A program made the position numbers and the translations under genes. From positions 1 to 64,000 of the forward strand of contig JAJKJU010000178.1 in the NCBI GenBank assembly GCA_021153565.1: a stretch of 64,000 nt of DNA, in the 5' to 3' direction. Below the pieces are notes generated by a model that saw nothing but the letters and a program-made list of their open reading frames with translations, ran no database searches and was not told the origin of the DNA. Shown in pieces: positions 1-64,000 of the stretch. How positions within the stretch are numbered: the first letter of the stretch is position 1; each line of letters begins with the position of its first letter. The DNA is from Rhizobacter sp. Its GTDB lineage: Bacteria > Pseudomonadota > Gammaproteobacteria > Burkholderiales > Burkholderiaceae_C.

Positions 1-96
1 AGCCCCTCCATCGTTCTCCAATCAGGGCGCCAGGGATACCGCGCCATGCAAACGGCCCGGTCTGGGCGGTAGGACTACCGCGTCAGCGGTTTAGTG

Positions 97-182
97 CAGC
101 TCGTGCTATGGCGAGCGTTTGCAACGACGAGCAGGGGGCTTTTGGCGTGATGAGCGGGCATGATCGAAATACTCTCAGCCTC
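97..182. mobile_element. Truncated copy (right half) of palindromic MITE family 1
   Basis: Contains gctcgtgctatggcgagcgtttgcaacgacgagcagggggcttttggcgtgatgagcgggcatgatcgaaatactctcagcctc, followed by TCA; left half replaced by unrelated sequence. Confidence 0.8.
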
Positions 183-241
183 TCAGCCCGGTGCGGGCCA
201 AGCGGACAAGGATGGCAAGCGTTGCACGCAAGGACGGCACT

Positions 242-835
242 TCAAGTCGCCGCCTGCCAGTCAAGGCTCCAGAGGCCTTTGCGCCAGTTTTGCAGCCACA
301 AAAGCCCAATCAAAGTCTTCGCATCGGTCACACCGCCATGCTGCGCGAGCGCCAGCAACTCATCCAGCGTCGCCGTGTCGACCTCGAGAAACTCGCAGTC
401 ATCCAGCACCTGATCGCCCTTGGTCAGGCCGCGTGCAAACCAGATTTCGATGCCTTCGCTCGAATACGCGATGGCGTTGTGCAGGATGCCGGCGCGCGCC
501 CATTCGGCCGCGCAATACCCGGTTTCTTCCGCCAGTTCCCGCATGGCGCAGGACAGCCCCGATTCACCGGGATCGAGCTTGCCCGCCGGAAACTCGAGCA
601 TCACGCGCGCCAGCGGGTAGCGGTATTGGTGCTCGACCACGAGGCGGCCGTCGTCGAGCATGGGCACGATCATCACCGCACCGGGATGCACAATGTATTC
701 ACGCGTGACCGTAGCACCGTTGGGCAGGCGCACATGGTCGCGGCGAACGTCGAGCAGCTTGCCGAGAAACACCTGCTCGGAGTCGATGGTCTCTTCGCGC
801 AAGTGTGCGTCGTCGGCGGGGGCCGGAACGTTCAT
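242..835 (-). CDS. NUDIX hydrolase (ADP-ribose pyrophosphatase-like)
   Basis: NUDIX box GKLDPGESGLSCAMRELAEETGY; located after nuoN. Confidence 0.9.
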   Translation of the reverse strand: MNVPAPADDAHLREETIDSEQVFLGKLLDVRRDHVRLPNGATVTREYIVHPGAVMIVPMLDDGRLVVEHQYRYPLARVMLEFPAGKLDPGESGLSCAMRELAEETGYCAAEWARAGILHNAIAYSSEGIEIWFARGLTKGDQVLDDCEFLEVDTATLDELLALAQHGGVTDAKTLIGLLWLQNWRKGLWSLDWQAAT

Positions 836-842
836 GTCCTCA

Positions 843-1001
843 GAGACTCAGAGTTTTTCGAGCGTGCCCGAGCAGCACGTCAAAAGACGCCTGATCTAGG
901 CACAAAGCGCAGCCATAGCCCGGGCTATGGCGAGCATTTGCAACGACGAGCAGGGGGCTTTTGGCGTGATGAGCGGGCATGATCGAAATGCTCTCAGCCT
1001 T
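843..1001. mobile_element. MITE family 1, complete copy (159 bp), flanks TCA/TCA
   Basis: TIR-like ends GAGACTCAGAGTTTTTCGA...TCGAAATGCTCTCAGCCTT; 3-bp flanks 840-842 and 1002-1004 are both TCA. Confidence 0.88.
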
Positions 1002-2507
1002 TCAGGTCGCGAGCGTCTTGACGATCGCGTCCACGCACAAGGACATCAGGCCGCCCGGCATCATGCCGAAGAGCAGTACGGCCGCACCGTTGAGCGACAG
1101 TATGGCGCGCACGTCGGTAGTCGCGACAATGGGCGCTGTCTCGATCGGCTCGTCGAAGTACATGATCTTCACGATGCGGATGTAATAGAACGCGCCGACA
1201 AGCGACAACAACACCGCCGCCACCGCCAGCCAGATGTAGCCAGTGACAGCCGTGGTCAGCAGAGATTGCAGCACCGCGAGCTTGGCGAAGAAACCCACCG
1301 TCGGCGGAACACCGGCCAGCGAGAACATGAAGATTGCCATCACGCCCGCATACCAGGGGCTACGCTTCGCAAGGCCCTTGAAATCGTCAATCTGCTCCGA
1401 CTCGAAGCCCTGACGCGACAACAGCATGATCACGCCGAAGGTGCCGAGCGTCGTGAGCACATAGGTCACGATGTAGAACATCGATGAGCTATAGGCGTTG
1501 CCGGCGGAAAGCGTGTTGTTGCTGACCACGCCAGAACACAGGCCAAGCAGCATGAAGCCCATCTGGCCAATGGTCGAGTAGGCCAGCATGCGCTTGAGAT
1601 TGGTCTGGGCTATGGCGGCGAGGTTGCCCAAGGCCATCGACCCGACCGAGAGCACGACCAGCATCTGCTGCCAATCCACCGCCAGGCCCAGCATGCCTTC
1701 GACAAGCAGGCGAATGCAGATTGCGAAGGCCGCCAACTCGGGGGCGCCGCCGATAAGCAAGGTAATGGCCGTCGGAGCACCTTGATACACGTCGGGCACC
1801 CACATGTGAAACGGCACGGTGCCCAGCTTGAAGCCAAGGCCTGCAACGATGAACACCAAGCCGAACACCAGCACCGACTTGTTGATCTGCCCGGTACCAA
1901 TCGCCTTGAAGACTTCGCCGATTTCCAACGAGCCGGCGGCGCCGTACATCATCGACAGCCCGTAGAGCAGGAAGCCGCTCGCCAACGCGCCCAGCACGAA
2001 GTACTTCATCGCCGCTTCGGTGGCGTTGAGGTTGTCGCGCCGCATGGCCGTCAGTGCATAGAGCGACAAGCTCATCAGCTCCAGACCGAGGTAGATGACC
2101 AGGAAGTTGTTCGCCGACAGCATCACGCCGATGCCCAGGAGCGAAAACATCGCAAGCGTGAAGAGCTCTCCCTTGAGCATGTCGCGCGATGCAGCGTACG
2201 AGCGAGCGTAGGCCAGCGTCATCATGGTCGCGATGCAGGCGAAGAAGCCCAGCACATGGCCCATCGGGTCGGCGACCACCATGCGCTGCATGGCGTAAAT
2301 GGTGAAGCCGTGGTCGAAATACCAGAGTTGGAAGCCTGCAACGATGGCAAGCGAAAGTTGCGTCAGTCGGTAGGTGACGACCTTGCGCGGGTCGGCGATG
2401 AACAAGTCAGCCAGTGCCACCGCGCAGGCGAGCAGCAGCAAGAGAGTGAGCGGCGCGATGGCCGTCGCGTTTGGAGCGACCTTGAGCCAATGATCGAGAG
2501 TATTCAT
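1002..2507 (-). CDS. nuoN: NADH-quinone oxidoreductase subunit N
   Basis: Proton-translocating antiporter-like protein, last gene of nuo operon; start MNTLDHWLKVAPN. Confidence 0.95.
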   Translation of the reverse strand: MNTLDHWLKVAPNATAIAPLTLLLLLACAVALADLFIADPRKVVTYRLTQLSLAIVAGFQLWYFDHGFTIYAMQRMVVADPMGHVLGFFACIATMMTLAYARSYAASRDMLKGELFTLAMFSLLGIGVMLSANNFLVIYLGLELMSLSLYALTAMRRDNLNATEAAMKYFVLGALASGFLLYGLSMMYGAAGSLEIGEVFKAIGTGQINKSVLVFGLVFIVAGLGFKLGTVPFHMWVPDVYQGAPTAITLLIGGAPELAAFAICIRLLVEGMLGLAVDWQQMLVVLSVGSMALGNLAAIAQTNLKRMLAYSTIGQMGFMLLGLCSGVVSNNTLSAGNAYSSSMFYIVTYVLTTLGTFGVIMLLSRQGFESEQIDDFKGLAKRSPWYAGVMAIFMFSLAGVPPTVGFFAKLAVLQSLLTTAVTGYIWLAVAAVLLSLVGAFYYIRIVKIMYFDEPIETAPIVATTDVRAILSLNGAAVLLFGMMPGGLMSLCVDAIVKTLAT

Positions 2508-2524
2508 GTTGTATGGCCCTCTGA

Positions 2525-4003
2525 TCAGCTTGGAAGCTTCGAAAGCGCCACGTGCTTCAGGAGCTCGGTGACGGAAACGTGCATGGTATCGGTGAAAGGC
2601 TTGGGGTACACGCCCATCCAAAGTACAGCGACGGCTAGCAGCGAAAGCATAAGGAACTCGCGCGAGTTGATGTCGCTGAGCGCTCGAACGTTGTCATTGG
2701 CGACCGCCCCGAAGTAGACACGCTTGACCATCCACAGCGTATAGGCAGCGCCGAACACCAGCGTGGTCGCGGCCAGTGCGCCCAGCCAGAAGTTGAACTT
2801 CACAGTGCCGAGAATGACCATCCATTCGCCAACGAACCCGCTGGTACCCGGCAGGCCGCAGTTAGCCATGCCGAAGAAGACGGCCAGCGCAGCAAACTTG
2901 GGCATGGTATTGACCACGCCGCCGTAGGCCGCGATTTCACGCGAATGCACCCGGTCGTAGAGCACGCCGATGCATAGGAACATGGCACCCGAAATAAAGC
3001 CGTGCGAGATCATCTGCACGATGCCACCGGAGACACCCAACTCATTGAAGATGAAGAATCCAAGCGTGCAAAAGCCCATGTGCGCGACTGACGAATACGC
3101 AATCAGCTTCTTCATGTCGTTCTGCACGAGCGCGACGAGACCGATGTAGAGCACCGCGATCAGCGACAGCGCGACGACGAACCAGGCGTACTCGTGCGAC
3201 GCATCGGGCGTGATCGGGAGCGAGAAACGCAAAAAGCCGTAGGCGCCAAGCTTGAGCATGATGGCCGCCAGCACCACAGAGCCGCCCGTGGGCGCTTCGA
3301 CGTGGGCGTCGGGCAACCACGTGTGCACCGGCCACATCGGCACCTTGACTGCGAAAGCCGCAAAGAAGGCGAAGAACAGCAAAGCCTGAGACTTCATGCC
3401 CAGCGGCAGTTTTTGCCACTCGAGGATGTCGAAGCTCCCACCTGACTTGTAGTACAGGAAGATCAGCGCGACGAGCATCAGGAGCGAGCCGGCAAGCGTG
3501 TACAAGAAGAACTTGAACGCCGCATAGACCCGGTTCGGGCCGCCCCACATGCCGATGATGATGTACATCGGAATCAGCGTCGCTTCGAAGAAGACGTAGA
3601 ACAGCAAGCCGTCGAGGGCGCTGAAGACGCCAACCATGATCCCGGACAGGATGAGAAACGCGCCCATGTACTGGTGCACACGCTCTTCGATCACCTCCCA
3701 GGCGGAAATGACGACGATGACCGTGATGAAGGCCGTCAACAGCACGAACCACACCGAGATGCCGTCCACGCCGAGGTGGTAGCGCACCTTGAATCGGTCG
3801 ATCCACGCGAGGTTCTCGGTGAACTGCATCGCCGCACTGGCAGCGTCGAAGTTGATGATCAGTGGCAGCGTGACGAGGAAGCTCGCGAGCGCGGCGACCA
3901 AGGCAGTCCAGCGCACCACGTTCGCATGCTCGTCGCGACCGACCATCAGCAGGACGACGCCCGCGATGATCGGCAGCCAGATGGCGAGGCTCAACAATCC
4001 CAT
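2525..4003 (-). CDS. nuoM: NADH-quinone oxidoreductase subunit M
   Basis: NuoM-like sequence and operon position. Confidence 0.96.
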   Translation of the reverse strand: MGLLSLAIWLPIIAGVVLLMVGRDEHANVVRWTALVAALASFLVTLPLIINFDAASAAMQFTENLAWIDRFKVRYHLGVDGISVWFVLLTAFITVIVVISAWEVIEERVHQYMGAFLILSGIMVGVFSALDGLLFYVFFEATLIPMYIIIGMWGGPNRVYAAFKFFLYTLAGSLLMLVALIFLYYKSGGSFDILEWQKLPLGMKSQALLFFAFFAAFAVKVPMWPVHTWLPDAHVEAPTGGSVVLAAIMLKLGAYGFLRFSLPITPDASHEYAWFVVALSLIAVLYIGLVALVQNDMKKLIAYSSVAHMGFCTLGFFIFNELGVSGGIVQMISHGFISGAMFLCIGVLYDRVHSREIAAYGGVVNTMPKFAALAVFFGMANCGLPGTSGFVGEWMVILGTVKFNFWLGALAATTLVFGAAYTLWMVKRVYFGAVANDNVRALSDINSREFLMLSLLAVAVLWMGVYPKPFTDTMHVSVTELLKHVALSKLPS

Positions 4004-4025
4004 GTTCTTATTCTCCGAGCCTGTT

Positions 4026-6053
4026 TCAAGTGCCCACGAAGGTAAGCAAGTACGGCCACAACTGCCAGGTCATCAGTCCGATGACGCCAAGGATCATGAC
4101 GAGGGCATACCAGTAGAGGTAGCCGGTCTGTATGAGGCGCACGAGCGATGCGACGCCACCAACACCGCTCGCCGAGCCGTTGATCACGCCGTCGATCAGG
4201 CCGACATCACCGCCCTTCCACAGGCCGTGCCCCATCCCGCGTGCCAGCGGCGCAAGCACGTTCTCGTTGAACCAATCCATGTAGTACTTGTTCTCGAGCA
4301 CGCGGTAGACGAAGCCGAATCGCGCCTTGATGGCCGCCGGAATCTCCGGCTTGACCATGTAGAAGAGGTAGGCCACGACCACGCCGGCGAGTGCGAGGAA
4401 AAACGGCACCGACATCACGCCGTGCACGGCCATTGCCACCGCGCCGTGAAACTCCTTGGCCATCTCTTCCATTGCCGGATGCAGCTCGGAATTGACAAAG
4501 ATCGAGTCCTTCAAGAAGTCGCTGAAGAGCATCGGGCCGATGGTCATATAGCCGATGACGACGGAGGGAATCGCAAGCAGAATCAAAGGCGCTGTCACCA
4601 CCCACGGTGACTCGTGCGGATCGTGCTGCTCGTCGCCATGCGGGGCATGGTGCGGGTCTTCGCCTTCAGGCGGGAACGGCTTGTGATGGAAGCGTTCCTT
4701 GCCATGGAAGACGAGGAAGTACATCCGAAACGAATAAAAGGCAGTGACGAACACGCCCGCCACGACAGCGAAATACGCGAAGTGAGCACCGGGCAGATGG
4801 CTCATGTGCACCGCCTCGATGATGCTGTCCTTCGAGTAAAAGCCCGAAAAGAACGGCGTGCCGATGAGCGCCAGCGATCCTAGAAGCGAGGTGATCCACG
4901 TCATCGGCATGTACTTGCGCAGCCCACCCATGTTTCGGATGTCCTGGTCGTGGTGCATGCCGATGATGACTGAGCCCGCGCCGAGGAACAGCAAGGCCTT
5001 GAAGAATGCGTGCGTCATCAGGTGGAACACCGCGACCGAGTAGGCCGAGGCGCCGAGCGCAACTGTCATGTAGCCGAGTTGCGACAGCGTCGAATACGCG
5101 ACCACACGCTTGATGTCGTTCTGGATGATGCCCAGGAAGCCCATGAACAGCGCCGTGATCGCTCCAATGACCATCACGAAGCTCAGCGCCGTGTCCGACA
5201 GCTCGAACAGCGGCGACATGCGGGCCACCATGAAGATTCCGGCCGTCACCATGGTCGCCGCGTGAATCAGCGCGGAGATCGGCGTCGGGCCTTCCATCGA
5301 GTCGGGCAGCCACACGTGCAGTGGGAACTGCGCGCTCTTGCCCATTGCTCCGATGAACAGACAAATGCAGGTCACGGTGATCAGCATCCAGTTCGTGCCT
5401 GGGAAGCTCAGCTTGGCCAACTCGGAGCCTTTGGCGAAAGCCTCGGCGTAGCTCAGCGTACCCGCAAAGGCCACGATCAGGCCGATGCCGAGGATGAAGC
5501 CGAAGTCGCCCACCCGGTTCACAAGGAATGCCTTCATGTTGGCGAACACCGCCGTGGGCTTGGTGTACCAGAAGCCGATCAGCAGGTAGGACACGAGGCC
5601 CACCGCTTCCCAGCCGAAGAAGAGCTGCAGGAAGTTGTTGCTCATGACGAGCATCAACATCGAGAAGGTGAACAGCGAGATGTACGAGAAGAAGCGCTGG
5701 TAGCCCGGGTCTTCTTCCATGTAGCCGATGGTGTAGATGTGCACCATGAGCGACACAAAAGTCACCACGCACATCATCATTGCAGTCAAGCCGTCGATGA
5801 GGAAGCCGACTTCCATCTTCAGGTTGCCGAGCGTCATCCATTCATAGACCGTGGCATTGAATCGCGCACCGTCGACTGCGACTGACTTGAGCACCATCGC
5901 CGACAGGATGAAGGAAATGAGCACGCCGAGGATGGTGGCCGTGTGGGCGCCACGGCGGCCGATGGCCTTGCCGAAGAAGCCCGCGAGAATGGCGCCGGCC
6001 AGGGGCGCCAGGGGCACCCACAGGAGTTGCGTTTGGGAGAGTTGTGCGGACAT
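4026..6053 (-). CDS. nuoL: NADH-quinone oxidoreductase subunit L
   Basis: NuoL sequence; true start MSAQLSQTQ at 6053; the upstream ORF extension is MITE-encoded. Confidence 0.95.
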   Translation of the reverse strand: MSAQLSQTQLLWVPLAPLAGAILAGFFGKAIGRRGAHTATILGVLISFILSAMVLKSVAVDGARFNATVYEWMTLGNLKMEVGFLIDGLTAMMMCVVTFVSLMVHIYTIGYMEEDPGYQRFFSYISLFTFSMLMLVMSNNFLQLFFGWEAVGLVSYLLIGFWYTKPTAVFANMKAFLVNRVGDFGFILGIGLIVAFAGTLSYAEAFAKGSELAKLSFPGTNWMLITVTCICLFIGAMGKSAQFPLHVWLPDSMEGPTPISALIHAATMVTAGIFMVARMSPLFELSDTALSFVMVIGAITALFMGFLGIIQNDIKRVVAYSTLSQLGYMTVALGASAYSVAVFHLMTHAFFKALLFLGAGSVIIGMHHDQDIRNMGGLRKYMPMTWITSLLGSLALIGTPFFSGFYSKDSIIEAVHMSHLPGAHFAYFAVVAGVFVTAFYSFRMYFLVFHGKERFHHKPFPPEGEDPHHAPHGDEQHDPHESPWVVTAPLILLAIPSVVIGYMTIGPMLFSDFLKDSIFVNSELHPAMEEMAKEFHGAVAMAVHGVMSVPFFLALAGVVVAYLFYMVKPEIPAAIKARFGFVYRVLENKYYMDWFNENVLAPLARGMGHGLWKGGDVGLIDGVINGSASGVGGVASLVRLIQTGYLYWYALVMILGVIGLMTWQLWPYLLTFVGT

Positions 6054-6066
6054 TGTGTTTGCCTCA

Positions 6067-6225
6067 GAGGCGGAGAGTATTTCGAGCGTGTCCGAGCAGC
6101 ACGTCAAAAGGCGCCTGATCCAGGCGCAAAGCGCAGCCATAGCTCGTGCTATGGCGAGCACTTGCAACGACGAGCAGGGGCCTTTTGGCGTGATGAGCGG
6201 GCATGATCGACATACTCTCGGCCTC
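6067..6225. mobile_element. MITE family 1, complete copy (159 bp) inside the nuo operon (nuoK/nuoL junction), flanks TCA/TCA
   Basis: GAGGCGGAGAGTATTTCGA...TCGACATACTCTCGGCCTC; flanks 6064-6066 and 6226-6228 are TCA; right flank is the nuoK stop. Confidence 0.9.
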
Positions 6226-6546
6226 TCAGCCCTTCAACTCGTCGAGTTCGTCGACGTTGATCGACGCGCGATTGCGGAACAGCACCACGAGGATCGCAAG
6301 GCCGATGGCCGATTCGGCCGCTGCCACGGTCAGGATGAAGAAGACAAAGACCTGCCCGCCCATCTTGTCCGCACCGATCGGCAGATAGTTTGAGAAGGCG
6401 ACGAAATTCAGGTTGACCGCGAGCAGCATCAACTCGATGCACATCAGCAGAACGATCAGGTTCTTGCGGTTCAGGAAGATTCCGATCACCGACAGCGCGA
6501 AAAGGATCGCGCCCAGCGACAGGTAGTGGCCGAGACCTACGCTCAT
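6226..6546 (-). CDS. nuoK: NADH-quinone oxidoreductase subunit K
   Basis: [25 protein letters not shown] motif. Confidence 0.95.
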
Positions 6547-7178
6547 GCTTTGTCTCCGGTCGCTTGCGACACCGCCGGCAACTCGATGGTCGGCGGCATT
6601 TTGATGAGGCGCACGCGGTCGGCCTTCTTGACATTGACCTGGTCCGACGGGTCGATGTACTTCGAGTCTTTGCGGCGACGCAGCGTGAGCGCGATGGCCG
6701 CGATGATGGCCACGAGCAGCAGCACAGCCGCGATCTGCAGCGGATACAGGTAGTGGGTATAGAGCTCGATCCCCAGCATCTTGGTGTTGCCGAGTTTGAG
6801 TGAAGCCGCATCGGTGGCCGGGACGCTTCGCACGTCGAAGCCGGGCATGAGCACCAGCCCCATTTCGAGCGCAATCACCGCGCCCACCAGCAGCGCCACG
6901 GGGAAGTGCTTCCAGAAGCCTTCACGCATGGTGTCGACGTTGATATCCAGCATCATCACGACGAACAGGAAGAGCACCATCACCGCCCCCACGTACACGA
7001 GCACGAGCGAGATGGCGAGGAACTCCGCGCGAAGCAGCATCCACACGCATGCCGCCGAGAAAAAGGCGAGCACAAGGTAGAGCGCGGCGTAGACAGGGCT
7101 GCGCGCCGTGATCACCCTGAATGAGGCGAACAGCAGCACGGCCGAAAAGACATAGAAGAGCGCGGTGATGGTCTGCAT
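6543..7178 (-). CDS. nuoJ: NADH-quinone oxidoreductase subunit J
   Basis: Start [19 protein letters not shown]; operon position. Confidence 0.93.
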
Positions 7179-7242
7179 TTTTTGTGAAACGCCGGGGGCC
7201 CGCCGACTCCTCCGTCGGGCCTTCACGCGAAGCCGTTCGGCC

Positions 7243-7740
7243 TCAGCGGTAGCGGGCGTCAGCCTCCTTGTTGGCCGCGATTTCCTTTTCGTAGCGGTCG
7301 CCGACGGCGAGCAGCATGTCTTTCGTGAAGTACAAGTCACCGCGCTTTTCGCCGTGGTACTCCAGGATATGCGTCTCGACAATCGAGTCGACCGGGCAGC
7401 TCTCCTCGCAGAAGCCGCAGAAGATGCACTTGGTCAGGTCGATGTCGTAGCGCGTCGTGCGTCGCGAACCGTCGTCGCGAATGTCGGATTCGATCGTGAT
7501 TGCGAGCGCCGGACACACCGCTTCGCACAGCTTGCAAGCGATGCAGCGCTCTTCGCCGTTTTCATAGCGGCGCAGCGCGTGCAGGCCGCGGAATCGCGGC
7601 GACAGCGGCGTCTTTTCTTCCGGGAATTGGACGGTGATTTTCTTCTGAAAGAAATGGCGCCCCGTGAGCTTCATTCCCTTGGCGAGCTCGAGCAGAAAGA
7701 AGCTCGAGAACAAGTCCTTGATCGGCGTTGCAGCAGCCAT
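7243..7740 (-). CDS. nuoI: NADH-quinone oxidoreductase subunit I (2x 4Fe-4S)
   Basis: [13 protein letters not shown] and [13 protein letters not shown] motifs. Confidence 0.96.
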
Positions 7741-7748
7741 GATGTGTC

Positions 7749-8813
7749 CTACTTCCAGATGTTCCAGGGCGATTGAATCCACAGACCCACCACCACCAGC
7801 CACACCAGCGTGACCGGGATGAAGATCTTCCAGCCCAGACGCATGATCTGGTCGTAGCGGAAGCGCGGGAAAGTGGCACGCACCCACAGGAACAGCGTGC
7901 AGATGATGAAGACCTTGATGCCGAGCCAGATCCAGCCCGGAATCCAGTTGAAGAGGGCGCTGTCGATCGGAGACAACCATCCTCCGAGGAACATCACCGA
8001 GCCGAGCGCCGACACGAGAATGATGTTGGCGTATTCAGCGAGGAAGAACATGGCGAAGGCCATGCCCGAGTACTCGACCATGTGGCCGGCCACGATTTCG
8101 GATTCGCCTTCCACCACGTCGAAGGGGTGGCGGTTTGTTTCGGCAATGCCGGCAATCACATAGACCACAAAAATCGGCAACAGCGGCAGCCAGTTCCAGC
8201 TCAGAAAGGTGAGACCCATGCCTGCAAAGCGACCCTTGCCCTGGCTCAGCACGATGTCGGTCATGTTCATGCTGCCTGCCACCATGAGCACCACCACGAG
8301 CGCAAAGCCCATTGCGATTTCGTAGCTGACCATCTGCGCCGAAGCGCGCAGTGCGCCAAGGAAGGCGTACTTCGAGTTGGACGCCCAGCCGGCAATGATG
8401 ACGCCGTAGACCTCCATCGAGGTGATCGCCATCACGAACAGGAGACCGGCGTTGATATTGGCCAGGGCCACTTCCGGCCCGAACGGCACGACCGCCCACG
8501 CAGCCAGCGCCGGCATGATGGTCATGACAGGACCGAGGAAGAACAGGCCCTTGTTCGCGGCCGTCGGGACGATGATCTCCTTGAAGATCAGCTTCACCGC
8601 ATCCGCGATCGGCTGCAACAGGCCCATAGGGCCCACGCGGTTGGGGCCCGGGCGGATTTGCGTCCAGCCGATGGCCTTGCGCTCCCACAGCGTCAGGTAG
8701 GCGACGCTCAGCAACAGCGGAAGCACGACCGCAACAATCTTGATCAGCGTCCAGACGGTCAGCCAACCGGCGCCGAGCCAGTGGTTGCCGTAGAGGTGGA
8801 TGGTGTCGAGCAT
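7749..8813 (-). CDS. nuoH: NADH-quinone oxidoreductase subunit H
   Basis: NuoH sequence ([19 protein letters not shown]). Confidence 0.96.
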
Positions 8814-8821
8814 CGGGGTCC

Positions 8822-11130
8822 TCAGGCTTTCGCGACGCTGATCGGGCCGAACATTGCGCCCAGCGTGGCCGTCTCATGGCGACCTGCGGGAACCCGGATC
8901 GCGTTCGAGGCAAGCGTTGTGTCGAGCTGGGCGGGGAGCACGGCTTGCGCATCGCCCTGAATGACGCGAACTTTGGCACCGCTGGCGAGTCCGAGACGCG
9001 ACCACACAGCTTGCGACAGCCCGACGAGCGCGGGCTTGGCGTCCGCCGTCAGCTGCAAAGAAGTGGCGCGGCGAACGAGTGAATCGGTGCCGTAGATCGC
9101 CACGTCGGTGACACGTTCGAGCTCCTCGTTAGACACGGTGATCGTTGCGACGGCGGTGCTCGTGTGGTTGCCAAGGCGCGAAGCAACATCGCCCTTGAGA
9201 GCATCGCTACGGACTTCTTCCGAGGTTTCGAACGTAAAGCCTTGCAAGCCCAGCGTATTGCCGAGCACGCGCAAGACCTTCCAGGCAGGTCGTGCATCGC
9301 CGAGCGGTTTCACCACGCCATGGAAGCTTTGCGAGCGGCCTTCAGCATTCACAAAGGTGCCCGAGGTTTCGGTGAACGGTGCGATCGGCAGCATGACGTC
9401 GGCGCATTCCACGGCAGCGCTGCGGAACGGTGTGAGCGCGACGACCATGTCAGCCTTCTGCATGGCGGCGATAGCAGCCCTCGGATTGGCTGCGTCGAAG
9501 GCCGGCTCGATGTTGAGCAGGAGCGCAGCTTTGAGCTTGCCGCCCAGCATATCGGCGGCGTTCAGCCCGCCCTGCCCCGGCACTGCGTTGACAAGCTGCG
9601 CACCGACGGTGTTGGCGGCTTCGGTCAGATACCCCACCGTGGCGCCGGTCTGATCTGCGATGAAATTCGCGATCGCCAGGATGCTCGACGCTTGCGGATG
9701 CTGTGCAGCCGCATTGCCGAGCAGAATGGCCTTGCGCTCACCGCTCAGCAACGATGCAGCGATGGCGTCTGCTTCCTTGGAAGGATCGCCCTGCACCGGC
9801 GCGGCGACACCCTTTGAAGTCGCGACGGACGCGGCCACCGAGGCGAGTGCGCGGACCCAGCCGCTCGGCGCGACACTGATGCCCTGAGCCAGCGGAATCG
9901 CCCAGTCGTCCTGCACTGCGTGGATGCTGTGGATCCTGCCGCCCTTCTTCGCCGCCTGACGCAAACGCGCCGCGAACAACGGATGGTCTTTGCGCAGGAA
10001 CGAGCCGACGACCAGCACGCGTTGGAGATTCGACAGCGATGCGATGGATGTGCCCAACCACCGAACCGCCTCCGACGTCGGGAAGTCGGCATGCCGCGTA
10101 CGAAAGTCGATGTTCTCGCTGCCAAGGCCACGTACCAGCTTTGCCAGCAGGTGCAACTCTTCGACCGTGCTGTGCGCGGAGCCGATCGCACCGATGCTTT
10201 GCGCACCATGGTCAGCCTTGATCTGCGTGAGGCCACGGGCGACGTATTCGAGCGCGGTGGTCCAGTCGACCGCCCTCCACTCGCCGCCTTGCTTGATCAT
10301 CGGTGCCGTCAGGCGCTCGTCGCTGTTGAGCGCTTCATACGAGAAGCGATCGCGGTCGGCAATCCAGCATTCGTTGACGTCCTCGTTCTCGAGCGGAACG
10401 ACGCGCATCACCTTGTTGGCCTTGACCTGAACGATCAGGTTCGCGCCGGTGCTGTCATGCGGGCTGACGCTCTTGCGACGCGACAGTTCCCAAGTACGGG
10501 CTTGGTAGCGGAAGGGCTTGCTGGTGATCGCGCCGACCGGGCACAGGTCGATCATGTTGCCCGACAGTTCGGAGTCCACTGTGTCGCCAGCGATCGTCGT
10601 GATCTCGGAATGTTCGCCGCGATGGATCATGCCGAGTTCCATCACGCCTGCCACTTCCTGGCCGAAGCGGACGCAGCGCGTGCAGTGGATGCAGCGCGTC
10701 ATTTCTTCCATTGAGAGCAGCGGCCCGACTTCCTTGTGGAAGACCACGCGCTTCTCTTCTTCGTAGCGTGACGATGAACCGCCGTAGCCCACCGCCAGGT
10801 CTTGCAACTGGCACTCGCCACCTTGGTCGCAGATGGGGCAGTCGAGCGGGTGATTGATCAGCAGAAATTCCATGACGCTCTGCTGCGCCTTGATGGCCTT
10901 GTCGCTCTTGGTGCGAACGATCATGCCTTGCGTCACGGGGGTGGCGCAGGCCGGCATCGGCTTGGGCGCCTTTTCGATGTCCACGAGGCACATGCGGCAG
11001 TTGGCCGCGATCGAGAGCTTCTTGTGATAGCAGAAATGAGGAATGTAGGTGCCGGCCTTGTCGGCGGCATGCATCACGACGCTGCCCTCCGGCACGGATA
11101 CCTTTTTCCGTCGACTTCGATTTCAAGCAT
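8822..11130 (-). CDS. nuoG: NADH-quinone oxidoreductase subunit G; N-terminal codons frameshifted
   Basis: NuoG ferredoxin-type domain and molybdopterin-like domain; ORF from GTG at 11095, but ATG at 11130 gives MLEIEVDGK then shifts frame at an A5 run. Confidence 0.9.
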
Positions 11131-12466
11131 GAGCAGACACCACGCAGGTCTTGTGTTCGATGTGATGCACGAACTCATCACGGAAGTGCTTGATCATGGC
11201 GCGCACCGGCATCGCAGCCGCGTCGCCCAGTGCACAGATCGTGCGGCCCTGGATGTTGTCGGCCACCGAGTTCAGGAGTTCGATGTCGGCCATCTTTCCA
11301 TGGCCGTGTTCGATGCGATCCACCATCCGCCACAGCCAGCCCGTGCCTTCTCGGCAGGGCGTGCACTGCCCACAGCTTTCGTGCTGGTAGAAGTAGGACA
11401 GCCGCAGCAGACTCTTGACCATGCAGCGCGTATCGTCCATCACGATAACAGCGCCCGAGCCCAGCATGGACCCGGCCTTGGCGATGGCGTCGTAGTCCAT
11501 CGTCGTGTCCATCATGATGTTCGCAGGCAGAACCGGCGCCGATGATCCGCCGGGGATGACGGCCTTCAGCGTGCGGCCGGGACGAACACCGCCGGCGAGT
11601 TCGAGAAGTTTCGAAAACGGCGTGCCCAAGGGCACTTCGAAATTACCGGGGAGTTGCACGTCGCCGACCACCGAGAAGATCTTCGTACCGCCGTTGTTCG
11701 GCTTACCGATCTCGAGGTAGGGCTGCCCGCCATTGTTGATGATCCACGGCACCGCGGCAAAGGTCTCGGTGTTGTTGATGGTCGTCGGTTTGCCATAAAG
11801 GCCATAGCTCGCGGGGAAAGGCGGCTTGAAGCGAGGCTGGCCCTTCTTGCCTTCCAGCGATTCGAGCAGCGCAGTTTCTTCGCCGCAGATGTAGGCACCG
11901 AAACCATGCGACGCATGCAACTGGAAGTTGTAGCCCGAGCCCATGATTCCCACGCCGAGGTAGCCCGCCTGACGCGCTTCTTCCAGCGCCTCTTCGAAGC
12001 GATCATACACCTCGAAGATCTCGCCATGGATGTAGTTGTAGCCAACGGCAATGCCCATGGCGTACGCCGCAATCGCCATGCCTTCGATGACGATGTGCGG
12101 ATTGAACATCAAGATGTCGCGGTCCTTGCAGGTGCCCGGCTCGCCTTCGTCCGAATTGCACACCAAGTACTTCGCACCTGGAAATTGCCGCGGCATGAAG
12201 CTCCACTTCAGGCCGGTCGGGAAACCCGCGCCTCCGCGGCCGCGCAGGCCCGAGGTTTTCACTTCCGCCACTACCTGCTCGGGCGTCATGCCCTCGCCGC
12301 CGTCCTGGCCGAGTATCTTGCGCAGCGCCTTGTAGCCGCCGCGCGCTTCATAGTCCTTGATCGACCAGTTGCGGCCGTTCAAGTCCGCATAGATCTGAGG
12401 GTTGATGTGGCGACCGTGGAAGCACGTCTCGGTGCCCGTCGCTTGGAATTTGGAGAGGTCCAGCAT
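11123..12466 (-). CDS. nuoF: NADH-quinone oxidoreductase subunit F
   Basis: NADH/FMN-binding subunit sequence; [13 protein letters not shown] motif. Confidence 0.96.
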
Positions 12467-12485
12467 GTCGTTGGTGCTCTTCCGA

Positions 12486-13049
12486 CTACTTCGTGTTCGC
12501 GAGCATCGTGAGCAGCTCGTCGAGCCGCTCATTGCTCATGAAGCTGAGCATCTGCCGGTCGTTGACCAGCATCACTGGCGCATCGGCGCAGGCGCCCAGG
12601 CATTCGCTCTTTTGCACGGTGAACAGCCCATCGGGGGTGGTGCCGCCCTCTTCTACGCCCAAGCGCGAGCAGATGTGGTCAAGCGCAGCTTCGCCATCCC
12701 GCAACTGACAAGGCAGGTTGGTGCAAACGTTCAGCTTGTACTTTCCAAGCGGCTGCTGGTTGTACATGTTGTAGAAGGTCGTCACCTCGTGCACCGCGAT
12801 CGGCGCCATGCCGAGGTAGTCGGCCACGGCGAGCTCGCTGTCTTGCGAGACGTGGCCGAACTCCTGCTGCACGATCGCCAGGCAGGCCATCACAGCCGAC
12901 TGCTTCTGATCGGACGGGAACTTCGCGACCTCTCGGGCGAAGCGTTGTTGTATCGCTTCGGAAAGAAGCGACGGGCCTCCCATGGTCTCCTTGCTCCCCT
13001 CGGAGGACGGACGACGCGAAGCGGCAGCCTTGGGGTCGTCAGTCGTCAT
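12486..13049 (-). CDS. nuoE: NADH-quinone oxidoreductase subunit E
   Basis: 2Fe-2S thioredoxin-like subunit; operon position. Confidence 0.94.
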
Positions 13050-14302
13050 CGGTCAATTTCTCCAAAAACGATGTCCATCGTACCGATGACCGCGACCGCG
13101 TCGGCAATCATGTGTCCGCGTGCCATTTCGTCAAGCGCCGCCAAGTGCGGGAAGCCTGGTGCACGGATCTTCAGTCGGTACGGCTTGTTCGCGCCGTCGC
13201 TCACGAGGTAGATGCCGAACTCACCCTTCGGATGCTCCACGGCCGCATAGGCCTCACCTTCGGGCACGTGAAAGCCTTCAGTGAAGAGCTTGAAGTGATG
13301 GATCAGCTCCTCCATGCTCGACTTCATCTCGACACGAGACGGCGGGGCCACCTTGTGATTGCTGGTGATAACTGGCAAGTTCGGGTTGGCACGCAACCAG
13401 TCGACGCACTGCTTGATGATGCGGTTGGACTGGCGCATCTCTTCGATTCGCACGAGATACCGGTCGTAGGTGTCCCCGTTGACCCCGATGGGGATATCGA
13501 AATCCATCTTGTCGTACACCTCGTACGGCTGCTTCTTGCGCAAGTCCCAGGCGATGCCCGAGCCGCGCAGCATGGGACCGGTAAAGCCGAGGTTCAGCGC
13601 GCGCTCGGGCGACACTACACCGATACCGACTGTGCGCTGCTTCCAGATGCGGTTGTCCGTCAGCAGCGTCTCATACTCGTCCATGTAGCTTGGGAAGCGC
13701 TTCACGAAGTCGTCGATGAAGTCGAGCAAAGAACCGCTGCGGTTCTCGTTCATCTTCGCCATTGCCTTCGCATTGCGGATCTTCGAGTACTTGTACTGCG
13801 GCATCGAGTCTGGCAGGTCGCGGTACACGCCGCCCGGACGATAGTAGGCCGCGTGCATTCGAGCACCCGACACCGCCTCGTACATGTCGAACAGGTCTTC
13901 TCGCTCGCGGAAGCAGTAGATGAAGATGTTCATCGCACCGCAGTCGAGTCCGTGCGCCCCCAGCCATAGCAGATGATTCAGCAGACGCGTGATTTCATCG
14001 AACATCACGCGGATGTACTGCGCCCGAATCGGGACATCGACACCAAGCAGCTTTTCGATCGCGAGGCAGTACGCATGCTCGTTAGACATCATCGACACGT
14101 AGTCGAGACGATCCATGTACGGCAGCGACTGGATGAAGGTGCGTGTCTCGGCGAGCTTCTCGGTGGCGCGGTGAAGCAAGCCGATGTGCGGGTCGGCGCG
14201 CTGGATGACCTCGCCGTCGAGCTCAAGCACGAGCCGGAGCACGCCGTGGGCTGCCGGATGCTGTGGCCCGAAGTTCAGGGTGTAGTTCTTGATCTCAGCC
14301 AT
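13046..14302 (-). CDS. nuoD: NADH-quinone oxidoreductase subunit D
   Basis: [22 protein letters not shown] motif. Confidence 0.97.
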
Positions 14303-14898
14303 TACTGGAGACCGCCGTAGTTGTCTTCGCGAACGATTCGCGGGGTAATTTCGCGCGGCTCGATGGTGACCGGCTGGTAAATCACGCGCTTTTGCTCGGG
14401 GTCGTAGCGCATCTCGACGTGTCCAGATACCGGGAAGTCCTTGCGGAACGGGTGGCCGATAAAGCCGTAGTCGGTGAGGATGCGACGGAGATCGAGGTGG
14501 CCGTCGAAGATGATGCCGTAGAGGTCGAACGCTTCGCGTTCAAACCAGTTGGCGGCGCTCCAGACGTCGTTGAGCGACGCCACGGTGGGCACGTCATCGT
14601 CTTGTGCAAATACCTTCAGGCGGACACGCCAGTTTTGCGTGACCGACAGCAGGTGGCTAACGATGCAATAGCGCAGGCCGTCCCAGGGTTGATCCTTGTA
14701 GTTGGAATAGTCGACACCGCACAGGTCGATGAGTTGTTCGAACTTCAGCGCCGGGTCGTCACGCAGTGCGAGCGCGGCCTCGGTGTAATCGTCAGCGGAC
14801 ACGGTGATCGTAATCTCGCCGCGGTCGCTCACGAGGTGCTTGAGCTTGCTGCCGAGCACATTTTCGAGCGCCGCCTGAAGAGTTTCGAGTCGGGTCAT
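14302..14898 (-). CDS. nuoC: NADH-quinone oxidoreductase subunit C
   Basis: NuoC sequence; start [14 protein letters not shown]. Confidence 0.94.
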
Positions 14899-15034
14899 GG
14901 CCGCCCCTCGTTCGATGAATACTTCGAACGGTCTTTCGAGGGGGCGCGATCCGGCCCTTCGATCGAGCCGAGGACATGCTTGGGAGCGGCCCGGCACTCA
15001 GCCCGCAACAGACAGTTCGTCGAAGTCTTCATAT

Positions 15035-15511
15035 TCACCGCGCGATCGTGTTTTCGCGGCGAATCTTCGCCTGCAGTTGGATGATTCCGTACAGCAACGC
15101 TTCTGCCGTCGGCGGGCAGCCAGGCACGTACACGTCGACCGGCACGATGCGATCGCAGCCGCGCACAACGGAGTAGCTGTAGTGATAGTAGCCGCCGCCG
15201 TTAGCGCATGAGCCCATGGACAGTACCCAGCGGGGTTCGGCCATCTGGTCGTACACCTTGCGCAATGCTGGAGCCATCTTGTTGCAAAGCGTACCAGCGA
15301 CGATCATCAGATCGGACTGACGAGGGCTGGGCCGGAACAGCATGCCGAATCGGTCGATGTCGTATCGGGCGGCGCCCGCGTGCATCATTTCTACCGCGCA
15401 ACACGCGAGGCCAAATGTCATCGGCCAGAGAGAACCGGTCTTGGACCAGTTGATGACGGTATCCAGACTCGTCGTGACGAATCCTTCTTTGAGAACGCCT
15501 TCGATGCCCAT
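15035..15511 (-). CDS. nuoB: NADH-quinone oxidoreductase subunit B
   Basis: NuoB 4Fe-4S protein ([24 protein letters not shown]). Confidence 0.97.
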
Positions 15512-15514
15512 TGC

Positions 15515-15874
15515 TTACTCCCAGTCCAAGGCGCCCTTTTTCCACTCGTAAGCGAAGCCCACGACGAGGATGCCCAGGAAAATCATCATGGCCCAAAAGC
15601 CCGTGGCGCCGATTTCACGCAAGGACACCGCCCACGGGAAGAGGAAGGCGATCTCGAGGTCGAAAAGAATGAACAGGATGGCGACAAGGTAGTAGCGCAC
15701 ATCGAACTTCATACGAGCGTCTTCGAAGGCTTCAAAGCCGCACTCGTAGGGGGAATTCTTCGCCGCATCAGGACGGCGAGGGCCGAGCACAAAGCCGAGA
15801 ACCTGAGGCGCCACCCCGACTGCCACCCCTACCAAAATGAAGAGGATGACGGGCAGGTAGGGTTCCAGATTCAT
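15515..15874 (-). CDS. nuoA: NADH-quinone oxidoreductase subunit A
   Basis: NuoA sequence ([36 protein letters not shown]). Confidence 0.97.
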
Positions 15875-15931
15875 GGTGACTTTGTGAGCTTGGCAATCGA
15901 AGGGGGCTGTAAAAGCCCCCTTCTAAAACAC

Positions 15932-16016
15932 TGGTGCCGTCGGCGAGACTCGAACTCGCACAGCTTTCGCCACTACCCCCTCAAGATAGCGTGTCTACCA
16001 ATTTCACCACGACGGC
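15932..16016 (-). tRNA. tRNA-Leu(GAG), CCA encoded
   Basis: Class II tRNA fold read on minus strand: gccgtcgtggtgaaattggtagacacgctatcTTGAGGGggtag...gttcgagtctcgccgacggcacca; loop TTGAGGG gives anticodon GAG. Confidence 0.93.
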
Positions 16017-16184
16017 CACTTGTGTAAAGCGGAGTTCAGTTTGCATGAGGAGTAGCTCTCTGAACAGCCTTGCATTCTAACCCCAAAGAAGGGCGATTCT
16101 ATGTGAGCAGCGGCGCTGCAGAACGGTTGTCGAACACGTTTCTGGAGCCCGGATGCATGGATATTCGCGCGATGACACATCTCA

Positions 16185-16343
16185 GAGGCTGGGAGTTTTT
16201 CGAGCGTGCCCGAGCAGCGCGTCAAGAGGCACCGGATCTAGGCGCAAAGCGCAGCCATAGCCCGGGCTATGGCGAGCATTTGCAACGACGAGCAGGGAGC
16301 TTTTGACGTGATGAGCGGGCATGATCGAAATACTCTCAGCCTC
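16185..16343. mobile_element. MITE family 1, complete copy (159 bp), flanks TCA/TCA
   Basis: GAGGCTGGGAGTTTTTCGA...TCGAAATACTCTCAGCCTC; flanks 16182-16184 and 16344-16346 are TCA. Confidence 0.9.
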
Positions 16344-16368
16344 TCAGACTCCATCCTGACTTACGAAA

Positions 16369-16791
16369 TCACTTCGTCGGAATGGCACCCGATGCTGCGG
16401 CGCTCGCAGGAGCAGCCGCCGTGGCATTCGTCGTCGGCGCAGGCGCGGCTCCCGTCGGAATCTGTGGCACGCCGCTTGCGGCTGGCGTGGGTGCGGTCAC
16501 CGGCGCACGGTCGAGCACGCTGCCTGTGGCACCACTCGGCACGGCCCGTGCACGGTCATTCGACAAGTAAGCCAGACCCAAGGTACACACGAAGAACACG
16601 GCCGCGCAAACCGCCGTCGATCGAGACAAGAAGTTTGCGCTGCCGGTGGCTCCGAAGAGGCTGCCCGATGCGCCACTGCCGAAGGACGCGCCCATGTCGG
16701 CGCCCTTGCCGTGCTGCACCAGCACCAGCCCGATCATCACGAGTGCCGCGAAGATCTGGATCATCACTACAACATTCAGCAACCAGCTCAT
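16369..16791 (-). CDS. secG: Preprotein translocase subunit SecG
   Basis: Start MSWLLNVVVMIQIFAALVMIGLVLVQHGKGADMGASFGSG. Confidence 0.95.
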   Translation of the reverse strand: MSWLLNVVVMIQIFAALVMIGLVLVQHGKGADMGASFGSGASGSLFGATGSANFLSRSTAVCAAVFFVCTLGLAYLSNDRARAVPSGATGSVLDRAPVTAPTPAASGVPQIPTGAAPAPTTNATAAAPASAAASGAIPTK

Positions 16792-16832
16792 TTTTTTACT
16801 CAGCTCCAGGGAAATTCGTTGGGCATTGGCCT

Positions 16833-17576
16833 TCAGGCCGCAGCTCGACAGATGGCGGTGAAATCCGCCGCCTTGAGGGACGCGCCCCCGATCAGCCCGC
16901 CGTCGATGTCGGGCTGCGAAAACAGAACCGCGGCGTTGTCGGGCCTGACGCTGCCGCCATACAGAATCTGCATCTCGCCGGACTTCGGCGTCGCCGCATG
17001 CAGCTGCGTGCGCAGCAGCCCATGCACCGCCTGCGCTTGCTCCGGCGTCGCAGTCTTTCCGGTGCCGATGGCCCATACGGGCTCGTATGCGACCACGATT
17101 TGCGAAATGCAGTGCCCAAGCGTGTGGATGACGGCAGACATCTGGCGCTTGACCACCTTGTCGGTCCGGTTCGCCTCACGCTCGTCCAGCGTTTCACCGA
17201 CGCACACAATTGGAATGAGCTTGTGTGCGAGCGCGATTTTGGCCTTGTCGGCCACCAGTTGATCAGACTCGGCGTGGTAAGCACGGCGCTCGGAGTGGCC
17301 GACGATCACGTACTTGCAGCCGAACTCAGCCAGCATCGCGGCGGACACTTCGCCTGTGTAGGCACCCGCCTCGTGCGAGGAGCAATCCTGCCCTCCCCAG
17401 CCGATGTGCTTGTCGCCCTGCAATGACAGTGCGACTTCCGAGAGGTACGGGAAAGGGGCGCATACGGCAACATCGGCCACGAATGGCCCCGCCTCTTCGA
17501 TGCCAGCTAACAATTCCGCGTTGGCACGTCGGTTGCCATTCATCTTCCAATTGCCGACTACCAGTTTGCGTCGCAT
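16833..17576 (-). CDS. tpiA: Triosephosphate isomerase
   Basis: [15 protein letters not shown] and [20 protein letters not shown] motifs. Confidence 0.97.
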
Positions 17577-17593
17577 TCTTGTTGCCTCCCCAT

Positions 17594-18580
17594 TCACCAT
17601 TGCAAAACCAGCTTGCCGATGTGCTGGTTTGATTCCATCAAGGCGTGGGCCTGCACGACGTGATGGGCCGGAAAGACCTGGTGGATCACCGGCTTGACCT
17701 TGCCGGTTTCCAACCGCGGCCAGACGTTCTCGCGCAAAGCCTTCGCGATTGCCGCCTTGAACTGGATGGATCGCGGACGCAGCGTCGAGCCGGTGATGGT
17801 CAAGCGTCGACGCAGCACGGCTCCCGCATCGATTTGTGCCTTCACGCCACCCTGGACGGCAATGATGACGAGGCGGCCATCGTCATCCAGACAATCGAGC
17901 TCACGCGCGATGTAGTCGCCGGCAACCATGTCGAGAATGACATTGACGCCCCGCCCCTCGGTGATGCGCTTCACCTCGACCACGAAATCGTGGGTCTTGT
18001 AGTTGATAGCTTCGTCGGCGCCCAGCGCGGTGCAGGCCGCGGCCTTTTCGTTCGACCCCACAGTGACAATGACCTTTGCGCCGGCCGCTTTCGCCAACTG
18101 AATCGCCGTCACACCGATGCCGCTGCTGCCGCCCTGGATCAACAGTGTCTCGGCGGGTTGCAAATGTCCGCGATCGAATACGTTCGACCAGACGGTGAAG
18201 AAGGTTTCGGGCAGGCTTGCAGCTTCGACGTCGCTCAGATTAGCGGGCACCGGCAAGACCTGGCCGACTGGAGCCACGCACAGCTCGGCGTATCCACCGC
18301 CAGCCACCAGCGCGCAGACGCGGTCGCCTAGCTTGAAGCCAGCCTGCGCCATCGCCGCCTGATCACCAGCAACAATCACCCCCGCGACTTCCAACCCGGG
18401 CAAATCCGACGCTCCCGGAGGAACCGGATACATCCCTTTGCGCTGAAGCACGTCCGGCCTGTTGACGCCGGAAGCCGCCACACGGATAAGCACCTCGCCT
18501 TGACCCGCGACAGGGTCGGGACGAACGGCGAGTCGCAGGACTTCCGGAGCCCCGTAAGACGTGATCTCGATGGCTTTCAT
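17594..18580 (-). CDS. NAD(P)H-quinone oxidoreductase, zinc-type MDR family
   Basis: Quinone oxidoreductase fold; start [17 protein letters not shown]. Confidence 0.9.
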
Positions 18581-18585
18581 CTTGC

Positions 18586-18613
18586 GTGAAAGGTGAAACG
18601 TGAAAGGCGAACC
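18586..18613. repeat. Degenerate heptad array GTGAAAG-GTGAAAC-GTGAAAG-GCGAACC
   Basis: Direct reading; 6 nt upstream of the qor-like start codon. Confidence 0.7.
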
Positions 18614-18680
18614 ATGACATAACGGGCAAGACGTGGCGTGCATGGCACGCCTCACCTCTCACCCGTCACATTTCATTGGG

Positions 18681-20795
18681 TCACTCGTGCGAGGACTGCG
18701 GTTCGCGATCGAGCAGCGCCTTCATGGATAGCTTGACGCGCCCCTTTTCGTCGGTCTCGAGCACCTTGACCTTGACGATTTGGCCTTCCTTGAGGAAGTC
18801 GGTGACCTTCTCGACGCGCTGGTGCGCGATCTGGCTGATGTGCAGCAGACCGTCCTTGCCCGGCAGCAGGTTCACGAGCGCGCCGAAGTCGAGGATCTTG
18901 GTGATCGGGCCTTCGTAGACCTTGCCCACTTCGACTTCCGCCGTAATCTCTTCGATGCGCTTCTTCGCGTACTCCGCCTTGTCGGCATCGGTGGATGCAA
19001 TGGTGATGGTGCCGTCTTCGCCAATATCGATCGTGGTGCCGGTCTCTTCGGTCAGCGCACGGATGGTCGCGCCGCCCTTGCCGATCACGTCACGGATCTT
19101 CTCGGGGTTGATCTTCATCGTATACAGGCGCGGAGCGAACTGCGATACCTCGGTCTTTGCACCGCCCATGGCCTCAACCATTTTGCCGAGGATGTGCATG
19201 CGGGCTTCTTTGGCCTGGGCCAGTGCCACTTGCATGATTTCCTTGGTGATGCCCTGGATCTTGATGTCCATCTGCAAGGCGGTCACGCCGGTGGTCGTCC
19301 CAGCCACCTTGAAGTCCATGTCGCCCAGGTGATCTTCGTCCCCGAGAATGTCGGTCAGCACCGCGAAGCGGTTGCCTTCCTTGATGAGGCCCATGGCGAT
19401 GCCGGCGACGTGCGCCTTCATCGGAACGCCGGCGTCCATCAGCGCGAGACAGCCGCCGCACACCGAGGCCATTGAGGAAGAACCGTTCGACTCGGTGATT
19501 TCAGACACCACGCGCATCGAATACGGGAATTCGCCACGGTCCGGCAGCACGGCAACCAGTGCGCGCTTGGCCAGACGGCCATGGCCGATTTCGCGACGCT
19601 TCGGAGTACCCACGCGACCCGTTTCCCCAGTGGCGAACGGAGGCATGTTGTAGTGAAGCATGAAGTGTTCGCTGAACTCTCCAGCAAGGGCATCGATCTT
19701 CTGCGAATCGCGATCAGTGCCGAGCGTGGCGGCCACCAGCGCCTGCGTTTCACCGCGGGTGAACAGTGCGGAGCCGTGAACGCGCGGCAGCACGCCGTTG
19801 CGGATCTCGATGTTGCGCACGGTGCGGGTATCGCGACCGTCGATGCGTGGCTCGCCCGCCAGGATCTGGCTGCGAACGATCTTGGCTTCGATGTCGAAGA
19901 GGACATTGTCGACCTTGACCTTGTCGAAGTCCACACCTTCTTCTGTCAGTGCTCCGATGGTGAAAGCGGTGACTTCACGCGTGGCTTGCGTGCGGGCCTG
20001 CTTGGAGCGGATCTGGTAGGCGGCGCGCAGTTTCTCTTCGGCCAATGCCGTGACCTTGGCGATGAAAGCTTCGTCCTTGTCGGCGGGCTTCCAGTCCCAG
20101 GCCGGCTTGCCGGCCTGGCGCACCAGGTCATTGATCGCGGCGATGGCGATGTTGCCTTGATCGTGACCGAAGACGACGCCGCCGAGCATCACTTCTTCGC
20201 TCAGCTGCCTGGCTTCGGATTCGACCATCAGCACAGCGGCCTGCGTGCCGGCGACGACGAGGTCCATCTGCGATTCGACCAGTTGGGTCTTTGTCGGGTT
20301 CAGCACGTACTGGCCGTTGATGTAACCCACGCGAGCGGCACCGATCGGGCCGTTGAAAGGCAGACCGGAAATCGCCATCGCAGCGCTGGCGCCGATGAGC
20401 GAAGGAATGTCGGCCGCGACTTCAGGGTTCAGCGACAGGACGTGGATGACGACCTGGACTTCGTTGTAGAAGCCTTCGGGGAAGAGCGGACGCAGCGGAC
20501 GGTCGATGAGGCGCGAGGTCAGCGTCTCGAGTTCGCTCGGCCGGCCTTCACGCTTGAAGAAGCTGCCCGGGATCTTGCCGGCGGCGTAGGTCTTCTCGAT
20601 GTAGTCAACGGTTAGAGGAAAGAAATCCTGTCCCGGCTTGGCGCTCTTCGCGCCGACCACTGTGGCCAGGACGACCGTGTCCTCGACGTTGACAATGACC
20701 GCACCACTCGCCTGGCGGGCGATTTCGCCGGTTTCTAGCGTGACGGTGTGCTGACCCCATTGGAAGGTCTTGGTGACTTTGTTGAACATGCTCAT
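18681..20795 (-). CDS. pnp: Polyribonucleotide nucleotidyltransferase
   Basis: PNPase sequence with C-terminal KH and S1 domains; next to rpsO. Confidence 0.97.
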
Positions 20796-20959
20796 ATTTC
20801 GGATCTCCGGTTATAGCGAGCGCCTTGTGGGGCGGCGCTCTTGTCCTCGGAGCGAAGGCATCCTGGCGCGATGCCATTCCAGCGAGACTTCATCCCAGCT
20901 CACAGCGAGAGAAACGTCGATGGAATGACACATCGTCATCGATGGGTGCCCAGCTCCAA

Positions 20960-21001
20960 ACACAAAGAGCCTGTGCTGGACAGTTTTCCAGACAGGCTCT
21001 T
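20960..21001 (-). terminator. rpsO-pnp intergenic stem-loop (terminator or RNase processing site)
   Basis: AGAGCCTG...TGGA-cagttt-TCCA...CAGGCTCT nested inverted repeat, U-rich afterwards on minus strand. Confidence 0.65.
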
Positions 21002-21017
21002 CGATCTCATCGGCTGC

Positions 21018-21278
21018 TTACTTGCGCAGACCCAGCTTTTGGATCAGTGCGGTGTAGCGGTCCGCGTCAGTTCTCTTCAAGTACGCAAGAAGGCTCTTGC
21101 GGGTGTTGACCATCTTCAACAGGCCGCGGCGGCCGTGATGGTCCTTCAAGTGGAGCTTGAAGTGGGGGGTGAGGTCGTTGATGCGTGCAGTCAGCAGAGC
21201 GACCTGGACTTCGGGGGACCCGGTGTCGGCGGCGCCGCGTGCGTTTTCCTTGACGATCGCGCCCTTGTTGATGCTCAT
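21018..21278 (-). CDS. rpsO: 30S ribosomal protein S15
   Basis: [49 protein letters not shown]. Confidence 0.97.
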
Positions 21279-21424
21279 GATGTTTCCTGTGGTCAGGTCC
21301 GTGCGTCCGATGTGGCGGGGCAGCGGTTTCCTGGTGTTGAACTTGCGGTCGCCGGTGAAACCGACCAGCGCCGTGCGGGGGACTTCACCTTTTCGAATGA
21401 TTCGTGCAAGGCAAAGCCAGTCAA

Positions 21425-22585
21425 TTATAGCGGATGAGACTGGATCGCCTGCTTCAACCGCCCTACCCCAAGGGTAAGTCGACCCGGATCTTGCGAAGCG
21501 AAGCACCAGCGCAGCCAGCCTTCGGCCTCGTCGCCGAAAGCAGCGCCAGGGGCAATGCCAAGGCCGACAGACGACACAAGGTGCTTGGCAAAGGCGAGGG
21601 AATCCTTCTGACCCTCGACTCGGAAGAAGGCATACATGCCGCCCAAGGGATTGGCGACCTGCACTCCCGGAACGGCCGCCAACTGCGGGATCAATGTGTC
21701 CCGGCAGTTTTTCATGCGCCGGACGAGGCCGGGAACGAATTCTTCGGCATGGGCCAGAGCTGCGAGGCCGGCTCGTTGTACGAACACCGGGGCACAGGAG
21801 GTGTTGAACTCAATGAGCTTTCCCGCATCGGCGATGAAATCGGGCGGCGCGACCATCCAGCCCAGACGCCAGCCGGTCATCAGGAAGCTCTTTGAGAAAC
21901 TGTGCACGACAACGAGACGATCATCGGCGACGGCAATGTCGAGAAAGCTCGGCGCGGCCCGGGCGCCTTCAGCGAAATACATTCGCTCGTAAACCTCGTC
22001 GGCGACAACCCAGGTGCCGGTACGGCGGCAGTGATCCAGGATTGCTTGTTGATCGTCGCGGGTGAGCGTCCAGCCGGTGGGATTGTTGGGGGCGTTGACG
22101 AGGAGAACGGCGGTCTTGTCGGTGACGGTTGACAACAACTCGTCCAAGTCGAGATGCCACCCGTCACCCGGGCTGCGAAGCGACACCCGCTTCACGTTTG
22201 CGCCGAGGATCGCCGGTTGCGATGTCAAGTTCGGCCACAGAGGCACGACCGCCACCACCTCGTCGCCTGCCCCGGCGAGGGCCTGCATCGCGACCATCAA
22301 CGCGCTGACACCCGACGACGTCACCGCGATCCGATCCGCACTCACCGCAGGATGCAAGTCACTCATGTAGCGTGCAATCGCCTCGCGCAACTCCGGAATG
22401 CCGAGGTTGTTCGCATAAAAGGTCTCGCCGCGGCGAAGCGACTCGATTGCCGCATCCTTCACGAATCCCGGCGTCGGCTCATCGCTTTCACCGAACCAGA
22501 ACGCGAGGACGTCGTGGCGCCCCGTGCCGGCATTCGCAACTTCCCGAATCTTTGACCCAGGCAAATCGCGGATCACGCTTCTCAT
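21425..22585 (-). CDS. Pyridoxal phosphate-dependent aminotransferase (class I/II)
   Basis: NAPNNPTGW and [15 protein letters not shown] motifs; start [12 protein letters not shown]; upstream ORF extension is non-native. Confidence 0.93.
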
Positions 22586-22594
22586 GGCCACTCC

Positions 22595-22622
22595 AAAAAA
22601 ATGCGGCTGCTGGTGCAGCCGC
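22595..22622 (-). terminator. Intrinsic-terminator-like hairpin just upstream of the aminotransferase
   Basis: Minus strand GCGGCTGC-ACCA-GCAGCCGC-ATTTTTTT. Confidence 0.8.
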
Positions 22623-22660
22623 TGGTTGGAGATTATCTTGCAGTGCCTTGTTTGCGCAGA

Positions 22661-22818
22661 GAGGCTGAGAGTATTTCGAGCGTGTCCGAGCAGCACGTCA
22701 AAAGGCGCCTGATCCAGGCGCAAAGCGCAGCCATAGCTTGGCTATGGCGAGCATTTTCAACGACGAGCAGGGGGCGTTTGGCGTGATGAGCGGGCATGAT
22801 CGAAAAACTCTCAGCCTC
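22661..22818. mobile_element. MITE family 1, complete copy (158 bp), flanks AGA/AGA
   Basis: GAGGCTGAGAGTATTTCGA...TCGAAAAACTCTCAGCCTC; flanks 22658-22660 and 22819-22821 are AGA. Confidence 0.88.
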
Positions 22819-22837
22819 AGAGGGACGCGCATTTTCT

Positions 22838-23872
22838 TCAAGCAGCGTGCAGCGGCCACCTGGGCCTCACGTTGAACGTGTAGCACTTGTTGGCCTTCGC
22901 GATCCCGCGCTGCAGCCTCATCGCCGCGGCCAGAGCGATCATCGCCCCGTTGTCAGTACACAGCGACAACTCCGGGTAGTGCACTCGCACCTGCCGCCTC
23001 ATGCACTCGGCATTCAGCATTTCTCGCAGGCGTGAATTCGCGCCGACGCCGCCTGCCACCACCAGGCGCTTCAGCCCCGTCTCTTTCAAGGCTGCCACCG
23101 ACTTGCGAGCCAGCACTTCCGCGATCGCCTCCTGGGTGGACGCCGCCAAATTCGCCTTGTCCTGTTCGCAGACGTTGGTGCCCATTTTCATGAGCTGCGT
23201 GCGCACCGCCGTCTTCAGGCCAGCAAAGGAAAAATCCAGGTTCCCGCTGTGAAGCAAGGGGCGCGGAAGATCGAAAGTCGCAGCGTCGCCGAACTCCGCA
23301 AGCCTCGCCAACGCGGGCCCCCCGGGATACCCGAGCCCCATCAACTTGGCTGACTTATCGAAGGCTTCGCCTGCGGCATCGTCGATGGTTTCTCCGAGCA
23401 ATTCGTATTCGCCCACATCGTCGACCCGCATCAACTGCGTGTGCCCGCCCGAAACAAGCAGGGCAACAAATGGGAACTCGGGCGGATCCTTCGATAGGAA
23501 TGGCGAGAGCAAATGCCCTTCGAGGTGATGCACGCCCATGACAGGCTTGCCCAATGCCGCGCCCAGCGCGCAGGCCACGCCCGCGCCCACAAGCAATGCG
23601 CCGGCCAGGCCGGGACCCTGTGTAAAAGCCACGACGTCAATTTCGTCGAGCGGCACGCCTGCTTCGGCGAGCACCATGCGTGTCAAGGGCAGGACCCGGC
23701 GAATGTGGTCACGCGACGCCAGTTCCGGCACCACACCACCATAGGCTTGATGCATGTCGATCTGACTGTGCAGGGCATGGGCACGCAGTTCGGGCACGCC
23801 GGCCGTGTCCGCGCAGCGCACAAGCGCGACGCCCGTTTCGTCGCAGGACGACTCGACTCCGAGGATGTTCAT
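22838..23872 (-). CDS. tsaD: tRNA N6-adenosine threonylcarbamoyltransferase
   Basis: [18 protein letters not shown] and [12 protein letters not shown] motifs. Confidence 0.97.
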
Positions 23873-24081
23873 GCGAGCAGTTTACGAGGGACCCGTTGAT
23901 CCCAGCGTCGTGACAGTCGGACCATTTGAATTGGCTTACTAACAACTCGAAACAGGATTTGTCCAGAGTTTTCCCTTGTTCATTAAGAATTGCCTTTCTT
24001 GCATGACGCGCTGCCGCTACTCTGCGGACTCCCCATAGAGCGTCTGTCTCGAAGCAGCCGCCACGAAAGATCATCAGAGCG

Positions 24082-24363
24082 ATGAAAGAATATCGTCTAG
24101 CCTGCTGGCCGGATTTGCCTACGCCCTTCCACCGCACTGCGTATCGACGCATGGCGAGCGACATGTCGCATCGCCACTTGACGATCACTCAACTCGCCAA
24201 TGTCACTGGCTTGAAACGCATGGAGGTCCGCCACTTCGTCGAGATGCTGGAAGCCAAGGGGGTGCTACTCGAGCGCGAGTGCATGACGCCTCAGTTCTGG
24301 TCGCTGAGCCCTTTCGGGGGATGGCTGCGACGAGCAATTTCCGGCGCGGCTGGGGGCCGCTGA
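24082..24363 (+). CDS. Hypothetical small protein with winged-helix-like segment
   Basis: LTITQLANVTGLKRMEVRHFVEMLEAKGVLLERE resembles an HTH; ORF evidence only. Confidence 0.4.
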   Translation: MKEYRLACWPDLPTPFHRTAYRRMASDMSHRHLTITQLANVTGLKRMEVRHFVEMLEAKGVLLERECMTPQFWSLSPFGGWLRRAISGAAGGR

Positions 24364-24379
24364 ACATCTCATTTCTCGT

Positions 24380-24408
24380 GAAAATGCCCGCTGAAAGCGG
24401 GCATTTTC
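24380..24408 (+). terminator. Bidirectional intrinsic terminator
   Basis: AAAATGCCCGCT-GAA-AGCGGGCATTTT perfect 12-bp stem. Confidence 0.88.
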
Positions 24409-24444
24409 ATTCCTGTTGTGGCGCGAATGTTGCAACACTTGCGC

Positions 24445-25077
24445 ATGAATCAGGCCACGGCCCTGCGCATCGTCATCGTCGCTCCCGACACCCTCGCCCC
24501 CGATCCTTCTGATCCGCAGGCCGAGGTGGAGGCAGAGCGCTCGCGCAGCCTGCGCATCGGCATGCTCGAGAACGGCTACAACATCGTTGCCGTGCTACCG
24601 GCAGACGTATTCCTGCCCGACCGGCTCGCGCAGATCAGCCCCGACATGATCATCGTGGACGCCGAGAGCCAGGCACGCGACACGCTGGAACATGTGGTGG
24701 TCGCCACGCGAGATGCGCGTCGGCCGATCGTTTTGTTCACCAACGATGACGATACCAGCCATGTGCGCGACGCCATCGCGGCGGGTGTCACTGCCTATGT
24801 TGTCGCCGGACTGGCCGCGGATCGCGTGAAACCCGTGCTGGAAGTCGCACTTGCACGCTTCCAGCATGAAGAAGCCATGCGTCGCGAACTGGCGGATGCG
24901 CGCATGCAGCTGTCCGAGCGCAAGGTGATCGATCGGGCGAAGGGCATCCTGATGCGCCGGCACTCGCTGGAGGAAGGCGAAGCCTATGCGCGGCTTCGCA
25001 AGACAGCAATGGACAAGGGCATGAAGCTCGCCGAAGTGGCACAGCGGATCATCGACGTGGCGGATTTGCTTGGCTGA
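24445..25077 (+). CDS. nasT: NasT-type response regulator with ANTAR RNA-binding domain
   Basis: Receiver-like domain then ANTAR signature ERKVIDRAKGILMRRHSLEEGEAYARLRKTAMDKGMKLAEVAQRIID; adjacent to nrtABD. Confidence 0.88.
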   Translation: MNQATALRIVIVAPDTLAPDPSDPQAEVEAERSRSLRIGMLENGYNIVAVLPADVFLPDRLAQISPDMIIVDAESQARDTLEHVVVATRDARRPIVLFTNDDDTSHVRDAIAAGVTAYVVAGLAADRVKPVLEVALARFQHEEAMRRELADARMQLSERKVIDRAKGILMRRHSLEEGEAYARLRKTAMDKGMKLAEVAQRIIDVADLLG

Positions 25078-25262
25078 CGCACAAGGCTTGTGCATTGCAC
25101 GAGTCCAATTGGTGCGGAATGCTTCGCGGGTGGCAGAGCGAAGGTCCGGGCATGAGGTGCCGGTCGAAGGACCCCAGACGATCGTCCACACCGGGACGAC
25201 GTCCCGCGTCGGGCTGCGTCGACAGTCCGCGGATCCTTCGCATTCCCCACCCAAACGCCCCG

Positions 25263-25277
25263 TGGCATGGGGCTTGC
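25263..25277 (+). promoter_or_regulatory. Sigma-54 (-24/-12) promoter upstream of nrtABD
   Basis: TGGCAT-GGGGC-TTGC matches TGGCAY-N5-TTGC. Confidence 0.78.
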
Positions 25278-25289
25278 ATATCCCCTTGC

Positions 25290-25343
25290 GGACGGTCAAC
25301 GGCGATCTTCCAACAACATCGATACGCACCATCGACGGTACGT
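25290..25343 (+). ncRNA. ANTAR-target RNA motif (two hexaloop hairpins)
   Basis: P1 GGA-C-GGUC[AACGGC]GAUC-U-UCC (25290-25311); P2 ACG-C-ACC[AUCGAC]GGU-A-CGU (25324-25343); both loops have A1 and G4; begins at the predicted sigma54 TSS. Confidence 0.75.
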
Positions 25344-25357
25344 CTCGAAAGGACGAC

Positions 25358-25415
25358 GGCGTCCCCACCGAACTGGTCTAGGCCAGTGACGTGCGGACGC
25401 CATTTTTGCTTTTTG
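25358..25415 (+). terminator. Leader terminator/attenuator before nrtA
   Basis: GGCGTCC...ACTGG-tctagg-CCAGT...GGACGCC-A-TTTTTGCTTTTT. Confidence 0.75.
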
Positions 25416-25429
25416 CACGAGACAACACC

Positions 25430-26692
25430 ATGACCCCATTCCTGAACGGAAAGATCGACATGAGCCGCCGTCAACTCATCAAAGCCGCTGCAGCCGCAGG
25501 CGCCGCCGGCATGGTCCCCGGCTTGCAAAGCGCGGTCTACGCCGCCGGATCGGACAAGCCCGAGAAGGAAGAGGTTCGCATCGGCTTCATTCCCCTCACC
25601 GACTGCGCATCGGTGGTGATGGCCTCGGTACTCGGCTTCGACAAGAAGTACGGTGTGAAGATCATTCCGACCAAGGAAGCCTCGTGGGCCGGCGTGCGCG
25701 ACAAGCTCGTCAACGGCGAGCTCGACATGGCGCACGTGCTGTACGGCCTGATATACGGCGTGCACCTGGGGGTGAGCGGCCCCAAGAAGGACATGGCCGT
25801 GTTGATGACGCTCAACAACAACGGCCAAGCCATCACGCTGTCGAAAAAGCTCGCGGACAAGGGAGCCGTCGACGGCCCGAGTCTCGCCAAGCTGATGCAG
25901 GCCGAAAAGCGGGAATACACCTTCGCGCAGACTTTCCCAACCGGGACGCATGCCATGTGGCTGTACTACTGGCTCGCGACCTATGGCATCAATCCGATGA
26001 AGGACGCCAAGGTCATCACCGTGCCGCCGCCACAGATGGTTGCCAACATGCGAGTGGGCAACATGGACGGTTATTGCGTCGGCGAGCCCTGGGGCCACCG
26101 GGCCATCATGGACGGCATCGGCATCACAGGTGTCACCACGCAGGACATCTGGAAGGACCACCCCGAGAAGACGCTCGGAAGCACGGCCGACTTTGTGAAG
26201 AAGAACCCCAACACCTGCCGCGCAGTGATGATGGCCATCATCGAAGCTGGCAAGTGGATCGACGCGAGCCTGCAGAACAAGATGAAGATGGCCGAGACCG
26301 TGGCCGACAAGAGCTATGTCAATACCGGCGTCGACGCGATCAACCAGCGCATCCTGGGCCGCTACCAGAACGGCCTCGGCAAGACCTGGGACGACCCCAA
26401 CCACATGAAGTTCTTCAACGACGGCGCAGTCACCTTCCCATACCTGTCCGATGGCATGTGGTTTCTCACGCAGCACAAGCGCTGGGGTCTTATCAAGGAG
26501 CACCCCGACTATCTCGCGATCGCCAAGCAGATCAACCAGATCGATCTGTACAAGGAGGCGGCAAGTGCGCTCAAGGTCAACATCCCCAAGGAGCCGATCC
26601 GCACGAGCAAGCTGATCGACGGCACGGTGTGGGACGGCAAGGACCCTAAGAAGTACGCCGACAGCTTTTCCGTGCGCGCCAGCGTGGCCTGA
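25430..26692 (+). CDS. nrtA: Nitrate ABC transporter substrate-binding protein, Tat-type signal
   Basis: MSRRQLIKAAAAAGAAG twin-arginine leader; NrtA/CmpA-like sequence; operon with permease and ATPase. Confidence 0.9.
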   Translation: MTPFLNGKIDMSRRQLIKAAAAAGAAGMVPGLQSAVYAAGSDKPEKEEVRIGFIPLTDCASVVMASVLGFDKKYGVKIIPTKEASWAGVRDKLVNGELDMAHVLYGLIYGVHLGVSGPKKDMAVLMTLNNNGQAITLSKKLADKGAVDGPSLAKLMQAEKREYTFAQTFPTGTHAMWLYYWLATYGINPMKDAKVITVPPPQMVANMRVGNMDGYCVGEPWGHRAIMDGIGITGVTTQDIWKDHPEKTLGSTADFVKKNPNTCRAVMMAIIEAGKWIDASLQNKMKMAETVADKSYVNTGVDAINQRILGRYQNGLGKTWDDPNHMKFFNDGAVTFPYLSDGMWFLTQHKRWGLIKEHPDYLAIAKQINQIDLYKEAASALKVNIPKEPIRTSKLIDGTVWDGKDPKKYADSFSVRASVA

Positions 26693-26716
26693 TTTCGCAG
26701 CACCAAGGAGTCGATC

Positions 26717-27637
26717 ATGGTCAGTGCAGTGTTTCATTCGCCGCTCGAAGCTGCGGCGGAATCCCAGGCTGAGGCGCTTGCCCAGCCTGTAAAGGCGGCG
26801 TCGGTCATCGCCCCGCCCGCCCAGCAGAAGGTGGCGCCGCCGGCGCCGGTGAAACCACCCGCCGATTGGGGAAGCCTGTTTCTCAGGGTGTTTGCACCGC
26901 TTGCGGGAATTGCCTTGCTGGTGGGCATCTGGGGGTTGCTCACGATGAAGAGCACCACCTTCCCGACGCCCGCGGCAACTTTCACGGAAGCCATCAAGGT
27001 GTTTTCCGACCCGTTCTACAGCAAGGGCCCGAACGACCAGGGCATCGGCTGGAACATCCTCTTCTCGCTGCAGCGCGTGGCCATCGGATTCGGCATGGCA
27101 GCGGCGGTGGGCATTCCGCTGGGCTTCATGATCGGTCGTTTCGATGTGCTCAATCGCATGGTGTCGCCGCTGATCAGCCTGCTGCGCCCGGTCTCGCCTC
27201 TTGCGTGGCTGCCGATTGGCTTGCTTGTGTTCAAGGCCGCTAACCCGGCCGCGATCTGGACGATCTTCATCTGTTCGATCTGGCCAATGATCATCAACAC
27301 CGCGGTCGGTGTACAGCGCGTGCCAGAGGACTATATGAACGTCGCAAAGGTGCTGAACCTGTCGGAATGGAAGATCGTCTCGCGCATCCTCTTCCCCGCG
27401 GTGCTGCCGTACATGCTGACGGGTGTGCGCCTGTCCGTTGGCACCGCCTGGCTCGTGATCGTCGCGGCCGAAATGCTGACTGGCGGCGTGGGCATCGGCT
27501 TCTGGGTGTGGGACGAGTGGAACAACCTCAACGTCACGCACATCCTGATCGCGATCTTCGTGATCGGCACCGTGGGTCTCTTGCTGGAATGGATGCTCGT
27601 CAGCATCGCCAAGCGATTCAGCTACGACAACACATGA
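26717..27637 (+). CDS. nrtB: Nitrate ABC transporter permease
   Basis: ABC permease of NrtB/SsuC type. Confidence 0.9.
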   Translation: MVSAVFHSPLEAAAESQAEALAQPVKAASVIAPPAQQKVAPPAPVKPPADWGSLFLRVFAPLAGIALLVGIWGLLTMKSTTFPTPAATFTEAIKVFSDPFYSKGPNDQGIGWNILFSLQRVAIGFGMAAAVGIPLGFMIGRFDVLNRMVSPLISLLRPVSPLAWLPIGLLVFKAANPAAIWTIFICSIWPMIINTAVGVQRVPEDYMNVAKVLNLSEWKIVSRILFPAVLPYMLTGVRLSVGTAWLVIVAAEMLTGGVGIGFWVWDEWNNLNVTHILIAIFVIGTVGLLLEWMLVSIAKRFSYDNT

Positions 27638-28449
27638 GGACATCCGCCATGAAGAAGAACTTCATTGATGTGCACAGCGCCGAAATGGTGTTCAGCACGA
27701 AAAAGGGCCGTTTTCACGCGCTGCACGACGTCCACCTCACGGTGGCCAAGGGTGAGTTCGTGACGCTGATCGGGCATTCGGGCTGCGGCAAGTCGACGCT
27801 CTTGAACCTGATCGCCGGCCTGCTGATGCCCACGAGCGGTGCACTGCTGTGCGACAACCGCGAGATTGCCGCACCGGGGCCGGAGCGGGCGGTGGTATTC
27901 CAGAATCATTCGCTTCTGCCGTGGCTCACCTGCTTCGAGAACGTGTACCTCGCGGTGGAACGTGTGTTTGCAGCCACCGAAGCAAAGACGAAGTTGAAGA
28001 AACGGACGCAGGAGGCCTTGGAGCTCGTGGGCATGGGCCACGCGACCGGCAAGCGACCTCATGAGATCTCCGGCGGCATGAAGCAGCGTGTGGGCATCGC
28101 GCGGGCGCTGGCGATGGAGCCGAAGGTGCTGCTGCTCGACGAACCCTTTGGTGCGCTCGACGCGCTGACTCGCGCGCATCTGCAGGACGAGCTGCTGAAG
28201 ATCGTGGCGCGCACGCAAAGCACAGTGGTGATGGTGACGCACGATGTGGACGAGGCGGTGTTGCTGTCAGATCGGATCGTGATGATGACGAACGGACCGG
28301 CGGCGACCATCGGCGAGATCCTGACTGTCGACCTGAAGCGCCCGCGCGAGCGCGTTGAATTGGCCGAGGATCCGCGCTACGTGCACTACCGCAAGGAAGT
28401 ACTGGACTTCTTGTACACGCGGCACGGCGAGAAGGCGCTGGCGGCCTGA
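27634..28449 (+). CDS. nrtD: Nitrate ABC transporter ATP-binding protein
   Basis: Walker A GHSGCGKST, signature SGGMKQR, Walker B VLLLDEP; overlaps nrtB stop. Confidence 0.9.
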   Translation: MRTSAMKKNFIDVHSAEMVFSTKKGRFHALHDVHLTVAKGEFVTLIGHSGCGKSTLLNLIAGLLMPTSGALLCDNREIAAPGPERAVVFQNHSLLPWLTCFENVYLAVERVFAATEAKTKLKKRTQEALELVGMGHATGKRPHEISGGMKQRVGIARALAMEPKVLLLDEPFGALDALTRAHLQDELLKIVARTQSTVVMVTHDVDEAVLLSDRIVMMTNGPAATIGEILTVDLKRPRERVELAEDPRYVHYRKEVLDFLYTRHGEKALAA

Positions 28450-28477
28450 GTTTCGAGAAGGAGAACAACAGCTACGG

Positions 28478-28558
28478 AAGCGGGCACGGGCCTTGCGTGC
28501 GCATGATAGGCAGTCGCGGCGCGATTGCTTATCTCCTCAGTGGGGCCGTGCCCCTTTT
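28478..28558 (+). ncRNA. Candidate structured 3' UTR RNA downstream of nrtD
   Basis: Outer stem GGGCACGG...CCGTGCCCC-TTTT encloses GATAGGCAGTCGC-GGC-GCGATTGCTTATC (13 bp with G-U pairs). Confidence 0.45.
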
Positions 28559-28565
28559 GACAAAC

Positions 28566-28598
28566 CTCCTGGTCGTCATGGGCCAGGAGGCTTTTTTT
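28566..28598 (+). terminator. Intrinsic terminator downstream of nrtD
   Basis: CCTCCTGG-tcgtcatggg-CCAGGAGG-CTTTTTTTG. Confidence 0.88.
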
Positions 28599-28617
28599 GC
28601 ACCGAACTCGGGCGTCA

Positions 28618-28775
28618 GGATTTGGCCCGAAACGATTTCCCGTTTTGGGGGCGCTGGGCGGGCGCGCTGCGTCGTTGCTCCTCACTTGTGTGGCTCGCCA
28701 CACGGCGCTCGGAGCGCCTTGCATCCGCATCCCGCCCAGCGCCCCCAAAACGGGAACTTATTCCGGGCCAAATCC
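28618..28775. mobile_element. MITE family 2, complete copy (158 bp), flanks TCA/TCA
   Basis: GGATTTGGCCCG...CCCGTTTTGGGGGCGCTGGGCGGG / CCCGCCCAGCGCCCCCAAAACGGG...CGGGCCAAATCC; flanks 28615-28617 and 28776-28778 are TCA; right flank is the fdx stop. Confidence 0.85.
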
Positions 28776-29114
28776 TCAGTGCTTTTCTTTGGCGTGATTG
28801 ATCGAGTACTTCGGAATCTCGATGGTCACGTCCTGCTGCGAGACGATGGCCTGGCAGGACAAGCGCGAGGTCGGCTCCAGGCCCCATGCACGGTCCAGCA
28901 AGTCCTCTTCGGATTCGTCCATCTCGCCCAGTGAATTGAAACCTTCACGCACCACAACGTGGCACGTCGTGCACGCGCAACTCATCTCGCAGGCGTGTTC
29001 GATTTCGATGTCATGTTCGAGCATCGCTTCGCACAGCGACGTCCCCGCCTCTGCTTTGATCTCGGCGCCGTTCGGGCAGTATTCGGCATGCGGAAGGATC
29101 TTGATGATGGGCAT
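28776..29114 (-). CDS. fdx: ISC-type 2Fe-2S ferredoxin
   Basis: CEMSCACTTCHVVV; downstream of hscA. Confidence 0.95.
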   Translation of the reverse strand: MPIIKILPHAEYCPNGAEIKAEAGTSLCEAMLEHDIEIEHACEMSCACTTCHVVVREGFNSLGEMDESEEDLLDRAWGLEPTSRLSCQAIVSQQDVTIEIPKYSINHAKEKH

Positions 29115-29116
29115 GG

Positions 29117-30973
29117 CTAGACTTCTTCGACGCGGCGGCCTGCCAGCGCCTGGTGGATGCTGCGGTTCATTCGTTCGGCGGCAAATGCCTCGGTGCCCTT
29201 GGCCAGGGCCTCGACGGCAGCGTCGATAACGTGGTGGTCTTCGCCTTCGCGCACCGCTTCGATGCCGGCAAGCAAGGCCTCGATGGCATCGCGCTGGTCC
29301 TGGCTCAGCAGGTCGCCGTCGGCCATGAGAGCGGCGCGGGTGGCCAGCAGCATGCGCTCGGCCTCCACGCGCGACTCTCGGAGGCTGCGCGCTTTCATGT
29401 CGGATTCGGCGGTAATGAAGCTTTCCCGCAGCATGCGCGCGATGTCGTCGTCGGCAAGACCGTAGCTGGGCTTAACGTCGATCGCGGCTTCCACGCCCGA
29501 TGTTTCCTCGCGCGCTTTCACGCTCAACAGGCCATCGGCATCGACTTGGAAACTCACTCGAATGCGCGCGGCGCCGGCCACCATTGGGGGGATGCCGCGC
29601 AGTTCGAAGCGGGCGAGAGATCGGCAATCGCTGACCAACTCGCGCTCGCCTTGAACGACGTGGATGGCCATCGCCGTCTGGCCGTCCTTGAACGTAGTGA
29701 ACTCTTGTGCGCGCGCCGTCGGAATGGTGCTGTTGCGAGGAATGATTCGTTCGACCAGACCGCCCATGGTTTCCAGACCGAGCGAGAGCGGGATGACGTC
29801 GAGCAGGAGCAGTTCATCGGCGCCGGCATTGCCCGCGAGCGCGTTTGCCTGGATGGCGGCACCTAGCGCCACGACCTCGTCGGGATTGAGATTGGTGAGC
29901 GGCGTCTGTGAAAAGAAGTCGCCGACCGCCTTCTGCACCATGGGCATGCGTGTCGATCCACCCACCATCACAACACCGTGCACCTCAGTCTTGTTTGCCT
30001 TGGCGTCGCGCAAAACCTTGCGGACTGCAGCGAGCGTGCGCGCAACGAGTTCGCGACTCATGGCCTCGAACTCGTTTCGACTGACGCGCACCCACAATTC
30101 GCCCCCGGATAACGGGCAAGCGAGCGTCGCGTGATCGGCAGCAGAAAGCTTTTCCTTGGCCGCGCGCGCCGCTACCAACACGCTGCGCTTGTCCCGCGGC
30201 GTCGTCGCCTCAAGATCGCTTTGCGACAGCGCCCAATCGGCCAGCAATCGATCGAAGTCGTCGCCGCCGAGGGCCGAATCGCCGCCCGTCGCAATCACCT
30301 CGAATACGCCCTGACTCAGTCGCAGGAGCGAGATGTCAAAGGTGCCGCCTCCGAGGTCGTAGACTGCATAGAGCCCCTCCGATCCGTGCTCGAGCCCGTA
30401 GGCGATGGCCGCGGCGGTCGGTTCGTTGATGAGACGCAGCGCGTTCAACCCGGCAAGTTGCGCCGCATCCTTCGTGGCTTGTCGCTGGGCCTCGTCAAAG
30501 TAGGCCGGCACGGTAATGACAGCACCAAAGAGGTCATCCGCGAAGGCGTCCTCGGCACGATGACGAAGCGCGGCCAGGATCTCTGCGGAGACTTCGACGG
30601 GCGACTTCACGCCATCCACAGTCTGCACCTGCACCATCCCCGGCGCATCGATGAAGTCGTAAGGCAGCTTCTCGCGATGCGCGATGTCACCAAGCCCGCG
30701 CCCCATCAATCGCTTGACCGACACGATGGTATTACGCGGGTCGATGGCCGCCTCCGCCAGCGCATCGTGCCCGATATGACGGCCACCTTCGGACAGATAC
30801 CGAACGGCCGACGGCAAAATCACGCGACCCTGCATGTCCGGCAGGCATTCGGCCACACCATTGCGCACTGCTGCGACAAGCGAGTGCGTCGTGCCGAGGT
30901 CGATGCCCACCGCAATGCGCCGCTGATGCGGATCGGGCGCGGCGCCGGGCTCGGAGATTTGAAGCAATGCCAT
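29117..30973 (-). CDS. hscA: Fe-S cluster chaperone HscA (Hsp70 family)
   Basis: Hsp70 motifs [12 protein letters not shown]; isc operon. Confidence 0.96.
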
Positions 30974-30977
30974 CTAA

Positions 30978-31514
30978 TTATTGTCCCAGCGCCTCGAGGC
31001 GACGATCGATGTCTTGCGCAAAGCGCTCTACGAACATGAGGGCTCTTACCTGCTCTGCGGCAGCAGCGGTGTCGCGACGCTCATCGAAGGAGTGCCGCAA
31101 CTCCGCAAAGGCCGCTTTCTGACGCGCGGCCACGTCGTCGGCAATGGCCTCGACCTCTTCGATCGAATCCGCCTCGTCGAGTGCCTCGCGCCATTCCATT
31201 TGCTGCATGAGAAAGCTCGCAGGCATGGCCGTGTTCTTCTCCGTGTCGACAGGCGATCCGTTCAATGCACACAAATACGCTGCCCGCTTCAGCGGATCCT
31301 TGAGCCGCTGATAGGCCTCGTTCACCCTCACCGCCCACTGCATTGCCACGCGCTGGACCGCCGCACCTTCTGCAGCGAACTTGTCGGGATGCACTTCCCC
31401 CTGCAACGCTCGCCAACGCGCGTCGAGCACGGCACGGTCCTGCTCAAAACGCCTGGGCACATCGAACAGTTCGAAGTCGTCGCTGTCGAGCTTCATGGTG
31501 GGTGGCTGTGGCAC
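30978..31514 (-). CDS. hscB: Co-chaperone HscB
   Basis: J-domain HPD (EVHPDKFA); isc operon. Confidence 0.94.
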   Translation of the reverse strand: MPQPPTMKLDSDDFELFDVPRRFEQDRAVLDARWRALQGEVHPDKFAAEGAAVQRVAMQWAVRVNEAYQRLKDPLKRAAYLCALNGSPVDTEKNTAMPASFLMQQMEWREALDEADSIEEVEAIADDVAARQKAAFAELRHSFDERRDTAAAAEQVRALMFVERFAQDIDRRLEALGQ

Positions 31515-31656
31515 GTAGAAATGCGCGACTTGCGGCAGCGCCTGATATCAAACATGAACCGCACGCTGCAACGAAACTCCTGCGAAGTTGTGCGGCAAAA
31601 GGCGCCCATGACCTCGCCTGCGCTGCGGAACTTCGTAGGCGCTTCTCTCCGGCGGT

Positions 31657-31980
31657 TTACACGCGAAATGACTCGCCGCATCCGCAGCGGTCTTTTTCGC
31701 GAGGATTGCGAAACTTGAAACCTTCGTTCAAGCCTTCGCGCACGAAGTCGAGTTCAGTGCCGTCGATGTACGGCAGGCTCTTCGGGTCGATGAGCACCTT
31801 GACGCCGTGTTCCTCGAACACCACGTCCTCGGGCGCGACGTCGTCGGCGTACTCGAGTTTGTATGCCAGGCCGGAACAGCCGGTCGTCTTCACGCCCAGG
31901 CGCACGCCAACGCCCTTTCCGCGCTTGGTGATGTAGCGCGAGACGTGGCGGGCTGCCGCTTCGGTCAGAGTGACGGCCAT
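31657..31980 (-). CDS. iscA: Iron-sulfur assembly protein IscA
   Basis: [13 protein letters not shown] and CGCGESF motifs. Confidence 0.95.
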
Positions 31981-31984
31981 GGGG

Positions 31985-32371
31985 TCAATGGGCTTTCTTG
32001 GCCTTGTAGTCCTGGACCGCCGCCTTGATCGCGTCTTCAGCAAGGATGGAGCAGTGAATCTTCACCGGCGGCAGGGCCAATTCTTCGGCGATGTGCGTGT
32101 TCTTGATGGTGAGAGCCTCGTCGAGCGACTTGCCTTTGACCCATTCGGTCACAAGTGAACTCGACGCGATGGCAGAACCGCAACCATAGGTCTTGAACTT
32201 CGCGTCCTCGATCAGGCCGGTCTTCGGATTCACCTTGATCTGCAGCTTCATCACGTCACCACAGGCCGGAGCGCCGACCATGCCGGTACCAACCGTGTCG
32301 TCGCCCTTTTCGAACGTGCCGACGTTGCGCGGATTTTCGTAATGCTCGACAACCTTTTCGCTATATGCCAT
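31985..32371 (-). CDS. iscU: Fe-S scaffold IscU
   Basis: [31 protein letters not shown]. Confidence 0.97.
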
Positions 32372-32389
32372 GTCAGTTCTCCAACGACT

Positions 32390-33613
32390 TCAGTGTGCGG
32401 TCCACTGGATGGCGCTGATGTCCACGCCATCCAGGTACATCTCCCACAAAGGAGACAGCTCGCGCAGCTTGGCCACGCGGTCTTTCAATGTGCCGACGAC
32501 GTAATCGATGTCCTCGACCGTGGTGAAGCGTCCGATCGTCATGCGCAATGACGAGTGCGCCAGTTCGTCGCTTCGGCCAAGTGCGCGCAGCACGTAACTC
32601 GGCTCAAGACTCGCCGACGTGCAAGCCGAGCCCGACGACACAGCCACCCCCTTGATGCCCATGATCAGCGACTCGCCTTCCACAAAGTTGAACGACATGT
32701 TCACGTTGTGCGGCACGCGCTTTTCGGGGTGGCCATTGAGAAAGACCTGCTCGATATCTGACAGACCGTCGATGAGCCGCTTCTGCAGCATTCGGATGCG
32801 CTCGCTCTCCACGCCCATCTCTTCACGGGCAATGCGATAGGCCTCGCCCATGCCGACGATTTGATGCGTCGCGAGCGTGCCCGAACGCATGCCGCGCTCA
32901 TGGCCGCCGCCGTGCATCTGCGCTTCGATGCGAACACGCGGCTTGCGGCGCACATATAGCGCGCCGATGCCCTTTGGGCCGTAGGTCTTGTGCGAGGCCA
33001 GGCTCATCAGGTCAACAGGCAACTTGGTGATGTCGATCGCCACCTTGCCCGTGGCTTGCGCCGCGTCGACGTGGAAGATGATCCCACGCTCGCGGCAGAT
33101 CGTGCCCATTGCCGGGATGTCTTGAATGACGCCGATCTCGTTGTTGACGTACATCACCGACACAAGAATGGTGTCGGGCCGCAGCGCGGCCTTGAACTTC
33201 TCAATGTCGACGAGACCATCTTCCTGTACGTCGAGGTAGGTCACCTCGAAGCCCTGGCGCTCCAGCTCGCGCATTGTGTCAAGCACGGCCTTGTGCTCGG
33301 TCTTCACGGTGACGAGGTGCTTGCCACGCGTCTTGTAGAACTGCGCCGCGCCCTTGAGCGCGAGGTTGATGGATTCCGTAGCCCCCGAGGTCCAGACGAT
33401 TTCACGCGGGTCGGCGTTGATCAACTGGGCCACTTGCTCTCGCGCCTTCTCGACCGCCGCTTCCGCTTCCCACCCCCATGCATGACTGCGTGAAGCCGGG
33501 TTGCCGAAGTGTTCATGCAACCAGGGAATCATCGCGTCCACCACGCGTTGGTCGACCGGGGTCGTCGCGGCGTAGTCGATGTAGATCGGGAAGTGAGGGG
33601 TCGTCGTGTCCAT
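32390..33613 (-). CDS. iscS: Cysteine desulfurase IscS
   Basis: [44 protein letters not shown]. Confidence 0.97.
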
Positions 33614-33668
33614 GGGAGGCGAGTGTGCTCAGCGCGGCGCGTCCACTGCGCCGCAGGGTCAACGTCAA

Positions 33669-34202
33669 TTACTTCGAGAACGCGTTTCCGAGAGCGAAAA
33701 CGGAATTGGGTGCAGTCACCTTGATGGGCTTGACCACCGGCTGAGTGGATATCGCGCGCTTCACCGGATGCTCTTCGATCGACACGCCCTTTGAGAGCTG
33801 CTCGTCGACGAGCGACTTGAGCGAAATCGAATCAAGATATTCGATCATCTTGGTGTTGAGGCTGGCCCACAGGTCGTGAGTCATGCAGCGACCGGTGTCT
33901 TCGCCCATGCAGTTATCCTTGCCGGCGCACCCGGTGGCATCAATGGGCTCATCAACGGCGACGATGATGTCGGCAACGGTGATTTCCTCCGATTTGCGAC
34001 CCAGCGAGTAACCGCCGCCGGGACCGCGTGTGCTCTCCACCAGTTCATGGCGGCGCAGCTTGCCGAACAACTGCTCGAGGTAGGAAAGTGAAATTTGCTG
34101 GCGGGCACTGATGGCAGCCAGTGCGACGGGACCCGAATGCTCGCGAAGAGCCAGATCGATCATCGCCGTAACGGCAAAACGCCCTTTGGTGGTCAAACGC
34201 AT
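33669..34202 (-). CDS. iscR: Fe-S cluster regulator IscR
   Basis: MRLTTKGRFAVTAMIDLAL; three conserved Cys. Confidence 0.96.
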   Translation of the reverse strand: MRLTTKGRFAVTAMIDLALREHSGPVALAAISARQQISLSYLEQLFGKLRRHELVESTRGPGGGYSLGRKSEEITVADIIVAVDEPIDATGCAGKDNCMGEDTGRCMTHDLWASLNTKMIEYLDSISLKSLVDEQLSKGVSIEEHPVKRAISTQPVVKPIKVTAPNSVFALGNAFSK

Positions 34203-34315
34203 TGAATTTCTCCTGTAGCCTTGCGGCGCAACAAAGACAGCGACCTGAATTGAACGGTTCCCCTTGCCGACTCACCGCAGACCGGGTTTTCCCTCTCTGA
34301 GAAACCCTCGTTTTT

Positions 34316-34339
34316 ATTCCTACTTGTTTTGTCGAGTAT
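34316..34339 (-). promoter_or_regulatory. Candidate type 1 IscR binding site upstream of iscR
   Basis: Minus strand ATACTCGACAAAACAAGTAGGAAT resembles the type 1 IscR consensus. Confidence 0.5.
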
Positions 34340-34456
34340 AGCTGAATGCCAATGATTCGGTCGGTAACGCAGGGGGAAGTTCAACGGAATTGGTGCGCCG
34401 CAATAACCAATCCGCTGCTCCCGCGTGCGAGCTGGCAATCCACGTGCCGATCGGGG

Positions 34457-36592
34457 TTATTCCTGGCCTTTGCCCGGGCCTGCCTGGATTGAGACGATGC
34501 TGTCCGTGCCGGGTGCACCGAAGGCCTGCTCGCGCAGCAGCGCCAACTGGTCGCGCACCCTGCCCGCCTTCTCGAACTCCATGTTGCGAGCATGCTCGAG
34601 CATTTGCTTTTCCAGCGACTTAATGCGCTTTCCGAGGTCTTTCTCAGACATGACCTCGACTTCGGCTGTGTCGTGTTCCTTTTGCAGGTTCTCGCGCTTG
34701 GTCTTTTCGGAATAGACCCCGTCGATCATCTCTTTGATGTGTTTCTTGATGCTTCGCGGCGTGATGCCCATCGCTTCGTTGTGCGCGATCTGCTTGGCGC
34801 GGCGGCGCTCGGTCTCGTCAATGGCCTTGCGCATCGAATCGGTAATTTTGTCCGCATAAAGAATGGCTTTGCCATTCAGATTGCGTGCTGCGCGGCCGAT
34901 TGTCTGGATCAGCGACCGTTCGGCGCGCAGGAATCCTTCCTTGTCGGCATCGAGGATGGCGACGAGCGACACCTCTGGAATGTCCAGGCCCTCGCGAAGC
35001 AGGTTGATGCCGACAAGCACATCGAAAGTTCCTAATCTCAAATCGCGCAGGATCTCGACTCGCTCCACCGTGTCGATATCGCTGTGCAGGTAGCGCACCT
35101 TCACGCCGTTGTCCGCGAGGTAGTCGGTCAATTGTTCCGCCATGCGCTTGGTGAGCGTGGTGATCAGCACGCGCTCATTCACCGCAACACGGTCATGAAT
35201 CTCCTGGAGCACGTCGTCGACCTGGCGGGTGGCGGGACGCACCTCCACCGTCGGATCGATAAGGCCCGTGGGACGCACCAACTGCTCGACCACTTGACCC
35301 GCGTTCTGCTGCTCGTAGGCCGCGGGCGTGGCCGACACGAACATCACCTGCCGCATCTTTGACTCGAACTCCTCGAACTTCAGGGGACGGTTGTCGAGCG
35401 CGCTCGGCAGGCGAAAGCCGTATTCGACGAGCGTCGTCTTGCGCGCCCTGTCTCCGTTGTACATGCCGCCAAACTGCCCGATGAGCACGTGGCTTTCGTC
35501 GAGGAACATGAGTGCGTCACGGGGCAGGTAGTCGACGAGCGTCGACGGCGGCTCGCCGGGCGCGGCACCCGACAAATGCCGGGTGTAGTTCTCGATGCCC
35601 TTGCAGTGACCAATTTCCTGCAGCATTTCCAGGTCGAAGCGCGTGCGCTGTTCAAGGCGCTGCGCCTCTACCAGCTTGCCCGACTTCACCAATTCGTCGA
35701 GCCGTGTGCGCAACTCCGCCTTGATCGTATCGATGGCCGACACGACGCGATCGCGCGGCGTCACGTAGTGACTCGACGGGTATACCGTGAAGCGCGGAAT
35801 CTTCTGGCGAATACGCCCAGTGAGCGGATCGAAGAGCTGCAGCGACTCGACCTCGTCATCGAACAATTCGATGCGGATCGCGAGTTCCGAATGCTCGGCC
35901 GGAAACACGTCGATCGTGTCACCGCGCACTCGGAAGGTGCCGCGCGAAAAATCCATTTCGTTGCGCGTGTACTGCATGCGGATGAGCTGCGCAATCACGT
36001 CGCGCTGGCCCATCTTGTCGCCGGCGCGCAGCGTCATCACCATGCGGTGGTAGTCGCTCGGATTGCCGATGCCGTAGATGGCACTTACGGTTGCCACGAT
36101 GACCACGTCGCGACGCTCCAGCAAGCTTTTGGTCGCCGACAAGCGCATCTGCTCGATGTGTTCATTGATCGAGCTGTCTTTCTCGATGAACAGGTCACGC
36201 TGAGGCACGTAGGCCTCGGGCTGGTAATAGTCGTAGTAGCTGACGAAATATTCGATCGCGTTCTTCGGAAAGAACTCGCGGAACTCGCTGTAGAGCTGAG
36301 CGGCGAGTGTCTTGTTGGGCGCGAACACGATAGCGGGACGGCCGAGGCGCGCGATGACGTTCGCCATGGTGAAAGTCTTGCCAGAACCCGTCACGCCCAG
36401 AAGCGTCTGGTAGCTCAGGCCGTCTTCAACCCCTTCAACCAGTTGATCGATCGCGGTCGGCTGGTCACCGGCTGGCGCGTAAGGCTGCCACAACTGAAAC
36501 GGCGATTCAGGAAAGCTCACGAACTCGCCGGGCATCGGCACGTTCATGCCCGTGGCGTCCGGACTTCCAACGACAGAGAGGTGATCAGCCAT
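34457..36592 (-). CDS. uvrB: Excinuclease ABC subunit B
   Basis: UvrB helicase motifs ([15 protein letters not shown]). Confidence 0.97.
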
Positions 36593-36769
36593 TGCTCGAG
36601 TACAAATGAAGCAAACAAATGAGGAAATGAAGCAAACCGGGGACCACGTAAAATTCCCGGGTTTTCCCGTCCTGGGAAGGCAAAGGGGAATCGAAGAGGT
36701 TAGCCCAATTCAATTCTCATACGAGCTTTACTGACACCTCCGTGTGTTACCACATCTGCAAGGACTGAC

Positions 36770-37969
36770 ATGGCTTCGCTCTTCGCCGCCGTCGAAATGG
36801 CTCCCCGTGACCCCATCCTGGGCTTGAACGAACAGTTCAATGCGGACCCGAATCCGGCAAAAGTGAACCTGGGTGTCGGCGTGTACTACGACGACAACGG
36901 CAAGCTGCCCTTGCTCCAGTGCGTGCAGCAGGCCGAAAAACAGATGGTCGCCGCGCCCAAGGCACGTGGCTACCTCCCCATCGACGGCATCGCGGCCTAT
37001 GCCAAGGCGGTGCAAGGCCTGGTGTTTGGGGCCGAAAGCGAAGCTGTCAAGGGCGGTCGAATTGCTACCGTTCAGGCCGTGGGCGGCACCGGCGGACTGA
37101 AGGTCGGCGCCGACTTTCTCAAACGAGTGAATTCCGGCGCAAAGGTGCTCATCAGCGACCCAAGCTGGGAAAATCACCGCGCGCTCTTCGAAAGCGCCGG
37201 CTTCCTGGTCGAGAGCTATCCGTACTACGACGCCGCGAAGCGTGGTATCAATTTCGATGGCATGCTCACCGCGCTCAATGGCGCTGACACCGGGACCATC
37301 GTGGTACTGCACGCGTGCTGCCACAACCCGACGGGCTACGACATCTCGCTCGACCAGTGGGAGCAGGTCATCGCGACCGTCAAGGCGCGCGGCCTCGTGG
37401 CCTTCCTCGACATGGCCTATCAGGGTTTCGGCCAAGGCATTGCCGAAGATGGCGCGGTCGTCTCACTATTCCTCGCCGCCGGTCTCGATTTCTTCGTATC
37501 AACCAGCTTCTCCAAGAGCTTCTCGCTGTACGGCGAACGCGTCGGCGCGCTGAGCGTGGTGTGCAAGTCGATGGAAGAAGCCGACTGCGTGCTGAGTCAG
37601 TTGAAGCGCGTGATCCGAACCAACTATTCCAACCCACCGACACACGGTGCGCAGGTCGTCGCCACCGTGCTCACCACACCTGCCCTGCGTGAAATGTGGG
37701 AGCAAGAACTCGCGGGCATGCGCGTTCGCATCGAGCAGATGCGCGTCGCCTTGCAAAACAAGCTCGAGGCGGCGGGCGTGAAGCAGGACATGAGCTTCAT
37801 CACGCAGCAAAAGGGCATGTTCAGTTACTCGGGGCTCAACAAGGACCAGATGCAGCGCCTGCGAGGTGAGTTCGGAATTTACGGCGTGGACTCGGGCCGC
37901 ATCTGCGTGGCAGCGCTGAACAGCAAGAACATTGATGCAGTGGTGAGTGCCATCGCGACGGTTTCCTGA
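36770..37969 (+). CDS. tyrB: Aromatic amino acid aminotransferase
   Basis: Class I aminotransferase Ia; FVSTSFSKSFSLYGERVGAL. Confidence 0.92.
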   Translation: MASLFAAVEMAPRDPILGLNEQFNADPNPAKVNLGVGVYYDDNGKLPLLQCVQQAEKQMVAAPKARGYLPIDGIAAYAKAVQGLVFGAESEAVKGGRIATVQAVGGTGGLKVGADFLKRVNSGAKVLISDPSWENHRALFESAGFLVESYPYYDAAKRGINFDGMLTALNGADTGTIVVLHACCHNPTGYDISLDQWEQVIATVKARGLVAFLDMAYQGFGQGIAEDGAVVSLFLAAGLDFFVSTSFSKSFSLYGERVGALSVVCKSMEEADCVLSQLKRVIRTNYSNPPTHGAQVVATVLTTPALREMWEQELAGMRVRIEQMRVALQNKLEAAGVKQDMSFITQQKGMFSYSGLNKDQMQRLRGEFGIYGVDSGRICVAALNSKNIDAVVSAIATVS

Positions 37970-37970
37970 A

Positions 37971-37987
37971 GAGGCTGAGAGTATTTT
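37971..37987. mobile_element. End fragment of MITE family 1
   Basis: GAGGCTGAGAGTATTTT immediately 3' of the tyrB stop TGA (plus one A). Confidence 0.6.
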
Positions 37988-38161
37988 TCCGGGTTTTCAC
38001 AGGGCTTGGTTGCAACACGATGAACCGCAAACTTTCTAGAATGTTGCGTTGCACAATCACAGGTGGTTACTGCGTATGCCGCGTTCACAGGCTTGGCTCG
38101 ATATTTTTTGGGCTGCAAGCGCTCTCAAGACTTGATTTGACCACCACGTAAAGGAATGTCG

Positions 38162-39475
38162 ATGCTGTACCAGGTTTATGAAGCCCAGCGCGCGCTGTTG
38201 AGTCCCTTCGCAGAATTCGCGAGTGCATCGTCGAAGCTTTACAACCATCCGCTGTCGCCGTTCACGCATACGCCGATGGCGCATCGGATTTCGGCCGGGC
38301 TCGATTTGATGCACCGGTTGTCAAAGGAATACGAGAAGCCAGAGTTCGATATCAACTCCGTGCGGGTCGACGACATCGATATCGCCGTGCAAGAACAGGT
38401 CGCCATTGCCAAGCCCTTCTGCCGACTGCTGCGCTTCAAGCGCTTCTCCGACAATCTTCCATTGCTCACCAAGATGAAGGACCAGCCCACGGTCCTGATC
38501 GTCGCGCCCCTGTCGGGCCACCACTCCACACTGCTGCGCGATACAGTGCGTTCGATGCTGGAAAGCCACAAGGTCTACATCACCGATTGGACCGATGCAC
38601 GCATGGTGCCGATCGAGGCCGGCCCCTTCCACCTCGACGATTACATCGATTACGTGCAGGAGTTCATTCGTCACATTGGCCCCGAAGCGAACGTGATTTC
38701 GGTGTGCCAGCCCACCGTCCCGGTGCTGGCAGCGATTTCGCTCATGGCAAGCGGAGGCGAGCCCACCCCGCGCACGATGACCATGATGGGTGGCCCCAGC
38801 GACGCCCGCAAGTCGCCGACCGCCGTCAACAACCTGGCAATGAACAAGAGCCATGAATGGTTCGAGCACAACGTGATCTACCGCGTGCCCATCAACTATC
38901 CCGGCAATGGCCGCCGCGTGTACCCGGGCTTCCTGCAGCACACGGGCTTCGTCGCGATGAATCCGGACCGCCACCTGAGCTCACACTACGACTACTTCCT
39001 CGACCTGGTTCGCGGCGACGACGACAGTGCCGATTCGCATCGCAACTTCTATGACGAATACAACGCCGTGCTCGACATGCCAGCCGAGTACTACCTCGAC
39101 ACGATCAAAGTTGTGTTCCAGGACTTCGCGCTCGTGAACGGCACCTGGGACGTCAGGGGCCAGCTCGTGCGGCCGCAAGACATCAAGACCACTTCGTTGC
39201 TGACCATCGAAGGGGAGCTCGACGACATTTCGGGCGCCGGCCAGACCCGCGCCGCGCACGACCTTTGCACCGGCATTCCGAAGACGCGCCAGTTCCACTA
39301 TGACGTCGAAGGTGCCGGCCACTACGGCATTTTCTCGGGCCGACGCTGGCGCGAGAAGGTCTACCCGCAGGTCCGTGACTTCATTGCCAGTCATCAGGAT
39401 GAACCTGGCGGCAACAAGAAGTCGAACGCCCGCAAGGGCGTCAAGACGCCCCGTCGCGCCGCTGCGTCGATCTGA
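38162..39475 (+). CDS. phaZ: Intracellular polyhydroxyalkanoate depolymerase
   Basis: MLYQVYEAQRALLSPFAEFASASSKLYNHPLSPFTHTPMAHRISAG. Confidence 0.93.
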   Translation: MLYQVYEAQRALLSPFAEFASASSKLYNHPLSPFTHTPMAHRISAGLDLMHRLSKEYEKPEFDINSVRVDDIDIAVQEQVAIAKPFCRLLRFKRFSDNLPLLTKMKDQPTVLIVAPLSGHHSTLLRDTVRSMLESHKVYITDWTDARMVPIEAGPFHLDDYIDYVQEFIRHIGPEANVISVCQPTVPVLAAISLMASGGEPTPRTMTMMGGPSDARKSPTAVNNLAMNKSHEWFEHNVIYRVPINYPGNGRRVYPGFLQHTGFVAMNPDRHLSSHYDYFLDLVRGDDDSADSHRNFYDEYNAVLDMPAEYYLDTIKVVFQDFALVNGTWDVRGQLVRPQDIKTTSLLTIEGELDDISGAGQTRAAHDLCTGIPKTRQFHYDVEGAGHYGIFSGRRWREKVYPQVRDFIASHQDEPGGNKKSNARKGVKTPRRAAASI

Positions 39476-39634
39476 GAGGCTGAGAGCATTTCGGAACGTG
39501 TCCGAGCAGCACGTCAAAAGGCGCCTGATCTAGGCGCAAAGCGCAGCCATAGCTTGGCTATGGCGAGCATTTGCAACGACGAGCAGCGGGCTTTTGGCGT
39601 GATGAGCGGGCATGATCGAAATACTCCCAGCCTC
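39476..39634. mobile_element. MITE family 1, complete copy (159 bp), flanks TGA/TGA
   Basis: GAGGCTGAGAGCATTTCGGA...TCGAAATACTCCCAGCCTC; flanks 39473-39475 (phaZ stop) and 39635-39637 are TGA. Confidence 0.9.
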
Positions 39635-39682
39635 TGAAGCAGCCCCAGGCCCCGAAGCAGTCTGCGCGCTGGCGATAATCCG

Positions 39683-40372
39683 GTGGTGAATGCCACCGCC
39701 GTCAGCGACCTCGTTCTCGCCATCGATGCCGCACTGCCTCAAACGCAGTGCACTCGCTGCGGCTATCCCGATTGCCGTTCGTACGCACAAGCCATCGATG
39801 AAGAGGGTATCGACATCAACCGCTGTCCGCCCGGCGGCGCCGAAGGGATCGTGCGTCTGGCAGCCATCACGGGTCGACCGATTCGTCCTTTGGATCCGAC
39901 GCACGGCGTCGAAGGCCCGCGCCACCTCGCGGTCATCGATGAGGACTGGTGCATCGGCTGTACCTTGTGCCTCAAGGCCTGCCCGGTCGACTGCATCGTA
40001 GGCGGGCCCAAGACCATGCACACCGTCATCGACTCGCTCTGCACTGGCTGCGAGCTTTGCATTCCGGTGTGCCCTGTCGATTGCATCTCGCTAGTCGACG
40101 TGACCGGGCCGCGAACTGGCTGGGATGCGTGGAGCGAAGCAGCTGCAGACGAGGCCCGCGAGCGCTACGCCTTCCATCGCTTCCGCCTGGAACGCGAGTC
40201 GCGCGAACAAAATGAACGTCTCGCAGCCAAGGCCGTGGCCGCATTGCAGGACCTTCCCGCCGTGTCCAAGCTGACGGAACCCCAGGCGCTCGACGGCAAG
40301 CGCGCGGTCATCGAGGCAGCGCTTGCTCGTTCACGCGAGCGCAAGTCCGGCACGGGCAATTCCGGAACATGA
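39683..40372 (+). CDS. rsxB: Electron transport complex RsxB/RnfB-like ferredoxin
   Basis: CTRCGYPDC and two CxxCxxxCP clusters; GTG start. Confidence 0.9.
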
Positions 40373-40474
40373 CCGGCTCGCCGGTCGCGCTGACTCGCTG
40401 CAGCGCTGTGAGTCTCGGCGTGGCTCGTGCCGCAGGCGTGATCTGCGGCCGACGGATCGCACGTTACGTTGCTT

Positions 40475-40488
40475 TAGGATTTGGCCCG
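40475..40488. mobile_element. End fragment of MITE family 2
   Basis: (TTTA)GGATTTGGCCCGA. Confidence 0.45.
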
Positions 40489-40730
40489 ACGTCGGCGAAC
40501 ATTTCGAATTATCAAAAGCATCAAGGATGCAGACGCGAACGCGTTTCTTCGTCTGCAGTTGGCGCCTAAATCAACGCTCAAGAAAACCCTGTCGGCGGCC
40601 TCCTACAGCCGTATCGGCACCTTCCGACCGGCAACGCCGCAAGGCGCTGACGTTTTTGCGCATCCAACCCACTAGGCTTTGAGCATGGCTGGCGGGGACG
40701 GTGTGCCGGCACTGGGTCAGAGGAGTCTCA

Positions 40731-40922
40731 ATGAGCCGTGATCGCAGCGAGGGAACTCGCAAACATTTGAAGGAGCATCGCAAGCAATGGAACGTGGCCC
40801 CGGATGCGGGCGAACGCGACGGCGGTCGGGGACACACGGACGCCAAATCGCAGAAGACCTTCGGGATTCGTGAGGACGAAGCCCGGCGACAGATTCGCGA
40901 GCTGCAATCGCGCTACTGGTGA
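40731..40922 (+). CDS. Small hypothetical protein
   Basis: ORF MSRDRSEGTRKHLKEHRKQWNVAPDAGERDG...; charged, no recognised domain. Confidence 0.35.
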   Translation: MSRDRSEGTRKHLKEHRKQWNVAPDAGERDGGRGHTDAKSQKTFGIREDEARRQIRELQSRYW

Positions 40923-40925
40923 TCC

Positions 40926-41138
40926 ATGTGTCGCATCAACTTCCCCCTCGCCACCTGCCTGGCTGTTCTGACGCTCTTCGGCGCGTGCCAAAAGAAGGGC
41001 AGTCCGCAGCCGCCGACTCCAACCACCCAAGCCATGGGTGCGGCGAATGCGGCGACGCCCGCGTCGGATCCGTCTTTGCCGTCGACCGCGGAAATCGCGG
41101 CAGCGTCAGCGCCTGAGGCGTCAGCACCTGCCAAGTAA
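40926..41138 (+). CDS. Putative small lipoprotein
   Basis: Signal peptide with lipobox LFGAC. Confidence 0.5.
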   Translation: MCRINFPLATCLAVLTLFGACQKKGSPQPPTPTTQAMGAANAATPASDPSLPSTAEIAAASAPEASAPAK

Positions 41139-41166
41139 GGGCAACTCGCTGCCAAAATCGGCGGTG

Positions 41167-41814
41167 ATGAACAAAGCCAAGATAGAGCCCTTCTTCGCCA
41201 TCCTCAAGGCGGCCAACCCTCGACCCAATACCGAACTCGAATACACCAACGTATTCGAACTTCTGGCCGCCGTGTTGCTGTCGGCACAAGCCACAGACGT
41301 CGGAGTGAACAAGGCAACTCGCCGGTTGTTTGCGGTGGCGAACACGCCTCAGCGGATGCTGGCGCTGGGTGTCGATGGCATCACTGAGCACATCAAGTCG
41401 ATAGGCCTTTTTCGCAACAAGGCGCGCAACCTGCACGAGACCAGCCGCATCCTCATTGAACAGCATGACGGCCATGTGCCGCGCACCCGCGAGGCCCTCG
41501 AAGCGCTGCCAGGCGTGGGTCGGAAGACAGCCAATGTGGTGCTCAACGTCGCCTTCGGCGAACCGACCATGGCGGTCGATACACACATCTTTCGCGTGAG
41601 CAATCGCACAGGACTTGCCCCCGGAAAGACGCCGCTGGAAGTCGAAATGGGCCTCCTCGAACGCGTGCCAGCGACCTATGTTGTCGACGCGCATCACTGG
41701 CTCATCCTGCACGGCCGCTACGTCTGCATTGCGCGCCGGCCCTTGTGCGAGGAATGTGCAGTCGCACACCTGTGCGATTCACGTCCCTTAGGTCCAGGAC
41801 ATGGCCCGGAATAA
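41167..41814 (+). CDS. nth: Endonuclease III; last residues and stop encoded by a MITE family 2 fragment
   Basis: LPGVGRKTANVVLNVAFGEPTMAVDTHIFRV; CEECAVAHLC Fe-S loop. Confidence 0.95.
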   Translation: MNKAKIEPFFAILKAANPRPNTELEYTNVFELLAAVLLSAQATDVGVNKATRRLFAVANTPQRMLALGVDGITEHIKSIGLFRNKARNLHETSRILIEQHDGHVPRTREALEALPGVGRKTANVVLNVAFGEPTMAVDTHIFRVSNRTGLAPGKTPLEVEMGLLERVPATYVVDAHHWLILHGRYVCIARRPLCEECAVAHLCDSRPLGPGHGPE

Positions 41815-41906
41815 GTTCCCGTTTTGGTGGCGCTGGACGGGATGCGATGCAAGGCGCTCCGAGCGCCGTGTGGCGAACCACACAAGTGAGGAGCAACGCC
41901 GCAGCC
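41801..41906. mobile_element. MITE family 2, truncated inverted copy
   Basis: GGCCCGGAATAAGTTCCCGTTTTGGTGGCGCTGGACGGGATGC..GATGCAAGGCGCTCCGAGCGCCGTGTGGCGAACCACACAAGTGAGGAGCAACG matches the reverse complement of 28618-28775. Confidence 0.82.
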
Positions 41907-41973
41907 TGAAGCGCTCGCAAACCTGCAAGATCTTGCAGTATCAAACACGTAGCCTGTCCACCAGAATCGGGTC

Positions 41974-42585
41974 ATGTCCGAGCTCATGGCGCTGCAGCGC
42001 ATCTGCGGTCTTTTGGATCGCGGAGAAATCGACTCAGCCCAATTCCTTGAATTGTTCACGCGACGCATGGCACAAGACATTGGCTGCTCGCGGGCAGGCG
42101 TGCGCATGCTGATCGAAACAAACCATGGCGCCGCCCTGCGGACGATGGCGCTTCACGACTTCGCGACCAACGTCAACGTGCGGGTGCCTGACATGGAGTC
42201 TGACAACCCGGCGCCCTACTTTGCCGCCCTGCTGCGTGAAGGATGCATCATTGCGCCCGACTGCAAGACGCACCCTGCTACCACACCTTTTCTTTCGAGC
42301 TATTTCGGACCGCAGAACGTGTTTTCTCTGCTGGACGTGAGTTTCTCGGTCAATGGCGCCTTGTACGGCTGCTTCAGTTGCGAGCAGATCAGCGCAACTC
42401 AGGAGTGGTCGTCACACCAGGTCAAGCTTCTGCGAAGGATGGCATCACGTGTGAGCCTTGCACTGATGCACACGATCACCTCGCAAGTGGACACTCAGCC
42501 CGCCGCCTTGTGGGAGCCGAGCACGCCCAACCGGTTAATGACGATGCCAATGCCGCTCTACGAGGGCATCGGGCGCAAGCACTAG
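41974..42585 (+). CDS. GAF domain-containing protein
   Basis: GAF-like fold sequence. Confidence 0.7.
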   Translation: MSELMALQRICGLLDRGEIDSAQFLELFTRRMAQDIGCSRAGVRMLIETNHGAALRTMALHDFATNVNVRVPDMESDNPAPYFAALLREGCIIAPDCKTHPATTPFLSSYFGPQNVFSLLDVSFSVNGALYGCFSCEQISATQEWSSHQVKLLRRMASRVSLALMHTITSQVDTQPAALWEPSTPNRLMTMPMPLYEGIGRKH

Positions 42586-42636
42586 ACCGTCGAACTCGCG
42601 TGCACCCGAAGAAGCGGGGTCGGCCGCGACGATGGA

Positions 42637-44523
42637 TCAGAGTCCCACGCTGCTGTAACGCACGCCGATCCAGGCCTGCCGCCCGAAGGATTGGTAATCG
42701 TGCGCCGGTTCGTATTGGCGATTTGTGGCGTTCAGCAGTTTGGCTTCGATCTGGCAATGAAGCGTCGCCTTGTATCGCGCCTGCAGGTCCAGCGTCTGAT
42801 AGGCGTCGAGCGTCGCCGCACCATCGGGGCGCGCACCCACGTCAACCACCGTCGCCCCAATGATCCACTGGCCGCTGGACCAATCGACGCCTAATGTCTC
42901 CTGGTGGGCGGCTCGTCGAGCAAGCCGCTTGCCGGTGATGTCGTCCTTGGCGTCGAGGAAGTCGACCGTGGCACGCAGCGAGAAGGCGCCGACTCGCTGC
43001 GACGCGTTCAGGGTCGCTCCCTGCAGGCGCGCACGACTCACGTTGGCCGCGCAACCGTCAGTAAATCCGGGCGGGCAATTGGCGGCAAGCGGCTCGTAAC
43101 CGATCAGGTCGCGGACGCGGTTTCTGTAGAGCGTGATGCCAGCCGTGCTGTCACCATCGCGCCAATTGGCGCCGACCTCGACGCTTTGCGAACGCTCCGG
43201 CCGGATCGTGGCGACACCGAAGCCGGAGAAATAAAGGTCATTGAACGACGGGGCGCGGAATGCCGTTCCCGCCACCGCACGCAGCGAGAGAGTTGGCGTC
43301 AGATCGAATCCCCAGCCAAGTTTGCCGGTGTCGACGTTGCCGAACGCCGAGTTGTGATCATGGCGCACGTCGGCCTGCAACTTGTGCCCTGTGAAGGCGC
43401 CGCTGTAGCCGAGGACGACCGCGTCATTGCGTCTCTTGGGTGCCCCTGCGAGCGCGTCTGCGGCCACGGTTTCATCAAGTCGTTCGGACGCTGCGACAAA
43501 CTGCTGGCCAGCCACCGGCGCCCAGGCGGCTTGCCAAGTCAATTGCTGGCGGCTCGTGTCGAAGCCGGCGAACGTGGTACCGCCCGATTCCAAGCGATCA
43601 ATCTCCTTGGACGCCTGCACCGACATGGTCCATTCCGTCGATATTGCGCCGCGATAGTCGAGTGATGTCACGCGGGTGTCGAAACGATTGCGAAAGTCCG
43701 GTGTTGGGTCCAGCTTGTTCGTGGACGGGTCAAAGTCTGCGCTGTCAAACTGCGAGCGCAAGCGGCTGTCGATCATGCTGATACCCACCCGATGGCCGGG
43801 CGCGACGATGAATCCCCCACGAAACTGCGCGCTGCTGCGCTTGAAGCCGTCGCGGTCCGGGTTGAAGTAACCGTTTTTGTCGCCAGGCTTGAGCGCCGAC
43901 ACGCCGTCGCTCGCCTCATGGCTCAAGGTAGCTGCGTAGTCGAACGCGCCGGACGATCCGCTCACAAAGACATCGAGTTCGCGGGATGCGTAAGCTCCGA
44001 TAGCTGCGTGCACCGCGATATCGAGCGGGCCCTTGCCGCGCCGCGTAATGATCTGGACAACACCACCGACAGCATCCGCACCGTAAAGGCTGGAAGCTGG
44101 TCCGCGCAGTATTTCGATGCGTTCGATCTGCGCGAGACTGATGCCTGAAAGGTCCGTCTGCCCGAGCGTTGCCGAGCCGATCCGCACACCATCGATCAGT
44201 ACCACCGTACTGCTTGCGCTGGAGCCACGTAGCATGACGCCAGCGCTTTGACCGGCCCCGCCGTTGCGAGACACCTGAATACCGCCCTCACGCTGCAGCA
44301 GTTCTTCAATGGAGTCGGCGGTCGATGCGCGAATGTGCTCGGCATCGATGACCGACACGTCGCCGACGAGGCGATTGATCGGCGCGGGCTCGCGCGAACC
44401 GGTCACCATGACGGGGGCCAGCGTGGTCGTCTGAGCGAAAGCAGAAGCGGACAGCACGCCACAGACAAGGCAAAGCCAGGCGGCGGCCGAAGATGCGCGC
44501 AGCGCGAAAGGAGGGAGAGACAT
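42637..44523 (-). CDS. btuB: TonB-dependent receptor (BtuB-like)
   Basis: Signal peptide, TonB box/plug domain (IEILRGPASSLYGADAVGGVVQIITRRG), C-terminal beta-barrel. Confidence 0.85.
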   Translation of the reverse strand: MSLPPFALRASSAAAWLCLVCGVLSASAFAQTTTLAPVMVTGSREPAPINRLVGDVSVIDAEHIRASTADSIEELLQREGGIQVSRNGGAGQSAGVMLRGSSASSTVVLIDGVRIGSATLGQTDLSGISLAQIERIEILRGPASSLYGADAVGGVVQIITRRGKGPLDIAVHAAIGAYASRELDVFVSGSSGAFDYAATLSHEASDGVSALKPGDKNGYFNPDRDGFKRSSAQFRGGFIVAPGHRVGISMIDSRLRSQFDSADFDPSTNKLDPTPDFRNRFDTRVTSLDYRGAISTEWTMSVQASKEIDRLESGGTTFAGFDTSRQQLTWQAAWAPVAGQQFVAASERLDETVAADALAGAPKRRNDAVVLGYSGAFTGHKLQADVRHDHNSAFGNVDTGKLGWGFDLTPTLSLRAVAGTAFRAPSFNDLYFSGFGVATIRPERSQSVEVGANWRDGDSTAGITLYRNRVRDLIGYEPLAANCPPGFTDGCAANVSRARLQGATLNASQRVGAFSLRATVDFLDAKDDITGKRLARRAAHQETLGVDWSSGQWIIGATVVDVGARPDGAATLDAYQTLDLQARYKATLHCQIEAKLLNATNRQYEPAHDYQSFGRQAWIGVRYSSVGL

Positions 44524-44634
44524 GATGAATATCCGGAGCATGAGTGCTGCCCCCGCTTCCCCGCGGGAGCGTAGCGTTTAATTTTAAGCACCCCCCTACA
44601 ATCGAACTCCTTACCGGCACAGGGCACACGCTCC

Positions 44635-44868
44635 ATGTCCAAGATCGAAGAACTCGCCGAGCGAGTCGAGAGGTTGCTGCTGCGACATGAAGAAATCGTG
44701 CGCACCAACATACTGCTCGAACATCAACTTGCTCAGATCACGCACGAACGCGACAGCCTCAAGTCGCGCCTGAACGCAGCGCGCGGCCGAATCGACGCCC
44801 TGCTCGAGCGACTGCCCGGGGACAACTCGGTTGCCGCAACATCTGACAGCGGAGGCAGCGAACGATGA
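44635..44868 (+). CDS. Cell division ZapB-like coiled-coil protein
   Basis: Small coiled coil immediately upstream of zapA. Confidence 0.7.
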   Translation: MSKIEELAERVERLLLRHEEIVRTNILLEHQLAQITHERDSLKSRLNAARGRIDALLERLPGDNSVAATSDSGGSER

Positions 44869-45182
44869 AACAGATGGAAGTGACCATCATGGGTCAGAGC
44901 TATATCCTCGGCTGCCCCGAGGGCGGAGAGCAATCGCTTCTCGCAGCGGTGGGCAACGTCGACCGCGAGATGAGCGCAATTCGCGATGCAGGAAAAGTCA
45001 AGGCCCGCGAACGCATCGCCGTTCTGGCAGCGCTGAACCTCGCTTATGCACTCGCCGAACGGCCTCTTTCCGCGTCTGCTTCGAGCGCGGGTTCAGTCGC
45101 GTCAAGTGGTGGTAGCACGGACATCGATGCGCTGATCCGTCGTATTGATCAAACCCTTGGTGCCGACGGTCAATTGCTGTGA
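44865..45182 (+). CDS. zapA: Cell division protein ZapA
   Basis: MEVTIMGQSYILGCPEGGEQSLLAAVGNVDREM. Confidence 0.92.
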   Translation: MKQMEVTIMGQSYILGCPEGGEQSLLAAVGNVDREMSAIRDAGKVKARERIAVLAALNLAYALAERPLSASASSAGSVASSGGSTDIDALIRRIDQTLGADGQLL

Positions 45183-45213
45183 TTTGCGAAGACGCGCGGC
45201 GTAGAATGAATTT

Positions 45214-45385
45214 GTCCGCCGCCTTCGCGTGAGTTTTATATTTCCTTGAACCAATGCTCATTGAGCTCGGGCTTGGAACATACACCGCAGGTGTGATCGT
45301 CTCGCGTCAGATGAACCCGAAGCGCAGTTGACCTGGCCCACCTGAACCCCCGGTTCAGGAATGCGGCTCACGGTTAGCGGTGGAC
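45214..45385 (+). ncRNA. ssrS: 6S RNA
   Basis: Conserved position after zapA; closing stem GTCCGCCGC...GCGGTGGAC; internal CTGAACCCCCGGTTCAG hairpin; upstream tagaat -10. Confidence 0.82.
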
Positions 45386-45412
45386 ACCTCATTTTTCTTG
45401 ACGACGTTTCCG

Positions 45413-45877
45413 ATGGCCTATTGGCTGATGAAGAGCGAGCCCACAGAGTGCTCGATCGACGACCTTGTGCGCATGCCACGCCACACCGTGCCGTGGGTGG
45501 GTGTGCGCAACTACCAGGCACGCAATTTCATGCGCGACGAAATGCATGTTGGTGACGGTGTGCTCTTCTATCACTCGTCTTGCCCGGAGCCGGGCATTGC
45601 CGGCCTGGCGGAAGTATCGAGTGCAGCCTATCCGGATGAGGCCCAGTTCGATCCAGAGAGTCCATATTTCGACGCGACGGCAAAACGCGATGCACCGCGC
45701 TGGCTGCATGTGGATGTGACGCTCGTGAGAAAGACGCGCCTGCTTTCACTGACTGAGATGCGTGAAGCGCCAGCATTAGCGACCATGCAGGTCTTGAAGC
45801 GCGGCAATCGCTTGTCCATCACTCCGGTGACTGCGGATGAGCATCGCGCCGTCCTCAGGCTTCTGGAACGCGAATGA
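45413..45877 (+). CDS. EVE domain-containing protein
   Basis: MAYWLMKSEPTECSIDDL and GVRNYQARNFMRDEMHVGDGVLFYHS. Confidence 0.93.
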   Translation: MAYWLMKSEPTECSIDDLVRMPRHTVPWVGVRNYQARNFMRDEMHVGDGVLFYHSSCPEPGIAGLAEVSSAAYPDEAQFDPESPYFDATAKRDAPRWLHVDVTLVRKTRLLSLTEMREAPALATMQVLKRGNRLSITPVTADEHRAVLRLLERE

Positions 45878-46695
45878 TCTTCGGCCTCGAGTGGCAACTG
45901 GTTCTCGAACTTCTCCTTCTGGGCTGTTGCACAGGTTTTCTGGCAGGTCTTCTTGGCATTGGCGGCGGCATGCTGATGGTGCCCTTCATGACCTTCATCC
46001 TGTCGCATCACGGCGTCGATTCGGCACTGGCGGTGAAGATGTCCATCGCGACCTCAATGGCCACGATCATGTTCACCTCGATGTCGAGCATTCGAGCGCA
46101 TCATTCGCACGGAGCGATCCGCTGGGATCTCGTTCGCACACTGGCACCAGGAATCACGGTGATGGCCTTGATCACCGGTGCTTTCATCTATCCCCTGGTC
46201 AAGGGCGCTGCACTCGCACTGATCTTTGCCTTGTTCGTCGGTTTTTCCGCCACGCAGATGCTGCGCAATAAGAAGACGCACGCATCGCGGCAGATGCCGG
46301 GCACGGCGGGTCGGTGGGTGGCGGGCGGTGTGATCGGAAGCGTATCTGGTTTGGTGGGCGCCGGTGGAGGGTTCATTTCCGTGCCCTTCATGACCTGGTG
46401 CAACGTTCCGATGCGTAACGCTGTGGCGACGAGCGCGGCACTTGGGTTCCCGATCGCGGTGGCAAGCACCCTGGGCAACATCATTGGCGGATGGTCGATG
46501 GCCAGCCCGATATCGGGCGGAGTGGGCTATCTGTGGTTGCCGGGCCTTCTGGTCATCGCATCGGCCAGCGTGGTCCTCGCGCCGCTAGGGGCCAAAGCGG
46601 CGCATGCAATGGACGTTGCGCACTTGAAAAGGGTGTTCGCGCTGATGCTATATGCGCTGGCAAGCTATATGTTGCTCAAGGCGTTCAGCGGCTGA
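45874..46695 (+). CDS. Sulfite exporter TauE/SafE family protein
   Basis: Multi-TM; GFLAGLLGIGGGMLMVPFM and GLVGAGGGFISVPFM repeats. Confidence 0.92.
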   Translation: MIFGLEWQLVLELLLLGCCTGFLAGLLGIGGGMLMVPFMTFILSHHGVDSALAVKMSIATSMATIMFTSMSSIRAHHSHGAIRWDLVRTLAPGITVMALITGAFIYPLVKGAALALIFALFVGFSATQMLRNKKTHASRQMPGTAGRWVAGGVIGSVSGLVGAGGGFISVPFMTWCNVPMRNAVATSAALGFPIAVASTLGNIIGGWSMASPISGGVGYLWLPGLLVIASASVVLAPLGAKAAHAMDVAHLKRVFALMLYALASYMLLKAFSG

Positions 46696-46853
46696 GAGGC
46701 TGAGAGTATTTCGAACGTGTCCGAGCAGCACGTCAAAAGGCGCCTGATCCAGGCGCAAAGCGCAGCCATAGCTGGGCTATGGCGAGCATTTGCAATGACG
46801 AGCAGGGGGCTTTTGGCGTGATGAGCGGACATGATCGAAATACTCTCAGCCTC
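46696..46853. mobile_element. MITE family 1, complete copy (158 bp), flanks TGA/TGA
   Basis: GAGGCTGAGAGTATTTCGAA...TCGAAATACTCTCAGCCTC; flanks 46693-46695 (upstream gene stop) and 46854-46856 are TGA. Confidence 0.9.
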
Positions 46854-46900
46854 TGATGCGAATTTGCCCATAGCCCGGACCGCCTCCGGCGGCCGGGAAT

Positions 46901-47944
46901 TCAAACAGCGTCGAAGCGGATGCTCGCCAGCGTCACCTGGTTTCCACCCCGGCGCTGCGCCTCGGCCAGCGCCAGATCGGCTGCCTGCATCAAGTCTTCC
47001 TGCGTGTGTGCGGTGTGGGGAAAGCTCGCCACGCCCATGGACACCGTGAAGCCGAGATCGCGACCATCGAGCACCACGATTTGTGTTGCGCACTGCCGGC
47101 GCAAGCCTTCCATGCGTGAATGGGCGGTCGCCAGCCCAACACCAGACAACAGAATCACAAAGCGGTCTTCGTCCAGCCGGCACGAGGCGTCCATCGCACG
47201 CGTGTTGCCGCGCAGCAATCGACCGAGTTCCTCCAGCACGCGTGTTCTTGCTGCTTCGCCGTGCGAGCGCACTTGATCGGGAAGCGGATCGAGCGCAATC
47301 GATACCATCGCAAATTCGCGGTGCTCACGTGACGACAAGTCCACCTCGCGGCGCAGTTGATCGTCGAAATGCGCGCGCTGGTACAAGCCGGTGACGTTGT
47401 CGCGCAGTGTCTGATCCTGCATTTCGCGGCGCAGGGTTTCGCCCGCGACCTGCTGCTGTTCCAGTTGCTGCAGCGCCTTGGTCAGTTGCGCCTCGCGATG
47501 ATGCGCAAGGGTCGTCTCGACCCAGACGTAGCACAAATGGCGAGCCGGCCCGCCGTCCGCCGTCGGCAAGGCGACGCGCGTGACGCTGAATTCGCGACGT
47601 TTGCGTTCACGCTCGATGCGGTGATCGGTGGTGTAGGGCAAGGACTGGCCGAGGGCCGTTTGGTCTGCTGTGCGCAAGGCAGCCGACAGTTCAGGCCCCA
47701 GCAGTTCAGCATCGGTATGGCCGAGCAATTGCTCGGGCGAGCGACCGTACAAAGCTGCCACGTGCATGTTCACATGCACGTATTTGCCGGTGCTGATTTC
47801 CTTGACCGCAAAGGGTGCTTCCAGACGCTCGACCAGGCTCAGCAGCACCGCCCCCAAAGAACCTTCGGCGAGACCATTTGCGGCACGAAGCTCGCTCGCC
47901 CGGTCTGCCAGTTCGGCAGGGGTTGACTGCATTGTCTCGGTCAT
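46901..47944 (-). CDS. PAS-GGDEF protein with degenerate active-site motif
   Basis: PAS-like N-terminus; GGDEF domain with RLDEDRFVILL in place of RxGGDEFxxLL. Confidence 0.85.
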   Translation of the reverse strand: MTETMQSTPAELADRASELRAANGLAEGSLGAVLLSLVERLEAPFAVKEISTGKYVHVNMHVAALYGRSPEQLLGHTDAELLGPELSAALRTADQTALGQSLPYTTDHRIERERKRREFSVTRVALPTADGGPARHLCYVWVETTLAHHREAQLTKALQQLEQQQVAGETLRREMQDQTLRDNVTGLYQRAHFDDQLRREVDLSSREHREFAMVSIALDPLPDQVRSHGEAARTRVLEELGRLLRGNTRAMDASCRLDEDRFVILLSGVGLATAHSRMEGLRRQCATQIVVLDGRDLGFTVSMGVASFPHTAHTQEDLMQAADLALAEAQRRGGNQVTLASIRFDAV

Positions 47945-48154
47945 GAATTTTCCTTCGTCGGCGCTTCGTCAGGATCCGGCCACCGAAACGCCTGAGCGTC
48001 CACTTTGTCAAAGGGTCGTGGGGTTTGCAAGCTTCTCCCTGCAAACCAGGCACGACCCTCAATTGATCATAGCGGTGTGACGACATGACCTGTCGCATGA
48101 TGTGCGTAAGAGTGCACACAATTCGCAGCCTGCACCGCTGTTGAATCCAGACGT

Positions 48155-49417
48155 TCAGCCGACCAGCACCTGCATGCTGTGTTCGTAGCGCTGCGTGAGG
48201 CGATCGAACAGCATCAGCAAGGTTTCGCTTGCGTCTGCCAGCGTCTTCGGGCCATTGCTGGCACGAGGCCGCGCCAAGACTTTCGACATCGCATCCCATA
48301 CCCTGCCCGCTTCGTCCAGCGACTCGCGAATGTCGCGAGTGGTGAGGGGCGCGGCGTTCAAGTAGCCTAGAGCCTCCTCGAAGGCATGCCGCGAACGCTC
48401 GGTTTCGGCTGATGCCTGCGTGGCTGCTTCACCCGTCAGCAAAACAGCAAGAAGCGCCTGCTTGGCAACGCGCTGCGACAGCATGCGCTGGCGGCCGGCC
48501 ACATTGATCACATGAAGCGTCGTCGCGGCACCCGTTGTTTCCAGCGCTGTGACGAGCCGGTCAGCTTGCAGCAGCATGCGCTCGGCGAGAGCATCGGCCT
48601 CTTGCAAGCGGACTGCGTCCACGGTCGCGGCCAGCAAAGTCTTGAGCGAAGTCCACGGCGTGGTGACTGCGTCGAGCAGATCGCCATAAGTCGACTTTGA
48701 CAGGGTCTTGACCAGAGTCGAGAGATTGGCATCGACACGTGCGCACGATTCGGCTTGCGAAGAGCAGTCCACCCCCATCGACGCCAGGGCATACAGCTTC
48801 ACCAGCCTTTGCGACAGCATGCGCAGCTGCCCCGCGCGGTTGATGGCTTCGGCCACGCCCGCCGCGGCGATCACATGCTGAGAGACCTGCCCGACGCGCT
48901 GGTTGCTGTGCATGGACGCGGCGCGCAGGACCCTGAACGCTTCTTCTTCCGACACCTGCCGCGCTCGCATCAGGATGCCTTTGGCGCGGTCGACGAGCTT
49001 TCGCTCCTCGAAACGATGCGACACGTCAGCCAAATCAGCTCGGAGTTTCTGCTCGTGAGCGAAGCGTGCCTGCGCCAGATGGATGAGCGGGCGAAGGCGC
49101 TGGGCCGCATAGCCGTTGACGACGTAGACGTGGATGCCGACCTCCAGCGCGCGGGCCATCTTGTCTGCGTCGGGATCGGGCGTGAAAAGCACCACGGGTC
49201 GCGGTGAGCTGGCCTGCAACAGCGCGATCGCGCCGAACAGCCCCTCATCGACCGTCGACTCATGACAAACGACCAGATCAGGCACCAGACGCACTGCTTC
49301 TTGCACCAAGTTGCCGCGCAGCACCGCACCAAGCACGTGAATCCCGGCAGCCTCGAGGTCAACATCGAGAGCGGGTGCAGCGGGGCCGGAACCGGCGAGA
49401 ACAAGGCAGGAGATCAT
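48155..49417 (-). CDS. ANTAR-domain regulator with two NarX/PilJ-type P-box-like segments
   Basis: ANTAR signature EERKLVDRAKGILMRARQVSEEEAFRVLR followed by INRAGQLRMLSQRLVKLYAL and INVAGRQRMLSQRVAKQALL. Confidence 0.85.
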   Translation of the reverse strand: MISCLVLAGSGPAAPALDVDLEAAGIHVLGAVLRGNLVQEAVRLVPDLVVCHESTVDEGLFGAIALLQASSPRPVVLFTPDPDADKMARALEVGIHVYVVNGYAAQRLRPLIHLAQARFAHEQKLRADLADVSHRFEERKLVDRAKGILMRARQVSEEEAFRVLRAASMHSNQRVGQVSQHVIAAAGVAEAINRAGQLRMLSQRLVKLYALASMGVDCSSQAESCARVDANLSTLVKTLSKSTYGDLLDAVTTPWTSLKTLLAATVDAVRLQEADALAERMLLQADRLVTALETTGAATTLHVINVAGRQRMLSQRVAKQALLAVLLTGEAATQASAETERSRHAFEEALGYLNAAPLTTRDIRESLDEAGRVWDAMSKVLARPRASNGPKTLADASETLLMLFDRLTQRYEHSMQVLVG

Positions 49418-49499
49418 CGGAAAGGTGGCTTGTTTACCAGCGACGAGGCAGCGTCTGATGTCAGCAAGCATTGCACCATAGCAGCCTGGAGGCAAATCC

Positions 49500-49514
49500 T
49501 GGCACGGCGCTTGC
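49500..49514 (+). promoter_or_regulatory. Sigma-54 promoter upstream of nitrate-transporter remnant
   Basis: TGGCAC-GGCGC-TTGC. Confidence 0.72.
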
Positions 49515-49651
49515 GAACATGCTGCGTCGGGTGTGACGCTGCACCCAGGCCCTGTCCGCGCACGACGAGCCATGCTCACGACGCCGTTGAGCAGTCATGT
49601 GCCTCCTTCCCCGGCCCACGGCCGGAGTGTCTTTCGGAGACCATGATTCCC

Positions 49652-49794
49652 ATGTCGACCTTCAAGACCTTCTTGCGTGTGGACACGCGCCGACCCTGGT
49701 GTCTGCCTTCCTGTATTCCGGCTTTTCGTGCTGCATTTGGGGGCTCAACGGCGCCATGGCGCCGTTCATCACCGACACCTATCACATCACCTGA
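49652..49794 (+). pseudogene. Truncated, frameshifted NarK/NasA-type MFS nitrate transporter (N-terminus only)
   Basis: MSTFKTFLR / GHAPTLVSAFLYSGFSCCIWGLNGAMAPFITDTYHIT* spread over two frames. Confidence 0.7.
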
Positions 49795-49804
49795 TGCTGT
49801 CGAT

Positions 49805-49895
49805 TCCCAAATAGGTCGCGAGGCACCGCGCTCCAGCGCGAGGACCATCTCCTCGGCTGTCACGAAGCGCTGCTTCGGATCGTGGATCACGCCAT
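49805..49895 (-). pseudogene. Inverted C-terminal fragment of a Ser/Thr protein kinase-like protein
   Basis: Minus strand reads NGVIHDPKQRFVTAEEMVLALERGASRPIWES, typical of a kinase C-lobe end. Confidence 0.6.
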
Positions 49896-49960
49896 TGGCG
49901 CCTGCTGCACGGAAGCGGACCGAAACAGTGCGGACCCGAAACGGTGCAATGCACCGCAAC

Positions 49961-49975
49961 TGGCACTTGCCTTGC
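49961..49975 (+). promoter_or_regulatory. Sigma-54 promoter directly upstream of nirB
   Basis: TGGCAC-TTGCC-TTGC. Confidence 0.7.
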
Positions 49976-50001
49976 TAAATAGACTGAGCCTGGAGAGCCT
50001 G

Positions 50002-52437
50002 ATGAAGAAGATGAAGCTGGTGATGGTTGGCAACGGCATGGCCGGTGTTCGGACCCTGGAAGAGCTGCTGAAGATCGCGCCCGATCATTACGACATCACC
50101 GTGTTCGGTGCGGAGCCGCATCCGAACTACAACCGCATCCTGTTGTCGCCCGTGTTGGCCGGCGAACAGACGCTCGACGAGATCGTTCTGAACCCGATCT
50201 CCTGGTACGAAGAGAACGGCATTCATCTGCAGTTGGGCAAGAAGGTCGTCGAGATCGACCGTCGCCATCGTGTCGTGCGTGCTGAAGACGGGACCGAGGC
50301 GGAGTACGACCGCTTGCTCATCGCCACCGGATCGACCCCTTTCATCCTGCCCGTCCCAGGCAAGGACCTCGAAGGCGTGATCGCGTATCGCGACATCGCC
50401 GACACCAACACCATGATCGATGCTGCAACGAAGTACAAGCATGCGGTCGTCATCGGCGGGGGCCTCCTGGGCCTCGAAGCCGCGAACGGTTTGATGCTGC
50501 GCGGCATGCAAGTCACCGTCGTGCACATCATGCCGTGGCTGATGGAGCGACAGCTCGACGACGTGGCGGGCGGGCTTCTGCGCAAGTCGCTCGAAGACCG
50601 CGGACTCAAGTTCATGATCGGTGCGCAGACTCAGGCCCTCATCGGCGACAAGGACGGCCGAGTGATGGCCGTGCAGTTCAAGGACGGCACCGAAGTGCCG
50701 GCCGACCTGGTCGTGATGGCCGCAGGCATCCGCCCCAATACCGAGCTTGCCGAAAAGATCGGCCTGCACTGCAACCGCGGAATCGTCGTCAGCGACACGA
50801 TGCAGACCATCACCGATCCGCGCATCTATTCGGTGGGCGAATGCGCTGCACACCGCGGCATTGCCTACGGCCTGGTCGCACCGCTGTTCGAGCAAGGCAA
50901 GGTCTGCGCGACGCACCTCGCAGAGTTCGGCATCGGCCGCTACACCGGCTCACAAACTTCGACCAAACTCAAGGTCACAGGCATCGATCTCTTCTCCGCC
51001 GGCAACTTCATGGGCGGCGACGATTGCGAAGAGATCGTGATGAGCGACCCATTCGGCGGCGTCTACAAGAAGCTCGTGATCCAGAACGACAAGCTGGTCG
51101 GCGCCTGCCTGTATGGCGACACCGTCGATGGCTCGTACTACTTCAAGCTGTTGCGCGAAGGCCGCAGCATCGGCGACATCCGCGACAAGCTGATGTTCGG
51201 CGAATCGAACATCGGCGACACCGGGCACGAAGGCCACAACAAGGCCGCAGCGATGGCCGACACCGACGAAGTCTGCGGCTGCAACGGAGTCAACAAGGGC
51301 ACCGTCTGCAAGGCGATCAAGGAGAAGGGTCTCTTCACGCTCGACGAGGTGCGCAAGCACACCAAGGCCAGCGCATCGTGCGGATCGTGCACCGGATTGG
51401 TCGAGCAATTGCTGATGTTCACGGCCGGCGGCGACTACTCCAAGGCGCCCACCAAGAAGGCCATGTGCGGCTGCACCGATTCGAGCCACCAGGACGTGCG
51501 CGAGGCCATCAAGGCCGAACACCTGCTGACGATCGACAGCGTCTACCAGCGTCTGCGCTGGCGCACGCCCAACGGCTGCTCGAGCTGCCGGCCCGCAGTC
51601 AACTACTACCTGATCAGCACCTGGCCCAAAGAGGCCAAGGACGATCCGCAATCGCGCTTCATCAACGAGCGCAGCCACGCGAACATCCAAAAGGACGGCA
51701 CCTATTCGGTGATACCGCGCATGTGGGGTGGGGAGACAACCGCCGATGAACTGCGCCGCATTGCAGACGCGGTAGACAAGTACAAGATCCCGACCGTCAA
51801 GGTCACGGGGGGGCAGCGCATCGATTTGCTAGGCGTGAAGAAGGAGGATCTGGTCAATGTCTGGAAGGACATCGGCATGCCCTCGGGCCACGCCTATGCG
51901 AAGGCCTTGCGCACGGTGAAGACGTGCGTCGGCAGCGAGTGGTGCCGATTCGGCACGCAAGACTCCACGCAGATGGGCAAGGATCTGGAGCGTGCGTTGT
52001 GGCGCATGTACGCACCGCACAAGGTCAAGCTCGCGGTGTCGGGCTGCCCGCGCAACTGTGCCGAAGCCGGCATCAAGGACGTGGGCGTGATCGGCGTCGA
52101 TTCCGGCTGGGAGATCTACATCGCCGGCAATGGCGGCATCAAGACTGAAGTCGCCGTGTTTCTCTGCAAGCTGAAGACGTCCGAAGAAGTCCTGGAGTAC
52201 AGCGGTGCCTTCTTGCAGCTCTATCGGGAAGAAGGCTGGTACCTGGAGCGAACGGTGCACTACGTGAGCCGCGTGGGCCTCGATTACGTCAAGAAGAAGA
52301 TCCTCGAAGATCACACCGGCCGCAAGGCGCTGTGGGAGCGCCTGCAGTTCTCGCTCGACGGTGAGCCCGATCCGTGGTTCGACTTCGATAAAGCCTCGGT
52401 CGACACGCGGCAGTTCGTTTCCGTGGCGTCTGCATGA
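50002..52437 (+). CDS. nirB: Nitrite reductase (NAD(P)H) large subunit
   Basis: FAD/NAD domain, BFD-like 2Fe-2S (CGCNGVNKGTVCKAI), siroheme/4Fe-4S (TCVGSEWCRFGTQD, SGCPRNCAEA). Confidence 0.96.
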   Translation: MKKMKLVMVGNGMAGVRTLEELLKIAPDHYDITVFGAEPHPNYNRILLSPVLAGEQTLDEIVLNPISWYEENGIHLQLGKKVVEIDRRHRVVRAEDGTEAEYDRLLIATGSTPFILPVPGKDLEGVIAYRDIADTNTMIDAATKYKHAVVIGGGLLGLEAANGLMLRGMQVTVVHIMPWLMERQLDDVAGGLLRKSLEDRGLKFMIGAQTQALIGDKDGRVMAVQFKDGTEVPADLVVMAAGIRPNTELAEKIGLHCNRGIVVSDTMQTITDPRIYSVGECAAHRGIAYGLVAPLFEQGKVCATHLAEFGIGRYTGSQTSTKLKVTGIDLFSAGNFMGGDDCEEIVMSDPFGGVYKKLVIQNDKLVGACLYGDTVDGSYYFKLLREGRSIGDIRDKLMFGESNIGDTGHEGHNKAAAMADTDEVCGCNGVNKGTVCKAIKEKGLFTLDEVRKHTKASASCGSCTGLVEQLLMFTAGGDYSKAPTKKAMCGCTDSSHQDVREAIKAEHLLTIDSVYQRLRWRTPNGCSSCRPAVNYYLISTWPKEAKDDPQSRFINERSHANIQKDGTYSVIPRMWGGETTADELRRIADAVDKYKIPTVKVTGGQRIDLLGVKKEDLVNVWKDIGMPSGHAYAKALRTVKTCVGSEWCRFGTQDSTQMGKDLERALWRMYAPHKVKLAVSGCPRNCAEAGIKDVGVIGVDSGWEIYIAGNGGIKTEVAVFLCKLKTSEEVLEYSGAFLQLYREEGWYLERTVHYVSRVGLDYVKKKILEDHTGRKALWERLQFSLDGEPDPWFDFDKASVDTRQFVSVASA

Positions 52438-52540
52438 AGCGTCGTGACGTCCTCTTTGCTGCAGCGCGAAGCTGCCAGCGACCGCGTTCTGCAAGTGATG
52501 GACCGGGTGACCGGCATGTACTCGAAATTTGAGCTGAACC

Positions 52541-52897
52541 ATGAGCAACTGGAAATCCATCTGCCGCATCGACGACATTCCCGTGCTTGGCGCACGTCGC
52601 GTGTCGCGCAACAAGGGCTGCGATGTCGCCGTCTTTCGCAACTCTGAGGACAAGGTCTTCGCGCTGCTCGACCGCTGCCCGCACAGGGGCGGCCAGCTCA
52701 GCCAGGGCATCGTCTTTGGCGAGAGCGTGGCCTGCCCGCTGCACAACTGGACCATCGGCCTGGCCGACGGCTGCGCGAAGCAGCCTGATGAAGGCTGCAC
52801 GCAGAAGTTCAGCGTCAAGGTCGACAACGGCGTGGTTCACTTGGACATCGAGGAGCTCAACAGCCTCGCACTGAGCCAGTTCGTCGCGACAACATGA
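52541..52897 (+). CDS. nirD: Nitrite reductase small subunit (Rieske type)
   Basis: CPHRGGQLSQGIVFGESVACPLHNW. Confidence 0.95.
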   Translation: MSNWKSICRIDDIPVLGARRVSRNKGCDVAVFRNSEDKVFALLDRCPHRGGQLSQGIVFGESVACPLHNWTIGLADGCAKQPDEGCTQKFSVKVDNGVVHLDIEELNSLALSQFVATT

Positions 52898-55698
52898 ATT
52901 CCGCGGCCGCGGCCCCCACCGAAACGCGCTCGACCTGCCCCTATTGCGGGGTGGGATGCGGCGTGATCATCGAGTCGCAAGGGCGGCAGATCACCGGCGT
53001 GCGCGGGGACCCGGACCATCCCGCGAATTTCGGACGGCTGTGCACCAAGGGCAGCACGCTGCACCATACGGCCACGCAAAGCATCACGATGCAAACGCGG
53101 CTGCTGCATCCGCAGATTCGTCGGCAGCGCGGCGCGACGCCCGAGCCCATCCATTGGGACCAGGCGCAGGACCATGCGGTGGATCGCGTCCATCGCATCG
53201 TCGAAAAACACGGCCCCGATGCCGTCGGCTTCTACATCTCCGGCCAGCTGCTGACGGAGGACTACTACGTCTTCAACAAGCTCGCCAAGGGCCTGATCGG
53301 CACCAACAACATCGACACGAACTCGCGGCTGTGCATGAGCAGTGCGGTGGCCGGCTACAAGCTGACGCTGGGCGCCGACGCGCCGCCTGCGTGCTACGAC
53401 GACGTGAAGTTCGCGGACACGCTGTTCATCGCCGGCTCGAACACCGCCTTCGCGCATCCGATTCTTTTCCGCCGCATCGAAGACGCACGTCGCGCCAACC
53501 CCGCGATGAAGATCATCGTCGCCGACCCGCGTCGCACAGAGACGGCGGAAGTGGCGGACTTGTACCTGCCGATTCTTCCTGGCACCGACGTCGCACTCTT
53601 CAACGGCATGCTTCACGTCATGTTGTGGGAAGGTCTGGTCGACAACGCCTACATTGCCGCGCACACCAGCGGCTTCGACGTGACGCGCGATCGCGTGCGC
53701 GACTTCTCGCCCAAGGAAGTTGCGAAGCTGTGCGGCATTCCGGAAGCGTCTTTGGTGCAGGCGGCGCGATGGTTCGCCGGCGTGAACGGCTCGTCACGCA
53801 ATTCAACCTTGTCTTTGTACTGCCAGGGCTTGAACCAGAGCAGCAGCGGCACCATGAAGAACGCCGCGATCGTGAACCTGCACCTCGCGACAGGGCAGAT
53901 CGGCAAGCCGGGCGCTGGGCCGTTTTCTCTGACGGGACAGCCCAATGCGATGGGCGGCCGCGAAGTGGGCGGCATGGCGAACCTGCTGAGCGCGCATCGC
54001 GACTTGTCGAACCCCAATCACCGTGCGGAAGTGGCGGCGTTGTGGGGCGTGGCCCAGGTGCCGGCCATTCCCGGCAAGACCGCGGTGGAGATGTTCGAAG
54101 CCGCAGCTGACGGCGAGATCAAGGCCTTGTGGATTGCCTGCACCAACCCGGCGCAATCCATGCCCGATCAAGCCACCGTGCGTCGCGCGCTGGAACGTGC
54201 CGAGTTCGTCGTGGTGCAAGAGGCCTTCTCGACCACCGCCACCTGCGCCTACGCCGACCTTCTGCTGCCCGCCACCACCTGGGGCGAGAAGGACGGCACG
54301 GTCACCAACAGCGAGCGCCGCATCAGCCGGGTTCGGCCCGCAGTGTCCGGCCCTGGCCAGACGCGGCATGACTGGCTCATCGCCACCGATTTCGCGCGTC
54401 GCCTCGAAACGAAGCTTCGGCCCGGACTGCCCAGCCTGTTTCCCTACGACACGCCAGAAGCAGTGTGGAATGAGCACCGCGAATCGACGCGCGGCCGCGA
54501 CCTCGACATCACGGGTCTTGGCTACCGCCAACTTGACGCAGCACCCGCACAATGGCCTTGGCCCAAAGGCGCGAGCGCAGGCACAGTTCGTCTTTACGTG
54601 GACGGTCGTTTCCCCACACCCGACGGCCGTGCCCGCTTCGCCGACACACCGCACGAAGCACTCGCCGAACCGCGCGACGCCCGCTACCCGTTCTCCCTGA
54701 ACACCGGCCGCCTGCGTGACCAGTGGCACGGCATGAGCCGCACCGGCACGCTTGGTCGCCTCTTCGGGCACGTGCCCGAGCCGGTGATCGAGATGAACGC
54801 GCAAGACGTCGCCCGTCTGCGCCTGCGGGACGGCGATCTCGTCCACGTCACGTCGCGACGCGGCAGCCTTGTCCTGCCTGTTCAGATCAGCCCGCAGATC
54901 TCTGCGGCGCAATGCTTCATCGCCATGCACTGGGGCGAGGAGTTCCTTTCCGGCAGCACCAGCAGCGGCGAGCGCGTATCAGGCGTGAACGCGCTCACGT
55001 CGCCCGCCTACTGCCCGCGATCGAAGCAGCCGGAGCTGAAGCACACAGCAGTGAAGATCATGAAGGCGGAGATGCCGTGGCGCCTGCTCGCTGTCGCGTG
55101 GCTGCCCGCCGATGAGGCCCTGGCCGCTCGCGAGCAGCTTCGCTCGGTGATGACGGCGTTTCCGTATGCCTCTTGCGTGCCGTTCGGCCGCGAACGCATT
55201 GGCCTTCTGTTCCGCGCCGCGGCGTACGAAGCGGCCACTGCCGACATGCTCGTGCGTATCGAGGACTTGCTCGGCCTGGGTGGCAAGAATGTGCTGCACT
55301 ACGTCGACAAGCGCCGTGGCCAGCGCCGCAGCATGCGCCTCGAAATGCACGGCGGCGACGCCAAGCTCGAGGGCTTTCTTCTTGCCGGCGACACGAGCGC
55401 CGAAGCATGGATCAAGACAGTTCTGCAAGACGAGTTGCCCGCACAGACCTACGGTCGCCAGTTACTCGTTCCTGGTGCGAAGGCGCCCATTGCCGTGGCG
55501 CCACGCGGCAAGCAGGTCTGCAGTTGCTTCAACGTGAGCCAGACGGCGATCGAGGGCGCACTGGCCATGTGCAGCGGATCACCCGACGCGCAACTCCAGC
55601 AACTCAAGGATAAGCTGCAGTGCGGGACCAACTGCGGATCGTGTGTGCCGGAGTTGCAGCGCCTGGTGCGCAGTTGGGCCGTGAAATGTGAATACTAA
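52894..55698 (+). CDS. nasA: Assimilatory nitrate reductase catalytic subunit
   Basis: CPYCGVGCGV 4Fe-4S/molybdopterin oxidoreductase; C-terminal BFD-like CSCFNVSQTAIEGAL. Confidence 0.95.
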   Translation: MNSAAAAPTETRSTCPYCGVGCGVIIESQGRQITGVRGDPDHPANFGRLCTKGSTLHHTATQSITMQTRLLHPQIRRQRGATPEPIHWDQAQDHAVDRVHRIVEKHGPDAVGFYISGQLLTEDYYVFNKLAKGLIGTNNIDTNSRLCMSSAVAGYKLTLGADAPPACYDDVKFADTLFIAGSNTAFAHPILFRRIEDARRANPAMKIIVADPRRTETAEVADLYLPILPGTDVALFNGMLHVMLWEGLVDNAYIAAHTSGFDVTRDRVRDFSPKEVAKLCGIPEASLVQAARWFAGVNGSSRNSTLSLYCQGLNQSSSGTMKNAAIVNLHLATGQIGKPGAGPFSLTGQPNAMGGREVGGMANLLSAHRDLSNPNHRAEVAALWGVAQVPAIPGKTAVEMFEAAADGEIKALWIACTNPAQSMPDQATVRRALERAEFVVVQEAFSTTATCAYADLLLPATTWGEKDGTVTNSERRISRVRPAVSGPGQTRHDWLIATDFARRLETKLRPGLPSLFPYDTPEAVWNEHRESTRGRDLDITGLGYRQLDAAPAQWPWPKGASAGTVRLYVDGRFPTPDGRARFADTPHEALAEPRDARYPFSLNTGRLRDQWHGMSRTGTLGRLFGHVPEPVIEMNAQDVARLRLRDGDLVHVTSRRGSLVLPVQISPQISAAQCFIAMHWGEEFLSGSTSSGERVSGVNALTSPAYCPRSKQPELKHTAVKIMKAEMPWRLLAVAWLPADEALAAREQLRSVMTAFPYASCVPFGRERIGLLFRAAAYEAATADMLVRIEDLLGLGGKNVLHYVDKRRGQRRSMRLEMHGGDAKLEGFLLAGDTSAEAWIKTVLQDELPAQTYGRQLLVPGAKAPIAVAPRGKQVCSCFNVSQTAIEGALAMCSGSPDAQLQQLKDKLQCGTNCGSCVPELQRLVRSWAVKCEY

Positions 55699-55760
55699 AG
55701 GGTCAAACGTGCCATCCTTCGATGGACTGCACGCTGTCCGCAGCACGTTTCACATTTCAC
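55681..55760 (+). terminator. Inverted repeat at nasA 3' end
   Basis: Perfect 12-bp IR GTGAAATGTGAA (55681-55692) / TTCACATTTCAC (55749-55760), followed by further TTTCACN heptads. Confidence 0.45.
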
Positions 55761-55827
55761 TTTTCACGTTTTTTCACGTTCACAAAAAGAGGCCTGAAAC
55801 TTGCCTCGGCTCCATGCAGGAGACAGC

Positions 55828-56781
55828 ATGACCATTGCCGCATACATCAAAGAAATCGGCCGAGGAAAAGAAGGCGCGCGCTCGTTGACTCAGGCGCAGG
55901 CTTACGACCTCATGAGCCAGGTGCTCGACGGCCGCGTGACCGATCTGGAAATCGGCGCCTTCGCCATCGCCATGCGCATCAAGGGTGAAACGACCGAGGA
56001 ACTCGCGGGTTTCCTCGATGCGGCGCAGGAGCGCTGCCATCCGCTTCGGCCCACGCATCCGATGGTGGTCCTGCCGTCGTACAACGGTGCGCGCAAGCTG
56101 CCGAATCTCACCGCGCTGCTGGCCTTGCTGCTGACGCAAGAGGGCATCCCCGTGCTCGTGCACGGACCGTCGCGCGACCCCGGTCGCGTCACAACCGCGG
56201 AGATCTTTCATGACTTGGGGTTGCCCGTTGCCCACGATGCGGATGACGTGCGCCATGCCTGGGCGCGGCGTGAACCGGTGTTCATCGCGACCGAAGTCCT
56301 GTGCCCGCCGTTGGCGCGTCTGCTCGATGCACGCTGGGTGATGGGTTTGCGCAACCCCGGGCACACCGTCGCAAAACTGCTTGACCCCACACGTGGCGGA
56401 GCCGCACTTCGGGTGTGCAACTACACCCATCCGGAATACGGGCAATCGCTCGCGCAGTTCCTCCAGCACTCCGGCGCGAACGCGATGCTGATGCGCGGCA
56501 CCGAGGGTGAGCCCGTGGCTGATCCGCGTCGCCTGCCCAAGCTCGACGTCTTCATGCGGGGCATTCAACGGCCTGACCTGTCGCTGTCCGCTCAAGAAGG
56601 CGTGCTGACAGAGTTGCCCGTGCTGCCGCGCGCCATCGACGCGGCCACGACCGCCGTCTACATCCAGTCCGTCATCAGTGGTGAAAAGCCCGCTCCGGCG
56701 CCACTGCTGCATCAGTCGGATTGCATTCGGCGTGCGCTGGATGCCTGGAGCCTGGGCACATCGTCGGAGTTGAGCGCATGA
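55828..56781 (+). CDS. ybiB: YbiB/TrpD2-type glycosyltransferase family protein
   Basis: Anthranilate phosphoribosyltransferase-like fold, MTIAAYIKEIGRGKEGARSLTQAQAYDLM. Confidence 0.88.
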   Translation: MTIAAYIKEIGRGKEGARSLTQAQAYDLMSQVLDGRVTDLEIGAFAIAMRIKGETTEELAGFLDAAQERCHPLRPTHPMVVLPSYNGARKLPNLTALLALLLTQEGIPVLVHGPSRDPGRVTTAEIFHDLGLPVAHDADDVRHAWARREPVFIATEVLCPPLARLLDARWVMGLRNPGHTVAKLLDPTRGGAALRVCNYTHPEYGQSLAQFLQHSGANAMLMRGTEGEPVADPRRLPKLDVFMRGIQRPDLSLSAQEGVLTELPVLPRAIDAATTAVYIQSVISGEKPAPAPLLHQSDCIRRALDAWSLGTSSELSA

Positions 56782-57560
56782 AGTCGTCTTCTACGCCCAA
56801 GGTACAACTCGTGGGTGCGGGTCCCGGGGATCCGGAACTGCTTACGCTGAAGGCGATCCGCGCCATTCGCTCGGCCACGGTGCTGCTGGTGGACGATTTG
56901 GTCGGCGAGGGCGTGATGAAGTTCGCGCGCAAATCGACTCGGGTCGTGTATGTCGGCAAGCGCGGCGGTTGCGCAAGCACGCCGCAGGCGTTCATTGAAA
57001 AGCTGATGGCTCTCGAGGCGCTCCATGGGGAACGAGTGGTGCGACTCAAGGGCGGCGATCCGTTCGTATTCGGACGCGGCGGCGAAGAGGCGCAGCATCT
57101 GCGCGCGCAAGGCATCGAGGTCGAGATCGTGAACGGCATCACCTCTGGGCTCGCTGCAGCCACCTCCATCGGAGCGCCGCTCACGCATCGTGATCATGCC
57201 CACGGCGTGATGTTCATCACCGGTCATCCGCGCGGCGGCGACGATGCGCTCCATTGGCCGACCTTGGCCGCCGCCGCGGCGCAAGGCGTGACGCTCGTGA
57301 TCTACATGGGCATCTCGAGCATCGACAGCTTGCAAGCCGGGTTGCTCCAAGGCCTTGGCAGCGACACACCCGCTGCGGTCATCCAGCACGCGAGCCTGCC
57401 GACGCAGCGTCACATCCAGACCACCCTCGGCGATCTCGCCGCCATGGTGCGCCGCGAAAGCATCGGCAGCCCGGCCATCATCGTCATTGGAGACGTTCTG
57501 CGTGCGGCAAATTTGCTTTGCGTCGGGCGTGGCGAAGAACCTTGCCGCCTGAGAGGCTGA
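56778..57560 (+). CDS. cobA: Uroporphyrinogen-III C-methyltransferase
   Basis: VQLVGAGPGDPELLTLKAIRAI; VRLKGGDPFVFGRGGEE. Confidence 0.96.
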   Translation: MKSSSTPKVQLVGAGPGDPELLTLKAIRAIRSATVLLVDDLVGEGVMKFARKSTRVVYVGKRGGCASTPQAFIEKLMALEALHGERVVRLKGGDPFVFGRGGEEAQHLRAQGIEVEIVNGITSGLAAATSIGAPLTHRDHAHGVMFITGHPRGGDDALHWPTLAAAAAQGVTLVIYMGISSIDSLQAGLLQGLGSDTPAAVIQHASLPTQRHIQTTLGDLAAMVRRESIGSPAIIVIGDVLRAANLLCVGRGEEPCRLRG

Positions 57561-57561
57561 G
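57553..57561. mobile_element. Possible minimal end remnant of MITE family 1
   Basis: TGA|GAGGCTGAG at the cobA 3' end; very short, but the context matches the other copies. Confidence 0.3.
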
Positions 57562-57796
57562 TACGCACAGATAAGCTGAGCTTCGCATCGACCGAAAATG
57601 TGGCGCAGGCAGCACGCGCCGCTGCAGACCGCATTGGCGCCACGTTTCGCATTGACGGGCAGTGTCCGCATGGAACAACCGTCGCCTGCACAGGCATCAA
57701 ATTCGCCTACGAATACATCGCTTCGTGCGCGTGACGATGCAGCCCTGCTCGCTTCGCCACAATGTTCTCAATTCCGCTATCAAACCGAGGTCAACT

Positions 57797-58135
57797 GTGA
57801 GTTCTGTTTCTCGTGTGGGTCGCATCAGCCCCATCGCCCCCATCACCGCGTATTCGCCGGGCGAGCACAAGCCCAAACGTGACGCTCGTCGCCAGCAAGT
57901 CTTCCTCGCTCCGGAAGGGCTGACGCCGCTGAACGTGACGAAGTCGCTCGGCCTCCAATCGCCCACAGCCCGGCAAGTAGATGCCCCACAGACTGCACCA
58001 TTGCCGACTCCTATCGCAAGTCAAAAGCCCAGTAATAAGGCGCATAACCTGCCCAAGGCCGGGCGAGCAGGTCGAAACGCGCGTCCATCCAAACTCCTGC
58101 TGAGCCTCGTGGGGAGCGCAAAGGTCAATCCATAA
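57797..58135 (+). CDS. Hypothetical protein
   Basis: ORF (GTG start) MSSVSRVGRISPIAPITAYSPGEHKPKRDARRQQVFL; no recognised domain. Confidence 0.35.
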   Translation: MSSVSRVGRISPIAPITAYSPGEHKPKRDARRQQVFLAPEGLTPLNVTKSLGLQSPTARQVDAPQTAPLPTPIASQKPSNKAHNLPKAGRAGRNARPSKLLLSLVGSAKVNP

Positions 58136-58201
58136 GCATGACCTGCATCCCGCGAAGACAGCGGACAACTGACGCAATGGGGCCGTGCAACCCGCTCGGC
58201 G

Positions 58202-58807
58202 TCACCCGTTCTTGAACAGCCCGCGCTCCTTCATGCGCATGAGGCGCGAGCGCGTGGCGGGCGGAGGTTTCGTGCCATGTGGCCACAGGGGCTGAGTGTG
58301 GCGCACCTCGTCGGCCGGGGTGGTGTCGTCCATTCCTTCGGCGCCTTCGCTGATCGGCGCTCTCACCGCTGGCTCGAGGACATCCGTCAGCACCGGAAGC
58401 TCGGCGCCCACAGCTTTGTGGTTGCTGCCGAGGTCGCCCGCCGCCGCTCGATGCAGGGAGTGCGGCATGGGCGGCGCGTTGATGGCGAGATCGACGAAAC
58501 CCGCCTTGGGCGAGGTCGCACGCGCAGCGCGTGATGCGGCCGGCTCAGAAGGCGCCCTGGGCTGCACCGCCGACTTCGCCGGCGCCTGCGTGCCTGCGGG
58601 CCGTCGACCGATGGGCGGCGCGTGTCCTTCGATTCGCAGGGTTTCCCACACAAGCCCGCTCGCCGCGAGCTGGCGCACGCGTTCGCAGCGCGCACCAGGC
58701 GCGCTGAGAGCCACCAGTTTTGCGTATAACTCAGGATAGACATCGCTGTCGATGTCCAGCTCCAGGCAGATGACGGACACAATGCGTTGGCGTTCGACTG
58801 GCCTCAA
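58202..58807 (-). CDS. Putative ParR/StbB-like adaptor downstream of parM-like gene
   Basis: 4-bp overlap with the actin-like gene; N-terminal small basic/helical domain, low-complexity C-terminus. Confidence 0.5.
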   Translation of the reverse strand: MRPVERQRIVSVICLELDIDSDVYPELYAKLVALSAPGARCERVRQLAASGLVWETLRIEGHAPPIGRRPAGTQAPAKSAVQPRAPSEPAASRAARATSPKAGFVDLAINAPPMPHSLHRAAAGDLGSNHKAVGAELPVLTDVLEPAVRAPISEGAEGMDDTTPADEVRHTQPLWPHGTKPPPATRSRLMRMKERGLFKNG

Positions 58808-59925
58808 GCCTCCTCGACCAGGGCCTCACCGATCAGCTGGAAACCGCGCACGTTCGCAGACAGCGGCTCCGGCATGATGAAGACAGGGATCGCCGGGAAG
58901 CGCCGAGCCAGCACGTCGCGGTAGCGCTCGGGCTGTCCGCCCACCAGGACCATCAGGTCGATGATCTCGTGCGCATCGCGCAGGCCATCGACCATGCGAT
59001 TGACCGAGTCTTCTACCACGCTCATGATGACCGGCTCGTAGCGCGTCAGGTCATAGGCCACCCCTGAAAGCTTGACCTCCTTCTTCAGGCGCAGAGCCTC
59101 GTTGATGCGGGGCAACACCGCGGGACCCAGCGGGCGGCCGATGTCCGCAGCCAGTGATTCGAGCACCGCCCGCACCACGCGGTGCCGCCCGGCGTCGGAC
59201 GCTGCGCCGCTCGCACGCGGATTGATCGCGCCCTGCTGGATGAGAAGCCAGTCGAGTGTGTGCTCGCCGGCATCAACCATCAGCACGGACAGGTCGTCCA
59301 GTTCCTCACCGCTGGAAAGCGGCTGCAGCGCACCTGCGGTGGCGGCGATGGTCCGGTTCAACTCTTCGAGATGGCCATCAAGCGCCGCATAGCCGCCCAT
59401 GGGCTGAGCTTGCACGGCGACCTTGCGCACACTCACGGTCTTGCCGTCTCCGAGGTCGACGGCGCCTTCGTAGGTTTGGCGCAGGTAGTCGCGGCGCTTT
59501 GCGTCGTTGTACTGGTTCACTGGCAAGCCCAGCACCAACAGGTCGATCTCCGCATCGCCTGCTTCGGCCATGTAGCGCAGAGCGCCCTTGGCAAGCGCTT
59601 CGTAGATGGCACCGCGATAGAACTCGTCGGTCACGTCGCGGCCGAAGCTGCCGCCAGACTGGGCCAAGCCCACGTCGCGTCCAACCTCATACGTAGCGCC
59701 ATTCACTGGCACGTCGAAGGTATCGCGGCGGCGCGTACTGAGTGTACGCACCGCACTCGCGTCAGCCGGGACCGCCATCGAGGGAAAACTCATGAAACCG
59801 CTGCCGGGCAGGCTGCACTTCACGAGGCCGAAGCCCACGTCGATGGCCCGCACGATTGGAGCCGCTTTTCCGGCGGTAGCGGCGGACGCCACTTCGCGCA
59901 GCTTTGATGTATTCGCTTGAGCCAT
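58804..59925 (-). CDS. ParM/StbA-family actin-like ATPase
   Basis: AIDVGFGLVKCS, LSVLMVDAGEHTLDWLL and LMVLVGGQPERYRDVL actin-fold motifs. Confidence 0.82.
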   Translation of the reverse strand: MAQANTSKLREVASAATAGKAAPIVRAIDVGFGLVKCSLPGSGFMSFPSMAVPADASAVRTLSTRRRDTFDVPVNGATYEVGRDVGLAQSGGSFGRDVTDEFYRGAIYEALAKGALRYMAEAGDAEIDLLVLGLPVNQYNDAKRRDYLRQTYEGAVDLGDGKTVSVRKVAVQAQPMGGYAALDGHLEELNRTIAATAGALQPLSSGEELDDLSVLMVDAGEHTLDWLLIQQGAINPRASGAASDAGRHRVVRAVLESLAADIGRPLGPAVLPRINEALRLKKEVKLSGVAYDLTRYEPVIMSVVEDSVNRMVDGLRDAHEIIDLMVLVGGQPERYRDVLARRFPAIPVFIMPEPLSANVRGFQLIGEALVEEA

Positions 59926-59955
59926 GATCGTCTTTCTTCCATGCAGTTGATGGGT

Positions 59956-59978
59956 GTGCGTCGCTCGGCGCGACGCAC
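59956..59978. promoter_or_regulatory. Perfect 9-bp inverted repeat upstream of parM-like gene (candidate operator/centromere)
   Basis: GTGCGTCGC-TCGGC-GCGACGCAC. Confidence 0.5.
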
Positions 59979-60289
59979 AGAGGCGCGATGAGAGCGGCGC
60001 CGATCAGATTCGTTCCCGAATGTGAAGTGGCGAAGTTTGACGTGTACAGGTGCTTCCCAGGGCCAATAGAAACACATCGATACACAGCCATCCTTTGATA
60101 GCGGCGAAAAGTCCCAAATGGCACTGCGTGCGCAGTCGTTTCACGCCCGCTGTACGCGCATGTCGTCACCCTATTCCTCGCACAAAGTATCTGACACCCT
60201 CTGCCGGACCGCAAGAATCGATTCGAGATTGAGGTGCAGCGCCGCCCGCACCAATATGTTGAGCACATCGGCCTTGTGCCAGCTTGTAC

Positions 60290-60327
60290 TTTTGACGCTC
60301 GGACACGCTCGAAAAACTCTCAGCCTC
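60290..60327. mobile_element. Right-end fragment of MITE family 1
   Basis: tttgacgctcggacacgctcgaaaaactctcagcctc followed by TGA. Confidence 0.7.
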
Positions 60328-60846
60328 TGACGCCTCCCCTTATGTCAGAAGGGAGTTTGATGAAAACACCACCCGTCCTGCGAGTAGACCAGCGCCGCGC
60401 CGTCCTCCTTGAGTGACACTGGGTTCACGATTCCACGGGATCCTGGAATGGCTGTCGCTGCGCGCACTCGGCGCCATCCATTCTCACCCCGGGGCTTTCA
60501 GGCAAACTTGCCGCGCGGAAAAATGCTCTTGCTCGGGCCGTCTGCGCTGACGAACGCGAGCAGAAGATCCCAAATGCGCAGGCGAAGACGCTCAAGGCAA
60601 CCTTTCCGAGGCGGCGCTTCCGCCGGGGGGCCGCGAAGCCGACGATTGAATCCGATGAAGGGTCAATACAATTTCCGACGATATGCAGTCCATGGTGACG
60701 GATCGGAAATGCGGCGAAGTCCCGACGCTTACCGGGTTGCTTCCCTTTGTCTGCACGCAAGCGACGGAGCGTTCGCTTTGGCGATATACCGTAGCGCCAC
60801 ATGGCGACTAGCGAAGAGCAGGCTCCCAAGAACCTCTCAGAGTGCA

Positions 60847-61179
60847 CTACCGGGGAAGCACGTCGCCCTCCACTTCAATGGCGCGGCAAATACGAGCGCG
60901 CATCCATAGGACGGATTCGCTCTCACAACTAGACGCTTTTCTCGTGTGAGTCGCTCCATCTTTCCCTTCTAAGGCCACAAAGTCCGCGAAAGCCCATTCC
61001 CGCGCCGGCAGCTGGCGCCGCTGCGGATAGGCCGCGTGGATGTCCGCATCACGTGTGAAATACTGTGGCAGCACGAGTCGACCAATCTTCAGGTAGCGAT
61101 CGATGCCCCACTCGGCGCGCATCAGGATGCCGTGGCTGTCGAGCGCCCAGTTGACCGCGATCTCGCCAATCCGGGCCAT
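60847..61179 (-). pseudogene. Truncated LysR-type regulator C-terminus
   Basis: NWALDSHGILMRAEWGIDRYLKIGRLVLPQYFTRDADIHAAYPQRRQLPAREWAFADFVA resembles the end of an LTTR effector domain; no HTH. Confidence 0.6.
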
Positions 61180-61182
61180 CAG

Positions 61183-61194
61183 CCCCCCCCCCCC
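61183..61194. repeat. Poly-C homopolymer tract (12 C)
   Basis: agcccccccccccc at the 5' border of the LysR fragment. Confidence 0.75.
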
Positions 61195-61350
61195 GCTGCA
61201 GTGAAAGCACCCGAACTATTGGCATACTATGCGGTTTGCACGTAAAGGTGCACTACATTTGCGGCAGGGATTCGAATGCGAGCAGAGGCCATATTGCCCG
61301 CCGCATTTGCTGCCGGCTCCGCTCGGACCGGTGTACATACGGAGCAATTG

Positions 61351-61722
61351 ATGGCAAAGACGCTGGAACAAATTCAACAACAGATCGAAAAGCTTGAACG
61401 GCAGGCCGAAGCAATAAAGAACAAGGAAGCGGCGGAAGTCGTCAAACGCATTCGAATAGCTATTGCGCACTATGACTTGACGGCTGAAGATCTGTTCGGC
61501 ACGCAGGCCGGAAAAGTGGCGCCGCTCAAGAGAGCGAAAGCCGATGGCAAGAAGGATGCCGGCATGAAGGCAACTACCGTGAAGGCCAGCCGAAAGGGCA
61601 TCCCCGTCGCCATCAAATATCGCGATGGAGCCGGCAACACCTGGACCGGGCGTGGAAGCAAACCAAGATGGCTCGTGGCTGCCATCGAAGGCGGCAAGAA
61701 AGTCGAAGATTTCGCCATCTAG
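61351..61722 (+). CDS. H-NS family nucleoid-associated protein
   Basis: MAKTLEQIQQQIEKLERQAEAI...; C-terminal YRDGAGNTWTGRGSKPRWLVAAIEGGKKVEDFAI. Confidence 0.9.
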   Translation: MAKTLEQIQQQIEKLERQAEAIKNKEAAEVVKRIRIAIAHYDLTAEDLFGTQAGKVAPLKRAKADGKKDAGMKATTVKASRKGIPVAIKYRDGAGNTWTGRGSKPRWLVAAIEGGKKVEDFAI

Positions 61723-61781
61723 GTCTTGAACTGCGGCATTCCCCAAGAACTCGTCGATCGAGTCACCGCTTGGGAATGCCT

Positions 61782-61907
61782 ATGCGGAACTTAATAAGAT
61801 CGATGGATTTGGCCGCGTGGCTAGGCGAAAACTGCCGCGATACCCGTGGTATCGCGAGGATTTGCAATGACGTCACGGGGCCAAAGACGCGGTCTTATGT
61901 TCCGCAT
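61782..61907. repeat. 126-bp palindromic element with central hairpin, distantly similar to the MITE core
   Basis: Ends ATGCGGAAC...GTTCCGCAT; centre CGCGATAcccgtggTATCGCG; GAGGATTTGCAATGACG next to the centre. Confidence 0.6.
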
Positions 61908-62005
61908 GGCGTGGAACATTGCACCTGGTTCCCGGCGAACGGCGGCGCCCCCCTGGCACGGCCGGGGCGCCCTCATCGGGGTCGCCGACTGCGGGGCGAC
62001 GCTCA

Positions 62006-62163
62006 GAGGCTGAGAGTATTTCGATCATGCCCGCTCATCACGCCAAAAGACCCCTGCTCGTCGTTGCAAATGCTCGCCATAGCCAGGCCATGGCTGCGCT
62101 TTGCGCCTAGATCAGGCATCTTTTGACGTGCTGCTCGGACACGTTCGAAATACTCTCAGCCTC
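62006..62163. mobile_element. MITE family 1, complete copy in inverted orientation (158 bp), flanks TCA/TCA
   Basis: GAGGCTGAGAGTATTTCGATCATGCCC...GGACACGTTCGAAATACTCTCAGCCTC; flanks 62003-62005 and 62164-62166 are TCA. Confidence 0.9.
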
Positions 62164-62454
62164 TCAGACATCGAGTGTATAAACCTCGGCAGCACGACGC
62201 TCAGCAGCACTATGGCCTTCAAGTGCCCGATCCCATTCGGGGTCATCGGCGCCCTTGGTTGGCACAAGTCCCGCCATCATCTGTGCGGCCTCCTCCGTCC
62301 CGGCGTCGAACTCTGCCACCAGTTCCCGCGTATCGAGGAAGAGCCGCGCAATGACATACCCCCCAGAGTCGATCACGACGAGGTAGCGCGCCGCCTTTCG
62401 ATGCGAAGTCTGGGCATGCGCGCGCGGTGACTCACTTCCGAAGCCTTGGCTCAT
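62164..62454 (-). CDS. Hypothetical protein, stop codon abutting MITE
   Basis: ORF MSQGFGSESPRAHAQTSHRKAARYLVVIDSGGYVIARLFLDTRELVAEFDAGTEEAAQMMAGL...YTLDV*. Confidence 0.6.
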   Translation of the reverse strand: MSQGFGSESPRAHAQTSHRKAARYLVVIDSGGYVIARLFLDTRELVAEFDAGTEEAAQMMAGLVPTKGADDPEWDRALEGHSAAERRAAEVYTLDV

Positions 62455-62711
62455 TTTGCTATGTTGCCACGGATGAGCACGCAGATGGTGAGACTCCGCT
62501 CTTTCGCTTCGCGAAACGTTTCTACCGATCCTGCCCTGCGCCCAGATTGACCAACGAACCAAGCCCCCGCATCGATATGTGAAGTTCCTTCGCATGCCCA
62601 TTACCGTTCGGTCGAGGATCCGTCATACGCGCCAGGCCTTTCACATGGGAAGATGCTCCCGCGCCCGAATAAGCATGGCGTTGTTCCACTTGTCACCTTG
62701 AGATTCAAGCC

Positions 62712-64000
62712 TTGAAGCCACACACTGCACCTCAGCTTCTGATCAAGTTCCAACGCATCGTTCGCGCGGCTTTGCTCGTTGGCGCCGGCCTCGTTGCGCC
62801 GATGCTCGCATGCGCTGTGACATCCGTGTCACGAACCGAAAGCAGCTTCTCGCTGAAAGCCGACACCACGTTCTACACCGTGGACACGGGGGCTGGACTT
62901 GTGTTCAAAGTCCGCCGCTTCGACACCGGCCTGAGCCGGCAGTCGGCGGGCGACATTGCATCGCTGGTCTTCGAAGGCGTGCAGTATCAAGACGCCGCGC
63001 AAGGCAGCCAAGTCAACTCGGGCTTCGACTATCTCTATAACGGGGTGAAGGCGGTCGACGTCGATGCAGTGCAGGTCGATGCGGATCACATCAGAGTCAC
63101 CGTCACCGCTGGCCAGTTGATCCACTACTACCTCGCCGAGCGCGGCAAGCCTCGCATCTACATGTCGACCTACTTCACCCGCGAGCCGGACACGCTGAAC
63201 CTTGCGCGCTATATCGTGCGGGTGCCCATCAAGGTGCTTCCCAACGGGCCGAAGCCCTCGGACCTTCGCGGCAGCACGGGGGCCATCGAAGCCCATGACG
63301 TGTTCGGCATGCCAAATGGCGAGACGCGGTCCAAGCACTATTCGAACAGCCGATTGAAGGACTGGCAGTATTTCGGCGCCACCGGCTCCCACGTGGGCAT
63401 GTGGATGGTGCGGGGCGACAACGAAGGAAACTCGGGCGGGCCTTTCTATCGGAGCCTGCTCAATCAAGGAACAGACACGCATCAGGAGCTGACCTACATC
63501 ATCAACTACGGCGAAGGTCAGACTGAGCCTCTGCGCACCGGAATCCTCAACAGCTACACGCTCGTCTTCACGCATGGCGAAACCCCGACGGCCATCGACA
63601 CCTCGTGGTTCGCGAACATGTCGCTCGCCGGCTACGTGGGCCCAGAGGGCCGCGGCTGCGTCGCGGGCGTGGGCATCGCCGGCCGTGACCGAACCCATCA
63701 CTACACCGTCGGCTTCTCGAACGCAAAGGCCCAGTACTGGACCGACGCCGCCGACTCCAATGGTCATTTCGCGATCAAGGGCCTGCTCCCCGGCGACTAC
63801 ACGATGACCATCTATAAGAACGAACTGGCCGTTGACACCCTTCCAGTGAGCGTTGCCGCTGGCAGAACCACCACGCTGCACACGATCGAAATCGCCGGCG
63901 ATCCGAGCACCGCGGCCGCGCTCTGGCGCATCGGGGACTGGGACGGCACGCCAGCGGAGTTCCTCAACGGCGACAAAGTCACGCGGATGCATCCCTCCGA
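62712..64000 (+). CDS. Rhamnogalacturonan lyase-like (PL4) secreted lipoprotein, truncated by window edge
   Basis: Open frame from TTG 62712 to the window end, absent from the ORF track; lipobox-like PMLAC; AHDVFGMPNGETRSKHYSNSRLKDWQYFGATGSHVGMWMVRGDNEGNSGGPFYRSLLNQ. Confidence 0.82.
   Translation, partial: MKPHTAPQLLIKFQRIVRAALLVGAGLVAPMLACAVTSVSRTESSFSLKADTTFYTVDTGAGLVFKVRRFDTGLSRQSAGDIASLVFEGVQYQDAAQGSQVNSGFDYLYNGVKAVDVDAVQVDADHIRVTVTAGQLIHYYLAERGKPRIYMSTYFTREPDTLNLARYIVRVPIKVLPNGPKPSDLRGSTGAIEAHDVFGMPNGETRSKHYSNSRLKDWQYFGATGSHVGMWMVRGDNEGNSGGPFYRSLLNQGTDTHQELTYIINYGEGQTEPLRTGILNSYTLVFTHGETPTAIDTSWFANMSLAGYVGPEGRGCVAGVGIAGRDRTHHYTVGFSNAKAQYWTDAADSNGHFAIKGLLPGDYTMTIYKNELAVDTLPVSVAAGRTTTLHTIEIAGDPSTAAALWRIGDWDGTPAEFLNGDKVTRMHPS

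Follow-up and report, generated by a model that had tools for sequence, protein, structure and literature searches.

The leader that lies between a nasT-like gene and nrtABD in the window (the whole 64,000-nucleotide stretch of Rhizobacter sp. DNA analysed here, contig JAJKJU010000178.1) is very probably a sigma54-dependent antitermination leader of nrtABD controlled by the ANTAR protein NasT. Judged from its sequence and from analogy with studied systems, it would represent a three-hairpin variant of the ANTAR dual-hexaloop kind. It was confirmed that the sigma54 promoter, the hairpins with A1/G4 hexaloops (A at the first and G at the fourth loop position) and the terminator between nasT and nrtA are real and beyond chance. 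These features and the genes concerned are as follows.

24442–25077 (+), nasT-like gene for a pseudo-receiver plus ANTAR domain (Pfam ANTAR PF03861, 74.3 bits), candidate trans-acting antiterminator
25079–25095 (no strand), possible weak NtrC-type dyad CGCACAAGGCTTGTGCA, with 3 mismatches to TGCACC-N5-GGTGCA
25263–25277 (+), sigma54 (-24/-12) promoter TGGCATGGGGCTTGC, consensus TGGCAY-N5-TTGC, GG and GC 10 bp apart
25290–25311 (+), P1, ANTAR hexaloop hairpin GGA-C-GGUC[AACGGC]GAUC-U-UCC, loop with A1 and G4 (covariation)
25319–25348, core 25324–25343 (+), P2, second ANTAR hexaloop hairpin ACG-C-ACC[AUCGAC]GGU-A-CGU, loop with A1 and G4 (covariation, folding)
25351–25364 (+), P3, predicted antiterminator hairpin GGAC[GACGGC]GUCC, GGACGACGGCGUCC (conservation, covariation, folding)
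25358–25414 (+), intrinsic terminator GGCGTCC...GGACGCC-A-TTTTTGCTTTTT, with inner CAC/GTG and CTGGTC/GGCCAG stems
25430–26692 (+), nrtA, nitrate ABC transporter substrate-binding protein with a Tat signal (PF13379, 338.7 bits; TAT_signal PF10518)
26717–27637 (+), nrtB, nitrate ABC transporter permease (TIGR01183, 245.5 bits, above cut-off)
27640–28449 (+), nrtD-type nitrate transporter ATPase (TIGR01184, 348.6 bits, above cut-off)
48155–49579 (-), PilJ-ANTAR protein (PF13675, 86.3 bits; PF03861, 66.6 bits)

The order along the + strand is nasT, leader, nrtA (start codon ATG 25430), nrtB and the nrtD-type ATPase gene. The nasT-like open reading frame opens at GTG 24418, with ATG 24448 as its likely start. 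An ANTAR regulator gene adjacent to the leader on its upstream side had been claimed in the first-pass annotation, and the Pfam match of the nasT product bears this out. The receiver part of NasT is degenerate and was not detected by Pfam; it aligns with EutV and Rv1626, which together with NasR and AmiR are the solved relatives of NasT. The protein has the receiver-like domain and ANTAR domain of the NasT of NasS–NasT systems, and in the EutV alignment carries Tyr and Met at the positions equated with EutV Tyr164 and Met172. The host, a soil or water bacterium, has a Burkholderiales genome (5.4 Mb, 92 % complete) close to Albitalea/Rhizobacter; its NasT shares 91 % identity with the homologue from Albitalea terrae, and the two cluster together in the NasT tree. 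Upstream of nasT, at 24380–24410, a symmetrical hairpin GAAAATGCCCGCTGAAAGCGGGCATTTTC was noted which, judged by eye, is probably a two-way terminator, and at 45210–45390 (+) a 6S RNA was found barely over the Rfam gathering score.

The same annotation had described the leader as a sigma54 promoter, two hairpins of the same plan with A1/G4 hexaloops and an intrinsic terminator, and all of these elements were found. What it had overlooked was one mismatch within each hairpin stem and the presence of P3, the hairpin that excludes the terminator, so that its device of P1, P2 and terminator was incomplete. For the promoter, a perfect TGGCAY-N5-TTGC was present in 50 of 53 leaders (the window counted) compared with 0.03 % of 300-nt shuffles. 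Counting the usual sigma54 spacing from the GC at 25276–25277 puts the predicted transcription start near 25289, at the base of P1. The distance from the P1 loop to the TGG of the promoter is 34–38 nt within the window's class. Further upstream, an NtrC-type site with at most two mismatches was present in 21 of the 53 leaders compared with 1.8 % of shuffles; such a dyad is enriched in relatives but weak in the window itself.

P1 and P2 are conserved among relatives. Folding lengthens the core of P2 by UCGA/UCGA, and the stem mismatches, C.U in P1 and C.A in P2, fall where most relatives pair. For P1, both sides were changed in seven of the eight pairs. A hairpin search that did not require A1 or G4 returned 18 distinct loops for the second hairpin, 15 of them with A1 and 16 with G4, against free variation at positions 3, 5 and 6. 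The binomial probabilities, for a base frequency of 0.3 and ignoring kinship, are ~4e-6 for A1 and ~3e-7 for G4. At least one A1/G4 hexaloop hairpin precedes P3 in 72 of 73 leaders; 24 of the 73 have two or more. Many of the relatives are close kin, so that counts across them are not independent. By comparison, 252 of 3650 shuffles (7 %) had one A1/G4 hexaloop and 3 (0.08 %) had two. The 113-nt leader folded with a z-score of -2.8. In an alignment of 26 leaders, 12 pairs had changes on both sides and the structural covariation score was 0.339, compared with 0.165 for shuffles (none of 500 reached it) and 0.075–0.095 for slid versions. P1, P2 and the terminator covary strongly beyond both the shuffled and the slid controls.

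The arms of the terminator are GGCGTCC at 25358–25364 and GGACGCC at 25395–25401, followed by the A and T-run up to 25414, and the structure folds with P1 and P2 intact. A simple pattern scan for terminators gave none here because the loop is too large for the pattern. Across the 26 aligned leaders 94.5 % of terminator cells are paired, and the 3' arm with its T-rich run is present in 51 of 52 leaders. The 3' half of P3 and the 5' terminator arm are made of the same bases, 25358–25364, which makes the two structures mutually exclusive. In folding, a transcript ending at 25366 forms P1, P2 and P3, and one ending at 25402 forms P1, P2 and the terminator. P3 is kept in 52 leaders. A change of GTCC to GTTC in the shared arm is matched by one of GGAC to GAAC in its P3 partner and by one of GGACGC to GAACGC (or to GAGCGC/GGACGC with G-U pairs) in the 3' arm of the terminator. 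This three-way covariation links P3, the shared arm and the terminator 3' arm, and P3 is accordingly read as the antiterminator. The G1 of the P3 loop in the window can pair with C6, giving GGACG-ACGG-CGUCC. This loop does not carry the full ANTAR signature, which counts against the main reading, as do the stem mismatches of P1 and P2.

The state of the P3 loop differs among relatives. Collection via NasT gave 57 loci, nearly all of which show the same order where the leader is usable, and the promoter, P1 and P3/terminator are conserved downstream of nasT in about 50 relatives. The P3 loop is A1/G4 in 44 of 73 leaders (AAAGGC, AACGGC and others), and in most relatives outside the window's group such a P3 is the second hexaloop of the ANTAR pair. 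Loops with G1, namely GACGGC, GAAGGC, GATGGC or GACGAC, are found in the window's group and in a few further lines. Two upstream hexaloops were found in 19 of 29 G1 leaders vs 5 of 44 A1 leaders (Fisher 2e-6, kinship uncorrected). On the NasT tree this combination of G1 with two hexaloops occurs in a Sphaerotilaceae group and separately in Ramlibacter/Caenimonas, and it is also seen in the nirB leaders of genomes G001 and G011. G1 and the second upstream hexaloop thus appear, from these sequences, to have arisen together more than once. Measured to the P3 loop, the nearest upstream A1/G4 loop is 24–32 nt away in most leaders of either class; the distance is 56–60 nt where the middle hairpin has no A1/G4 loop, and 37 nt in one leader. 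A strict rule of exactly two A1/G4 hexaloops per leader was considered and rejected: it is true for the majority and is broken by G1 leaders with one hexaloop and by a few leaders with three.

To follow the leader more widely, a covariance model (R1) built from the window and near relatives was used, and matched 51 of 121 genomes at E <= 1e-4. An ANTAR match was present in 50 of the 51 positive genomes vs 31 of the 70 others (Fisher 3e-11, kinship uncorrected), the lone exception being a fragmented genome (G028) with its R1 match at a contig end. Additional matches in relatives precede nirB, narK, an FNT-type transporter and nrtA, as named from a reading of translated starts and not a profile search, and their P3/terminator sequences are nearly identical. 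The inspected leaders of relatives thus precede nitrate-assimilation genes. In the window's genome R1 gave a single confident leader, that of nrtABD, and neither low-threshold Rfam nor R1 found a hexaloop leader before nirB. Perfect sigma54-like sites were noted upstream of nirB at 49500–49514 and 49961–49975 (+), without a recognisable ANTAR leader. Between a sigma54-like site and nirB lies a narK remnant at 49678–49794 (+), GHAPTLVSAFLYSGFSCCIWGLNGAMAPFITDTYHIT followed by a stop, with the rest of the gene missing.

No Rfam family matched the leader at gathering score, and the only relevant match was the narK RNA, RF03032, at 23.1 bits against a gathering score of 43.2, which places the leader outside the family as defined. 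The RF03032 consensus includes a sigma54 element and an AACGGC hairpin, and several RF03032 matches overlap R1 matches. In the family to which the host belongs, 17 of 17 RF03032 matches have an ANTAR-protein match no more than 180 nt away on their own strand, and an ANTAR coding stretch was present in the fetched flanks of 20 of the 23 inspected RF03032 loci (L091–L102, L142–L152). These sequences suggest that the narK RNA family represents sigma54-promoted leaders targeted by ANTAR proteins. Neither a paper on the motif nor a published function for it was found in the literature searched, and the link to ANTAR proteins may have been published elsewhere.

The usual nitrate-sensing partner of NasT is NasS. 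Pfam and a NasS query (the NasS of locus L088, whose gene overlaps its nasT) did not find it in the window's genome, 92 % complete, or in the complete genome G097 from the same genus. In both genomes the query matched only NrtA, which bears an export signal, and the family profile added lower-scoring proteins only. The genome search gave two ANTAR matches, both within the window: nasT and the PilJ-ANTAR gene, which lies 24 kb from the leader and is divergent from the nirB/nasA genes. Long ANTAR frames like PilJ-ANTAR were also seen in several relatives. In the relative G021, the same leader (1500–1680 of locus L095) is preceded by a NIT-ANTAR gene (32–1363) in place of nasT, which looks from the sequence as if the regulator had been exchanged while its RNA target was conserved. 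In NasR of Klebsiella, nitrate is bound by the NIT domain (PMC5424462). By analogy, this NIT-ANTAR leader and the gene content support nitrate as the putative signal, and PilJ-ANTAR is one candidate for relaying it to NasT.

The PilJ-ANTAR protein could also be an alternative or additional regulator of the leader. That it, or both ANTAR proteins together, acts on the leader instead of NasT alone is considered unlikely, even though it would provide the nitrate sensing absent with NasS, is the sole other ANTAR protein found in the genome and is encoded beside nirB/nasA. The GxxRMLSQR motifs repeated in its PilJ part, as read from the sequence, resemble the P-box of NarX-type nitrate sensors. However, nasT adjoins the leader throughout the clade and is the only ANTAR gene in many leader-bearing relatives, and PilJ-ANTAR reads Phe at the position of EutV Tyr164. 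It is highly improbable that the leader is free of ANTAR control altogether, with an ordinary attenuator or a constitutive terminator behind the sigma54 promoter, given the conserved A1/G4 loops, the covariation, the co-occurrence with ANTAR proteins and the narK RNA matches adjoining ANTAR genes.

The other alternatives concern which hairpins the ANTAR protein recognizes. One upstream hexaloop and P3 might work together as in the EutV and NasR leaders, with P3 recognized despite its G1 and one upstream hairpin dispensable. In the EutV crystal Tyr164 contacts G4, which the window's P3 retains, and A1 is uncontacted and may prevent cross-loop pairing (PMC8934654). The A1/G4 state of P3 in 44 of the leaders and the common 24–32 nt spacing would likewise fit such a pair. 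Against this, G1 in P3 would allow cross-loop pairing with C6, which can shut the loop to a tetraloop and is preferred in folding; pairing in the terminator also constrains the G4; and G1 occurs mainly with two upstream hexaloops, with repeated origin on the NasT tree, as though ANTAR recognition of P3 had been given up. We regard this pairing as possible, on the doubtful side. Recruitment by a single hexaloop, with P1 alone as the ANTAR site and P2 a mere spacer hairpin, is quite improbable: A1/G4 is retained in the window's P2 and in most of the 18 distinct second-hairpin loops, while other loop positions vary. It would nevertheless account for nine G1 leaders (e.g. L038, L042, L054) in which only P1 is canonical and the P2 stem is mostly kept with A1/G4 lost, and EutV was bound by one hexaloop in vitro (PMC8934654).

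The first-pass annotation had predicted nitrate-responsive antitermination of nrtABD, a reading that is partly supported: antitermination as the likely function is strongly supported by the comparison of promoter, hexaloop pair, terminator and adjacent ANTAR gene, and the response of this NasT to nitrate is putative. In the NasT-controlled antitermination preferred here, sigma54 RNA polymerase, presumably aided by NtrC, would initiate near 25289 under nitrogen limitation, and P1, P2 and P3 would appear successively from the polymerase. With the ANTAR protein inactive, the 3' arm at 25395–25401 would capture the 5' arm from P3, and the terminator would stop transcription before nrtA. Active NasT, presumably in response to nitrate, would bind the A1/G4 hexaloop of P1 and next that of P2 and, through hand-over or proximity, would hold P3 folded until the polymerase has cleared the T-run, so that nrtABD is made. 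This class of mechanism has experimental support from eut (PMC3369931, PMC8934654) and from nasA of Paracoccus (PMC5424462).

A more specific stepping-stone version is offered tentatively, as a serious possibility that we hold short of probable. P3 would have been freed from direct ANTAR recognition by the change from A1 to G1 and closure of G1-C6, and the hexaloop pair would have moved upstream. An ANTAR dimer would be passed along a regularly spaced ladder of hexaloops toward the RNA exit channel, the P1 loop lying 56–62 nt and the P2 loop 24–32 nt before the P3 loop, and would act on P3 or the polymerase by proximity, not via an A1/G4 loop on the terminator. In the EutV structure one dimer apparently cannot hold both hexaloops simultaneously, and successive hand-over has been proposed (PMC8934654).

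The leader can be compared with three sets of known systems. With EutV/eutP of Enterococcus, NasR/nasF of Klebsiella and AmiR/amiE of Pseudomonas (PMC3369931; Walshe 2022, PMC8934654) it has in common tandem A1/G4 hexaloops, a hairpin overlapping the 5' arm of the terminator, an ANTAR regulator and a role in nitrogen metabolism. The window has the two A1/G4 6-nt loops, the intrinsic terminator before a gene and an ANTAR protein in the genome that define the dual-hexaloop class. In the antiterminator/terminator switch described by Ramesh 2012 (PMC3369931) the second ANTAR hexaloop is at the place equivalent to P3. P3 in the window does exclude the terminator, but its loop is G1, whereas the loop is A1 in 44 of 73 leaders; unlike in the EutV, NasR and AmiR leaders, both A1/G4 hairpins of the window precede the terminator, a third hairpin with a G1 loop is the one that overlaps it, and the leader directly follows a sigma54 promoter. 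With the NasT/nasA leader of Paracoccus denitrificans (PMC5424462) and other NasST systems it shares a NasT-type gene just upstream of a nitrate operon, leader hairpins and termination. It differs from the Paracoccus system in having no detected NasS, in targeting the transporter operon nrtABD, and in the sigma54-type promoter that belongs to this operon and the three hairpins that precede the T-run. The narK RNA likewise has the sigma54 element and the AACGGC hairpin, and most of its matches across the family and the order neighbour ANTAR genes, with several matches preceding nrtA or nirB; its model stops before P3 and the terminator, both of which are present in the window's leader. ANTAR dual-hexaloop antitermination is a known mechanism, and by homology and comparison the window appears to depart from the textbook pair in its three-hairpin form with an upstream hexaloop pair.

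The clade is a set of natural variants, with one, two or three hexaloops, steps of ~24–32 or 56–62 nt, and a terminator-overlapping hairpin with or without A1. This natural variation makes the ANTAR hand-over model directly testable. The narK RNA gains a suggested function, and the findings point to NasT systems that must receive their signal without NasS.
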